Source: Malachius bipustulatus (lineage: Eukaryota > Arthropoda > Insecta > Coleoptera > Melyridae). Taken from it: DNA of 64,000 bases. The position numbers and the translations under genes are program-made. Below the pieces are notes generated by a model. It did no database searches. It was not told the origin of the DNA and saw nothing but the letters and a program-made list of their open reading frames with translations. Location: contig OU342637.1 in NCBI GenBank assembly GCA_910589415.1, forward strand, positions 30,782,162-30,846,161, given 5' to 3'. Position 1 is the first letter of the stretch. Each line of letters starts with the position of its first letter. Below, piece by piece: positions 1 to 64,000 of the stretch.

Positions 1-2050
1 TGCATCAACAGACGTTTCTACCACTGTGTTGTTAATTTCACCACCAGCCGACCATTTACCCAAACTCGCTTCCCCAGCGTATCTGGATTTAATGACATTA
101 TCCGCTCGAACTACGGATTTTATACTCACTGGTAACATCTACAGATTGGCCGGTTGTTTTCTCCACTAGTCTCTGGCCTCAAGAACTGGGAACTGGACCC
201 CCCGAATAAGTTCAATTCGCAAGTATTTTATTACTCTCGGCTTGTGTTTAAAGTAAATAAAGATTTACAAAATCAAAATTAAAAAGAATTATTTGAATTC
301 ATAAGTAACGGGGAAACAAACGTTGTAAATTTCATTTCGACTTCAGGGACGAATTTATTTATTATTTTATTTCAAGGTATATAGGTTTTTTTCTTCATTC
401 CTTTGTATAATCCTCTGCAGGTTTTATCGTGTTTTTTTTTATTAGACGATCAATTATTATGTAATATAGGCAGGTAGATATATCATTGACGTATATGCTA
501 TGAAATTTCAAAATGCATCTCTACAGGTAGGTACGTGGAAAAGATTAGAATTAAAAAGAAAATTAACAGAAGGAACCTCTTCCGGGGATGCAGCAAAGCA
601 AATACATTCATTTGAAACTTGTTATCTAATTCAATGAAAAACGCAGGAATAAAGTCGGAATATTTTCCAGATTCACTTTCCTCGACGAGAAATACAACGA
701 AACGAAACGAAACGAAACGAAAACGAAGGCAAGCAGGCAGGCAGGCAAATATCATTAAGGTAATTTTCCTTGGGTCTTAGCTTAGCCTTTCGATGCATAT
801 AATTTGAAAAGAAAATCCCGAACAGTTTCTCTCTTCAATTTATTTCCAACAAAGTCACGTAATTAATTAACATAATTAAAACTAATTGGATCAATGTAAC
901 TAACGTCATTACCTAATCCTGATCAAAATATTTCTTTCCGTTTGCCAGCCTGATAACGAGTGATAAAACAATGAATTTGAGTTAACAGAATAACAGAAAA
1001 AAATGAACAATTTTAGATCTCAGATCAAATAGTAATTTTGTTTTGGACTAATTTTGAAATGAACTAAAATTATTGAAATCGTAGCCCTTATAGGCGAAGC
1101 ATATTAGGGAAAATATGGGGGTTCAGCGGAAAGTTTTGCTATACAGTTAATTTGTAGTTTGCTGGCCAAAATTTTGCCCAGAATTTTGCTTTTTCTGGCA
1201 CTTTTTAGCAAAATTTTGTCACTTTTAGTTTTTGGCCTACCTATATCTCAGCAAAGAAGAGTTTTTTCGACAGGAGTCCAGTCCATTCAAAATTGAAGGA
1301 AACAAAATTTACAACATCTCTCATTATGTTTTCTTAAATACTCGAACCGGTTATCCAGGTAATTACCTGAATCGGTTCTAAGCAATTTCTTGCTCATTTA
1401 CAACCTAAATTTACGGATTTCCTTTCAACCCCCGGCCATTGTTGCACCTGCATGGTGATGCACCCTAAAACTGTGGTGTGTGGCAGCAGCACCTGATGGT
1501 GGTAGTTCTAATTTTGATGAGGTCTTTTTTTGGATACACCTACAACATCGTCTTTTCACAAACTTAAATTTCCCTCGGTTATTGTAAAGTGATGCTGAAG
1601 TCGTATCATAAGCACAAATTGCAAGTGCAAAGCGTGCACAAGAGAGTAAGTGGTAGGACGTTTCCCTTTCTTGGTTTCAGGAAGAAGATAAAACCCGCGA
1701 GGATGACCAACAGACCGATATGTCCTCTTCACGCACCTTTCGCAGTATGTTTCTCAATGATAGTGTGTGCATCTTCTTTGACCTAACTCCCAGTTATTCC
1801 TCGAGAGTGTAACTCGGCAATACGGCAATCATTCTTTTCTTGTTCGTATTGGTCAGGATTTTTTGCCTTATGGTCGATATCATGTTCTCATCGAAGAGAA
1901 TGTCAGCGGAGATCGTTTTCATAGACCACTTCAACAGTTCAGCACTTTTTGTTCGTTCCACTTTTCGTACCTTCAGGATATCCATCGCAGCCAACTACTG
2001 TCTGCGGGCCAGATATATTAATTAAGAAGTTGTATAGTGTAACACTCTAA
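1..2050. other. Non-coding stretch, no gene seen
   Basis: I see no recognisable gene here. The longest open frames are about 60-85 codons, have no family signature and overlap frames on the other strand. The stretch holds AAACG-type short repeats near 697-722 and a short palindrome at about 1345-1379 (GAACCG...CGGTTC enclosing AGGTAATTACCT). The text at 1180-1260, rich in AAAATTTTG words, resembles the terminal repeats of mariner-type elements, but I could not define ends. Confidence 0.5.
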
Positions 2051-2054
2051 TCTA

Positions 2055-2440
2055 ACCTAAAGTCTGATCCGGCGTCACAGGACCAAAATTGCAATGTGGC
2101 CCTCGGACTAAAACTTCTGTTGTGGTGAGGCCTAACTGAATTATTATAAAAAGAAGAACCCCTTTGACGTTTGTCTGGTCTGTCATGAAAGTCTCTGCTG
2201 AATTCCCGCCCTGACTTCTAATTTTGAATTTGAGGTTATCCCGTCCCGAGGTCTTAGAGATTGAAATTCTCCCGTCCAGACTTTTTCTAGCTTTTGAATG
2301 TTTTAAAACAAAATTTTATCTGTGATCGTGATCGTCTAGTTTTCATCTCGTGGACCTTCTGCATTGTGTTGTAACCCTATTTTGTTCGTTCGTAGAAAAC
2401 GCCACGAAAATACTTGAGTTAGCCAATTTTGGGAGAAAAG
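2055..2440 (-). repeat. Dispersed repeat family A, partial copy
   Basis: This segment matches, in the same orientation, the copy at 55262-55720, and in opposite orientation the copy at 48860-49300. Shared landmarks in order are a block reading AATGTGGCCC, a block with GAAGAACC followed by CTTTGACGTTTG, then TCTGTCATGA, several TTGAGGTTATCCC-like blocks, GTGATCGTGAT, GTCGTCTAG-like and TTCGTAG followed by ACG and AAAATACTT. This copy has almost none of the internal minisatellite seen at 55520-55620. No coding capacity is seen. The class is not known to me. Confidence 0.6.
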
Positions 2441-5400
2441 GAAATTACTGAAGAATAATGATTATGATCATATTAATGATTACCCAGCACTAATTATTAT
2501 TATTATTATTATTCACGTCCGGAGTTTTGCTTTTATTCCATTTCCATTTTCAGTGAGCGAGTGAACGAATGAGACAAGTTGTTACGTTACGCACGCACCC
2601 GTACCTACAGGAATAATACCTACCTGCGGGAAAGCTGCACGATGAAAAGCAAAGCAGCGAACTTGTAAGCGCGCACTGACATAAAAGTTGATGCCTCTGA
2701 GCTTTCCTCGGCTCTTAGTCGCTTTTAAAAACCATTCAATTACGGCCACAGAGACCGAAACCGCACCATCCGAAAGGGCGAATATATTTCATTCGGCCCT
2801 TTTCGACCTATAAAAATGATCCACTCAGTCGATCCGAACTTTGTATACCTCCGGCCATTAGGGACCTCTTTCCCAAAGATGAAATCTGACAAATGGTACA
2901 GGTATTTGATGGGTCGGGCAGGTATGCATTTTCCGAACGACCGACTAGTGATGATGCGGATGTATCAAACAGTGATTCTCGTGATTCTCCACTTAAGTTA
3001 TTATTATCATGAGTATTGGAGCTGTTATTTTATCATGTCAACCGTTGCGAAACAGGTTAATTGTAAAATTAATTATTGTTCCCTCATTGTAATTAGTTTA
3101 TCAATTAATTAATCGATTGGAATAATTAGTATCACAACATAATGTACGATACTTTGATTTCATTGAATGAAGTCTCGAAATGGTAAAACCCACCATACTT
3201 ACCCATTCCATTCTTCGCACGTAAGAATGTAACATTAACGATTTTACAACTCGTTAATTAATTCGTCGTCGGGGATCGTCAGATATTCCTTGAATCGTGT
3301 CGTGGAATTTATTAACCTTAGTAAAGTGGACACTAAACATTATTATTATCACTTCTAATCTATTAATTAATCCAATCGGAAGCAGAACACCCGTTAAACG
3401 ATATTAATCCTCGAACAAGCCCCCCACAAGTATATAGTCTAATGAAAAAATGTCTATCTTTGCTTAAAAATTGAAAGTTGGAACGATGGTATCCGTTACA
3501 GGGTAAATATGACCCGCATCACGAGAGAGAGAGAGAGAGAGGCGTGTGCTTTGATTAACGAACACGGCATGACTTACGGCAAAACTTGCTGCAGGCATAT
3601 TTCACCTGTACTTAAACTCTCGTCCATCTCCGAGATCACAGCTTTGAATACGAATATTCCGGTTTGGCTTGAAGGCTTCCTCCTTTCAATGGAAGATGAG
3701 TCGGGAAATTCAATGTTTGAGCGCCCCGCCATATGTATACCTACGGCTTCGAATGGATGATACCGAAACCTCAATCAATATCTTCAGTTACACGAGTTTG
3801 AAGAGGTTCATTTTTCAAACTGCTGATGGATTTGATGTTTCGATGCTGAATGCGATTGGGCTTTGGTGTCGTTTGCTAGTGGAAGAGGGGAAATTTCTAT
3901 TTGAGGAAAAATAATTAACGTTTTCAGTAACATTTCGTAACATGTTCAATGGTAAACACGGTTTTTGAACAATAATGTGAATTCATTTCATCATTTGGAG
4001 AACTTTGATCACCTTGATAACCTTTTTGCATAATAGATTTATCGAGAGATTTATTTAACTCCCACCCGAAGTAACTATCAATAGTATTATTTCTTTCATA
4101 AGTATTTCGGCAGACTGTCATCAGAGTGCTTTTGACTTTCACAAAGCGGGTTTTATCAACTATAATTATTCGAGTAAATCAAATTGTTTCTGATGGAAGC
4201 GCTGACACGCAGACAGCATGAAATATTATTTAGTAGGCAGGCTGGCAGGTACCTCTAGCTGGCAGCTCGCAGATTCAATTATTAAAATGTCGAGAATGTA
4301 TAATATGCAAACGAAACATAATATAAAAAATTACCATGAGGTACATAAGTACCAACTAATTAGTAATTTTTACAGCTGAAAAATACTGAAACTGCCCTAT
4401 ATCATTTTATAGGTACACTTTATAAATGAAACTCTGTTGGTCCGAGCTGCATGCACGATATGATGATCTATACGTTTAGAGATATTTACAAATTTTATAA
4501 TTACCTACCTAGCACATCAGGCTTTGATCTGTAAAAAAATTCTCTAAAGATTTGGGTGTGTAAATGTATTTTCCCCCGCTTTAGCTTTACCCAAACGAAA
4601 TGGTAAAATGGTGTATTAATTAGGAAGAGGCAAAAAAGCACAAATTACAGAAACAAAACGATCAAAGGGCACCTAAACGTCATCCAAGCTGAAATAACTT
4701 TAAAGGGAACATCAAGCAGCGATTTCATTTATCTCGACATATACGAAAATACACTCGCGTTGACCAAATGTAAACTAATTAAATCTTAAACACATCACTG
4801 AATATGATAATTAGAGGGAGCGTATCGTATTTCCTTTTTTTATATCTTATTTATTCAGTTGATATTTGCAAGGGACTTTTAAAAGGGGCGTGTATTTTCC
4901 AGTTCCTCGGGGCCCGTACTGTTGTGCGAGCATATCCCAAGAACGCAGAGTAGCAGGCGAAACGGCTTTCAATTTTGGAGTCGTCTTTTCCAAAGCGTCC
5001 TCGGACCAATTTTCGAAGCCAGCTGAGAATCTGAATTTCGTCAAAATTCAACAATTTCTGCAAAAGAAAAAAAATTGATGCCATATTTCAGGGAAATTTG
5101 TTTATATGGGAAACGTGATGAAAACATTGGGACGAACCTACCTTTGTCCGTATATGAGTGAACGTGCGTAATAAATCCATTATTTTTGTTGAAATGGGGC
5201 AATTATGATTTTGCATTATTAATCACTCTGTATATTATACAGCCCGGTGCGATTGTCATCTATGGTAAATGAGCTGTCACGGTACAAATTGTTTGCGAAA
5301 TTACATAAGTCAACACTGCGTCCGCTCTGTAAATAAATTAATTAAAGTTTGCAGTTTGAAATGTGAAATTCGTTTTGCCTGCCGCCGTTGTCGCCACAAA

Positions 5401-6635
5401 ACAAAAGCGCAGGAAACTGAAAATTTTCAAGTTCGAGACCGGGAGATTCGCGAACCTATAAAGCAATTTTATGCCACCTTAATAAGCAGTTAAAAATTAT
5501 TTCTTCAAAGCTATTAAAAGTACCTATAGAAAGTTACGTTGCAGACTTTTCGATAAGAGATTTCAAAAGAAGTGCAAAAATTATGAAGATACTGTTTAAT
5601 GATAATAATATGAGACCGATCTATCGGAAATTACCCAAATTGGCGGTAATAAAAAAGGTTCCCACATTTAGTTTTGAAGTTTCATTTTACGGCCGCGCAT
5701 ATTTCATTTTCATTAGCAAATAGCCACCGTGTGGTCCATAAAAATAATTAAATTCTGCCCCTTTCGGATCAATTACAAATTAAACCCCGAAAGGGAAGAG
5801 TAGAGAGGCCTGTGTGTATCTGCAATGCGTTACCAGCTAGCAGATGACCATTAGGGCGCCCACCGCTTTTCGGTTGTTTACTCTCCGATAAAATAAGCAA
5901 TCTAGGGAAGCATCAAAGGGAACAACCGCTTCAGAGCATTTACTTTTCATCAACACGCCATTCTGCCCGATAGCAGTTCAGTTAGTTACTTTGGTATACC
6001 TACTTATATCAGGTAGAGGTATCATCCACCTCCATGCACTCAGATAAATCCGTTCTGTATACTTACCTACTTACGCCCAGGCACAATGCACAAGACAATC
6101 CAGAAAATCGACTGGAAATCTATTCCAGCGCTACTTGTTTTCGTGGGTGAGTTAGGTAGGTGTAATCGTTTTCAGTGGCACTTCTTCACTTCTTAACCGT
6201 TGAAAAATGATTGATTGATTAAAAATTAGGAAACTTTATTGACATAAGTTGTGTTGAGAAAGCTGATTTTTGGGGGGCTTAGAAAAGCTTAACTTCAAAT
6301 TGTCGACCGAGATTTCCTATGTGCATTTTCAGACCCGTGTAAAGTTGGCACCCCAAAGTCGAGCACCAAATTTTGACATGAGCTCTTAGTTCTTTCAGCA
6401 TGGTTCTATAGCTCTGAGAGGGGTGCAGCAATAGTTCTCAAGCCCAAATATTAATTTTCTTTTTAAAAACAAAACAGGGGTGCTATAACTTCGCGCCGCA
6501 CCCCAAATTGACAGTGCAACAGTTCCCGGGTGCTATTTTGGTTCTAGACGAATAGTTCTAGAGTTCCTGATACAAATTTAACATAGTTTACAAGAGCTTT
6601 TGGGGCTCTTGTTCTCCAGATATTCAACCCTGAAG
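2441..6635. other. Non-coding stretch with simple repeats
   Basis: No gene is supported. An (ATT)n tract lies at 2492-2513 and a (GA)n tract at 3523-3541. A TATAAAA word at about 2810 stands upstream of a 98-codon frame that shows no family signature. The 3040-3130 part is dense in TAATTA/ATTAAT words. The 4850-5080 stretch is open in three frames on both strands for 65-77 codons, but none of the products is recognisable. The 6300-6630 part reads like terminal-repeat sequence of a mariner-type element. Confidence 0.45.
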
Positions 6636-6639
6636 ATGG

Positions 6640-7070
6640 GTTTTTTATCATGATATAGTCATGCATTATATTTTTAAATATTGGCCGTTCTACTTATTTT
6701 AGAGAGAAATGTTACATGGGTCATTTGCTTAAATTAAAGATTAAAAAGCGGTTTCTGTTGCTGTAGTTACATTTTATACCTGTTGAGCCATTTTCGAGAA
6801 AATTGTATTTTTTTTAATTTTTTTACGTTTCTGTTTGTTGTAATTTTTATTGTTAAAGTCAATATGAAAATAATAACACAAAATGAAAACTTTTTTTTGT
6901 TTTTTTAGAAAGTTTCTCAATAAACCTAAAATGTAACTACTGCAACAGAAGCAGCTTTTTAATCCTAACAAATTATTCATTTACCATTTTTCTATAAAAT
7001 TAACAGGGGAAACAATATTTAAAAATATACCTACGCGTGACTGTCGAGAAAGAAAAAAGCCATCATTATA
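6640..7070. repeat. Old foldback (inverted-repeat) element
   Basis: The left arm at about 6640-6800 and the right arm at about 6905-7070 are diverged reverse complements. The best-conserved part is the 6738-6800 / 6905-6966 pair, where TTAAAAAGC, TTCTGTTGC and GTAGTTACATTTTA all recur inverted. Between the arms is about 100 bp of AT-rich loop with T and A runs. Ends and target duplication are not clear because the outer arms have decayed, and they may extend further. This is most likely a non-autonomous DNA transposon of the mariner foldback kind. Confidence 0.55.
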
Positions 7071-8935
7071 TTTTTCGATATCTCATCAACGATGAATGAT
7101 GGTGGAAAATTTATATGAAATAAATTGTAGAGCGTAAAAAAATCAACAAAAAAGTATCCAATCACAATTTTTGTATCTCGACGGAGAGCTGAGTTATTGC
7201 AAAAAAAAAATTAACTCTTCTTCCAAAATAGAATGCACATTGAAAATCTAGATCGACAATATTATTTAAAGTTAAGGTTTTATTAGCCCCCCCCCCTCTC
7301 ACGCAATATCCAAAATTCAGCTTTCTCAATTTATTTGTATTTCTAACCCTTTTTTTCGACATAATGACTGGGCTGCGATTGAACTGAGAAAGCGGAGCGA
7401 TTTTATTGGCCGTTGATTTTCATCAAAATTTCTAAACGAATCATGACGAGAAGTTTTTGAATGATAAAACGTAAAAAGTTCCACTCTACTTACCCGACGA
7501 GCTAATAAACTTGCAAATGAAAAGCCTGTAAAATAAGTGAGGCAAAAACGGGAGGATAATCATCTTAGCAGTCATTGTGTTTCGTTGCATGGATTTTCGT
7601 TGCGAGCGCTCTTTCCACTTATTTTCAGAGTTCAGGACAGAAATCGCTTTTAAATTGTAAATAAATTAAGCTATAATTTGTTTATAATTTATTAGAGTAG
7701 CCGCAGCGTTCTCGAAGTCTCCCTAAATGAAACCATCTCCTGGAATAAGTGCAATTATCTACACTGTATCTAAGGGTTTAAATTATTATAATGAGATCCT
7801 AAGTCAGTACAGAACGAACGGCATCTTTTAGAAGTAGCATTTTTTCTTGCAACGTCAATGGCTTATCAAATCAACAACCAACAACGCAACGCAACAACGC
7901 CCCTTCCTTCCTATCAGGTGAGCTGAGACGGTGGGAAAAGTTCTTTCTGGATGGATCTCCCATCAGGTAGCCGTACTAGACCTGCTTTTTTGCTGGGTAC
8001 ACTGAACCATATCGACGACGAAACTTTATCAAGTTCATTTCCTGATCATTGCAATTTTTTTATTTTCCTCTACATCTCATGGATAAGTAGATATAAACTC
8101 ACAATTCCCAGGAATTCCAGATACAAGGTGAATAAGGAGAAAGAGACTTGAAAAATTGGAGAAAAAATCTAACACCACTTACCGATAGAATAAGTCCTTT
8201 TTACTTACTTCGAACGCTCTTTAATTCAGTGACATCACCGGCGCTCTTAAAAAGCTGTCAGCCATAAAATAAAGGAGCATCGTCGTTTTTGCCTAGCGAT
8301 GCACTCTCGTGGGTAGGTACCTACTAATAATTAAAACTTTGATCTCTGAAATTTCCTTGTCTGGTAAGACCTCTCTGCTCATCAATTATTGCAACAAGGT
8401 TGCCGCTTGTCACCGCGGCTCTGCAGTATTAATTATGCGAGAGTTACCTTTGAGGACGATGCAATTTAATTAACTCCAGGTCCTGTCGCCGGGCATAGTC
8501 ATTGAAGGGAGTTATTACAACTATTAATGATGTAACAGCAATGTATAACTCAGCCGGTCCGACCCGTGCTTGCAGTATCCAGAGATAAGGCACAATGGTG
8601 TAAAGGTAACTCACGAGGTCCCCAGTAAATGTCCAGGGAAAGTTATACGCTGCTGCGCCGTTGGGAAACTATCGCCTATTCGGGGGATCAAGACCATTTA
8701 CACGTGGAAGGGTGGAAATATGAGTTACCTATACCTTACCTACATTAAAGCGAATTATTTAGGGGTTTTATACATCTTTCTTGAATAATTAAATCAAAAA
8801 TGGTAATACACGGAAAAATTATAGCTGTTATAATTCTCGCAAATTATCTTCCGAAAGCGGCCAAGCCAATTTCGGAATTTTGTGTCCCAGAAGTGTCCGT
8901 GACTTTGGCTAGGGAACACTCTAGAGGCGCTGTTT
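7071..8935. other. Non-coding stretch, no gene seen
   Basis: Short open frames of 60-72 codons carry no recognisable motif. A C run is present near 7290. A direct reading of both strands gave no RNA gene, terminal repeat or tandem array. Confidence 0.45.
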
Positions 8936-9216
8936 TTCGTCGTAGAGAGTTGAAATTTAGCTCGATTGAAAAAGCGCACGATGCCTATTCAAAATAAGCG
9001 GGATCGGTTACCAGGAAGTGTATATTTTTGGGGAATTTCGTTTTTTCCGGGAAGAGCCTAGAAAATACTCTGTGTCTGAAAGTTACACCGATCGAGTTGA
9101 AATTTGGCAGGGACGAATAGGCTCCCCCAAACACGACCTACTGAAAATGGGCCACATCCGAGAATTTTAAGGCCCCAGTTCAGGCCCGTACTTTTTTTTG
9201 CAACGTCCCACCTATT
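8936..9216 (+). repeat. Dispersed repeat family R, left part of split copy
   Basis: This part aligns with 54505-54770. Shared words in order are TCGTCGTAGA, GTTGAAATTT, GCTCGATTGAA, GATGCCTATT, GTGTCTGAAAGTT, CGATCGAGTTGA, AAAATGGGCC and GGGCCGTAC-like followed by a T run. The copy breaks off at 9216, exactly where the TA-flanked foldback begins, and resumes at 13329. No coding capacity is visible. Confidence 0.75.
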
Positions 9217-9636
9217 CAGGGTGTCCGGTAAGTACCTCCTAATCTCTCGGGAGCATACAGGGGAGGTCAAAAAAAACCTAGTCTGTCATAAAAAAAATTT
9301 CCTAAAGTGTCCCAAACGGAGATATGGAGCCCTAAAAGGGTCCCCCAATTTACTTTTTTGACTCTAACTTTTGAACCGACCTGTATAATTGGATGGAATT
9401 TAAACACTTTATAGAGGCCACAGAGAGCCATCAGGCCATATTAAAGTCGATGTTTGACGTCGTCAGGGAAGTCAGGAACGGACTTACCATCATACTCGTT
9501 GAGTCAAAATTTTGACAGGTGTCACTTTACAGAGCTAAAAACAATTTTTTTGAATAGTCTAATACTTCATCTTTAGAAAAGATGCTCTTAATTTATTTCG
9601 GTAAAACTGACGGTTTTAGAGATAAATCGGTTTTAG

Positions 9637-9769
9637 GTACATTAAGTATACACTAAAAAGTTACTAATGCTAAACACAAACAGGTAAAAATCAGGTTCTT
9701 GTTGATAAACCTACCTACATAATGGATTGCTATTGACGGAACTTGGTCAAAATTCGCATAAAAGTCGAT
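9637..9769. other. Loop of the palindromic element
   Basis: This is AT-rich single-copy sequence between the two arms. It has no open frame of note and no match elsewhere that I noticed. Confidence 0.5.
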
Positions 9770-9909
9770 TTATCTTGAGAACCGCTAGTTTTATCGAAAT
9801 AAATTAAGAGTACCTTTTTTAAAGATGAATGACCAGCGTATTTAAAAAATAAGTTTTCAGCTCTGTAAAATGACACCTGTCAAAACTTTGACATAATGAG
9901 TGTGGTTAT

Positions 9910-9922
9910 AAGTCCGTTCCTG
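9910..9922. repeat. Left 13-bp target-site duplication of LINE
   Basis: AAGTCCGTTCCTG at 9910-9922 recurs in the same orientation at 13055-13067, directly after the hexamer tail of the LINE. A 13-bp duplication is typical of target-primed reverse transcription. It fixes the element ends at 9923 and 13054. Confidence 0.85.
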
Positions 9923-9924
9923 TC

Positions 9925-11781
9925 AACTGTCAACTGATCAGAGACTGGAGGGTATCTAACGAACCCTCACTCTCTGATCACAGAATAATAGAATTCAAAA
10001 TGAGGGGACTCTGGCAAGAGAACACCCTCATTAGAAATCCAAGAAACACCGACTGGGACACATTTCACACCAGCCTAAGAGAAAATATAAAACAAACAAA
10101 TTCTAGAGTCAAAAACCATCTAGAATTAGAAGCAACATTAGAATCTCTCAACGGAGCGCTGAAATATTCATACGAATCCAGCTGCCCCATTAGAGAGAAA
10201 AGAAATTGTAGGAAAACTCCGTGGTGGAACGAACACCTATCCAAGCTCCGGGCAGAAGTTCGAAGGCTTTTCAATAAAGCCAAGCGCGATGGAGACTGGC
10301 AGGGCTACACCGCGGAACTGACAACCTACAATAAGGAAATCAGGAAAACTAAAAGGAAGAGCTTCAGGGACTTTTGCAGGGATATCACCTCAACACCTGA
10401 AGCATCCAGACTTCACAAAGCTTTAGCGAAAGGCATTGCCCAGGGAACAATGTCGCTCAGAAAACCTGATGGGAACTACACAGAAAATGAAGAGCAAAGA
10501 GCTCTACTTCTGCTAGAAACTCACTTTCCAGGCAGTGCACTGAAAGTAGGGAACGAGGATTCGTTCGAATCTGGTAAACCCACGAAAGAAGATTGGGAGG
10601 TCGCGAAAACCATCTGCACCTCCGAAAGACTGAAATGGGCAATTGGCACCTTTCAACCTTTCAAATCACCCGGGGTGGATGGCATATTCCCCGCTCTTCT
10701 GCAAAGAGGACTGGAGGATCTCATGCCACACCTGGTAAGAATATTCAGAAGCAGCCTGGCTATGGGATATATACCACAAGCCTGGAGAAAGGCGCAAGTC
10801 ATCTTTATTCCTAAGGCAGGAAGAAAGGACACCTCTCTCCCGAAGTCATTTAGACCCATCTGTCTTACCTCCTTCTTACTAAAGACGATGGAGAAAATCA
10901 TTGATAATCACATCAGAACGGAAACACTGAACAGGGGACCACTACACCCAAGCCAGCACGCATACAGAGCGGGCAGATCGACAGAGACCGCCCTGTATGA
11001 GCTGACAGGAAAGATTCAGGACACTCTGGAGTACAAGGAAACGGCCATTTGCGCCTTTCTGGACATAGAAGGGGCATTCGACAACACCTCTTGCGATGCT
11101 ATCAAGAAAGCCTTAACTAAAAAAGGCATAAACAGCACAACATCCCATTGGATTCAACAAATGCTGTCCACAAGAATAATTGGAACCAAAGTGGGCGATG
11201 ACACCATCCAGGTGAAAACAACAAAAGGATGCCCACAAGGAGGGGTGTTATCCCCCCTCCTATGGAGCCTGGTAGTAGACGAGCTCCTCGGGTTACTCAC
11301 CGAGAACGGCATTACCTGCATCGGGTATGCCGATGACATCGTCATAATGGCCAGAGGAAAATTTGAAGGAACACTCTGCGACATAGTACAGAGGGGGTTA
11401 AAGATAACCTTGAAATGGTGCCAGGAAATAGGACTCAACATCAATCCTACAAAAACTACACTGATACCATTCACAAGAAAAAACAAGCTTCCAAACCTCA
11501 AAACCATCGACTTGAATGGAGTCGAGTTAGAATGGAAGGAAGAAGTAAAATATCTGGGAATAACACTGGATAAGAAGCTAATGTGGAACAAGCACTTAAG
11601 TGCAACAGTAAGTAAGGCCACATCCGTACTCATGGTGTGCAGGAGAATGGCGGGGAATGCATGGGGTTGTAACCCATCCATTTTACGCTGGATGTACACC
11701 ATGCTAGTGAGACCCATCATCACATACGGAGCGGTCGTCTGGTACAAGAGAACCAAGCTAATAACAGCGAGGAAACACTAG
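9925..11781 (+). pseudogene. LINE ORF2, endonuclease tail and reverse transcriptase (truncated)
   Basis: The frame is open from the truncation point. The first ATG is at 10000, but the frame continues upstream through the endonuclease SDHR motif, so that ATG is not a real start. Counting from 10000, the RT palm has the first catalytic Asp in FLDIEGAFD (about residue 355), the CPQGGVLSPLLW block, and the YADD box at residues 443-446. All RT metal-binding residues are present. The frame ends at a TAG at 11779-11781, caused by a one-base shift at about 11745-11765. The next frame is already open at 11757 and continues the protein. In life this enzyme would copy the element's RNA at a nicked chromosomal target. 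This copy cannot do so because its 5' end is missing. Confidence 0.85.
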
Positions 11782-12950
11782 AGAAGATCCAGAGACTTGC
11801 ATGCCTCTGCATCACAGGAGCAATGAGAACATGCCCAACAGCAGCGTTGGAAGTAATTCTAGATCTCACACCACTGCACTTAGTGATTGAGAGAAGTGCC
11901 GCAGAGGCTCAACTCAGAATGTCAAGAATGGGGATCAGGGGGGGACTACGGACTGAGGGGAATCAACCCCTGAACATCTGTAAAAACCTCCTGATAATGC
12001 CAAAAGACAAAACTTTCAAGAAATTCAGCTTCAAGAGAAACTTCATCATGGAACTGTCTACGAAAGAAGAATGGAGCAACACATCCATTCACACTTTCAA
12101 AGAAGGTACAATAAGATGGTACACAGACGGCTCAAAGGCCACCGAGGGAACTGGGGCAGGAGTATATGGGCCAGGCACCAACTACTCCGAGCCGATGGGA
12201 ACATCCCCAAGCATACTTCAAGCGGAACTGTACGCAATAGAAGTATGCGCCCAAATAAACCTCGACAGAAACTATAAAAATAGGGAAATAGCAATACTGA
12301 CAGACAGTCAAGCAGCCATAAAGACGCTGAGCTCTCCTATCATCAGCTCAAAAATGGCATGGAACTGCCTACAAAAACTCAATAAACTAGGCAGAGAGAA
12401 CAAAATTCACCTCAAATGGATACCAGGACACACTGGGATTGAGGGAAACGAACGTGCCCACTCATTGGCAAGAAAAGGAGCATCGACACCCGTTATAGGA
12501 CCAGAACCATTCTGTAGCCTTGAAGACACGTTCTTCAAGGCAGAACTTCGTAAGGAAGAAGAAAAACTGAGAGAAATCCATTGGAATAACCTCTCAGGAT
12601 TGAGACAATCCAAGGAGCTCCTCGGGAACTTTAACCGAGAAAGGTCAAGGAAACTCCTGACCCTCAACAAAGGAAGTCTCAGAATGCTAACAGGATTCCT
12701 AACAGGTCATTGCAAGCTCAATGAACACCTGAGGAAACTTGGTATAGAAAAAGATGGCGTTTGCAGACTCTGCAGGGAAGAAAACGAGACTCCTCGTCAC
12801 CTATTGATGATGAACTGCGAAGCCCTAGAACGTGAAAGAAACGATGTTCTGGGCCAACACCAGCTCAACGGGGGGGCTTTGCCCGGCCTTGATCCTCTTC
12901 AAATCCTGAAATTCCTAAGGGAAACGGAGTTGGAGAGGCTGCTTCAATGA
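11763..12950 (+). pseudogene. LINE ORF2 continued, RNase H and Cys/His C-terminus
   Basis: This is the same protein in the +2 frame after the shift; the first ATG is at 11823 but is internal. Counting from 11823, the RNase H domain shows Asp 102 (YTDGSK), Glu 135 (QAELYA) and Asp 161 (LTDSQAA). The fourth metal-binding position, usually Asp in a GNExAD motif, is His here (GNERAHSLAR). After it comes CRLCREE...PRHLLMMNC, the C-terminal CCHC-like cluster common at the end of these ORF2 proteins. The stop at 12948-12950 is followed by about 75 bp of 3' UTR and the hexamer tail. Confidence 0.8.
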
Positions 12951-13054
12951 AGGGAATATACTCCAAAGAAGCAGAGAAGAGGGGGCACAATAGATCTTAA
13001 TAGGTCGCAGCGCATCTGACACCCTCAATGTCAATATCAATATCAATATCAATC

Positions 13055-13067
13055 AAGTCCGTTCCTG
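13055..13067. repeat. Right 13-bp target-site duplication of LINE
   Basis: AAGTCCGTTCCTG is identical to the copy at 9910-9922. The right arm of the palindromic host element continues directly after it. Confidence 0.85.
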
Positions 13068-13328
13068 ACTTCCTTTAGGACGTCAAACATCCACTCTGAT
13101 ATGGCTTAATGAGTCTTTATGGCCTCTATAAAAAAATTAAAATTTCATCAAATTATACAGGTCGGTTCAACAGCTAGAGCCAAAAAAGTAAATCTGAGGG
13201 TACCATTTTGGGGCTCTGTATCTCCGTTTAGGGACACTTTAGGAATTTTTTTTTTATGACAGACTAGGTTTATTTTGACCTCCCCTGTATGCTCCCGAGA
13301 GATTAGGAGGTACTTACCGGACACCCTG

Positions 13329-13620
13329 TATATAGGATTTTTTTCTCGGCAACGGTACATCGCGGAGAGATTCTGCTGGCACAGTCACTTAGGGAAAGCA
13401 TGACTTACAAACCTTGTGGAGATCGTTTGTGGAGACCTTTCATTTTTCGCATAATTTCGAATTTGTTTTCAACTTTTTTTTTGTTTTAACGGTCGAAAAA
13501 ATAACAAAACAGTGTATAGAGACGTTAATTACCTACAAAAAAGGTAGATTTAGTTTTTTACCTTAAAACTTCGGTAGATCGATCATTTCGACTGTTTTCC
13601 GCATTTGTATCTTTCTGTAT
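13329..13620 (+). repeat. Dispersed repeat family R, right part of split copy
   Basis: This continues the copy broken at 9216. Matching words with 54770-54990 are TTTTTTCTCGG, AACGGTACATCGC, AATAACAAAACAGTGT, ATAGAGACGTT, ATTACCTACAAAAAAGGT and TTTTTACCTTAAA. The middle part (13370-13500) has diverged more. Confidence 0.7.
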
Positions 13621-13639
13621 TTTCTACATCGTAAACTTT

Positions 13640-13810
13640 TTTTCAATTTTTGTTCTTCAACATATAATTTGAAGTCTTGGCTTCAGTTCGTCTCGCGTAT
13701 ATTAGCACTTTTATCTAAAAATAATAAAAAAAATCCTGCTCGCAAATTAGCTTACACTTATTTAAAAATTATTAAAGCTACGAAATTTATTAGTGTATTT
13801 TTTAACAAAA
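13640..13810 (+). repeat. Repeat block also present at 20540-20700
   Basis: The two blocks share ACATATAATTTGA, GTCTT.GCTTCA.TTCG.CTCG, TAGCACTTT, AAATTAGCTTACACTTAT and AAAATTATTAAA in the same order and orientation. Together they lie on either side of the three TA-linked elements. The class is unknown. The 105-codon frame across this block has no family signature. Confidence 0.6.
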
Positions 13811-13930
13811 AATACACTATTGAGGACGACATCACTTTCCAAAAATCACCCAAACTCATCAAATGTCCACCGATCATGACCCCCAGATTACGAAAAAGTG
13901 GTTTTCCAAAATTCACCTGCCCACGATATA

Positions 13931-14787
13931 CAGCGTGTTCAGTTAAGGGTACGGAGCGGCCATATCTCGGTAACTATTGGTTCTAGAGTCTCAAATTAAA
14001 AATTTTCCAGACATAAGTGACCATGAGAAATTCAAGGAAAATATTTTCAAGATGGCCGCACTTCCGGAAATACCGGAAGTTGACACCTAGTTCATTATTT
14101 TAACGGGAACACCCTGTAAAGTATTATATTTTTTAAATGTCTGAAGAAATCGAATACAGGTGGTTTTCACCATTGGAATTTAGATTGAATGGTTTATGAG
14201 TTATAAACAAGTGAAAATCGAAAATTTTCAACTTCAAAGCAGTGTAGAACTAGAACGGCTCAAGATATCTAAAAACTGTTTACATGTCCCTATCCTAACT
14301 TTTCACATTGTATCCTACTATGTGGTTTAAATTCTAATACAGAGGGTGATGAAAAATCGGATAATTTTCATCACCCTGTATTAAAATTTACTCTACATAG
14401 TGGGATAAATCATGAAAAGTTAGGATAGGGACATGTAAACCGTTTTTAGATATCTTGAGCCGTTCTAGTTCTACACTGCTTTGAAGTTGAAAATTTTCGA
14501 TTTTCACTTGTTTATAACTCATAAACCGCTGAATCTAAATTCCAATGGTGAAAACCACCTGTATTCGATTTCTTCAGACATTTAAAAAATATAATTTTTT
14601 ACAGGGTGTTTCCGTTAAAATAACGAACTAGGTGTCAACTTCAGGTATTTCCGGAAGTGCGACCATCTTAAAAATATTTTCCTCGAATTTCTCATGGTCA
14701 CTTATCACTGGAAAATTTTTAATTTGAGGCTCTAGGACCAATAGTTACCGAGATATGGCCGCTCCGTACCCTTAGCTGAACACGCTG
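13931..14787. mobile_element. Foldback element of mariner type (857 bp, near-complete palindrome)
   Basis: The ends CAGCGTGTTCAG.TAAGGGTA and their inverse are flanked by TATA. The two arms mirror each other over almost the whole length, with the centre at about 14359. They include inverted copies of TTCCGGAA, GTGTCAACTTC, TTATAAACAAGTGAAAATCG and ACATGTCCCTATCCTAACTT. An inner pair of ACAGGGTG-type motifs (about 14109 inverted, 14603, and 14338-14380) resembles ends of other members, so the palindrome may itself be composite. There is no coding region. Confidence 0.8.
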
Positions 14788-14793
14788 TATATA
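14788..14793. other. TATATA joint between two elements
   Basis: Only TATATA separates the right end of one inverted-repeat element from the left end of the next. TA is the target and duplication of mariner-type elements. Confidence 0.7.
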
Positions 14794-15224
14794 CAGGGTG
14801 GTCCAACTTAAAACGTCAGGACTTTACCAAACGATAGATAACGTTAAAATAATGCCACTTTCTCTAATACACTTATAGCCGGGAAAGCTTCATTTTCAAG
14901 ATACAGTGTGTTAAAGTTTTGGGAAAAAAATAATGTTTTGAGAATATTGTCAAAACGGCTGCTTTAAAAAAATTGAAATTTGGCACGCAGCATGAGCTAA
15001 GTATCTTCCATGATTTACGGCTTATGGTGATAAATTGCAAAAACCAGTGGCGGAGATATGGGTATGCCATCGCCCCTTAAAAAAAAAAAAACTGACGCCA
15101 CTGACTCTATGGCAAATTTAATAATTCAATTCAATGCCCCATGCTTTTTAGAACAAAAAAGTACTCTCTAATTTTTTTCACAAGGCGCACATTTTTCGAG
15201 ATAATTCAGATTTTCTTAGGTAAT
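14794..15224 (+). repeat. Left terminal inverted repeat of the decayed mariner-type element
   Basis: This matches the reverse complement of 17365-17790, including the blocks ACGTTATCTATCGTTTGG (inverse sense), AACATTATTTTTTTCCCAAA and CCATATCTCCGCCACTGG. The mismatches include a stretch near 14975-14990 missing from the right copy. Confidence 0.8.
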
Positions 15225-15374
15225 GCTAGGCTCTTCACATTACAAAACTAATTTAAACTTCACGAAGTAGACTATGACCAAGTTTTGACGTTTTAACCAA
15301 TTTAATATCTGCTTGTTATAAGTGCCACTAAATCTCTTTACAACAAACTATTGGTATTATTTTCAAACATTACG

Positions 15375-16393
15375 ATGCCTTTCCGATTTTCTAATCAAGA
15401 ATATGCTGATATGCATTTTATCTATAGATTTTGTGATGGAAATGCGGCAGAAGCAGCTCTAGAATACCGCAGACGATTTCCCAACAGACGACAGCCACAA
15501 CATAATGTTTTTTCAAAGATACATAATCAGTTCGTTGAGAGAGGAATAAGGCCCATCATTAGAAATCCTAATCGTCTAAATGTTGATACCGTAAGAAGAA
15601 ACAACCGCATACTACGTGAATTTATCAGAGACCCGAGGACAAGTCAAAGAAGAGTGAGTCGAACCACTGGAAATTCTAAAAGCACAATTTTAAGAGTGTT
15701 AAAACGGGATCATCAACATCCTTTTCATCTCCAACCTGTTCATGGTTTACAACCAGGAGATGAAGAACGCAGGATGGTGTTTTGTAGGTAGCTTCTGGAC
15801 CAGAATAACGATTTCTTAAGAAATATTCTATTGACATATGAATCGTATTTTACTCGACGTGGGATTGTAAATTTTCACAATCAACATGTGTGGGCTCATG
15901 ACAATCCTCACGAAATTAGACCACGAAAGTTTCAACACGAATTTAGTGTCAACATTTGGATAGGAATCTACAATGGTAACCTCTTTGGCCCTTATGAACT
16001 CCCACAGCGACTGAATTCTGAAAACTTCCTTGAGTTGTTGGAGACTGAGAATGCCAATATGTGGGATGACATTCCAGTCGATATGCGAAGACAAGGCTGG
16101 TTCCAACTAGATGGGTGTCCGGCATATTTTGGTGCAAACGTTCGTAATTGGCTGGAACACACACTTTGAAGGTCGATAAATTGGTCGCAGTGGTCCAGTT
16201 GCATGGCCTGCACGGCCTCCAGATTTAACCCCCCTAGATTTATATTTTTGGGGTCATCTGAAAAAAATCGTTTATGAAACTCCGGTGCCCCGTAGAGAGG
16301 AACTCTTGCTTAGGATTCGGAACGCTTGTGCAGATATTTAATCACGACGTGCTACTTAGTCTAAACAACTCCATCAGAAGACGTTGCCAGTTA
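15375..16393 (+). pseudogene. Mariner-type transposase pseudogene
   Basis: I chose the ATG at 15375, which gives MPFRFSNQEYADMHFIY; the frame open from 15351 has no ATG before it. The N-terminal third is the helix-turn-helix DNA-binding region of insect transposases with the EYxxRFPNRR signature. An in-frame TAG lies at 15789-15791, where related proteins have Trp. The first catalytic position reads TYES instead of TDES, so the first metal-binding Asp is lost. The second Asp is kept in LDGCPAYF. A TGA stop at 16167-16169 and a one-base shift follow. The third Asp lies in PPDLTPLDLYFWG (about 16220-16250). Two further stops precede the Harbinger insertion at 16394. Remnant C-terminal sequence resumes at 17235. 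The gene is clearly dead. Confidence 0.85.
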
Positions 16394-17234
16394 GGCGGCT
16401 CTCACACTGAGGCAACAAGCAATAAGCAACTAGCAACTGCCAATAAGCAATACGCAATATTATTTTGGTTCTTTCTCACATTGAAACAACAGTATTGCCA
16501 GAAACTTCTGATCATCATGTCATCCGACGACTTCGATGACATGATATTACTGTGGCGGCATTTCAGAAAAAAACGACAAACGAAAAGAAGATGGGGTTCA
16601 CCCAGCTTTTACTCAATTAATCAGTCATGGACTGCCCAAGGGAACTCAGGCCCATCATCCTACCCGATTTCAAAACTGCTACCGAATGATCACTTCTCTT
16701 TTGATGTGGTCCTTTCGAGCGAAATCGTAAATACAGGGATATTCTTCCACTATTTCTATGAATTTTGTTTAAAAAACTGGACCATCCGACATTTTCGAAC
16801 AGTTTTTGATAATATAAAATAATAAAACGTAGTTATCTATGCACAATCTTAGTAATACTTTCGGGAGATGGGATTGATGAGATAATTATCCAAACGGGTA
16901 CAATAAGCGCAAGATTCAGGATTCAGTACAAGAGCTTTGAACCTACCCTAGAAGTAATAATAATAATAATATAATAATAATAATAATAATAATAATGCAC
17001 AATCTTCGTACGTCACGACTCGCAAAACTGCAATAATTATTGCTTTTCAACATGCACGGCGTATCGCTAGCAATATTATTCCCGCAACCAGCAATATTTT
17101 TGGTTCGACCGATATCGAGTTGCTCTAATATGAGACCCCCAATTTAATTCTATGTAAAATACTTATTAGCAATATTATTGTGTGTTGCGTATTGCCAGTT
17201 GCTTATTTCTTGTTGCCTCAGTGTGAGAGCCGCC
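16394..17234 (+). mobile_element. PIF/Harbinger-type element (841 bp) inside the mariner-type copy
   Basis: The inverted ends GGCGGCTCTCACACTGAGGC run inward for about 60 bp with CAAGCAATAAGCAACT and CAATACGCAATA words. The flanks are TTA at 16391-16393 and TTA at 17235-17237, the 3-bp duplication typical of PIF/Harbinger. The interior carries a transposase N-terminal fragment and an impure (TAA)n tract at about 16952-16996. It is non-autonomous as it stands. Confidence 0.8.
16517..16822 (+). pseudogene. Harbinger-type transposase N-terminal fragment
   Basis: The frame starts MSSDDFDDMILLWRHFRKKR and continues with a basic run and RRWGSPSF. This resembles the short acidic start, Lys/Arg-rich stretch and RRxWVHP-like motif at the N-terminus of insect Harbinger transposases. 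After about 100 codons the frame stops in AT-rich sequence, and no DDE domain is present. This is an internal-deletion derivative. The family call rests mainly on the TTA duplication and the inverted ends; the protein match is supportive only. Confidence 0.5.
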
Positions 17235-17364
17235 TTATGCATTCAACAGAATGGTTATTTCGAACAATTGTTACATTAGTTAGGTGTTGTTTATTTCTGT
17301 TATTTAATTATTTAAGTAAAAGTTATTTGATTAGAATTTGTCTGTTCTTAAAATGGCTACAGAT

Positions 17365-17790
17365 ATTACCTAAGAAAATCTGAATTATCTCGAAAACGGT
17401 GCGCCTTATGAAAAAAATTAGAGAGTACTTTTTTGTTCTAAAAAGCATGGGGCATTGAATAGAATTATTAAATTTGCTATAGAGTCAGTGGCGTCAATTT
17501 TTTTTTTTTTTTTTTTGAAAAGGGGCGATGGCACACCCATATCTCCGCCACTGGTTTTTGCAATTTATCACAATAAGCCGTAAATCATGAAAGATACTTA
17601 GCAAATTTCAATTTTTTTAAAGCAACCGTTTTGACAATATTCTCAAAACATTATTTTTTTCCCAAAATTTTAACACCCTGTATCTTGAAAAGGAAGCTTT
17701 CCCGGCTATAAGTGTATTAGAGAAACTAGCATTATTTTAACGTTATCTATCGTTTGGTAAAGTCCTGACGTTTTAAGTTGGACCACCCTG
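17365..17790 (-). repeat. Right terminal inverted repeat of the decayed mariner-type element
   Basis: This is the reverse complement of 14794-15224 with scattered substitutions and an indel. It ends at ...TTGGACCACCCTG, followed by TA. Confidence 0.8.
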
Positions 17791-17798
17791 TATATATA
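17791..17798. other. TATATATA joint between two elements
   Basis: Only eight bases of alternating TA lie between the decayed element and the younger one. Confidence 0.7.
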
Positions 17799-18241
17799 CA
17801 AGGTGATTCAGTAATGAGTACCATAAATGATACGGGGTGTACCTACTGTCAAAATAATACGAAAACCAAGAATAACTTTTTTTCCAAAAGTGCTTCCCTA
17901 ACAAGATACAGGGTGTGAAAGGGTCGATTTGGAAAACACTTATTTGATCGTATCTTCTAACTGGGTTGAACTATTTAATTCATTTTTGGTAGACATCTAC
18001 TACATAATAAGGACCGTAAACGGACAAAATTTTGTCGCATTTGAACAATCCAGTGGCGTAGAATTGGGGGTCATGTGACACTTTTTCCCCCAAAAAAAAA
18101 AGTTGCTGTTGGGTTTTTTCCCATTTTTATTTGGTTTTTAGTATTATTGGTTCAAATACCACAAAAAAGGTACACTTGTTTCATTTGCCCAGAAGCGTCC
18201 GTTTCCGAGATATTCTGACTTGCGTGTAACTATGTGAAATA
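17799..18241 (+). repeat. Left 443-bp terminal inverted repeat
   Basis: This is the inverse copy of 19516-19957. It contains inner GATACAGGGTGTGAAAGGGT and a run CCCCCAAAAAAAAAA that differs in length from the right copy. Confidence 0.9.
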
Positions 18242-18340
18242 TTAAACTGCAAATAAAATTATCAAGGCGCCTTATTTATCAATAATTCACAATTAAAAAA
18301 CTAACTTGTCAAAAAGTAAATTATCAAAAAAGCTAAAGAC

Positions 18341-19400
18341 ATGGAAAGGTTTTCTAATGGCGAGTACACAGATATGCTCTTAACATTAGGAGAATGTTTT
18401 GGAAATTCGAATGCGGCAGTTAGACGATATTCCGAAAAGTATCCCAACAGAATAGTGCCAAATCGGCGGTCTTTTTTGTCAGTGGAACGGCGTTGTCGCG
18501 AAACTGGTAATGTAAAACCAAAACTTTTAAACAACGGTAAGCAACGAACCACACGCACAGCTGGAAACGAGGAACAAGTTTTGGAATTGTTAGAAAACGA
18601 TCCAACAGTAAGTACAAGACGTTTGACACTCCAAACAAACATTTCGCAAGCCAGTGCCTGGCGCATTGCAAGGGAACACCAGCTATATCCCTACCATCTG
18701 AGGCAAGTTCAAGACCTTTTGCCTGAAGATTATGCTGCACGTGTGGAGTTTTGTGGATTTTTGTGCAATTTTATTTCCAACATAATTTTTACGGATGAAT
18801 CCACTTTCACAAGAAATGGCATTTTTAATATGAGAAATTCACATGTTTGGGCAGAAGAAAACCCAAGAGCCACCAAAGTTACCCATTACCAACACACATT
18901 TAAATTAAATGTTTGGGCTGCTACACGTGGAAATACAATTATTGGATTTCATTTTTTCCCCGGAAATTTAAACGCGAACAATTACCAGGAATTTTTGGAA
19001 GAAGTTTTTTTTTTCTTTTTTTGATGACATTCCTCTGTTAGCCAGGCGCAGTCTCTGGTTTATGCACGATGGTGCTCCGCCTCATTATGGCAGGCAGCCA
19101 AGGCAATGGCTTAATGAAAACTTCCCAAATAGATGGATTGGTCGTGGAGTTGATGCTCCCATTCACTGGCCTGCTCGATCACCGGACTTGAACCCGTTGG
19201 ATTTTAGTGTGTGGGGGCAATTAAAAACCAAAGTCTACGCAACACCGGTAAATTTTTTAGAGGATCTCAGGCTCAGAGTTGTGAATGCCTTTGCAGAGTT
19301 AACAAACAATCCAAGTATTGGTAGAATAATTTTTAATTTGGAAAATCGTTTACATCAATGCATTCGTGCCAATGGAGGACACTTTGAAAACTTACTTTAA
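18341..19400 (+). pseudogene. Mariner-type transposase, nearly intact, one frameshift in a T run
   Basis: The ATG at 18341 starts MERFSNGEYTDMLLTLGECF. The N-terminal HTH region has the RRYSEKYPNR signature and a second HTH follows at about residues 75-115. The catalytic Asp 152 is in IIFTDESTF. The frame ends at TGA 19022-19024 just after a poly-T tract (19005-19022). The next frame, open through GACATTCCTCTG and continuing from ATG 19062 to the stop at 19398-19400, supplies the second Asp (MHDGAPPHYG) and the third in SPDLNPLDFSVWG. It ends ...CIRANGGHFENLL, a normal C-terminus for this group. All three catalytic Asp residues are present. A one-base homopolymer error in the assembly, a real mutation or translational slippage would all look like this. 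Confidence 0.85.
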
Positions 19401-19515
19401 TTTTATTTTTATCATTTTTCAGTTAATTATAAACTTACGTAGGTAGATGTATTCGACTTTAAGTATTTTATTTGGTTGTTAATAAAACTTTTTCTGTGAT
19501 AATTTTGCAACTTGG

Positions 19516-19957
19516 TATTTCACATAGTTACACGCAAGTCAGAATATCTCGGAAACGGACGCTTCTGGGCAAATGAAACAAGTGTACCTTTTTTGTGGTA
19601 TTTGAACCAATAATACTAAAAACCAAATAAAAATGGGAAAAAACCCAACAGCAACTTTTTTTTTGGGGGAAAAAGTGTCACATGACCCCCAATTCTACGC
19701 CACTGGATTGTTCAAATGCGACAAAATTTTGTCCGTTTACGGTCCTTATTATGTAGTAGATGTCTACCAAAAATGAATTAAATAGTTCAACCCAGTTAGA
19801 AGATACGATCAAATAAGTGTTTTCCAAATCGACCCTTTCACACCCTGTATCTTGTTAGGGAAGCACTTTTGGAAAAAAAGTTATTCTTGGTTTTCGTATT
19901 ATTTTGACAGTAGGTACACCCCGTATCATTTATGGTACTCATTACTGAATCACCTTG
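19516..19957 (-). repeat. Right 442-bp terminal inverted repeat
   Basis: This is the inverse copy of 17799-18241, ending CTGAATCACCTTG and followed by TATATATA. Confidence 0.9.
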
Positions 19958-20133
19958 TATATATATTTATATATATATTTATTTATTTCTCCAAAATCAC
20001 GATTTTTCGATTTTCAAAACGCTCCTGTAGCTTTATCTTTCAAGATTAGTGAACGAAATTTTGGATTCTTGTAAAGCTTTGGAATGACTTTAGATTTTCG
20101 TTGAAAAAATTTCCAAAAGTCACGTTACTTCTA

Positions 20134-20500
20134 CAGGGTGTCCTTTCAAAATTCCATACATCCGGACTTTGAGGCACGGTTTCTGGCCACAGTTTTCAAT
20201 TTAGGGGGCTGAAATTTTTGTGAGAGTAAGATGTCCACAAGTAGTGGTCTGGTATTGCACTTGAGCAAAATCGGCCGAGCCGTTTCAAAATGGCGGCTAT
20301 TTTAATTTTTTGGAAAATTGACTATTTTTGAATCCCTGTATGAGCAAGATGGCAAAAAAACTTTGAAATAAAATTAACAGGATTTGAAGAAAATTATTGG
20401 AAATTTGAGTTAATGCAATAAAATTAGCATATTTTCCATTAATAAGCCAGTGTCGTGGGTAGGAAAAAGGGTGAAAATGTGTCAATTCTATAACCGTTTA
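20134..20500 (+). repeat. Possible solitary mariner-type terminal repeat
   Basis: CAGGGTGTCCTTTCAAAATT is preceded by CTA and followed by text of the kind found in these terminal repeats (CGGCCGAGCCGTTTCAAAATGG). I found no matching inverse end, so this may be a solo or eroded end. Confidence 0.35.
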
Positions 20501-20539
20501 TGAGTCCATTTTTGAAGAAGTTGAACCGAAATTTTCCTT

Positions 20540-20700
20540 TTTTTTTTGCTTTAACATATAATTTGATGTCTTAGCTTCAATTCGCCTCGATTAATGTAGC
20601 ACTTTAAACGAAAAACAAAAAAGTTTTTCGCTTGTGCAAAATTAGCTTACACTTATATAAAATTATTAAATCAATGAAAGGGTTCGCAATTTCTTTTTTA
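20540..20700 (+). repeat. Repeat block matching 13640-13810
   Basis: It has the same order of shared words as the block at 13640-13810 (ACATATAATTTGA, AGCTTACACTTAT, AAATTATTAAA) with moderate divergence. It lies on the far side of the TA-linked element chain. Confidence 0.6.
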
Positions 20701-21290
20701 TTTTTTTCCACATTCAATTATGAATGGTTCTGAAAATTAGAAGAGCAAACGCAACAACAATTAAATCACCTACATGCAGGTGAAAAAAGTATTCAAATTG
20801 GTTTTTTAATAACAAAGATACGACCAGTTTAAAAAATAAAATTTGTAGGTGTATAAAATAGGTACCTGACGTACTACATATACCTATCTACGCGATCAAC
20901 ACTACAAACTCGAAACCCACTGTGGTTCAGTTCATTACACCGATGTTTAGTAAACTGTTGGTGTGGGTTCGACACCACGAGATGATATAATTCTTTTTTT
21001 TTGGTAGGTAGGTGGAGTTTTCCCAAAAAAAAATCAGATTATTTTTTCATTATATTCATTATAAAAAAAAAATAGGAAGAAAATATTTATTATTGAATCG
21101 CATAAAAATACACTATTTCTGCGATTGATGCGCAAGAAGGTTTTTTTTTATTTTTTTCTGCATTCACCTATGAATGATGGTGAAAATAAAGAACATCCGC
21201 AACGACAATTAAGTCGCCTAAATTCGGGTAAAAAATGTTTTCACATTGGTCGTTTAATAACGAAAATACCTATAACAAGTTTTGTAGCTT
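20690..21290 (+). repeat. Two diverged copies of a ~135-bp block
   Basis: The segment 20690-20830 recurs at about 21140-21290. Shared words in order are TTTTATTTTTTTC, CATTCA, TATGAATG, TGAAAAT, CGCAAC, ACAATTAA.TC, CCTA, GGTGAAAAAA-like, and TTTAATAAC.AA. The spacing is about 450 bp. Short frames across it (65-82 codons) show no family signature. Confidence 0.5.
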
Positions 21291-21299
21291 CACAGAAAA

Positions 21300-22150
21300 A
21301 TGGTAACACGAAGAAAACATGAAATTTTTTTGTTGTTATTCTAACGTTATTAAAAGTCCATATAAGGAGTGAAATTCTCCAGGGCATCAGAAAATGTTCT
21401 CGATGTGATTCGACCTCTCGGCCGTATAAGAAGAAGTGTGTTGATCGGAAGTTGTGCTCCTGAATGAGAAGTGTGATCGTCGCTAGCAATGCATATGCAT
21501 GAACTGCTAGCTAGCGCTGGCTGGGCTATTGGAGATAAGCCCTTGAATCGATGGAGGTCAAGAGTTTGTGCATTAGTTCGCGCAATACAAACACTTATCT
21601 GAGATGAATTTGCGCGGAATCCGCCGTGAAGAATAACTAGAGCTACCTATCGTCGGAGGAAAATGGAAATTGGAATAAGCGAAAGCTTAAACGGTCAAAA
21701 GACCGTTCTTTAGTCTAATAATTACCACTTCATATATTTGCCGAAAATAGGTTTAGTTTTTATCACTAGGTAATTATTATTATTGATAGAATTAAACCAT
21801 CACTAATTTGTGAATTTTAATTGAAGGAAACTTGAGGAGGTGTCACTAATAATTGATCAAGTTCAAACGTAATTAGGAAACTTCCTTCTGTAGGTATTAT
21901 CGTGTTCATTACTCAGATGGCACGAACTTGAACTTTAAAGTATGATTTATCAGAGTTCTAACTGGTAGTGGTAGTCAGTGCTTCCGGCACGTGTATCACA
22001 ATTAGGGATGGAAATCCCGAAAGAATTTTAATACGTTCCAGGGATTTGGGACCAAGTTTTACGGAGATATCGCGTTAAGATTGCAAAAAAACTTACCTGA
22101 ATTTTTTAAATAATGAAGCGTAGCTATACTTATAATATCTTTACATCTAT
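21300..22150. other. Non-coding stretch, no gene seen
   Basis: The short frames have no recognisable product. A GCTAGCTAGCGCTGG cluster occurs at about 21508. I see no repeat copy or RNA gene. Confidence 0.4.
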
Positions 22151-22291
22151 TAATAGTATATTATGCAACGAGCTTATAATGAAGGCTATTAATACGCGAG
22201 GATGATGGTTAAGATACGAGCCGTAGACGAGTGTCTTAACCATCATAAGAGCGTATTAATAGCCATTATCTGCGAGTTCCATACACTATTT
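22151..22291. repeat. Small hairpin element (~140 bp inverted repeat)
   Basis: Arms 22151-22218 and 22226-22291 are inverted copies with small mismatches: AATAGT, ATGGCTATTAATACGC-like and GATGGTTAAGA pair with TCTTAACCATC, GCGTATTAATAGCC and ACTATT. The apex is at about GAGCCGTAGACGAG. The size fits a MITE, but I see no clear target duplication. Confidence 0.6.
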
Positions 22292-22929
22292 TTTCTACGA
22301 CCCTTTTTTATTTCATAGAAAAGATTGAAAAATTATATATTTTAACAATGACCCGTGTACAATTGCGGATCATTGAGGTTAAGATAGGTTGCTATTTGTT
22401 TACGCATTTAACAAATTTTCTCTTTGTCGCTAAGGTTATTCTGCTGAGACATGTTTTAGTATCAAGTTTAAAGGGCACTACTCACTACTGCGTAATTTTT
22501 ATTATGTGAAGTTCGAATTCCGAATTTTACGCTTCGATTTTGAGATTAATTAATAATTTTAATAACATCGACAGCCATTAATTACGATATTGTTTCTCTG
22601 CGCAACGCGGGTCGTAGCGTTGCCGCTTTGAATACTATCACGGAGCTCTACGAATGATATAATACTTTATCTTCCCATCTTTACACGATATACCTACTTA
22701 TCAAATTAATTAAGGTAACATAAAATCTTGATAAATTTTCTTTGAATGTTACTTATGTTCTAAATTAAATAAACGTTCAGAATTTTTTTCAGAAATACAG
22801 AACTTATATCACAAGGCAATTTTTGTCGTGAGTATGACAACTCTGTGACTTCGGTTGGCTTGCCGACCCGATTGTAAGCGAAAAGGAACCGATTCGATTG
22901 CAAATGCTCCTCTGGCCATTGGATAGCTT

Positions 22930-22983
22930 GACCAGTGCTTTAATGAAAATTTGTATCTTAATGAGACCCATTAAAGCACTGGT
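22930..22983. repeat. Short perfect inverted repeat
   Basis: ACCAGTGCTTTAATG and its inverse CATTAAAGCACTGGT are separated by about 23 bp. Confidence 0.55.
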
Positions 22984-23063
22984 GATTCATATTTAATATG
23001 CATATTAAAGGTTGGGAGTAGAAAAATTTATTTTTAATATCTTAATATTAGAAATATTATTTC

Positions 23064-23752
23064 GAAACAGTCAAATTTCGCATTCAAAGCTGGCGCCTAA
23101 AATAAAATAAAAATCATATCTCCGGCATATCCAAAGACAAGTTTCCTTGCAAAGTTTCATCCAACTTAATTGCTCGGAAGACAGTGAAAATTAATTTCGC
23201 ATTTAAAGATAGGTGTGAAGAATTTTAAAAAAATCCTATCTCCGTCCCTGGACACTTACGCACCACTATTTGTCGGAGGTACATCTAAAACAAAGACTAA
23301 TTTCTAATAATTCATCGAGGTTCATTGCCAGTTAAATTCACAAAAGTCGTTTAAAATCCCACTGAAGTGATTGTAGAAATTCGCGAGGACGTGGCAACAC
23401 TGCACGGGAATATGTACTCTCGGCGCTAGAGCTTGGCGCTAGCCTCAGGCCCGTGTCAACGTTCTTGAATGTAGCGCCAGTACCGTCGAGAATTAGCGCC
23501 GGCCGCCGAGACGGAATATTCCGTGCGGTGTTGCCACGTCTTCGCGAATTTCTACAATCACTTCAGTGGAATTTTAAACACCTTTCGGGTATTTAATTGG
23601 CAATGAACCTCGATGAATTATTACAAATTAGTCTTTGCTTTAGATGTACCTCCGACAAATAGTGGTGCGTAAGTAGTGTCCAGGGGCGGAGATATGATTT
23701 TTTTTTCAAATTTTTAGGCGCCAGCTTTGAATGCGAAATTTGACTGTCTTTC
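23064..23752. repeat. Foldback element with GCGC-rich loop
   Basis: The arm at 23064-23400 (GAAACAGTCAAATTTCGCATTC inward to GTGGCAACAC) is inverted at about 23535-23752. The left arm contains an extra diverged block at 23140-23245 (a second TTTCGCATT.AAAG...TATCTCCG unit), so it is about 100 bp longer than the right arm. Between the arms is a loop with several GGCGCTAG and AGCGCC words. It has no coding region and no obvious target duplication. Confidence 0.65.
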
Positions 23753-23769
23753 GAGCAATTGATTTGGAT

Positions 23770-26760
23770 TTAATTAAGAACCCACCCCACAAAATAAAAA
23801 TATTATGTAAGTAAATGATAACGGGAAAGAGTTCAAGTAGAAATAAATGCAGGTCGATTTCCGTTACACTACAACGTGCATGGACGAATAATCGACAAAC
23901 GAATGCCGTTTGAATTTTATAAGAATTCGCACATTGGGGTTTTAACGATAACTGTCAAAACTAAATAATAAACCAGCACCAGCTGTCTGTTTTTTTTTGG
24001 TCTTTCAATTCATGTTCAATCAAACTGTCACGAGCAAAAATTTTAACCGGATATAAATCGATACATTTTCAACATATAGGTAGGTAGTTACACGACATTT
24101 CTATTTTCCACTCGACATTTCTAAACTAAAATTTGTTTTTCTTCGGTTATTCAACTTATCGAATTAACTGCTAAGAGGATTCGTTTTTTCCATTTAGTCC
24201 AGTACAGCCCCGTTTTGGCTAGAAATTCTATAGAACACTTCCTAAAATTATAAAAATTTAAATTTAGATGTTCCATATTATCTCTACCTCAAAGTCTCCA
24301 CAATGCCGTTGGCTGCTTTTACCGAGGGGGTGAAAACCACCCCTTCTCGGGGGTGAAAAATTTGAATGGTAAAAATTACTGTAGAAATCAAAATACCTAG
24401 ACGCCGAGTTTTTCCGTAAAAAAAAGGTGAAAACAACCCCTTCAAAACCACGAAAATAGAAAATATTTGTTAGCGCCCTTCTGTAATTCACCTCCTTAAT
24501 GTACCGTTAGCTCGATCTTAGTAAATTCTGTGAGTTTGAATGATGAACAAGCCTTAATTTTGAAAAAATAACAATTTAAAGTCAAGAAAATTTTTTGAAA
24601 TTTTTATAAAAAAGTTCGTTTTTTCAATATAAGTCAAAAAATAAGGCAGATTATGTAAAAATTACAAGATACCAAAATGTTTGGTTTTTTATTTACTGTT
24701 TATTTACTGAAAATTTTCATTTATGTTTTTTTTTTGTAAGTGAAAAATTGAGGGAGATATATGGCTCTCAAAAGTTGTGACTAGTGGTTGACTATATAGT
24801 ACCATTTTCAAATCCTTCAACCCTTGCCACTTTCCAGAATAAGGGTGGAAAAAATATCAACCCTACATAAGTTTGTAGGCCGTGAATTTACCTTTGAAAT
24901 TCTTTTTGGAAATTTTTACTAGCATCAAAATTGAGGAAATTATAGTCAAAAAAACCATTGAACTGTTTTTTGCAGTTTTTAAAAATTCAAATAAAGTTAA
25001 TAAAAATTTTTTTAATGCTTATTTTAACATTTACATCTAATAGCAGAGATGGTTTATGGTAAGGGTTGGTGGTGGTGGAGGTTCTAGCTCACGAAAAATA
25101 TTAAATAACATCAAGTTATCTTCACTGAAATTATTACCTACAACAAAAATTGAAGCAATTAAAAGTTTGAATCTTTTTTATAATATTTTTATCGTAGATC
25201 AGGGGGTAGTTTTAACCCTTGAAAATATTCAACAATAAACTAAATATGCATTAAATGATATAAAATAATCTTTATTTAACTTATTTAAACAAAATCTAAA
25301 CATTTTAATGCTTTAACGTAATTTTTTATTATTTTTCTCGCTATCGGAGGTGGTTTTCAGTGTTTTCACCCCAAAAAATATCTTAGTTACTGGCGTTTTT
25401 ACACTTAATTACTTGATAACTAACCAACGGCGTTGGGGAGGCTTTTAAGTTTAGGTCGAGCACAACCTAAATCCAAATTTTCATGCAAATCGGATATCGC
25501 GGATAAAGCCGATAAAGCTTTATCAGCGGGTAGAAAAAAAATCCTTTCGATAACGTAATAAAACAAAAACAAAAAAAAACTGCGGGGATGATTTTATTAA
25601 TAAATTAATCAACGGAAATTATCCTGATTTCCCAATCAATGAGTAGGTAATGATTATTTTTTGATTCCGCACTGACTGAACTTCTAAAATTAAAATTTTA
25701 CTTGCGATATAAGGCAGTCCTTCTGAAGGTACCCGCTGGAGTAAAACATTCCTTTAATGCAATGTAATAATTCTACCATGCAGAACCAGAACCAGAACTA
25801 TGAAAATAGAGGTAAATTAGCCCATGTAGATTAATGCAATTATTCGGGTATTCATGTATAGCGTGTAGCAGTTTAGAGTAGTTGTTTGCTGGCTTGTTAT
25901 TACGCAAACGGTAACTGTTGGAAAAGTTTCTCATTTTCACTCGGCATAAAATGCTTAAAAATTTAGAACTTTTCTGGCACTGTAAACCTACGAGTATGGC
26001 AGCTACTTGCTCGCAAATGAAATTTTAACAAGCTCATGTTTAGCTCGACTTTCCACGTCTTTCAACATGATTTCAAATGCTCAATTGTCGAAATTTCACA
26101 CGTGCAGCAAACATCGTAATGTATATGAGATTCCCGGTGTACAGTTGGGTAAAAAAATTGCTTCCAGGACTTTTCTGTATTTCTGCGATAAAATTTCTTA
26201 CTAGGTATATTAGAGAGAGCTCCTTTTTTTCATCGTAGACTTTTTGTGTCAATGTTGGAGAATTAACATCGTGCCGTGCTGGTAGGTTGTAAAATTTGAA
26301 CTTTTTGAGCGGAAAAAAATAGATGTCAATAGAAAAATAAGGGATTTTAACTTTTCTAAAATAACAGCGGTAGTCATGCATGCAGGTGCAAGGAATCGTT
26401 ACATTTTCTGCCGAATTGGCAATAAGCGCGCGATGGAATACAAAATCCCTTATATGTATAAGATATAAGAAACAGCAGATGTTGCACAACACATTGCAGA
26501 TTCGAAACTGTTTTATAAAATGAAATCAGGACGCCCCCGGTATAATATTATCTCTAATGAAACTGAGAATACACTTTCGCGATATTTGAAGCTGAAGGAA
26601 ATATTCTAACGAAAAAAAACCACAACCACATCTTATTTTTTCAATGACCAGATCGTGATACAATTTATTAATCGCAATAAAATCTTTATTACATATCGCC
26701 GACTTAAGTCGCAAACGCATTTAAGCAGCATTGAGGATATAGCATGAAATTAAAGGCTGT
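23770..26760. other. AT-rich stretch with degenerate repeat-like sequence, no gene
   Basis: The 24240-25530 part is low-GC with scattered blocks such as GGGGGTGAAAACCACCCC and GGTGGTTTTCAGTGTTTTCACC that look like an old, inverted dispersed repeat. The rest (25530-26760) shows only short frames without signature. Confidence 0.4.
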
Positions 26761-26762
26761 GA

Positions 26763-26797
26763 CGTTGCGTCGAACGTCACGACGCCGCAACGTCGAG
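26763..26797. repeat. Short GC-rich inverted repeat
   Basis: GACGTTGCG and CGCAACGTC pair around TCGAACGTCACGACGC, giving a 9-bp stem in AT-rich surroundings. A separate 15-bp direct repeat, ACACGGCGTTGTTTA, occurs at about 26944 and 27080. Confidence 0.45.
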
Positions 26798-27293
26798 GCA
26801 AATATTAAGAAAAATATAAAATGAAAATTGATTTATTAAAAATACAAAAATTCGGTTCATTTGTATTTTCTGGAATATTTCATTTATATTTATTTGAAAC
26901 GACGGCACTAACCGATTAAAAACAGAAGCCAACTGAAGAGATAACACGGCGTTGTTTAGGTACGTCGGAAACCGGCGTCACTGGTAAAATTTGTAAAAAC
27001 CAGGTTTGACTTAAAGTGATCTTGTTATTTTGATGAAGAAAAAACAGGCGCCAAAAAAAAAAAAGAAATCTCATCGATGACACGGCGTTGTTTACGAGAA
27101 GAACGGCTATAAAAGCAATTGACTAATCGAGGAGAGCTGATGCGGATGTTCTTGGGAAGCTGACCTTTGACGCTCCCCAAATTCTCCCAAAGGTCATTCT
27201 CCCAAACCCTGATGTCTCTTGAATCTCGCATGTTGCGCGAAATCCATCCTGAATCAACTACCGAGCTAGGAAGTTGCCCTCCCTCCAGCTGAT

Positions 27294-27330
27294 TAATAAT
27301 AATAATAATAATAATAATAAAATAATAATA
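27294..27330. repeat. (TAA)n microsatellite, left of Dong/R4-type fragment
   Basis: Twelve TAA-like units with one interruption. The retroelement fragment begins directly after it. Confidence 0.9.
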
Positions 27331-27549
27331 GAAGCGGAGAAAAAGCTCAAATATAAAGATTTACAGATTGAGATACAGAGGATGTGGAACATGAAGGCTA
27401 AAGTCATTCCAGTCATCATCGGGGCAACAGGATTCATCTCTAAAACCACAACTATTTTAATAAAAGAAATCCCCGGAAAACACAATCTTCTTAGTATGCA
27501 AAAAGCCGTAGTGCTAAGTACAGCGCACATTTTACGGAAGATTTTGTAG
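27331..27549 (+). pseudogene. C-terminal fragment of a LINE polyprotein (R4/Dong-like)
   Basis: The frame reads through the TAA repeat as Asn codons, then EAEKKLKYKDLQIEIQRMWN and ...KVIPVIIGATGFISK, then LQKTA-like and TAHILRKIL before TAG at 27547-27549. The block IQRMWNMKAKVIPVIIGATG followed by AHILRK is one I associate with the extreme C-terminus of restriction-like-endonuclease LINEs. No RT or endonuclease residues are included, so function cannot be judged. The ATG at 27274 lies outside the element and is not its start. Confidence 0.55.
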
Positions 27550-27664
27550 CGCTGAACAATAGTCATCCGTCTAAAAGAAACACCTTAGGAGCATGGTTTG
27601 CACCCGGTGTTTACTAGCGAATATTTTAAATACCTTAGCCTGAAGCTAAGTGAAGCATTTAATA
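27331..27664 (+). mobile_element. 5'-truncated Dong/R4-type LINE 3' end inside a TAA repeat
   Basis: The fragment carries the last ~72 codons of the protein and a ~115-bp 3' UTR and is flanked by TAA repeats on both sides (27294-27330 and 27665-27685). Established knowledge: Dong, described from the silkworm, belongs to the Dong/R4 group with a restriction-like endonuclease and inserts in TAA repeats. The C-terminal protein text and the target together suggest this group. Confidence 0.6.
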
Positions 27665-27685
27665 TAATAATAATAATAATAATAA
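27665..27685. repeat. (TAA)n microsatellite, right of Dong/R4-type fragment
   Basis: Seven TAA units. They also form the (TTA)n tail of the minus-strand retroposon-like sequence that follows. Confidence 0.85.
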
Positions 27686-28065
27686 ATCTCTTTATTGTAC
27701 CATTAAATTCAACAATCATTGACTAGTACAATAGCGTTGTAAGCGATGATAATAATACACAAAGAAAGAACAAACCGCAGTAATACACATAAATTCGCCT
27801 GCGTAATCAAAAGGTCATACGCAGGCAATTGACATTATATAACACATTGATCGCAATCACAAATTTTATTTCGGGATTCACTCCGGGATATCAGTGGTAG
27901 CACGTTGCCCTGCCCTGGTTTAATTGTTCTGGAGTGGCGTTTCTCTGTTTCCCCTGACGTCGGGATGTTGCCTCAGCGCCTGTTATAGTCACCGATGGAG
28001 ACCCCCCCACAGACTAAAATAGATTCTTCCCTCGGCCGTAGAATCGAAATCTGCTCGATCGCACG
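27686..28065 (-). mobile_element. Retroposon 3' end (minus strand) with (TTA)n tail
   Basis: Read on the minus strand, the segment ends GGTACAATAAAGAGATTTATTATTA, a poly(A)-signal-like word next to a TTA tail. Upstream is GC-richer 3' UTR-like text (GACGTCAGGGGAAACAGAGA) and a stem GCCTGCGTA/TACGCAGGC at about 27798-27828. There is no open frame, so the parent LINE or SINE cannot be named, and the 5' boundary is approximate. Confidence 0.5.
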
Positions 28066-28388
28066 GTTATGTAAAAACGGCAAATAATCCATTTTTAAAT
28101 AAAATTCTCGAGTTACGTAATTAAAGCGCCACAATCTCAATCAAGAATTATATTTAATTTATAGCAAACTAGAATCAAATGTTTTGTTTCTTTTTTTGGG
28201 TTTAAAAATTATTATCGCGTTAATAGAGTAAAATCAAATTTTTGTTATGAATTTCGGGGTCCAGAAATCGTTCTATAAATTCTGAAAACCCTTACTTATC
28301 TCAAAATAACCCACACCAACAGATGAGGTGTCGTCCTATCTCGCTTCCACCAATGTTCGCCCGGCCGGTAGGAGCATTAACTGTCTTT
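28066..28388. other. Non-coding, no feature seen
   Basis: AT-rich sequence between the retroposon tail and the GA-rich tandem array. I see no open frame of note. Confidence 0.4.
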
Positions 28389-29190
28389 CTTTTTAGAGGG
28401 GGTTGAGGGAAAGAGAAGGGGGAGGGAGAAAGATAGTTTAAGTTACTTTTGCTGCGCTACCGTGCGCACTGTTATGAGGTGTTAAAGTTCATGAGAGTGG
28501 ACATCTATAATCTTAAAGAGAGAGAGAGAGAGAGGGGAGGGAGAGTGAAAGGGAGAAAGGATGGGGATGAAGGAGAGAGGGGGTAGAATGAGTGAGAATG
28601 GGGAAGGAGGAAAGGAGAGAGATAGTTACTTTAAGATGTTTGCTGCGCTACCGTGCGCGCTGTTCTGAGGTCTTAAAGATCACGAGTGTGGAAATACGTA
28701 ATCTTAAAGAGAGAGAGAGAGAGAGAGAAGAGCGGGAGTGTGGAAGGGAGAGAAAAGTGAGGGTTAGGGCGAGGTCTTTCTTTTAAGGGGGTTGAGGGAA
28801 AGAGAAGGGGGAGGGAGAAAGATAGTTTAAGTTACTTTTGCTGCGCTACCGTGCGCACTGTTATGAGGTGTTAAAGTTCAAGAGAGTGGGCATCTATAAT
28901 CTGAAAGAAAGAGAGAGGGGAGGGAGAGTGAAAGGAAGAAAGGATGGGGGTGAAGGAGAGAGGGGATGGAATGAGTGAGAAGGGGGAAGGAGGAAGGAGG
29001 AAGGGAGAGAGATAGTTACTTTAAGATGTTTGCTGCGCAACCGTGCGCGCTGTTCTGAGGTCTTAAAGTTCACGAGTGTGGATATACGTAATCTTAAAAA
29101 GAGAGAGAGAAGGGCGAGAGTGTGGAAGGGAGAGAAGGGTGAGTGAGAGAGATGGGGTGAGAGGAAGAAAGAGACAGTAAATCTCGATGT
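28389..29190. repeat. Higher-order GA-rich tandem repeat (ABAB, ~194-bp subunits)
   Basis: The core GCTGCGC(T/A)ACCGTGCGC occurs at 28451, 28642, 28840 and 29032, i.e. at intervals of 191, 198 and 192 bp. Subunits 1 and 3 share GCGCACTGTTATGAGGTGTT; subunits 2 and 4 share GCGCGCTGTTCTGAGGTCTT. The array is therefore two copies of a ~389-bp dimer. Between cores lie GAGA/GGGAGG purine runs of variable length. Frames through it (64 and 126 codons) are low-complexity shadows. Confidence 0.85.
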
Positions 29191-31780
29191 GGAAAAAGTA
29201 TAAATAACACCGGAGTGCGTGTCTGTAAACAATTTACATAAAATTAAAAGTGCCCATCGGAGACGATGCATCAAAAACTATCTCTGTAGACATAGAGATA
29301 AGCCTAAGATGCATTTTTCGAAAAAAAGTGTCTTTTTTAATAATAATAATAATTATAAGGAAACAGATTTCATCAGTTTATTATACATATACCTACGATA
29401 GTAACGGCAGTCGTCCTTGTTATCGAACTGTAACTTCAAAGACCTTCTTCACTTTTTCCCGGCAGGGCAGAAAAGGTCAAAACTCGTGCACCGGCTCTCA
29501 AGTTTACTTTACGTAGATTGTAAACCGCAGAAGTGTGCGCTAATGATGCAAATAACAAACTGTAGTGAGACTTTCTAAGCCGCGTCGAGATTTAAATAAC
29601 AAGACTCTCGCAGACGTCATAATAAAAACACTGCAAACAAATCCGTCCACATTCCACATGCATACATCCACCCCTCGGTCTACGAAAGGTAGGCACACGT
29701 CTAGGTGAGAGTTGGACGGGAAGGGTGCATGGAAAGCGAGCAATCATTTGACTGGGAAATAAACTGGGAAAGCCCGTCGAAAGAGAAGTTGTCTCTTTAG
29801 AAATACCGCAATACTTGTCGACTGGCTGCGCACTGTAAGTGCAAGAATTCAATACACGGAAGTTTATTAAAGAGACGCTAGATTTTTACACTTATTAACA
29901 CAAAAAAAGATTTTTTAAATTTATATTTTATTTTATAAATTACGTCTCCAGAGAGCACTCAAATTTGATCTGGTCAATTTTTTTATGGTTGTAAGGGTCT
30001 TGTCATAATTACATAGACTCGTTGCTTTCAAACAGGACGCTCCACTGACGAGTATTTTGTTCCAAACAATTTTTTTATTTCCAATTTTTGGAAATAAAGC
30101 ACAAGTGACTCTGTTTTACTTAAAACGTATTCACCTCCATATTCACCAGCATTGCTTAATTTACAATAATAGTCTCCCGTAATAAACCTTCTTGTCACCT
30201 CCATCACCGCTATCTGCGCTCCAAAGTGCAGTTGCAGTCGCAGCCTTTTTGCAGTTCCCGGCATATGCATTCCCCCATTCCCCGTGTAACAGTTCCAGAG
30301 ATTACCTTCAAAGAAGCCGGCACGTGCAGTCGCATAGCAATGGGCTTGAAGCTGGCTGGCTGAAGGCGCGTGACTTCACCCCCACATCCTCTCTCTTTCT
30401 CTCTTGTTGCGCGTTTAACAACTCCACCTTTGAATAAGTAACGTTGTCTGTTTATGCAGAGAGCAGCCGACTGGGGATTAACCCGAGCGGAAAAGTGATG
30501 ACAACGTCTGGAATAATTGGGGAGGGGGAGGGGGGGGGTAAAGGGTCCAGATCCCGTGTAGATAGCACCGGCACCGGCATTTATAAAAAGGCTTAATTAC
30601 GCAAAAGATACCGAGCTGGTAGTTGTTGGATAGTTGCTGAAGTTTGCTGCAGTTGCAGTTACAATTAGAAACTTGAAACTCTCCCCGGGTTTTTATGATG
30701 GGGGGGGGGGGGGGGCGATTCTGTGTGCGTTAGGAAAGTTCCGGAAACCACCCGTTGGTTGCATATATATTTTTAATTAAACATGCACGAGCAAAGTTTG
30801 ACATTAAATAATTCAAATTAAACTTCCCGATTGTTACTTTAATTATAATTATACTTGCTGAGCTATTTTTCCATACCTACACTAATGTTTTGTTCATGTA
30901 CGCTTGCGATTGTTTATCACGAAAGTTCATTTTTTTTTAGCTCTGTAACGTATAATAATTTATACTTATTAAATGGTTGCGTAAGGAAATTTATCACGGG
31001 AGACGGGACAATATTATGAGTAATAATAAATCACACGGATACACTTGATGTTTTCATCTTCGCTATCATAAAATTATTGCAGAATGCCTTCGTTAATAAT
31101 TATCGAGCGCGTTCAACAACACTAGAGCTCAATAATGACAACCACAAAACTGACGAAGTTATCAGACTTCGTTACAGTATAAAAGATAAAAGCAGGTGAA
31201 TTACGGTTTGTTAGAAGATCAAATAAGAATCAATCAAGATAAGTTATCGCTCCTAAGTTTATCACATGTGGCGATCCTTACCGGGCAATCAGTTTACTGT
31301 CAAACCTGAAAGTGTGATAAAAATCCTCCTCGATAAGAATCGTGGAGATTTTTTATTTGTTACAACATGCTATACTATAAGTTCAATATTCCGCAAAGTG
31401 AGTCATCAAAATAGTGCAAAATGTTAACTATCGAGCGGCAAAACCGCTTGCTTGTAAAATTTGGAATAATTGTTTAAATTTTAAGTAATTTTGCCGCAGG
31501 GTTCGAACTACCGGCAAAAAATTGATATTTTATTTGAGCTACAAGAGCTGGTAAGCTTATCTTTATTATTGATTAAAATACAATGGGTCTACTTTTATTC
31601 TCTGTCTTCTTCAATCTACTGCTATTTAACCATATTTCACAGATTTAACCATAATCTTATAATATCTGTTTTCTTGTTAAAAAAGCATTTATCGCACATG
31701 CAGAAGCCGAAGTAATTTCAGTAACGTTTCAAGCGTTGGGTAAAAAGCAGTAAGTGTTGGAGCAATTTTTAAAATTCAAA
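29191..31780. other. Non-coding stretch with G runs, no gene seen
   Basis: A G-rich tract lies at 30519-30538 and an uninterrupted run of 16 G at 30700-30715. A short (TAA)n stands at about 29340-29352. The frames up to 88 codons show no family signature and overlap each other on both strands. Confidence 0.45.
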
Positions 31781-31827
31781 CAGGTTTTTTGTGTTTGAGT
31801 GATTATTGTCTTGAAAAACAAAAAAAT

Positions 31828-33180
31828 ATGTCCTTTAACATGGTTGTTAGGAAAAACAAGCGTATCCCTCTGATACCGGAAGTGAAAATTTTAATTAAAA
31901 ACGTTTTTGATGGTCTAAGAGAAAGAAATCTTAATTTATCCGTGACAGAAGCAGTGTTAATATGTAGCAGCTTAACAAAAATGGGGGAGAGCAGCGTGTA
32001 TAAAGCTATAAAAGAAGAATCTAGCTCTACTACCAAAGTAGAAACGCGTGGGAAAAAAAGGATCAGTCTTGACGAGGACACGAAAAGATCCATCCGTCGG
32101 AAAGTGCATTCCTTTTTCTTTGAAAATGAACTGCCAACTTTGGCAAAAATTTCAGCCGCTATTAATGGTGACGCCGATATGCCAAAATGTCAATGCGACT
32201 GCTAAAACGAACTCTCCATTCTATGAACTTCCGATATTTGAAAAGAAATCGAAAGAGTGTTCTTTTAGAAAAACCTGACATCGTTTTATGGCGGCGTAAC
32301 TACTTGCAACAAATTCGTCGATACAGGATGGAGAATCGCAAGATTTATATGGACGATTCAGAAGGTTTGGCAATACCTTAATGTCACCAGCAGTCGACAA
32401 CCTTTCGTGGAAGGTTTATCAACAGGGTTGAAAGCTCCTTCCGGTAAAGGAAGACGCTTAATAATCACGCACATTGGCAGTGATAGTGGTTTTGTAGACG
32501 TTGGTGCATTAATATTTGAATAAAAAAAAACAGGAAGACTATAACGAGGATATAGACGTTTTGAAGGATGGTTTGCTCAATTATACCAAAGTTGGAAGCA
32601 GGTTCTGTAGTGGTGATGGATAATGCACCATATCACAGTCGACGGCTAGAGCCATTGCCAACTTCAAGTTGGAGAAAAAGGGAAAATAATTGATTGGTTG
32701 AAAATGAAAGATATTGCCCACGAAGAAACCATGCTTAAAGTGCAATTATTGGACTTGACTCGTCTTCATAAGAAAAGTCTTGTAAAGTATGCTGTAGATG
32801 AATTGGCTCGGAAACATGGTATTATTATTCATCGTTTGCCTCCCTATCACTGTGAGTTGAACCCAATTGAGTTAATCTGGGCTCAAGTAAAATCTGAGGT
32901 AGCAAGGAAAAATAAAACCTTCAAGATGTCAGAAATAAAAATCTTATTAGATGAAGCATTAGGTCATGTGACATCTGAGAATTGGCAAAAATGTATCCAG
33001 CATATTTTTAAAGAAGAATCTCGTATGTGGGATCTGGATGTACGCGTTGAAGTAATTGTTGAACCCTTAAGTTTTGTTGTTGAAGAGAACAGTGATAGTG
33101 ATTCCGAAACTGATTGTGATTCAATAGTTCAACTGAAGTTTAGAAATAATCTTATTGGGTATGTACTTTTCTTATCATAA
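31828..33180 (+). pseudogene. Decayed DDE-type (IS630/Tc1-mariner-like) transposase gene
   Basis: The N-terminal part, from ATG 31828 to about 32205, is a basic HTH-like region (MSFNMVVRKNKRIPLIPEVK). The protein then continues in a second frame (32187-32381) with IYMDDSEG at the first catalytic Asp position, and in a third frame (about 32396-32521) with the GLSTGLKAPSGKGRRL block. The MDNAPYHSRR motif lies near 32615-32645. The last frame, to the stop at 33178-33180, has LPPYHCELNPIELIW with the third acidic residue and ends in a Ser/Asp-rich acidic tail. There are at least three frameshifts and several stops. I found no terminal inverted repeats, so it may be a decayed transposon core. The family assignment rests on the motif order. 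Confidence 0.7.
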
Positions 33181-33357
33181 CATGTCATTTTCTCATATAA
33201 AAACGGTATTTTTCTGCAATATTCTCAGTTAGTGCATCCCATATCAGATGCACGGCTATGAAATTTCTTACTCCGCGCGTCTCTGTCCCCCGTTTGATGC
33301 GATGATTCACTTTGTCGTTTATTGGACTTCGAGTATAGTTCGTTATAATTAAAGTCA
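33181..33357. other. Short spacer, no feature
   Basis: Sequence between the transposase pseudogene and the gypsy element. It contains one small stem (GTGCATC/GATGCAC, about 33231-33252). Confidence 0.4.
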
Positions 33358-33361
33358 ATTG
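33358..33361. repeat. ATTG target-site duplication (left)
   Basis: ATTG at 33358-33361 matches ATTG at 39567-39570 on the other side of the element. Four-base duplications are usual for gypsy elements. Confidence 0.8.
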
Positions 33362-33575
33362 TGTTAGGGGAGTTTAGAAAAAGTCAAATAGACTCAAATT
33401 AAGCCAAACAATGAATTTTAATGAACAATGTAATAATAAGTAATGACAATTATTCGTATTGAAATATATCAATGCTTCACGGTGAGCGTGTCGCGACAGA
33501 GTGATTCGACCCGGTCTTATCTACCAGTCAGTTAGTTTTTTGCAGACCAGTCGAATTTATGAGCTGTTTCTAACA
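33362..33575 (-). repeat. 3' LTR of the gypsy element
   Basis: 214 bp, TGTTAGGGGAG...TTTCTAACA, identical by eye to 39353-39566. The purine tract expected just before it on the minus strand is weak (AGGATGGCCGAA at about 33576-33587). Confidence 0.95.
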
Positions 33576-33862
33576 TTCGGCCATCCTGTAGATCCAATTC
33601 TGTCCCAGGATTGGCGTTAATCTGTATCTGAAATAATTCGTCAAAATAAGCAACACGGACAAGAATCATAATAATATGAATTACGGCACTTCCTTTTGTA
33701 TAAGTTCAGCTTGAAATATCCATGTAGAAGTGAATCAACCCAGTCTAGCTCATCTTCATTTCATGGATTCATTATTATTCGCTTTCATCATATTATTATT
33801 ATTCTTCCAGTTTTTTCCAGTAACATAAAATGCAACAGCAACTACTAATAATTGATTTATTA
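33576..33862 (-). other. Gypsy 3' untranslated segment next to the 3' LTR
   Basis: Non-coding sequence between the hairpin array and the 3' LTR. No open frame or envelope-like sequence is seen. Confidence 0.6.
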
Positions 33863-34709
33863 TTGGTCGTATACCAAACAATAAACATAAAATATCCAGT
33901 TGTTAGTCGTGTACTAACCATAAGCTCGTCAAATTGTTAGTCGTATACTAACCAATAAGTTCGTCAAATTGTTAGTCGTATACTAACCAATAAGCTCGTC
34001 AAATTGTTAGTCGTATACTAACCGTTCATCCATCAATAAAGGTGTTAGTCGTATACTAACCGTAAGTTAATCGATCAATCTGTTAGTCGTATACTAACCG
34101 TTTCTGAATCGATCAAGGTGTTAGCCGTATGCTAACCGTAAGTTAAGCGATCAATCTGTTAGTCGTATACTAACCGTATTTGAATTGATCGAGGTGTTAG
34201 CCGTATGCCAACCTTAAGTTAATCGATCAATCTGTTAGTCGTTTACTAACCGTATTTGAATTGATCAAGGTGTTAGCCGTATGCTAACCGTAAGTTAAGC
34301 GATCAATATGTTAGTCGTATACTAACCGTATTTGAATTGATCGAGGTGTTAGCCGTATGCCAACCTTAAGTTAATCGATCAATCTGTTAGTCGTTTACTA
34401 ACCGTATTTGAATTGATCAAGGTGTTAGCCGTATGCTAACCGTAAGTTAAGCGATCAATATGTTAGTCGTATACTAACCGTACTTGGATTGATCAAGGTG
34501 TTAGCCGTATGCTAACCGTAAAGTTAAGCGATCAATCTGTTAGTCGTATACTAACCGTACTTGGATTGATCAAGGTGTTAGCCGTATGCTAACCGTAAAG
34601 TTAAGCGATCAATCTGTTAGTCGTATACTAACCGTACTTGGATTGATCAAGGTGTTAGCCGTATGCTAACCGTAAAGTTAAGCGATCAATCTGTTAGTCG
34701 TATACTAAC
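33863..34709 (-). repeat. Array of ~22 hairpin-forming repeats in the gypsy 3' region
   Basis: Units of 17 bp, mostly GTTAGTCGTATACTAAC or GTTAGCCGTATGCTAAC, recur 22 times from 33902 to 34709 with a mean period of about 38 bp. A diverged unit at 33863-33877 (TTGGT-CGTAT-ACCAA) precedes them and a broken one at 34731 follows. Each unit is a 6-bp stem with a 5-base loop. From about 34100 on, T-A and C-G stem types alternate, giving a ~77-bp higher-order repeat. The C-G type hairpin is bracketed by ATTGATC and GATCAAT, which can form an outer stem. Paired changes keep the stems; see the findings. Confidence 0.9.
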
Positions 34710-34805
34710 CGTATTTGGATTGATCAAAGTGTTAGTCGTTTCATATTTTATGATCGTTTTGTCAAGTCAACTACATTTATAAGCTGAGTAGACCGTTGTC
34801 CACAA

Positions 34806-34950
34806 CTAAAACTTATTCTCACCTCTTAAAACGACCCATGGCTTAATCTTGTCAACCGCCATCACGGTTTTAGATTTCGAACGTCCTTCTCGTAGGTCTT
34901 CAACCTCATAGCGATCATCCGGTAAAACATTTGTAACTCTTGCTTATAAA
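34806..34950 (-). pseudogene. Integrase C-terminal end in shifted frame
   Basis: After a frameshift near 34935-34950 the minus strand reads LPDDRYEVEDL...AVDKIKPWV and ends with TAG at 34806-34808. This is the usual C-terminal tail of gypsy integrases. The frame open to 34862 is the shifted one and does not give the natural end. Confidence 0.65.
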
Positions 34951-35515
34951 TCTTTGCGGCAGCTCGAGCCTTATTGTCGAACCTCTCCTTTTGCATCTTC
35001 TGGTCTTCGGTAATTCGCTGCTTAATAGAACCTCTCAGTTCAGCTAAATCGATTCTATCCAAGCTCACTTGAATTGCGCTCAAAATGTTTGACTCAGCAA
35101 CATGACATGGTTTGTATCCGGCCAATGCTTCAAGTGGCGAGACACCAATACTTTTATTGTAAGTGCAGTTCATAGCGCTCTGTATAGATTTAATGGGCTT
35201 ATCCCATTCGTCTTCAGGGTTATCTGCAGATGTAGCTGCTAAAGCATGTAAGATAGTACCGTTGTACCTCTCGCATTGCCCATTGGCACGGGGAGTTGCT
35301 ACAGCATTCAAAGTATGCTTTATACCGTAAGTCTTACAGAAGGTCTCAAAAGTTTGTGACGTAAATGCTGTACCTCTATCAGTCACTACCCTTTTCGCTA
35401 CCCCAAATAAATAAAACATGTCGAGCAACATTTTTGTTACATATCGTGTTTTCGTACTTTTTACTGCTTCGATTATCACATATTTTGTGAACGCATCAAC
35501 AATGACCAGTAAATA
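34862..35515 (-). pseudogene. Gypsy integrase, catalytic core (downstream of an in-frame stop)
   Basis: It is in the same frame as the upstream pol part but separated from it by a TAA at 35516-35518. The core continues after the stop with YLLVIVDAFTKY, so the break lies inside the catalytic domain. Counting from the first internal ATG (35479), Asp 34 lies in VVTDRGTAF and Glu 70 in GQCERYNG, with 35 residues between them, the DD35E spacing of retroviral-type integrases. The first Asp is in the upstream part. Integrase joins the element's DNA ends to the chromosome in the nucleus. Confidence 0.85.
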
Positions 35516-37260
35516 TTATTTATTGTCCCTTCGGCTAGTCACAAAAGGTCCTACGTGATCCATGTGTAACATATAGAAAGGTGTAGCTACCTTTTCTATA
35601 GGGTGTAACGACCCTTGTTTCTTTCCAGGACGAGGTTTGTAATATTGGCAGTTCAAACATGAAGATACATACTTCTTGACAAATTTTCTCATTCCTGTAA
35701 ACCAGTAGTTTTCCTCCATTTTTCTCAAGGTTTTCTCTAGACCAAAATGTCCCATATTGTCGTGACAAAGTCTACAAATCTGCCATCGAACGTTACGAGG
35801 TACTAACCAAGCAGTTTTATTATTCTCGAGTCTTCGATAGACGATTCCCTTTTTCAAACAATATTTTTCAAAATACTGTTTGGTTTCATTATTTCTGACA
35901 TCATCTTTCAAAATATTTAGTATCATGGTAACTTGTTCATCTTGTAACTGAACAGCATGCAACCACTCGCCTTCTGTTATGTCTACTTGTAGAACATCAA
36001 CCACCAGCTCCCGGCTTAGAGCATCCACATGAGACATTTGCGTTCCAGGACGATGTTCAATCGAAAAGTTAAAATCTTGGACTTCTAACCACCATCGGCC
36101 TACACGAGGGAGCAAATCCTTTTTACTAAATGTTGTTCTTAATGCACTACAGTCCGTGATAACCTTGAACCTCATTCCCAATAGGTAAGTTCGAAAATGT
36201 CTTAACGAGAGCACGACAGCTAGAGTCTCGAGTTCGTAAGAGTGAAACTTGCGTTGCTCTGGAGACGTTTGCTTGCTGTAGTAAGCAACAACGACACGTA
36301 GGCCATCACTTTTAATTTGGATGAGCATTGCACCAAAACCCAATGAACTGGCATCTGAATGGAGTTCCGTTACTAAAGATGGGTCAAAAATAGCTAAGAC
36401 AGGTTTGGTAGTTAGAATTTCTTTAACTTTCTGAACAGCGTCATCCTGTTCTTTAGACCAAATCCAAGGGTTGGATTTCTTTGTAAGTCGTGTTAGTGGT
36501 TCAACAACTCGAGCGTAATCTTTAATAAACTTACGGAAATAACCTGACAGGCCTAGAAATTGTCGAATTTCTTTGACGTTACTAGGGCTCCTCATCATTA
36601 ATACAGCTTCAACTTTTTTGGTTCCCGGTTTCACGCCCTCAGAACTAATTTCTCTTCCCAAGTAATCAATTTGCTTTTTGAAAAATGCACATTTGCTTAA
36701 TTTCAGAGTTAGCTTATGTTCACGCAATTTGTAAAGGACGGTTTCGAGTCGTGATAGTCCTTCGTCAACTGATTCACATGGAATGATTATGTCATCAATA
36801 TAGGGAAAAGCTATGTTATTTTTCAGTTTTCCTAGAACGTTGTTTATAAGTTTTTGAAAAATACTGGGTGAATTCGTCAGGCCGAAAGGCATTCTTAGAA
36901 ATTCATAATGTGATTCCGGTGTCACGAATGCCGTTTTCTCAACAGAATCTGGTGCCATAGGGACTTGATAAAAACCCGAGGCTAAATATAACGTAATATA
37001 AAATTGATTATTGCCTCCTAACTTGTCAATTTGTTCATCGATTAAAGGGAGTGGATATTTATCCTTAACTGTGATCGCGTTTAATTTTCGGTAATCAACG
37101 CACATCCTGTAGTCATTTGTTTTCTTCTTCACTAGGAGAATGGGACTAGCATAAGGGGAGCTGGATTCCCTAATAATGTTATTTTGTAAAAGTTCGTCAA
37201 TAATTTTCGACAATATCGCTTTTTCTTGTACGGCCATTCGGTACGGTCTATAAACAACAG
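35516..37260 (-). pseudogene. Gypsy pol: reverse transcriptase, RNase H, start of integrase
   Basis: The first ATG is at 37237, but the same frame reads SVVYRPYRMAVQ just upstream, so translation entered from the protease side. RT: residue 84 is Tyr in ITLYLASGFY, where the family has the first metal-binding Asp; the YIDD box (146-149) is intact. RNase H: Asp 295 (LHSDASS), Glu 337 region (YELETLAV), Asp 362 (ITDCSAL) and Asp 405 (SHVDALSR) are present. Integrase zinc finger: His 492, His 497, Cys 527, Cys 530. First integrase Asp: 560 in HMDHVGPF. The frame stops at TAA 35516-35518. The loss of the RT Asp should inactivate DNA synthesis by this copy. Confidence 0.9.
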
Positions 37261-37674
37261 AGGTTCTTCACTAGTGCATTTAATATGCATTTCAATGCCA
37301 TCAGTTTTTCCTAATTCACTTATTGAAAATGCAAGGCAATCTCGGTATTGCTGAAGTAAATTAAATGTTATCGTTTTCTGATCGGGTGAGAGATCCTTGT
37401 CAAAATTAATCGAATTGAGATCAAAAACAGAATTGTTATAATTTTCTTCAATAACTTCAATTTCATTTATATCTAGAGAAGGTAAATTCCTTAATATTAG
37501 CTTATCTTTAGTTTTTGTAATTACTACGTTTTCATTGCAGAGAAAATCACGTGCGATTATAAGATCATGACTCAAGTATTTATCATCAAGGACGATAGCA
37601 ATAACATTAACAACCGCTTCTTCGATTATTATTTTCAGATCGCATTTTTGGTTACTCACTGTCATATTACCCAT
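37132..37674 (-). pseudogene. Gypsy pol: protease C-terminal part to RT linker (shifted frame)
   Basis: The frame reads MGNMTVSNQKCDLKI... and HDLIIARDFLCN, the flap and C-terminal half of a retropepsin, then a linker with EEPLL. At about 37255-37262 a one-base shift moves the correct frame to the RT part. At its upstream edge, near 37672, another one-base difference separates it from the protease active-site part. The protease would cleave the Gag and Pol polyproteins in the particle. Confidence 0.75.
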
Positions 37675-37838
37675 GAAACATTTTTAGAGAAACAGGCTTA
37701 TTATTTTCTTGAATTGAAACTCTAGCATTGAATGCCGTTGATCGCTTGATTATCGTACAGTCGCTACCGCTATCCAGCAAACATTTAATCTTGAAATTAT
37801 TTATTTGAGCAGTTTTAATAAAAATATTTGAATGGCTA
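37675..37838 (-). pseudogene. Gypsy protease, active-site part
   Basis: The minus strand reads KCLLDSGSDCTII at about 37755-37790, the DSG active-site motif of retropepsins. It is cut off on its upstream side by the MITE at 37839 and shifted relative to the downstream half at about 37672. The region is too short to stand as a long open frame. Confidence 0.75.
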
Positions 37839-38247
37839 AGTGCAGAAAGGGAAGTACTAACATTTTAACGAAAAATGAGTTACACATGCTTTCATATAGT
37901 TTCGACCTAGCCCGATCGTTTGGCGCAGAAAAGAAAGTCATGCGATGCGATTTAGTTGTTCTTATAGGCTACGCAGAAAATCCCGTTTGATGCAGAAAGG
38001 GAAGTACTACAACAACACTTTCCTTTCTGCTCTTAATAGTTTTAAATTTGCGAGATTTTAAAAATAATAATGGCACAGATAAGGTAACACACAAAGTGAA
38101 ACTTGCTCTTCTTCATAATAATTATTTATTTACATGGCACAATTAATTAATAAAAAAAATGCGTCGATGCAGATTAAGAGCAGTGCCTACCCAGTTTATA
38201 TTGATTTTCTCAGAACTAATATTTTGAAGTACTTCCCTTTCTGCACT
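37839..38247. mobile_element. 409-bp MITE in the gypsy element, TA duplication
   Basis: The inverted ends AGTGCAGAAAGGGAAGTACT lie at 37839 and (inverse) 38228-38247 and are flanked by TA at 37837-37838 and 38248-38249. A second pair of the same motif, TGCAGAAAGGGAAGTACTA at 37991 and CTTTCCTTTCTGC at about 38018-38030, forms a central hairpin. The element therefore has four copies of its end motif, two in each direction. It has no coding region. The host family is unclear; the TA duplication is consistent with Tc1/mariner-type mobilisation. Confidence 0.8.
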
Positions 38248-39230
38248 TAGACGTTCATTTGTTGTACTGGTACTACTTGGATTTCATTTACACGTTTCGT
38301 TTTGTAACCAAATTTATTAGTACAAAATTCTTGAGTATGCCCTAATCGGTTGCATCCCTTACATTCAACCCTTGGCTTCTGACAATCCCGTACTCGATGA
38401 TCTCCACCACAATTGAAACAGGATATTTTCTTGGACACATTCGTAGGACGAGAGTCTCCAGGTTTGAAACTTCGTTTTGAAAATTTACTTTGGGATCGAG
38501 CATTATTTAGATAGCCAGGAACATTGAAATTTGATTTCGGATTTGAAGTGGAAGGTAGGTATTTCGTTGACGACACATTACTGAGATAATTTGCTAGATT
38601 ACCAATTGTTTGAAAATTTGCCGCCCTTGCGGGTAAAGCAATTTTGTTATCATTAATCCCTTCAATTACAATAATACATTCTTCGGGAATTGCCAAATTT
38701 AAACGATTTAATTTTGCTGCCTTTTCATAACAATAGTCGCCCAAGTTTTGACCAGGAACAGGGTTATAGTTTGCAGCCTCAACCAGTAATTTACCAAATC
38801 GAATCGGCGTCGGAAAGTTCTGAATAAGTTGTTGTTTCATGTCCAGCCAATTTAAGCCAAGATTTGGTAGTGAGTCATACCATTTACGTGCATTACCTCG
38901 TAGTCGATTTGTGGCTAACTTAAATACAGTTTCATCTGACCATCTATGCAAAATGGCTAGTTCGTCTATTTTGCGAACCCAGTCGGTTGCACTTTGGGAA
39001 CTTTCCATGCCAGGTTCGAATGCGGGTATTACCGTTTCATCTAAATGCGTATTGGTACTGGAATGGGTACTTACAATTTGCTGCAACGCCGCCAATTCCC
39101 TTTTTAACTCACTTATCGTACTACTTGTATCATCATCCCTTACTGTTCTCGGGCTACGGGAGTGCCTGCTCCTTGATCGATGGGAGTGCTGAGATTGCGA
39201 GCGGTGGCCCCTTTTGCCTGATCGCCCCAT
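38247..39230 (-). CDS. gag: Gypsy Gag (capsid and nucleocapsid), 327 aa
   Basis: The ATG at 39228-39230 starts MGRSGKRGHRSQSQHSHRSR, an Arg/Ser-rich start. A helical capsid-like region follows, with WVRKIDEL and LRGNARKWYDSL typical of gypsy Gag. Two zinc knuckles lie near the C-terminus: CFNCGGDHRVRDC (CX2CX3HX4C) and CKGCNRLGHTQEFC (CX2CX4HX4C). The stop TAA is formed by TA of the target duplication plus the first base of the MITE. Without the MITE a TAG would stand at the same codon, so the Gag end is unchanged by the insertion. The protease frame begins in another register just downstream, which suggests Gag-Pol frameshifting in the family. Gag packages the element's RNA in cytoplasmic particles. 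Confidence 0.9.
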   Translation of the reverse strand: MGRSGKRGHRSQSQHSHRSRSRHSRSPRTVRDDDTSSTISELKRELAALQQIVSTHSSTNTHLDETVIPAFEPGMESSQSATDWVRKIDELAILHRWSDETVFKLATNRLRGNARKWYDSLPNLGLNWLDMKQQLIQNFPTPIRFGKLLVEAANYNPVPGQNLGDYCYEKAAKLNRLNLAIPEECIIVIEGINDNKIALPARAANFQTIGNLANYLSNVSSTKYLPSTSNPKSNFNVPGYLNNARSQSKFSKRSFKPGDSRPTNVSKKISCFNCGGDHRVRDCQKPRVECKGCNRLGHTQEFCTNKFGYKTKRVNEIQVVPVQQMNV

Positions 39231-39337
39231 TATTTGTCACTGCACTTTAGTTTAAAAAAACGAATAAACTGTTACTTTTATTATTATTAATGAACAAAAG
39301 AACTCAAAATTAGGGTGAAGCGTACGTCTTGGGGTGT

Positions 39338-39350
39338 ATCCCACTTCTGA
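39338..39350 (-). promoter_or_regulatory. Primer-binding site, tRNA-Leu type
   Basis: The minus strand reads TCAGAAGTGGGAT two bases inside the 5' LTR. This is complementary to the 3' part of animal tRNA-Leu (acceptor ending ATCCCACTTCTGACA before CCA), offset five bases from the CCA end. It primes minus-strand DNA synthesis. Confidence 0.7.
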
Positions 39351-39352
39351 TT

Positions 39353-39566
39353 TGTTAGGGGAGTTTAGAAAAAGTCAAATAGACTCAAATTAAGCCAAAC
39401 AATGAATTTTAATGAACAATGTAATAATAAGTAATGACAATTATTCGTATTGAAATATATCAATGCTTCACGGTGAGCGTGTCGCGACAGAGTGATTCGA
39501 CCCGGTCTTATCTACCAGTCAGTTAGTTTTTTGCAGACCAGTCGAATTTATGAGCTGTTTCTAACA
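39353..39566 (-). repeat. 5' LTR of the gypsy element
   Basis: 214 bp, identical by eye to 33362-33575. It begins TG and ends CA in both orientations. Confidence 0.95.
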
Positions 39567-39570
39567 ATTG
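39567..39570. repeat. ATTG target-site duplication (right)
   Basis: It matches 33358-33361. Confidence 0.8.
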
Positions 39571-40678
39571 AAACTTGTATTAATTCGTATCTACTTCTCA
39601 TATTATGTGGGGCCGCTTTCCACACTGTAACATTCCCTGTTAATTATTATGCAGCAGCACAGTGAAGTTTGAAGGGTGCTCTTAACGCTTTGGGGTTAAT
39701 GAAATTGTGAATCGGTTTGTAAACAATGGCAAGCTGCATACAAAGGTCGGTCTCTTTTCAACACTGCATGGCCTATTTAATGCCGACCAGGCCAGGCAGC
39801 CATTCATGTTGAAAATCATTCAGTGCACTCGGATGAGCACAGTAATATACTATAATAATAATTATTGTAAAAATCAAAGGAAATTCTCACAATATCCTCA
39901 AAGTATAGCCATGAAGCAAGCGATACGGATATCTAATCAAATCAAAATTGGCCTTTTGGGATGCCGTGCGTTCTTCTCACGGTTTTTTTTTAAGAAAAAA
40001 AAATGAATATTCATAAGCAGAGGCAGAGGGTGTACCAATCAATATTTTAAGCAGGTTAGACAGAGAGGTTCATGAAAAAAAAGATGTTATATAATATGAC
40101 GATATAGGTGCTCGGCAAAAAAAGGCTGCGACCGAATCCAAGTCTATAAAAACGGGCCCCTTATCCCTTATCAATCTGATCGAACATGTTCTCATCTGTA
40201 ACCGTAAAGCGAGGTCTACCCTGCCATCTACTAGCTGTTGAATCCCTTTGTCCTAGGCGTGGGAGTGTGAAAATGCGATAATAGGAGACCCGCCACACGC
40301 GGAGATTACAATCCAAATACGCTCGCTTCGGATGGTTTTGCGGGCCGACCGAGGGGTAATTTATAAACTAATCTGATGTCGGGGTTAGTTCTTGCGTCGT
40401 AGAGGTAGGTACGCCACACCACCAGATCTAACCGTAGTTGAGCCTCTCTGTGCCCGCGACGATTAAATTAATTTCCTCCCTCTCTTATTATTCATGTCGA
40501 CGATTTGATGAAGTAGATTTTTTTCTATTTGAAATTAAAGTGCTCGAGCTTACCTACCTGTGATTTTTCATTATAATTTGTTTTCTTTCTTTATCTTTTT
40601 TTGTTTACTTTACTATAATCTTGGCTAAAGTATTATTGCCTTAAAACAGCATCGAATAGCGTTGCGTAGACAACTTTA
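39571..40678. other. Non-coding stretch, no gene seen
   Basis: A 99-codon frame at 39707-40006 ends in a poly-Lys run and has no family signature. A TCTATAAAAACGGGCC word at about 40143 resembles a TATA box, but nothing recognisable follows it. Confidence 0.4.
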
Positions 40679-41935
40679 TCAATAGGTACATCTCTTATTT
40701 TCTTTCACTCTGGGAGCGGTGCATGAGCGGTAATTTCGATTCACGTTGGCCTTGAATCGCTGCAGGTTGTATACTTCGGAAAACACGCCCTTTGGAATGC
40801 CATTCCGAAGTGATGCGGTTATATACACAAATGAAGTCTGAAATTGGGTGGTACGAGGTGTAACGCGCCGAACCTGATAAGGATGGGCATCTGCGGCTCG
40901 ACGTGTATTTCCGCCCGGTCTTTTTCTAGGTGAGATCAAGCGGGCCACGTCATTTGAACCCTTTCCGTAAAAATATCTGTAAAACAGACTCAGGTCAGCT
41001 ACTCTTCTTCGATGTTCGAGAGTGTCTAAATTTTTTGTCAAATCTGGGTCCGCAATCAAGTGGATGACTCTTTTCTGATTAGAGTCAAGTAATCTCAGCG
41101 TATGTTTAGGAGCTGAGCTCCAAACATGTGAGCAGTACTCTAAGGATGGTGTACTGTGGTGTTGTGGTGTATAAAATTTCTTCGTGCGAAAGAGTGTTCC
41201 AAGTTTTTGAGAAGCGCTCTTAGCCAGACCTGCAACATGATCATGCCAAGACATGTTCGCCCCGAGGCTCACTCCAAGTAAGCGAAGAGATGTCGATGGA
41301 GTAAAGGAGTGTCCCGCCGTCACCATATCTGGCTCCAAGACGTTGACCTTTTTGGAGAAGACGACTGCTTGGGTTTTTCCTATGTAGTATTATTCCTAGT
41401 ATGGCAACTTCTTGCTCCCTGAAAGTCTGTGCGTCGATGGCAGACGTTCGCGCATCTAAGGTATAAGAAGATATGAGTGTACTGTCGTGGGCAAAACTGT
41501 AAATTGGATTTTTTGTTGTTTCAAGCAAGTCGTTTATAAATATTAGAAAGAGAGTCGGAGATAAAATGGATCCCTGAGGCACACCGGCATTGATGGAAAA
41601 GGTCTCAGAAAGAACTCCGCATCGACTGCCACCTGTAATGAACGATCTCCGAGATAACTCGCAAGCCACAAGCAGAATTTCTCGAGCATGCCATAAGCCT
41701 GCAGTTTTGCCAACAGTCCATCATGCCAAACACGGTCGAAAGCTCTAGAAATATCAAGCGGAACCCCTCGAGACAACCATGGTGCTCGATTGCGCCGTTC
41801 CACAGCTCGGTGACGTAGGTGAGGAGGTCACCAGTTGACCTCTGTTTGCGGAATCCGTATTGGCGATCGCTGATTATATCATCTCCTTCCAAGTACTTTA
41901 AAAGATGTCGATTAATAGCTTTCTCCAGTGCTGCA
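40679..41935 (-). pseudogene. Decayed CR1/Jockey-type LINE reverse transcriptase
   Basis: On the minus strand, from 41935 downward, the order is ISDRQYGFRKQRST (RT block 2), DISRAFDRVWHDGLL (with the first catalytic Asp), AGVPQGSILSPTLF, and SFAHDSTLIS where FADD is expected. The RT C-terminal thumb follows, then a long C-terminal region with LEYCSHVWSSAPKHTLRLLD and ADLSLFYRYFYG, typical of CR1/Jockey-group ORF2 tails. The parts lie in at least three frames (about 41605-41892, 41543-41803, 41241-41669, 40679-41338), so several indels are present. The 5' end is cut in the RT domain at about 41935, next to a run of A. No tail or target duplication was identified. Confidence 0.85.
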
Positions 41936-42430
41936 AAAAAAAAAAATGAGGAATATACCTACATAAAATATTGAGAAAAATGAGTTTAAAGTATCATAAA
42001 ATTGACCAAAAATGACAGTTCAATTTCTATTAAATTAGCTAAATTGACAGATTCCTAGAATCAATAAACATATTGTTGTGTTGTACAACGTTGCCAGATT
42101 TATTTTTATTACTTGTATTTTGTGATTTTGTGATAAATTTTTGGTATAAGTTTTGGTATAAGTTTCTATTCCAAAATACATCAAGCTACAAATGAGTCAC
42201 GCAAGAAGTTCAAGGCGAGGATTACTTTCGTTTCGAGGGGTCGCCAAATAGCGATTTTATTTAATACTTTTTGTTTTCTCAGTCCTTACTTTTACAATTT
42301 TCTTGAAAGTTCAGGTAAAAAAACCTAACAATGACTAATAATCTGACTTGGTCACTTTTTGCTCATCTTCATTATTCGATAAAATCGATACGTATATCGT
42401 AAACTCATTTGGTGAGAAACATTATTTTGT
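41936..42430. other. Non-coding, no feature seen
   Basis: AT-rich sequence after the LINE truncation point. It starts with a run of A and has no other landmark. Confidence 0.4.
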
Positions 42431-42559
42431 GAAATTTGCTCTAAAAATATCGATTCCAACATATATAATGTCAACTTACAAACTGGGGCATGCGAAAAGG
42501 GTAAGGAGAAATTTCGAGAGGTGGTCAACTAGGTACATTATGGACCGATTGGTGGTTTT

Positions 42560-42790
42560 TTGGCATCGTCTTAATTTTCGGGCACCAGGATTTAGGGATC
42601 ATTTTCCCGAGGTAGTGAGAGAGTTGCTTTTTGTCGGAATTATCAATTTTTGTCGCTTGAGTTTCAAAAATGGCGGTGCTACGACTCTTTCAAAATGTCT
42701 GATTTTTTCTTCGCGTTTGAAAAAAAATTCATACACAACGATTTAGTAAGTGAATGAAGATTTTCCAATTCCAAGATTGCATAAAAAAAA
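42560..42790 (+). repeat. Dispersed repeat family B, copy 1
   Basis: It shares with 56750-56900 the words GGGATCATTTTC.CGAGGTAGT, TTGTCG, AAAAATGGCGG.GCTA and a following ATTTTT block, same orientation. The 132-codon frame at 42348-42746 passes through this repeat and has no family signature, so I do not call it a gene. Confidence 0.55.
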
Positions 42791-42793
42791 ATA

Positions 42794-42860
42794 TGGCCGC
42801 AAGCGGCCATTGATAGGCCGCTAAAGCGGCCCACGTGCGTGCCGCTGCCGCGGCACGAAT
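42794..42860. repeat. Cluster of three GC-rich stem-loops
   Basis: GGCCGCAAGCGGCC, GGCCGCTAAAGCGGCC and CGTGCCGCTGCCGCGGCACG stand one after another in AT-rich sequence. Each is a perfect or near-perfect stem of 5-8 bp with a small loop. Confidence 0.75.
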
Positions 42861-45264
42861 TGTGTCTCCGCCCTTCCCTCACGTCATCTCTCCTCACTTG
42901 GCCTGATGCCTGATGGCACCGAAACGTATTAAAGGCAGTTTGTACCTGGCCCGACTAAAAGACCCGAACTTTTCGCATCAAAGTTGTTTTTCAATAGACA
43001 GTTGGTGTGTGGATTCACTTGAACCTGTTTATTTTGAATGGACGCGACTCCATCGACTCCAAAAAAATTCCATCGCCACACAAGATTGCCATATTTTGCC
43101 ATCAACAATAATTGTAAGCGGTGCGTCTTGACATTTCAGTTAATGCGACGCGAATATCTTTTATGGTCGACTGTTGGCAACTGCTGAAAATTTTTTTTCG
43201 AAAAAATTTTTCGCGACTCTAGTCACAACGTAAATGTTTTGTCAAGGTCAAGAAAACAGGCTACCATCCGACAATATCAAAATTATTATTTATAGATTGC
43301 ACAAGTTACCAACTTAACAGCTGTTTAACAAGTCCATCTAAATAAAAAAATAAACTACATATATACCCACCTGAAAAAATCTAAATCGGCATTTTTTTAT
43401 TTCACATACCGCTTTTGACATATTCGACAGCTGTCACATTTGACATTTGACAGCTGTCAAAAAAATTCCGCGATTCTCGTGACCTGTTACTCTCTTTCAC
43501 GATCAACTTGAACTATCAAACTAACGCGTGACTAACTTTTACTAGCGCGGTCTTGGAAGTTCCCATATATTGATCCTTCAGGAGCGATATAGAAAAAAAT
43601 AACACAAAAACGGATGAATGGCAGATTTTAACTATGACGCGGAATCTTCTGATCACAGTGCCGTGTAGCGACATAGAAAAAAAGGTAACACGAAAAAAAC
43701 ATGCAAAATTTTAACTTTGAGGGGAATTTATTGAAACTCCAGACCGAAGGCCCGGACTATAGAGGACCGAAAGAGACCTTGTTATAGCGGGATAATTAGT
43801 ATTTGTATTACATGAGAAATATGAGAGTTGCATCAGGCAGAGACCGAATTAAAATAATTGCAGCTTAGCAAGGCGAAGTTATTCAGCCGGGCATTTATTT
43901 GTAAGTCTCGAATTTAATACATAGACGACATTCTATAAAGAGCCTAATCTTATTATTTGGGGAGAGGAAAGGAGAGGAGAGTAGACAATGGATGTGCATG
44001 GTGCTGGTGCTGGAGCTGGTGTTGGTGTTATTATAATAAACAAAAGAGAAAAGCCAAACTCCAAGGAGGATTTGAGACAAACATTAGACGCACACTATTC
44101 ACTGTATCCTGGTGCGGAAACTTACACAAACAAATCTTGTTCTGAATCTTCTCCCACTCCCAGCCAGACTCGTCTCGTCTCGCTTGTATATATATATGAT
44201 GGGACTGAATTTTATTATACGACGCCTTAATGACAAGAGAATATGCCATATAATCCCCCCTTTTGGATGTCGCCGAGGCGGCTGAAACGGCGCCAAACTG
44301 TGTTGCCACTTTTTCAACCGTTGCCCCAATTTATGCTATTTTTTTTTATTTCATCAAAATACTATGGACTTGTTTTAACAAGCGCTAAATCAACCCCGTC
44401 CCTGAATCAGAGAGGTCAACTTTTTTTTTAATTAATTAATTAACACCAACGAACACAATATTAGTAATCAAAAAAAATACAATAATTGAATTGCGCCTTC
44501 ATTGATAATGAGACTCGTCAGCTTGCCATATCAGGTATCATGATGAGTGATGTGTCGATTGAAAGATTTGTTCTAGTTTAATTGACTTTTTTCGATCAGA
44601 TACAATCAAACTCAACTAAAACTGAAATTAACTCTTGAAGTGTTTGAGAAATTAATAAAACAAAACTCATTAGTAAGCGAGGATGTTTAAAAAGTAGCAA
44701 AACTCTTAGCAAGTGATGCTCGTGTTAAGTGTGCTTTTACTCGATTTAACCCTTCAGTATTATTTACACTTTACCCTTCGCTTCTCTACTCACTCACCCA
44801 TCTGCCTGCTAGATCTTCTTCAGTGAGTTGCGGAGTTCTTCACGCTCACTTTTTATTAAGAAGCGACAAGCAATTAAATAATGCCACTTTGAAAGTAAAG
44901 TTCTTAAAAATTTCGAACGGCCTATCTCCTCGAATCTTCACGAAAAGCCGGAGAAGTTTAATAATAAGCGTCACAATATAAGAGGGTAACTAAAGGGGGC
45001 ACCAACTGAGCCAGTCAGCTGTTCCTAATGAAGCGGGAATTGTATCTTATTAATTGAATCAGGAGCGTGCTTTCGTAACTTACCGAGAGAGTCCCGGTCT
45101 AATCAGTCAGAAAATCAACAGTCTCTTTCAAATTATTATGGAGCTGCTGATGTGAAATTCAGTTTTATTAGGGAGGCTAAATTTTGACAGTATCTTTTCA
45201 GTCACGCCCCTGACTCTGGAGACTGTGTCATTTATGAATACAGATGTGGGGATATTAGATCTAC
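42861..45264. other. Non-coding stretch, no gene seen
   Basis: Frames up to 92 codons lie in overlapping sets on both strands at 43950-44430 with low-complexity GCTGGTGCTGGAGCTGG-type sequence. A CAGCTGTCA...TGACAGCTGTCA inverted pair lies near 43427-43462. Nothing is recognisable as a gene. Confidence 0.4.

Positions 45265-45302
<38 letters not shown>
45265..45302. repeat. (TTA)n microsatellite
   Basis: About 12 uninterrupted TTA units. Confidence 0.9.
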
Positions 45303-45304
<2 letters not shown>

Positions 45305-46805
45305 CCGGCGTGTGAGTTGGTGAATTTTTAGCTTTTCAGTCAGGGAAATTTTCTTCCATGTATTATATTTAACTCTCGAATATCGCTAAGGATGTTATTC
45401 AAGCCAAACATGCTGAAAAATTGACACAACCAGTGGAGAAGTTTATTGTTTTAATTGGACACGCCATTCTTGAGAATGACCGGATTTTACTGTTTGTCTA
45501 GGCATTCTCCAAAATGACAGAGTTCAGTGTCTTGGTGTTTCCCAAGCGAAGTGGGTCCTCTCTTGTAAATTCTGTTGGGAATATTGGAGGTTCCTTCTTT
45601 TTTTGAATTATTATCTGGTCAAGATAATGTTGTTTTTCCTCTCTCTCTTGTACTTTATATTTTTATTTATTCTTTCATAAACACGATACAGCCATTGACG
45701 AGGATTTTTTTTCTAATTGAGCAGAGCAAGAGTCGATCTAGCACACTTGCTGGCCGAATGATTCGGATGGCAGGTAGGGTAGGGTACCTGTATTACCGAC
45801 AAATAAGTAATAAGCTTCTTTTTGCGTTCACATTCGGTCTCTGGTTTGTTTACTTTGGTGTCATTATGGAAAGCCACCGAGAGGTCTTATGTTGAGCAGG
45901 TCGTAGGGGGGGTGCGTGTGGCACTGGCAACAAGGGCGTCGTAAAGGCCAAACTGCATGTAAAACGAGGAAAGTACGGGAAGCATTGTGTTCCATCAAGT
46001 GAGCGAGGATGAATTGCGAACGAGAACGAGACGGGCAAAGGGCACACTGAGCGCCTTTATTGTGTACATTTCGAGTTTTCCAGCGGCAGCCCGGCAACGA
46101 CCCCTGCAGTTCTCTCCATTAATAAACGGCAGGATTCATAGAATAAAAGTCAGAAGGGAAGGGCGAGCCTGTCTTAAGCGAGCCGTATATACGTGATTTA
46201 ACCTGATTTATGCAGAATTCCAGACGTGTGTCTTCGGATTCCCGTAATTTAGTTCATTCTCTATGCGCCGAAATGCGAGAAGAGAATCGAAAATTTAAAT
46301 CTCGTTACGACCGAATGGACTGGATTTGTTTTTGCGGGTTAATTTTATTTGTCTATGTCGCTAGTTGAATCGGGATCGCACGAGACAAATTCTTTTTTTT
46401 TTTTTTAATGAGCCTCGCTTGTGAATAACGAACAAGATACCGCGGAACGTTTTTTTTTATTGCATCCAGTATGATCGTCATTATTTTTGCTCCTCGTCAG
46501 TCTTTTATTCTAATTCTTACTGGATACTGTCCTTTTTCCAATTCCTTCCTTGTGTGTACTTCGCAACTAACACGGATCGGACGTTTTACGGGTGACCTAC
46601 CCACAACACTTGAAAATTGGATAAACAATCCAAAATAAGGGCAGCAGTCGGGCCTCTCGCCCTTCATCATTATGTGATAAACTCCCGATCTGCGGTTCTC
46701 TTATAATCGATCTAGATCGCCATAGGGAAATAGTTGGAGCTTTTATAAGACAGGGTAGATTAAATAATATTTAATAATAACGTTGAAGTGACCCAGATTG
46801 CCAGA
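45303..46805. other. Non-coding stretch, no gene seen
   Basis: A 106-codon frame at 45575-45895 has hydrophobic segments but no family signature and no promoter or splice context that I can defend. The rest is unremarkable. Confidence 0.4.
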
Positions 46806-46807
46806 TT

Positions 46808-46935
46808 ACAAATGTCAATGCGCATGTTAAAATCGAAAACGTAGAGTTTCTACCATTCACTGATATTCTGTGTATTCGATATGTCAGTTGTCAAGTTTTC
46901 AAACCTAGAAACGTCAAATGTCACTGTCAGTCTCC
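46808..46935 (+). repeat. Family A upstream block, copy 1
   Basis: It shares with the minus strand of 56350-56475 the words TGCGCATG, AATCGAAA, TATTCT.TGTATTC, TGTCA.TTGTCA, TTTCAA and GAAACGTCAAAT in order. In both places a family-A downstream block follows in the same relative orientation (48860-49300 here, 55262-55720 there). Confidence 0.5.
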
Positions 46936-47050
46936 TTCTTGTAAACACATGGTGCAATAGCCGCGAAGAGGAAGAAAGGGAGAAGGGAGGCGAATGGGGC
47001 GAGGGCGAGTAAGAGTAACTGAATAACGATCGACATAATTACTTTCTGAG

Positions 47051-47222
47051 GCTATAAATAGGAGTGACAACCCTAGAACGAGATCATCTTGTGTTAGTAG
47101 CCCTTCGAGATAGACGACCACATCGAACTAGCAGCGTTTTCATTTTAAAAGGTTACCCTCGTGTTTTTCTAGTGCCGTTTCCAAAACCCAGAACAAAAAA
47201 GCTTTGATTGTTATATTCTTGT
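47051..47222 (+). promoter_or_regulatory. TATA-type promoter with possible non-coding first exon
   Basis: GGCTATAAATAGGAG at 47050-47064 is a strong TATA match. About 30 bp on is ATCATCTTGTG, a plausible start. The next 135 bp contain no ATG and end at CTTGTAAGTACG, a good splice donor (GTAAGT at 47221). No downstream coding exon is recognised. It may belong to a mobile element or a non-coding transcript. Confidence 0.35.
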
Positions 47223-48859
47223 AAGTACGATTTATTTCATTTGTTATTTATTATTGTCGAATGTTTTATGTCTATTTAACACTTTACCCAAGTAAGTACC
47301 TATCTACTGTAAAATAATTAATTAATGCGTTCCTCCAAAATCCAAGGGCAAAATTATTTAATCTTTCAATACAATTGGGTTGAATCTTGTCACGTTTTAA
47401 ATGCCATGCTTTATTTTACCTGCAGTTCATTCAGCTGATTAATTTATTTCACATTTTCTAAATAATGAGTTTTGAGGATAATTTATAAAATAAGGGTAAA
47501 TTCTAAATTGGTTTAAAGTAAAGTTTATTGAATAATTTAACTTCACATTCCAGTAGGTAGGTAGGTACCTACGAAGGGTTATATTTTAACGATCTTATTT
47601 TAATCACATCTCTCATACACGTGCATGGTTCTTATTAGAAATGGATTAACAAACTATAAAGGATTTCTTTCTCATATTTTATATTATTGTATCATTCTAA
47701 ACGTGCTAGGGCCACCTTTTATATTTTTATCATAATTTTACGATCCACATGACTGCTCTATTTATTTATTTTTACAATTCATGCCTGCATTTATTAACCT
47801 GTGTGTGTCAGAATGTTTATTTAGTTCTTCTACATTTTACTTTATGATAATTTTCCGAGAACGTATCAAAACTGAACCATTTATCGAACCAACCATTTTG
47901 TGCATCTCCAGAATAATATTTAGTCGACCCGCCTCATTTTTATTGTATATGTTTTAACCATTTTCTGATCATCAATTGCTGCCGTCCACATTTTATAACC
48001 ACGTACCTACTTATTATGTTTTGTCATGCTATTATCTCAGGTCACATGTTCGTTCTTTATTCTAATTTTTCATGCCGTTTATTTAACCATTTATTTGATC
48101 GCTTATTTAATTGATGTCTTATTTAAATTGTCTACTGAACATTTTTGATTTAATTGCTGTTTATTAACTTATGCTATTTTGATTACTTATTTATATTTCA
48201 TGAACATATTTATTCAACGAAACTGTCCAATCGATTATTGTTTATCTTGATTTCAAATTGATCTATGTAATTGTAAAGTCAGGTTCTCTTATTTTTCTGT
48301 CAAACCGATCAACGTCAAGGTCATTTCTCGTTCTTCGTCAAACTCAATTCAAAAGGGTGGATCATTCTGATTGCTAATTGTTTACCGAACTGTTGGACTA
48401 GAATGTATGGGCCTTATGTGAATCTAACTAACATTTTCGTCCTTGCCTGGGGAGCCATTTAAACAGCCAGCGGGTAGCATCCTAACCACTCGGACCTCGC
48501 ACCAGGGGCTCCTCCAACTATAGGTGGGTAGCCTCCTTAACCGGACCTCATTACAGTGTCTATTACTAACAAAACCCATTCTCATGCTTATCTTGAAGAC
48601 CTAGATTTCTGTGATAATGCCTTCAGTTTTAGATGATTCGCGCAAATGAGTCATGAATGAGGGTTCAATTAGTTTGGTGACGGTTGTCGAGACGATTGAT
48701 CTACACTTTTCAGGCCACCGTTGATTCTTTTCATTTCGGGATGCTGATCGAGGTTTTTCTTGGCCACGCTCTTTTTACTCGGGAGTCCCAGCGAGCGTAT
48801 AGGCACTGCTAGGTTTCTCTTAGAATAAAGTAGATGTTTTTAAAATGCATTTGTTTCAC
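47223..48859. other. AT-rich stretch, no gene seen
   Basis: 47300-48300 is rich in TTTATTTA and CCATTTAT words. A short two-copy repeat (GGGTAGC.TCCT.AACC and CGGACCTC) lies at 48475-48550. No coding frame of note is present. Confidence 0.4.
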
Positions 48860-49300
48860 TAATCTCAAATCTCCCACCTTTCGCTTCATGTCTGTGTATA
48901 AAAGAACCAATAACAAGGTAAGAGGTTACTACGAACACGACGGATGGTCCAAAACAGGTGAAAAGCTAGACGATCACGAGCCAAAAGGTAAAACACGAGC
49001 CCAGGTAATGTCACGAGCCAAGGCAAACAACGACCACAAACGTAAGTGAAGTAATGTCGGCCATTTTATTTGAAATCGGGGTGGGTTAATCTTTAAATTC
49101 AAACATTCAAGAATTCAGGGCGGGGAAACCTCAAATTCAAATCAAGCATTTAGAGCGGGGATCCAAACAGTCATTCATGACAGGCAAGTCGACATTTCAA
49201 ACGTCAAAGGGGTTCTTCTTTTTCAAAACCATTCAGTCTGGGGGCCACATTACAGATTTGATTGCGCATGACGCAGGATCTCAATTTTTAAAGGTAGTTT
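48860..49300 (+). repeat. Dispersed repeat family A, copy 2
   Basis: It is the inverse of 55262-55720. Shared words include TACTACGAACACGACGGA-like, AAAGCTAGACGA, GAGCC-AGGTAA minisatellite units, AAACGTAAGT, TCATTTTATTTGAAATC, TCAAATTCAAA, CATTCATGACAG, AACGTCAAAG and GGGGGCCACATTACAGA. The 71-codon frame at 48834-49049 lies across the minisatellite and is not a gene. Confidence 0.75.
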
Positions 49301-52300
49301 ACACTACAACGTATTAATAATGATCTATGATCATTATCTAATTAATAACGACCACATACTTGCGCCTCTGCGGCCGTTCCAACAGTTCAAGAAGTGAATG
49401 ACGTCTCGCTTAATATATTAAGCCGGCGCTGGTGCCGCTGCTAGTACTTTTCACAAAGGGGGTTTTAATTAAAGATAATTTCAACTCTTACATAATCCCG
49501 GAAGTAGCGACATTAAACCACTTGCAGGAGGACTTAATAGTGCTTTTTGTTCTAACTTTTCTGCATGAATCTACTCACTTGATGCTTTAGTTTTAATGTG
49601 TAGACTGCTTTGAAACAATTACGCCTGTCAAAGCACAGACAACTTTTTTGGTCTATTCGAGACAAAGGGCGAATGTTGTGTCTGTAATCGCGGCATGGAG
49701 CTCGCTGTAATTTTGATTTAAAGTTTCTTTATTTCGACGGTGTTCAGATAAATTTCGCTAAACACATACACAAACACAATTAACGCACATAAAAATATTA
49801 TTCATATAATGCTTGGTTATTCCTTGAAATCAATTTTAATAATTTCTTTCGAGGAATTATTTCTATATGAGGGAATTATTTCCTTACATTCATATTATTG
49901 TATAAACTTTACACAAAAGCAGAATTTTCCCGTTTATTTGAATACCTACCGTGGACGGAGAACATGCAGATACCTTTCTCACGTGATTCGTTCAGAGTTT
50001 CCATCATAAAAGGGACCGAATTTGATATAGTAAGAAGAAGGACTTTCCATTTCCGTTCCGACAATGTGAATATCTCGACATCAGACTATATGCTACTTTA
50101 TATGCAGATAGGTGAGTTGGTGCACGAGAGGTGGCGAGAAAGTAATAAAAATCTGAACTCTCCCATGACTGTTTAGAGAGGCTTTTCATAAGAGATTTTC
50201 CGTCGTAAAAAAGCAACAATACCTGCGAGAGATCTCCCGAGAAGATTAATTGGTTTAGGACATATTTTTGCTGTGATAGGGGCGAGATGAAGGTTTTTAT
50301 TTTTGTTATTCTCCGTGGTTTTGGTCGCACAAAAACAACCTCGAGGGTGGCGGTACGTTGTCTGAAATATCTTCTTCGAGATGCCGGGCCATTGAGCTGA
50401 CCGCTATCGATTACTCTATATCGTCTCTTAACACATCAGGCTAATCAGGCCAGTCCGTTTTGCTGTCAATTCAGGAAGAGACTTTTATTGTTTTTTTATT
50501 TATTTATATTTAACCAATATACAAATATATAGTGGTGGGTCATGAGGGGGCTAATGGAGGAAGGGGTGGTGAATTGTTAACGGTGGAAAGTAAAATTTAA
50601 AAAAATACTCAAAGGTTGGATGAATAGTGGAAATTTTTATAAATAAATAATTTCCATCGTGTGAAAAGTAAACATAAATGGACATAAAAATTTGTGTAAT
50701 ATTAGTTAAAATCAACTTAATTTGTACTTATATTTTTATAATAATTATAAGAACAATTTTATATCTCACACGGTTCCTGAAATATCGTCAAAATCCTGGG
50801 AAAAAAATTATTTTGATACCTAGCTCGAAAACGGTCAATTTGCGGACCCATGTTAATATAGAAACTTTTTTACTTAAAACGAGGCAAGGAATCACACCTC
50901 TCATTTTCCAGGATTTTTCGAAACACCTTGCACAAAGTGCGCTAATCACTGCAGCCTTTTATAATAGTTTATACATGAAGCTTTCAGAATACGGGCATTA
51001 TTGTTTCATATATGCATGGACCTTAAAAATAAACTCGACAAAGACTTCTTTTAGATTGAGATGATTCTAGGAACGTGACTATTCCATGAGAAGAATCCCG
51101 GCTTAACGAGCGCGTCGTCACGTGTGTACGTGTAAGGGTTTTTTGGCACGGATTTTTTTCAAGCTAATCGCCCTGGCCTACACGTCGTCGTCCTTTTAGC
51201 ACATACGGTGGAAATTTAAAAGCTCACTAAAGTCGCCATAAATCATTGTAGGGAGCAGTCGGTTCGGTTCTCTGTGGCGTACTTTATTTAATTTCTAGCA
51301 GCGTGGTTCCATTTTTATGGCCCTCGTGGAATGGCGTGGCGACAACTGCGCCAGTCTCCATCAAAACAACTACATTAATTACCGATCGGAGCTTTTCTGG
51401 CAACGTATATCGACAGTAATTAACTGAAACGGGAAAATAAGAATAATTACCTTTGATATTGTCAAATTTCCATCAGTGAAACTAATTTAATAAATCGAAA
51501 TTAGAGCGAATAAAAAAATTGAAAAAAAGCCACCGTTAGCAGAGAAAGCGCCGAAACAAGGAGACTTTTTTCGGGAATGAAAAATGCGTCCCCAGATCGC
51601 AGATGAGCAACGTTTGTATTAAACGTAAGTAGGTAGGTAGGTAGGTATAGGCGGGATATAATAACTCCGACCAGACAATTTCCTAAATCTCCCGGAGAAA
51701 GACAAACTCGGGAATAAATTACCGGGTCTAACTTGTCGTGATTCATAACCAAAGTTTAGTTAAGATTGGAGCGAGCTGGGCGAGCAGCAGAAGACACGAC
51801 GCAATCAAAGAAGTTAAATAATTTCAACGTTAAGACCGGCGGAACACAAGCAAAAACTATTCAGAGTGACTTAATCCGTTAATGAAAGTTTGCGGATGCG
51901 TATAATTAACCCAAACTTCTACATCCTTGAATCGATCACCGTAAAGACAAGAAACACCCTTAACTTTCTCCGCGACATCCCCGGAAGCGTGATGGTAGCC
52001 TTTATTCATCCAATATCCGCTTCTATGTCTCTGATTAATAAATATAACGAATATTATTATTATTTGCTTCCATTTTAACTAAACTGTTCCGGCATATTGA
52101 CACGTACAATATTCTCATAGAAAAATCCAGATGAAATCTTGTAATGTTAGATGTTATAGAGATATATTTCATCTTAGTAGGTTGGTTTGCAAGGGGAGGG
52201 GGGGGGGGTCATGTTTGCTCCTGGTTGCTGTTGACTCTAAATTTAATTCCACCCTTGTGCCTTTGAGTAACATGTTTATGTTTAACATCTCTAATAGAGA

Positions 52301-52835
52301 TGCCGTATGTGTCTGTGTCAGATTTTCTCATGTCGCCACGTAGCTGCTTATAACAGACATTCTACATTCAGTCTAGTCATCACTTTTGATAGCGATGGTT
52401 TTGAATAAGAATTATGATGAAAAAATCAAATAGCCGGTCGTCAAGGAATACAAAAATAATGAAAAATAAGGAAGAAAATTAATTAATTGAGAGACTTTGG
52501 CGTCGAAATAATTTCACGATAGCGAAAATGAAACCATCGAGTGTATCCGAGTGATTTATTATTATTCAGAATATTGTTCTGTCTCCCGTAATAAATTTTC
52601 TTACACAACCGTTTATTAATTCAACCGAAATACTGGATTGAATGCACCGTTAATACCGTTTCACTGGTTATCCCGACGTAACCCTCATCATTGATAATCA
52701 TAATTGTTTAAATACCGAAAAACAATGTCGTGTACATTGTAATGATTTGTTTGTAAGTGAATTATGATAGGTGAGTTTATGCTACCTAATTGTTGTATAA
52801 CAGAAAGATTGTTAAATTACGTTGTCTTTCATCAG
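49301..52835. other. Non-coding stretch, no gene seen
   Basis: Frames up to 128 codons (50678-51064) have no family signature. A (GTAG)n run lies at 51630-51647 and a G run at 52200-52208. I see no repeat copies or RNA genes. Confidence 0.4.
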
Positions 52836-52839
52836 AATT

Positions 52840-53105
52840 CTACTTTAAAACTAAGGCAACCCCATCTTCTTTCTTAAAACTAGGGGAACCCCCATCTTTC
52901 TACTGAAAATTAGGGGAACCCTCCGTCTCCCATCTTAAATCTAGGGAAACCCCTATATTCCTTCTTAAAACTATGGGAACCACCGAATTCTGCTTTACAA
53001 CAAAGAGAATCGTCCAAGGCCCTTATTAAAGCTAGTGGAATCCCCTAATCCTACTTTAAAACTAGGGAACCCCCGTTATCCTTCTGAGTTTTAGGAGAAC
53101 CCCTC
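52840..53105. repeat. Diverged minisatellite, ~33-bp unit, about 8 copies
   Basis: The unit is approximately CTTCTTAAAACTAGGGGAAC plus a CCCCATCTT-type part. Copies differ by substitutions and short indels. Confidence 0.75.
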
Positions 53106-53393
53106 TTTTGTGAAAATTTAAATGACGAAGTCATCAACGTATGCCTGGACGTCGACATCCATCATAGTGAGAGAACGGCCAGAAAGCCATCGATGAGAAG
53201 GGACCGGAGTTCTGTTTCCCGCCGAATTCTTGGGGAGTCTGTTACTACTCTCAAGTCAAGACGTCGCAACGATGAACGCAGGAGATTTTTCTCGGAGATT
53301 TAGCACATCCACCAAATACTTTTTCTATCAGCTTAGCTCACCTGTGGAGAAGGGGGGCGGGGGGTAGGAATGCCAATGAACAGTCGCAACTGG

Positions 53394-53424
<31 letters not shown>

Positions 53425-54500
53425 TGTTTTCTGGTCACCAGCCTCGGCACGATTGCCTCGCCGAACCGTTGTTGATAAAACATAATGCAAAGAATTCCGT
53501 GTACCATTAACCAAAAGCATACAAGTCGACCTTTCTTCTAATCCTCATATTAACTTTAATATCGCACTATAAAGACACATAATATACTTACATAAGCGAT
53601 GTGAGGAGGAGGGTAGGTGAGGGAGGACGATAAATCCATACCGCACCCTTCATTTCACACTCGGTAATCAGCAAAAGGCGTAATAAACATTATAATTTCG
53701 CAAACTAGTTAGGTGTTGTAATCTCATCAATTCAGCTACATTTGCAGGAGGCCCCGCAGAGACAAGAGAGGAGAGACACGATTCGGGCTCGCAGCTCGAA
53801 TTACCTTTACATGATGCGATTTTCCTTAATTACTAATCATAATGAGCGAGAAATACTGCTTAATCCGGCCCGGCATTAATTACTAACTTCAGCAGGCCGG
53901 GGACAGGGTATCAGTTCTCGGGTAATTAATGTGTTCCTGCGTGGAACTGGAACTTCTTCGGGCGGTTTTACTTAAACTAGAGAGAGAATTGAAATAGGTG
54001 GGGGGCGCGGGAGCGGGGGCCCCGTAAAAGGGTACGTGTAATCGAGTTTCAAACTTCGATTCACGTTTATTATTCTCTTCATATAGGTTCAGAAGGTTTG
54101 GGATTAAAAACAAAACCGTGTCACGTGTATTATTACGTTTACATAAGAGCACGCAGACGACCTGGAATTTTTGCCTCCCTTTAATTATTATTATTGTGCG
54201 TAATAGGCAGGTCAAAGTGCTTGGGGTTGGGGATAAAGTTGCGTTGTGGATGCTTGAATTGTAAATAATTCATTCATTTTATTTCACAAAAAGCTCTTCA
54301 TCCTTCAGCCTTCAGCTATCAAAACTTTCAAATTAACTCGGAGAAAAAGTTGAGTGTATCGTTCGACTGCGTTTGAAACCCTTCACCCATCCTGGTAGTT
54401 AACTTTCGAGAGCGGCGAAGTCGATCTCTCGGTAATTATACGCGCACTACCAGCCCAAAAGTTGTATCGCTCGGTTTGTCTGTCAGTTTACTGTCCTAGG
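53106..54500. other. Non-coding stretch with TAATTA cluster
   Basis: A (GA)n tract lies at 53395-53424. Three TAATTA cores occur within 53828-53926 (TTAATTACTAATC, ATTAATTACTAAC, GGTAATTAATG), the core bound by many homeodomain proteins. Frames of up to 108 codons are unremarkable. Confidence 0.35.
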
Positions 54501-54504
54501 AATT

Positions 54505-54990
54505 TTTTTTCGTCGTAGAAAGTTGAAATTTGGCTCGATTGAAGATGCCTATTAAAAATGAGCAGGATCCGTCTTTTTTTCGTAAATATCATAGGAAACA
54601 CTCTAAAGTGTCTAGTGTCTGAAAGTTGCATCGATCGAGTTGAAAAATATGATACGGATAAACCTTGACATCTCCAAAGACGACCTATTGAAAATGGGCC
54701 GGATCCGGGAATTTGAAGACCCCCGTTCAGGGCCGTACTTTTTTTTTGCAGAGTCCCACTTATAAAATTTTTTCTCGGTAACGGTACATCGCTGAGACGT
54801 ACAAACTTTGCTGAGATTGTTTTTTGAAAAAAAAATTTAATGAGCGGTTAAAAATTTTTTTCTCATTATTTCTAATTGTTTTTAAATTTTCTTTTGATCG
54901 AAAAAAATAACAAAACAGTGTGATAGAGACGTTCATTACCTACAAAAAAGGTGGATAGAGTTTTTTTACCTTAAACGTTGTCAAAACTGA
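54505..54990 (+). repeat. Dispersed repeat family R, uninterrupted copy
   Basis: It is the intact counterpart of the copy split at 9216/13329. At about 54768-54772 it reads CCCACTTATAAAATT, the empty site for the palindromic element. The right end is followed by a MITE at 54995. Confidence 0.75.
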
Positions 54991-54994
54991 CTTA

Positions 54995-55143
54995 TGCCCG
55001 TATTCACAAACAATAATTTCCTAAATAATTACGTAATTAATTAAATGAGTGAGATGGAGATATGCAGTTTTTTTGCAATAGAATGAGATGGGGATAATTG
55101 ATTACGTAATTATTTAGGAAATTATCGTTTGTGAATACGGGCA
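54995..55143. mobile_element. 149-bp MITE with TTA duplication
   Basis: The inverted ends TGCCCGTATTCACAAAC run inward for about 55 bp (AATTTCCTAAATAATTACGT and inverse). The flanks are TTA at 54992-54994 and 55144-55146. Size, ends and the 3-bp duplication suggest a PIF/Harbinger-type MITE. Confidence 0.8.
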
Positions 55144-55164
55144 TTAATCGGAAAAAACTTTGGC

Positions 55165-55260
55165 GGTGTAGTGTATCCTGGTCACTGGTACCAAAACTGT
55201 AGTGTAACACACCTAAATCCTGTATCCTGGTCACTGGTACCAATTTCTGTGATGTAACCT
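55165..55260. repeat. Tandem duplication, two ~48-bp units
   Basis: GTATCCTGGTCACTGGTACC occurs at about 55174 and 55222, each followed by a GTGTAAC or GATGTAAC and CCTAA block. Confidence 0.7.
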
Positions 55261-55261
55261 A

Positions 55262-55720
55262 CCTAACCTCTTAAAATGGAGGTTTCTGCGTCATGCGCAG
55301 CAAATTCTGTAATGTGGCCCCCTGAATGAATGGTTTTGAAAAAGAAGAACCTCTTTGACGTTTGAAATTTCAACTTGTCTGTCATGAATGACTCGGATTC
55401 CCGCTTTAAATAATAGGTTTGAATTTGAGGTTATCCCGCCCTGAAGTCTTGAATGTTTGAATTTAATAAGATTATCCCGCCCTGATTTCAAATAAAATGA
55501 CCAACATTACTTACGTTTGTGATCGTGATTTTACCTGTGTTCGTGGTTTTACCTGGGCTCGTGATTTAACGTGGGCTCGTGATTTTTACCTATGGGTTAG
55601 TGATTTTACCTGGGCTTGTGGTCGTCTAGCTTTCATCTTGTGTGGACCTTCGGTTGTGTTTGTAGTAACCTTACTTTGTCGTTCGTAGCAAAACGTTACG
55701 AAAATACTTTGAGCCAGTCA
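55262..55720 (-). repeat. Dispersed repeat family A, copy 3, with internal minisatellite
   Basis: It matches 2055-2440 (same strand) and 48860-49300 (inverse). Between about 55520 and 55625 it contains five to six units of a ~20-bp repeat (CGTGATTT.ACCTGGGCT type) that are fewer or degraded in the other copies. The 63-codon frame here is a translation of that minisatellite. Confidence 0.75.
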
Positions 55721-56345
55721 CTTATTGAGAGATAGGAGATTTAATTTAAAACATAGAGTTTCCCTCTTAAAAATGAATAAAAATTGATTTATTGACAATT
55801 GAATTATTTGACTATTATTGAATCTATTCACCCAAACGCGTATGACCCCCACCACAGAGTTGCGCCTGAACAAGTTTAAAGTCAGAGTAAAAAAAGAACC
55901 CCGTGAAAAGAAAAAACCTCTGAATGTGCAAAACAAATTAAATAGAACGAAACGACGACATGTTAGAATCAAGCATTTGCTTGAGCGTTGAGGGATGAGA
56001 ACTAAATCTCTTATATTATGGTAACATGTCATGTTAACGTCAGTCTTTGCGAACCGTTTAGTACCTTTAAAGAAAAAGACACAACAAAACACGCATAAAA
56101 TATGCCGTATGTGGCGGAGAAGCCTGATCGACTTAGTACTCCCCACTCCAGACAAATACCAAGAAAAATATCAACTTCGATTAAAACAGGGCTGATCGCC
56201 GTTATACTGAATTAATCTCCGACTGATTAAATAAATAAAATCGATTCCAGAGGAGATCTAACGGTAAAATGAGACATCACCTATACAACAGATTGAAGCG
56301 TCGTTGTCTAACGCTACGATTCGTGAGTCCAACATACAAAATCAT
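55721..56345. other. Non-coding stretch between family-A blocks
   Basis: A 145-codon minus-strand frame at 55718-56155 is long for this window but has no recognisable motif. It lies inside what appears to be repeat family A, so I do not call it a host gene. Confidence 0.35.
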
Positions 56346-56480
56346 ATCGTCTTGATCTATCAATTTGACGTTTCTGCTTTGAAAGCTTGAAAAGTGACAA
56401 ATGACATTTGAATACATAGAATATAAATGAATAGGATCGACTCTTAGGTTTCGATCTTATCATGCGCAGTTGCTATATGG
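56346..56480 (-). repeat. Family A upstream block, copy 2
   Basis: It is the inverse of 46808-46935, with the shared words listed there. Order and orientation relative to 55262-55720 mirror those of the 46.8-49.3 kb copy. Confidence 0.5.
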
Positions 56481-56749
56481 TTTGGGTCCTTTCACAGCAA
56501 AAACAGACGCTTTTGAAAATTGACCAAATTTTTTTTTAGATCGACTTTGACAGCTCATAGGTGACAGACGATTGCGTCGATTGCAACGAAACTTTACATT
56601 AGTCAAAAACGATTTCTCAGCTACACGCCAATACATTTGCGATCTCTTGAGACCGACGGGCCGAAGTTACGGTTAATAACCTCCGACATTTTCCCATTAA
56701 AAAACTCGAAGTTTTCGTGCAAAATATTAAAATCGGATTTTTTCTTAGC

Positions 56750-56900
56750 AATTTTCGGATACCGTGACTGGGGATCATTTTCACGAGGTAGTCTAAGAGC
56801 CGTCTTGTCGCAATTTACATTTTTTTTTGGCCGAAATTAAAAAAATGGCGGCGCTATGATGGGTGGAAAGTGGCCGATTTTTACATGAGAATTTTCGACC
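56750..56900 (+). repeat. Dispersed repeat family B, copy 2
   Basis: It matches 42560-42730, with GGGATCATTTTCACGAGGTAGT and AAAAATGGCGGCGCTA as the best blocks. Confidence 0.55.
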
Positions 56901-58300
56901 TTGATGTCGCCGGCAGGCCAAGGTCTCGATAAAGACCTTGCTTATCTGGCAATCTTTATCAAAAGTAATTATTTCGGTGCTCGACAAGACCCGCGTCCGA
57001 TGAATAATTGAAAGAGATCGACGGGGCGAAATCTGTCACTCCATCCGATAATATTCTTCTAATCGCATTTACAGATAGAATTCGTGACCGAGCGCGTATC
57101 ATATTTTTTTCATAACCGAATTCGTGATCCCGGCCCGGATGTGCCGTCTATAAAAAGGACACGTGCTTCGGACGTTTCTTCCGGTAACGGAATAACTGGT
57201 ATAATTCACTTATCCCGGAGCACGTAAACACAAACGAATCTCGTTATCGAAACTCGGAGCTGCTGCTGAAAATGACCGCCGATAAAATGACAGAAGGACA
57301 GAGTGAAGGAACCGTCTTCTCATTGTCTCCTCTCCGGGGATCTATGACGTGGAAGACGTATATAGTTAGGTACACACACACGATAGAGATGGGAGAGTTT
57401 TTTCACTCAAAATAATGCAACTCTGTAAGTATAATAAAATCTGCAATTTTTTTAGGAGGTGTAAGTGAGATAGGTACTCAAACAAGAGTTCTGGAGGGTT
57501 GTCATCGTAATATTCTCCAGATGAGCTACGAAAATTTTATTTTTCCTTATTTTTTATTTTTCATTTTCAAGTAAGTCCCAGCTAGTTGAGCAGTCGGTTT
57601 TATCTCGTACGTTGCGAGGACTCTGTTTCCTTCCCCCGATAGGACAGATAATAAAAACGTACGTAGTTCAGAGTTGAATCTTAAATTAATTCAAGTCTCT
57701 CTTGGAATGGCAACGTTGGCTTTCAGTCTCCAAGACCAAGACTCGGTTTTAATTAAATACGGCCCCGTTTCAGAAATTCAATGCAATTTAACCCAAAATA
57801 GTACATCCTTCTCTGTAGCTGGAGCTGCTGCTGCACTACTTGTCATAAGACTGGATACATTTATTTTATTTTGAACAAGCGCCATGATTTCGTCCTTGTC
57901 CAATTTGCAGGCAGGTGAGACGAGATATTGAGGAGAATGTGAGTCCGCCTTGTAACTCGATAGGTACAACACTGAGGAAAGAAAACAAACAATGATGTAG
58001 GAATAGCGGTCGGTTCTTATTTTCTCTGATGTTTATTCCACTTACGCAATTTTTTTTAAACGGCGCCTCCCACACATACAGAACGTTTAAAATAGATCAG
58101 ACGTCAGTAACTTTTTTCTTTTGATCGCACCTGCACCGTAACGAGATTCCGAATACCTTCAGTTACTGATGCTCTCCGATACGGGTATCTAATAAGGGGA
58201 CATTCTCGGCCGTAAAAGGGAAACTTCGAGAACTTCAGGAAGAGCCTGAATATCTTGTAACGGGATTTTTCTGTGGGTAGAGGTGAGTTCCCAGGAATGG
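56901..58300. other. Non-coding stretch, no gene seen
   Basis: A TATA-like GTCTATAAAAAGG followed by CACGTG lies at 57146-57164, but no recognisable coding frame follows. The 57674-57972 frames on both strands (64-69 codons) have no family signature. Confidence 0.4.
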
Positions 58301-58346
58301 GTAATTGCCCCTTTGTACCCGTGACAAGTCGATTAAATAGTTAGGG

Positions 58347-58930
58347 TTTATTTACAAAAGAAGTATATCTACAATAAATAGTACTATTATCCATACAACT
58401 GATCTTAGGGTTGCTCCGTCCTCTGAGTGAGAGGAAGGGGGTGGCCCTCGTTCTGGATAGTGACCGGATTGGCTACAGATAACCGCGTCGAAGGCGGCCT
58501 CGTTTACCATTGGCCTTTCCGGTACTGCTAGCTGCTGCTGGTGTCCTCGCTGCTTGCCGTTAATCGTCAGTAATTCCACGGCAACCGCACGATCTGCGCT
58601 GTCCCCGACCGTATGCAAGATACGCGTCTCGGGGCCGTCCGGGCGATTACCTTCGTTGGCAGGCGCTCTCTGAAACAAAAAAGGTGCTCCCGATGCCTCA
58701 CTACGACCTCGGGACGGCTGTTAGTGGATCGGGACGCGCTTCCGATGCCGGGTTACGGTTCGGTCAACTCAGTTCATCGACCTACTGTATCCGGCTATGT
58801 ATACTGTATGGGTCACTCACTACATGCCCCAGCTGATCTCCGGGCTCAATTCACCTAGGAGAGAGAGTTGTTCGCAAGTCAATTCCTCACAATGCACTCT
58901 CTCGAGTCTTCAGCTGGTGCTCTTTATATA
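58347..58930 (-). other. Possible short minus-strand transcription unit (TATA box to poly(A) signal)
   Basis: On the minus strand TATATAAAG lies at 58930-58922 and AATAAA at 58352-58347. Between them, CCTAG|GTGAATTGAG (about 58850) is a possible splice donor and CCTTTTTTGTTTCAG|AGAGCG (exon from 58669) a strong splice acceptor with a pyrimidine tract. The segment is clearly GC-richer than its surroundings. An LTR (U3-R-U5) would show the same TATA-to-poly(A) arrangement, but I found no TG/CA ends and no partner copy. Confidence 0.35.
58352..58678 (-). CDS. Hypothetical protein, 108 codons, in the putative unit
   Basis: The frame is open from before the putative 3' splice site (58669) to the stop at 58352-58354. 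The product is rich in Arg, Glu and Pro with a QQQL run, and ends in a hydrophobic segment (SVVWIIVLFIVDILLL) that could be a C-terminal membrane anchor. The M at 58678 lies upstream of the splice site and may not be used; the next in-frame Met is VPERPMVNEA. I do not recognise a family. It could be chance, a retroelement tail or a small host gene. Confidence 0.25.
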   Translation of the reverse strand: MFQRAPANEGNRPDGPETRILHTVGDSADRAVAVELLTINGKQRGHQQQLAVPERPMVNEAAFDAVICSQSGHYPERGPPPSSHSEDGATLRSVVWIIVLFIVDILLL

Positions 58931-61900
58931 GCCGGTGCTGGTGGAGATAACCTGCTAATCACTGTCGTAAAAACTGTATCATTCCAGATAAACCCCTCTA
59001 AGAATGAAATAATAATAATTATCAACGAAAGCCTCGGATTTCGTTACAATCTAGAAGCTATTACTGTCTAGAATGTTCCCAGGAATGGAACATTCGAAAC
59101 TCCGGAAGGACGATTTTCCTACCATTCTAAAGATCGTTGATCAAAGATCGTTTTCTAGGAATGGCATTTTTATAAACATGAAACTTTTATCGAATCTTGT
59201 CCCGAATTGAGTCACAGTTCCCCTACGATCAATCGTTTCGAAATTTTCTGGCATCAAGTTAATTTTTTTATATAAGAAAAATAATTTTCTCTCAATTTAA
59301 GAGTCGGTTCTATTGGACACCGCATTAACCGTTACCGAGTAACAACCGAATCCCAGCTCCGAGCTCGACACGTCATACCGACCGTGTCGTCGGTCTCCCG
59401 AGGCCGAAGATTGCCTTGAAGATGCGTCCCGCTGCCCGAGACGCCGTTAATCCGCAACACTGACCGCAAAGGCCATAACAATCGACGATAGCACAATGGG
59501 CGACCCTTTCCCAGTCCTCGCTCCAGAACGGGATACGCTATGACTATGACTGTCGGGATTACGCTGCAGCGACGGTGTCGTGTATTGTAATTAATAGGCG
59601 GCTGCGGTCCCGTCTATTGTTCCCACTGATACTCGATCTGGAAAGGTCGATAATATCATCCCATCCTAGCTGTCGGAGGCTTGTCGGTGCGGTTCGAACC
59701 GGGACTTTTTACATTCCGACTGGGGTATAGTGTCATGGTGAAATGGAGATTAAGGTGTTTTGCGTGATTACTCATCGTCTGGTCTGTGGTGTTGGTGTTG
59801 GTGTTGGTGTTAGTATTAGTATTAGTAATAGTACTAAAGGACAAATGCTCCCATGAATATTAATTCGAGACTGATGAATTTTGAACAATGTGAAGGGATT
59901 CTGGTGAAGATTTCTAACGGTCTTAACCAGATAGATTGCAATAATAATGGAGAGGCATTTGTTCCGAAAAGTGACTTATTATGTCCTAATTCATGATAAC
60001 AGAGTAGTTCTTAAGTACTATAATAATAGACTTAAGACACCAAGACAGCACCAATAATAGTGCAAAGACCTGCTCGAATCTCCTCGGTATAATGAAAGAT
60101 GAAAAGGTTTTCGATTTTCTTTCGATGCTCACATCGAAGTCTTTATTTTGACGCTCATCCAGGGTTCGGTCAGCATATTGACGTCGTCTGATCGAGTTTC
60201 TGGAATTGCTGAAGCCATCCGAGAAAACAATAGGTACATCCGATTGAATTGACACTACTTGAGATCTCTCAGATTAACTCGAGGTACTTCAAATAAGAAA
60301 CCGGAACTGGAAGGAATTGAAACTTTCTGGGTTAAAAAATAACAATTCGGCTTGAATAGGAGAAATGACAATTTTTGGAAAACCAATACGCTCACACCTT
60401 AATTTTATTAATTTAGCAGGTCATCTTAGATTGGAACGCATCATCAGTTCACCGATGTTGGAGAGCTTTCCCGCGAGCCAGGGAGATCGCATAGTATATA
60501 GAAACAAGAAATAAATGCGTGGATAACCGCAACTGGATAAACGCCTTCAATCCTAAACGCCGGGAATTTGGAGAATTTGCGATGAGCTCGCTCCAGAAAC
60601 TCGACGAGATGGGATGGAGGATGAAGGCCGCATAGATCCATGCTTAATCACGAGTCCAAGTAATACATCACGATAATGGAGAAGTAGGTGTTGCTGGTAA
60701 TGCATCAAGAATTACAACAACGCCCACGTTAATAAAAAGACCAGTTGTATAGATTCTCATAAATTTAAATAATTCCAATATTCATACGAGAAATATGAGC
60801 GGCAACCAGAATAATTTCCATTTTCCATCCGATTATGCATTCAACAAATCATAAGCCACGTAAATTTAAATTTTGATTAATGAGAATCGCTTTACACTGA
60901 ATAAATATTAAGTAGTCGATGTTTATTCATATACTCTCAGATCACATTTTTTCATCCTGCTATCTCTCCGAAGTCCGAACAGGTGCGCTGTTTCAGTGCT
61001 CTCAAATTTAAACGATCCACCGTGCAACAATCTTGCAAATTTCTGCCAAATTCCTGTTGACTAGAGGTAGCAGGTGATGAAGAATTGCAACTTACCGAAT
61101 TCCTATTTCGGGTAAAATGGTTGGGACTACCTCCTTACATTCCGTCCGAGTCTTTTCAAATTTATTTAGATCCGATAAAGTTAACCCTTTTAGCTGGCTC
61201 CGCTCACGCGCTCTATAATTGACGGTCTGAATTTTTCAAAATGATAGCCGAACAGAGAGGTAAGCTGTTTAAGGTAAAATGTTTAAAGTTTCAAGTCTCC
61301 CGCTTTTCGGGAAATTACCTCAAAACCGAGTGCAATATTTAAACCGCAGATTGTGGGAATTGGTGAAACTCTTCATGCAACGCAAAAGTAAATCGAAATT
61401 CGTCTACTGAGTTTGCAATTAACGCCCGATTTGAAAATACATAAAACTCGATAATGAAACGAAATGTCACCGTCAATATCCGTCAATCAAACACAATATC
61501 CGGCGAGAAAAAATTACGACGCAATTATTTGATAGGCCGTGTTGGTGTGGCGGCCCGCGGGGGAGACTTCTCTCTTATCGACAGAGCAGAGACCTCTCCT
61601 GTCAGTATGTCGCACGAAGGAGAGAGAGATCATTATTCAAGGGGCGATATTGAATATGTCATTATATTAGCCTGTCAGGTCTGTCCCTATGGGGGAATCA
61701 ATACGTCATCCGGCAACACCAACTTATAATGAAATCACAATGATGCATCACCCTTCAGGCAGGCAGAGGCAGGAGTCTCGTCTCGACTGTTACCGACCGT
61801 CCTTTAGGCCGGGAATTTGATATTGATTAGCGGGGGATTACAAAGAGTTTGCCGGAGAAATTGAAAAATAATCGCCGACCGGATGGGGGGGACACTTCAA

Positions 61901-62849
61901 TCTGGAATTTGTAATATTGAAGTGTTACGTCACGTCAAAATATAGACGGAAAAGTGAAAAGGGATCGGGCGCGACTCGCGAACAGGGATTGTTCTTTATT
62001 GAACGTCTGAATCTTAGGATAGGTAGAGGTAGCTTTCGTTTTCATTTATCTTCTGACTGGACTAATTGACTAATTTGAACAGGTCGGGTCTTATTTTTTT
62101 TTTACAGGTCTAATTTTCATTTTATGATTATTTATTTACACTTCCCTTAACACTACCTACTTATTTACATAAAGTAGTAGTTTTTATTTTTGTTAAAATG
62201 GTTTTTGTACATTTGTACACAAGATTGAAGACTCGTCCGTCATTTCATTTATATATACAAGCCGATGTGGTAGAAATGTTCTAGTCTTCAGGTCTAGAAT
62301 TATCATCAATGACCGTTATCCCCCACAATTCTGAGAAATCTATAATGACTAATCGTTGTCCGTCGGGCCGGAATCGAAACCCGCTACTTTGTCGTTTATG
62401 ACCTGTAGGAGAAACGCAGCACGGTTGTCGGAAATTAGTGCATTGATCGGACATAAAAAAAACAACAAATTGTTTGTTATTTGTGGTTTGTGGTGCTGTC
62501 TGCATTAAATTGAATGCACAGTGAGTGTTTTAGTGGTGTTTCTAAATTGAAACTCTCCCCTTTCTTTCCCTATTAATACTCACGATTATAAGGTTTTTGT
62601 CGCCCTTCCGGCGTTCGAAAAGCGAATTGAATATCACTGCAGGAGTCCCGAGTTTAGTTTACACCGATAAGGGGGAGTCGTGAAAGCTTAACCTAATCCT
62701 GAAACCCTGAAATCGAAACTAGATACTCAAAATGTTGTCCAGTATCTTTGTATGTGCATAGAAAATCTTTAGTTTTGTAATTAAATATACGACATCTTGA
62801 TATACTTAGTCACGTTTCCTTCATTTTGCGTGATTCCTCGGAGAGTATA
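58931..62849. other. Non-coding stretch, no gene seen
   Basis: GTTCCCAGGAATGG occurs at about 58288 and 59077 in the same orientation, flanking the putative unit. A (GGTGTT)n tract lies at about 59788-59812. Frames up to 91 codons lack family signatures. Confidence 0.4.
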
Positions 62850-63549
62850 CAGTGTGTGTCACAGGCAATGTACACCCTCTTTTTTTTCTTTATTTTTGAG
62901 ATAATTTTTTTAAATTTGGTATGTCGCATATTCTCGATATTTTTATTTTTAAATGAGACACCCTATATATTATTATATTTTTGGATTCTATACATGTGTA
63001 CGAATCCAACAATACCACATAAGTACCATTTTAAATGTCAAATTTGTTTTTATTCAATTTTTTATTTCTCAATTATAGTGTGCCATGCCATGACTTCAGT
63101 TGTGTTCGTCACAGATGCAAAATGGGTACACCAAAATGTCCCTTATTAAGAGTACTAGTAGATGGTACCTCGGTACCAATATGGTACCATTTGAGAAAAT
63201 GAATCCAGTTCAAAAAATCATTCCGGTGCCCATAACTTATCCATAAATCACTTAATTTAGTACTTTGAACAAAAATTCAATTTTTCTAGCATTAGATGAT
63301 CCAATTGTAGTACTTATGTGGTATTGTTGGATTCGGTATAAATGTATAGAATCCAAAAATATAATAATATATAGGGTGTCCCATTTAAAAATAAAAAGTT
63401 GGTAACATTTCCGGAAAAACCGGATGTGGGAAAAAATTCAATTTTCTGCTAAAAAGTGCGCTCTATCGAGAATATGCTACGTGCCAAATTTCAAAAATTA
63501 TCTCAAAACAAAAGAAAAAAAGGGGGTGTATTGCCTATGACACACACTA
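62850..63549. mobile_element. Foldback element of mariner type (about 700 bp)
   Basis: The ends CAGTGTGTGTCACAGGCAAT and its inverse (with small changes) are next to TATA. Arms at about 62850-63030 and 63320-63549 share TTGAGATAATTTTT, CATATTCTCGATA, TTTTTGGATTCTATACAT and AATCCAACAATACCACATAAGTAC. The right arm holds about 85 bp (63395-63480) that is missing in the left. The loop contains repeated GGTACC words. No transposase is present; the 107-codon frame in the left arm is AT-rich repeat sequence. Confidence 0.75.
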
Positions 63550-63551
63550 TA

Positions 63552-64000
63552 CAGGTGTCCCAGCTTATTCGAAGCGGTCTCTGTAGGCCAAACGATGGAC
63601 TTTTTCAAAAAAAAATTTGAAAATTCAAGTACAGAATCACAATCGCCATAATTTAAAATTATTTTGGAGTGTATAGAGTGTCCCATATGAGAGTGGCATA
63701 TCAAAGTTATGTTTTTTTAAATGGAATGCTCCTATGTTATTGCATTTTTAGATTGTCTGAGAAGAGAAAATAAGATTGGCTTTTACAGTTGGTGTTTAAA
63801 TTGAGAAGTTTTTGAGTTATAAACAAGTGAAAATCGTAATTTTTCAAGTTCAAGGCCCTGTACAACAAAAACGGCTAAAGATAGAGAAAAACGGCCTACA
63901 TGTCCCTATTTTAACTTTTCATGTACTATCCTATGGTATAGAAACATTTGTACTTTCTTTGATTTTTTTATTTGGCGACGCGTGGAGAAATCTCAGAATT
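63552..64000 (+). mobile_element. Left part of a further mariner-type element, cut by the window edge
   Basis: It begins CAGGTGTCCCAGCTTATTCG after TA, directly next to the preceding foldback. The part at 63805-63945 resembles 14200-14330 inside the palindrome at 13931-14787 (GAGTTATAAACAAGTGAAAATCG, AACGGCT.AAGATA, ACATGTCCCTAT), although the outer ends differ. Confidence 0.6.

Follow-up and report, generated by a model that had tools for sequence, protein, structure and literature searches.

In Drosophila gypsy, the Su(Hw) insulator consists of short DNA sites that bind protein, arrayed within the 5' untranslated region. To our knowledge, little is settled about the way in which animal LTR retrotransposons single out their own RNA for export and packaging. 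Tandem arrays downstream of pol are already known from plants: in the available passages on the plant Ty3/gypsy element Retand, family-specific arrays are placed between pol and the 3' LTR, in about half of the young elements (PMC11963269). The same passages contain no word beginning with "hairpin", "stem" or "secondary structure" and report no hairpins. Cis-acting RNA is described for simple retroviruses in the consulted part of another article: a stem-loop of the MPMV CTE binds NXF1, RSV has direct repeats regarded as a putative transport element, and one title cited there links the 3' untranslated region to a packaging defect (PMC3856414). Xist A-repeats are, in the part consulted, tandem repeats with loop structures in the RNA and are required for its function (PMC8786324). 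The literature listings consulted show no insect case of a hairpin array after pol, and the passages give no account of the function of tandem arrays in this position.

The window, the whole stretch of 64,000 nucleotides analysed, contains one Ty3/gypsy element bounded by both LTRs, on the minus strand. The parts of the element are as follows.

33361..33576, minus strand: 3' LTR, TGTTAG...CTAACA, 216 bp (blastn, window against itself).
33862..33878, minus strand: diverged edge unit ATTGGT-CGTAT-ACCAAA (plus-strand reading), outermost pair broken.
33902..34709, minus strand: array of 22 hairpin units, located between the integrase stop and the 3' LTR.
34731..34747, minus strand: half unit GTTAGTCGTTT, right arm lost, at the pol-side edge of the array.
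34862..35515, minus strand: integrase core frame, PF00665 (Pfam; frame listing).
35516..37267, minus strand: frame with RT, RNase H and the integrase zinc-binding domain, PF00078, PF17919, PF17917 and PF17921 (Pfam).
38247..39236, minus strand: gag-like frame (frame listing), with two zinc-knuckle-like (CCHC-like) motifs read by eye.
39352..39567, minus strand: 5' LTR, 216 bp (blastn, window against itself).

The LTRs are 100% identical across 214 aligned bp (3' LTR against 39353-39566; blastn, window against itself), and a 4-bp target duplication, ATTG, lies outside each (flanks read by eye). Two LTRs with TG...CA ends, a short target duplication and the domain order RT, RNase H, integrase (Pfam) are those of Ty3/gypsy. 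The gypsy 3' region on the minus strand that had been proposed from the letters alone was borne out by the identical LTRs, RT, RNase H and integrase. The pol of this copy is split into several frames, and the stop of the integrase frame is the final coding stop ahead of the array. Stop-to-stop frames of at least 60 aa are absent from both strands of 33373-34862 (integrase stop to 3' LTR). The gag-like frame has no match in Pfam; its best relative is a Tenebrio molitor protein (52% identity over 88%). Among the pol relatives listed, the species named are all insects; together with the Tenebrio match this makes an insect host probable, perhaps a beetle. Rfam covariance models give no match at the gathering score in the window. 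A AGGATGGCCGAATG-like motif, perhaps the plus-strand primer site, is present directly ahead of the LTR start in the window (33577-33590) and six of the 24 relatives sampled (L067, L072, L073, L076, L078, L083) have one ahead of what appears to be the LTR start.

Other features of the window are a stretch of about 430 bp between gag and pol that resembles a small DNA transposon (37829-38257; 30-bp inverted ends, 93%), a frame with a DDE_3 (transposase-like) match close to the 3' LTR (32650-33180), two LINE-like frames matching RT, RNase H and zf-RVT (10000-12950) and a 191-bp tandem repeat of 3.7 copies with a purine-rich plus strand (28383-29110).

Units of the array read GTTAG[T/C]-CGTAT-[A/G]CTAAC on the plus strand, spaced 34-39 bp. 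In sense RNA they read GUUAGU-AUACG-ACUAAC or GUUAGC-AUACG-GCUAAC, with a 6-bp stem and a 5-nt loop. A pattern search with up to 3 mismatches gave 22 matches, all inside the array, against 0.13 expected, in agreement with the 22 units of the original prediction. Fourteen units are of the T-A type (loops CGTAT in 11, CGTTT in 2, CGTGT in 1, the last two being the loop variants already reported) and 8 of the C-G type (6 GCTAAC, 2 GCCAAC). As first described, GCCAAC units have an A-C mismatch on the plus strand but a G·U pair in sense, the minus strand. Strict alternation of the two types, reported for the array as a whole, sets in from 34082 onwards, after six initial units that are without exception T-A. 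Because the alternating types form a higher-order repeat of 76 bp, the C-G units do not count as independent. The diverged edge unit was also present as reported, with pair 4 G-C rather than A-U in sense, but its stem is paired only in part, the outermost pair being broken. The half unit GTTAGTCGTTT has the identical form in 21 of 23 array loci.

TGTTAG begins both unit and LTR, and the right arm contains CTAAC, so the units might be decoy or extra LTR ends bound by the element's integrase. The match is only 6 bp, 2 of them the customary TG/CA, and in two relatives (L073, L103) the LTRs seem to begin TGTTA while their array arms differ; this explanation is barely credible.

Across the 544-Mb genome the exact core has 346 occurrences, and the reversed control pattern has none. 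The 23 array loci account for 345 of these cores; the other, at C2:48379860, is inside the L016 element, flanked by its LTRs. The core is private to this element. The array search gave 29 matches, reduced to 23 arrays (L008-L029, L031); L030 and L032-L036 are extra pieces of elements already counted. Copies with coding gaps (L011-L013, L022 with L024, L027) still hold 11-22 units. Viral contigs, tried as a source of relatives, gave 7 loci with one core match each, taken as chance, and no pol relatives were confirmed in them.

A neutral minisatellite with a chance palindrome, grown by tandem duplication and unequal exchange, would be an alternative, and a rather improbable one. Paired changes would then be due to chance or to templated arm repair, and identity of cores to recent spread or conversion. 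Consistent with it are the array size, from 6 to 26 units between copies, the position of the C-G type inside one higher-order repeat, and the divergence of the LTR pairs, at 0-4 of about 216 sites across the 14 pairs compared (the 2 differences counted for the window pair are cut ends). By this divergence the LTR pairs, and with them the window element, are judged young. Against neutral growth, an array lies not more than 1.3 kb downstream of 14 of the 14 listed pol copies at least 95% identical (from 75 scored of 5434 pol candidates).

The pattern of variation also argues against neutral growth. Candidate 17-mers in the 23 loci number 466. Exact T-A forms make up 235 of them and exact C-G forms 110; the rest are loop variants, edge or half units, loop-expanded or off-register matches and one-sided stem changes. 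Alternative states per column, with units grouped by spacer class, are 8/48 in the stem, 3/20 in the loop and 46/81 in the spacer, for 378 of 413 units, the edge, loop-expanded and odd-length ones being set aside. The difference from the spacer has p=0.0004 for the stem and p=0.00005 for the core. Per column, the core thus varies less than one third as much as the spacer within classes. Spacers diverge widely between classes, and the same core is retained despite this (57 distinct spacers against 14 cores). Constraint is equally strong in loop and stem, so the sequence itself appears to be read, beyond pairing alone. Retention of the hairpins while the intervening DNA changes suggests that the units are working binding sites, probably in RNA.

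Pairing of two genomic RNAs by self-complementary units, with no protein docked, is highly improbable. The units are nearly perfect palindromes, and in the consulted part of one article short palindromes at the 5' end of yeast Ty3 RNA are reported to hold the RNA dimer, a precedent for such pairing (PMC11381356). The sites described here are 3'-terminal and about 20 in number, and their non-palindromic loop is conserved as much as the stem.

The main alternative, though an unlikely one, is that the units are palindromic sites in DNA bound by a dimeric protein (insulator, enhancer or silencer), comparable to the Su(Hw) sites of Drosophila gypsy. Constraint on the whole 17-bp core, with loop conservation equal to that of the stem, would be expected of such sites too, as would regular spacing and perfect dyads. 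The centre, CGTNT, is asymmetric yet conserved, which is unfavourable to DNA sites. Also unfavourable are the confinement of the exact core to one element in the genome and the few units (L010, L014-L016) in which the loop is 2-3 bases longer with both arms intact.

Paired changes, the main argument of the original prediction, amount to only two events, one affecting pair 6 and the other, in the edge unit, pair 4. Across the 23 arrays pair 6 has two paired states only and no half-changed form among the 466 candidate 17-mers, and C-G units are restricted to one spacer class; a single origin followed by duplication is the simplest account of both. The C-G type therefore looks like one paired change that was then spread by duplication, and paired changes were dropped as the main proof of structure. 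Symmetric half-sites in DNA would yield paired changes as well. Other stem changes across copies are mostly one-sided. Of the one-sided events, 6 produce G·U in the sense strand: GCCAAC, ACCAAC (twice, in different settings), GTCAGT, GCTAGT and ATTAGT at the edge. One, GCCAAT, produces it in antisense instead, and 2 are transversions. This lean to sense G·U, equal to antisense A·C, is unfavourable to DNA sites but not significant against spacer changes in the matching classes (11:7:14), and the tally, the author's own event count, is too small to decide. Unit types that each arose once and spread by duplication with no further covariation, or mostly unpaired stem changes in other copies, had been named in advance as counting against selection for structure, and the copies seem to follow that forecast.

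Part of the argument from pairing stood. In the 14 distinct cores that form the complete, in-register subset of 22 distinct 17-mers (half, loop-expanded and off-register forms dropped), pair 4 in sense is A-U in 6, G·U in 4, G-C in 2 and other in 2, and pair 6 is U-A in 11 and C-G in 3. Alignment of other copies for covariation, the check proposed with the original prediction, gave a divided result on these cores: cells changed on both sides number 5 against 1.8 in shuffles (4/500 as high), the covariation score is equalled by 36/500 shuffles, and the count of pairs changed on both sides by 250/500. Among 65 distinct aligned units, 15 of 341 variable column pairs pass a loose covariation filter; of these 15, hairpin pair 6 alone switches between Watson-Crick pairs, in 65/65 rows and without G·U.

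In folding predictions on the 14 cores with right arms redealt (arm-swap), matched arms fold better, with P=0.004 in sense and 0.07 in antisense. Simple shuffles give z=-7.8 in sense and -2.3 in antisense, and tandem-aware shuffles of the 76-mer z=-2.75 and -2.32. Hairpins have a mean predicted probability, sense against antisense, of 0.62 and 0.34 at unlimited span, 0.56 and 0.33 at a 100-nt span, and 0.73 and 0.84 at a 40-nt span. At unlimited span all 19 distinct arrays, themselves mutually related, have a higher value in sense than in antisense. Such predictions would favour RNA over DNA action. Confidence in an RNA dock is held down because the strand difference depends on the span and because antisense is equal in several families.

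The search in related gypsy families, also proposed at the outset, had a mixed outcome. Arrays beginning -50 to +300 nt from the end of the pol frame are present in 11 of 24 sampled 3' regions (L067-L090; some of the same family, three with early stops), against 2 of 24 for a control interval 1000-1350 nt downstream. The closest relative (65%, L067) has no array in its sampled 3' region. In L085 the hairpin is GRC-UAAAG-GYC, with pair 2 A-U in 7 and G-C in 6 of 13 distinct rows. Its family was enlarged to 5 copies by four more (L106-L109, from 12 other places found). Across 64 matches in the family, pair 1 is G-C in 59 and unpaired in 5; pair 2 is A-U in 33, G-C in 28, G·U in 1 and other in 2 (seemingly out of register); pair 3 is C-G in 57, U·G in 2 and unpaired in 5. 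The arms switch while the loop is mostly kept, which is unfavourable to DNA sites.

Five further arrays were picked by eye, so their arm-swap p values are biased downwards; 4 of 5 reach p<0.05. Values in sense and antisense are, respectively, <0.0005 and 0.0025 (L085), 0.017-0.031 and 0.001-0.003 (L103), 0.014 and 0.029 (L087), 0.025 and 0.008 (L070), and 0.25 and 0.12 (L080). Arm-swap by pairing score in the enlarged L085 family (19/20 distinct 11-mers) gives P=0.0004 in sense and 0.0006 in antisense. DNA sites are favoured by the antisense results: significant also in L085, alone and with its enlarged family, L087, L103 and L070; at least as strong as sense in L103, L070 and L080; and nearly equal to sense in the L085 family. 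Action as RNA, as proposed in the original prediction, is thus favoured by the constraint, the pair 4 series, the sense arm-swap and the covariation in L085, and weakened by antisense results about equal or better in most other families.

Hairpins as a general trait of arrays after pol were rejected as unsupported by folding energy, covariation scans and blind arm-swap. Folding energy of these arrays is mostly no better than that of shuffled units, in line with a neutral minisatellite. None of the 17 informative arrays in the blind arm-swap, controls among them, reaches P<0.05; the window array was one of the 17, and in it the program chose the outer 3 bp only. An initial covariation scan was marred by junk end units and gave no general hairpin support. 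In the cleaned scan (nine arrays; L076, L094-L096 and second arrays left out), 3/21 hairpin pairs against 27/856 others covary (Fisher p=0.03), with 1/18 against 18/652 in controls; without the window family the enrichment falls to p=0.15, again in line with neutral growth. Evidence for hairpin arrays across families is suggestive only. It is doubtful that many gypsy families of this insect carry their own hairpin array directly after the pol stop, as a general but overlooked device, with a family-specific loop as an address by which Gag or a host factor would select the element's own RNA for export and packaging. In such a device the loop would be retained and the arms would drift through paired changes and G·U intermediates.

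Further repeats were observed in the sampled regions. L103 (sense 120-451) has six diverged hairpin units with GAGA kept within the loop, arms very unlike and some G·U in sense. In L070 (424-1292) two arms of 430 nt form an inverted repeat; they are 97% complementary and separated by 9 nt. L076 (1762-1957) has five 39-bp units with nested hairpins, the last changed from TGCC-TAT-GGCA to CGCC-TAT-GGCG (paired change); as a 3' untranslated array it was rejected, since it lies about 800 bp beyond the LTR-start motif.

The explanation given most weight, tentatively and at somewhat less than an even chance, is a cis-acting RNA hairpin array that docks a protein, Gag or a host factor, for export or packaging. 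It is favoured because of the position of the array, its presence beside all 14 listed pol copies, the low variation of both loop and stem, and this family's preference for sense. About 20 hairpins between the pol stop and the 3' LTR of the genomic RNA would form a multivalent dock, and the docked protein would read both the loop (AUACG in sense) and the stem. The likeliest partner would be the zinc knuckles of the element's own Gag, or a host export or RNA-binding protein; the likeliest use would be selection of full-length RNA for export and packaging. We infer RNA action, a protein partner and a function for the array on these grounds. A private repeated hairpin beside every listed pol copy is a compact target for study at the RNA level and could give tandem arrays after pol a role open to testing.

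Compared with known systems, the array resembles the Su(Hw) insulator in being an array of short sites within a gypsy element. It differs in its location after the integrase, rather than in the 5' untranslated region, and in consisting of hairpins. Xist A-repeats, which belong to a mammalian noncoding RNA, are alike only as tandem looped repeats, and no relation is claimed (PMC8786324, consulted in part). As in Retand, so far as the available passages describe it, a tandem array lies between pol and the 3' LTR; the window element differs in having no antisense frame (TRP28) of at least 60 aa in this stretch (PMC11963269). The CTE and the RSV direct repeats, as described in the consulted part of that article, are cis-acting RNA but not sets of about 20 small, near-identical hairpins (PMC3856414); the position of the array in the 3' untranslated stretch of the genomic RNA would suit such an element, its structure there is a predicted one, and by this analogy the function of the array may be export or packaging.
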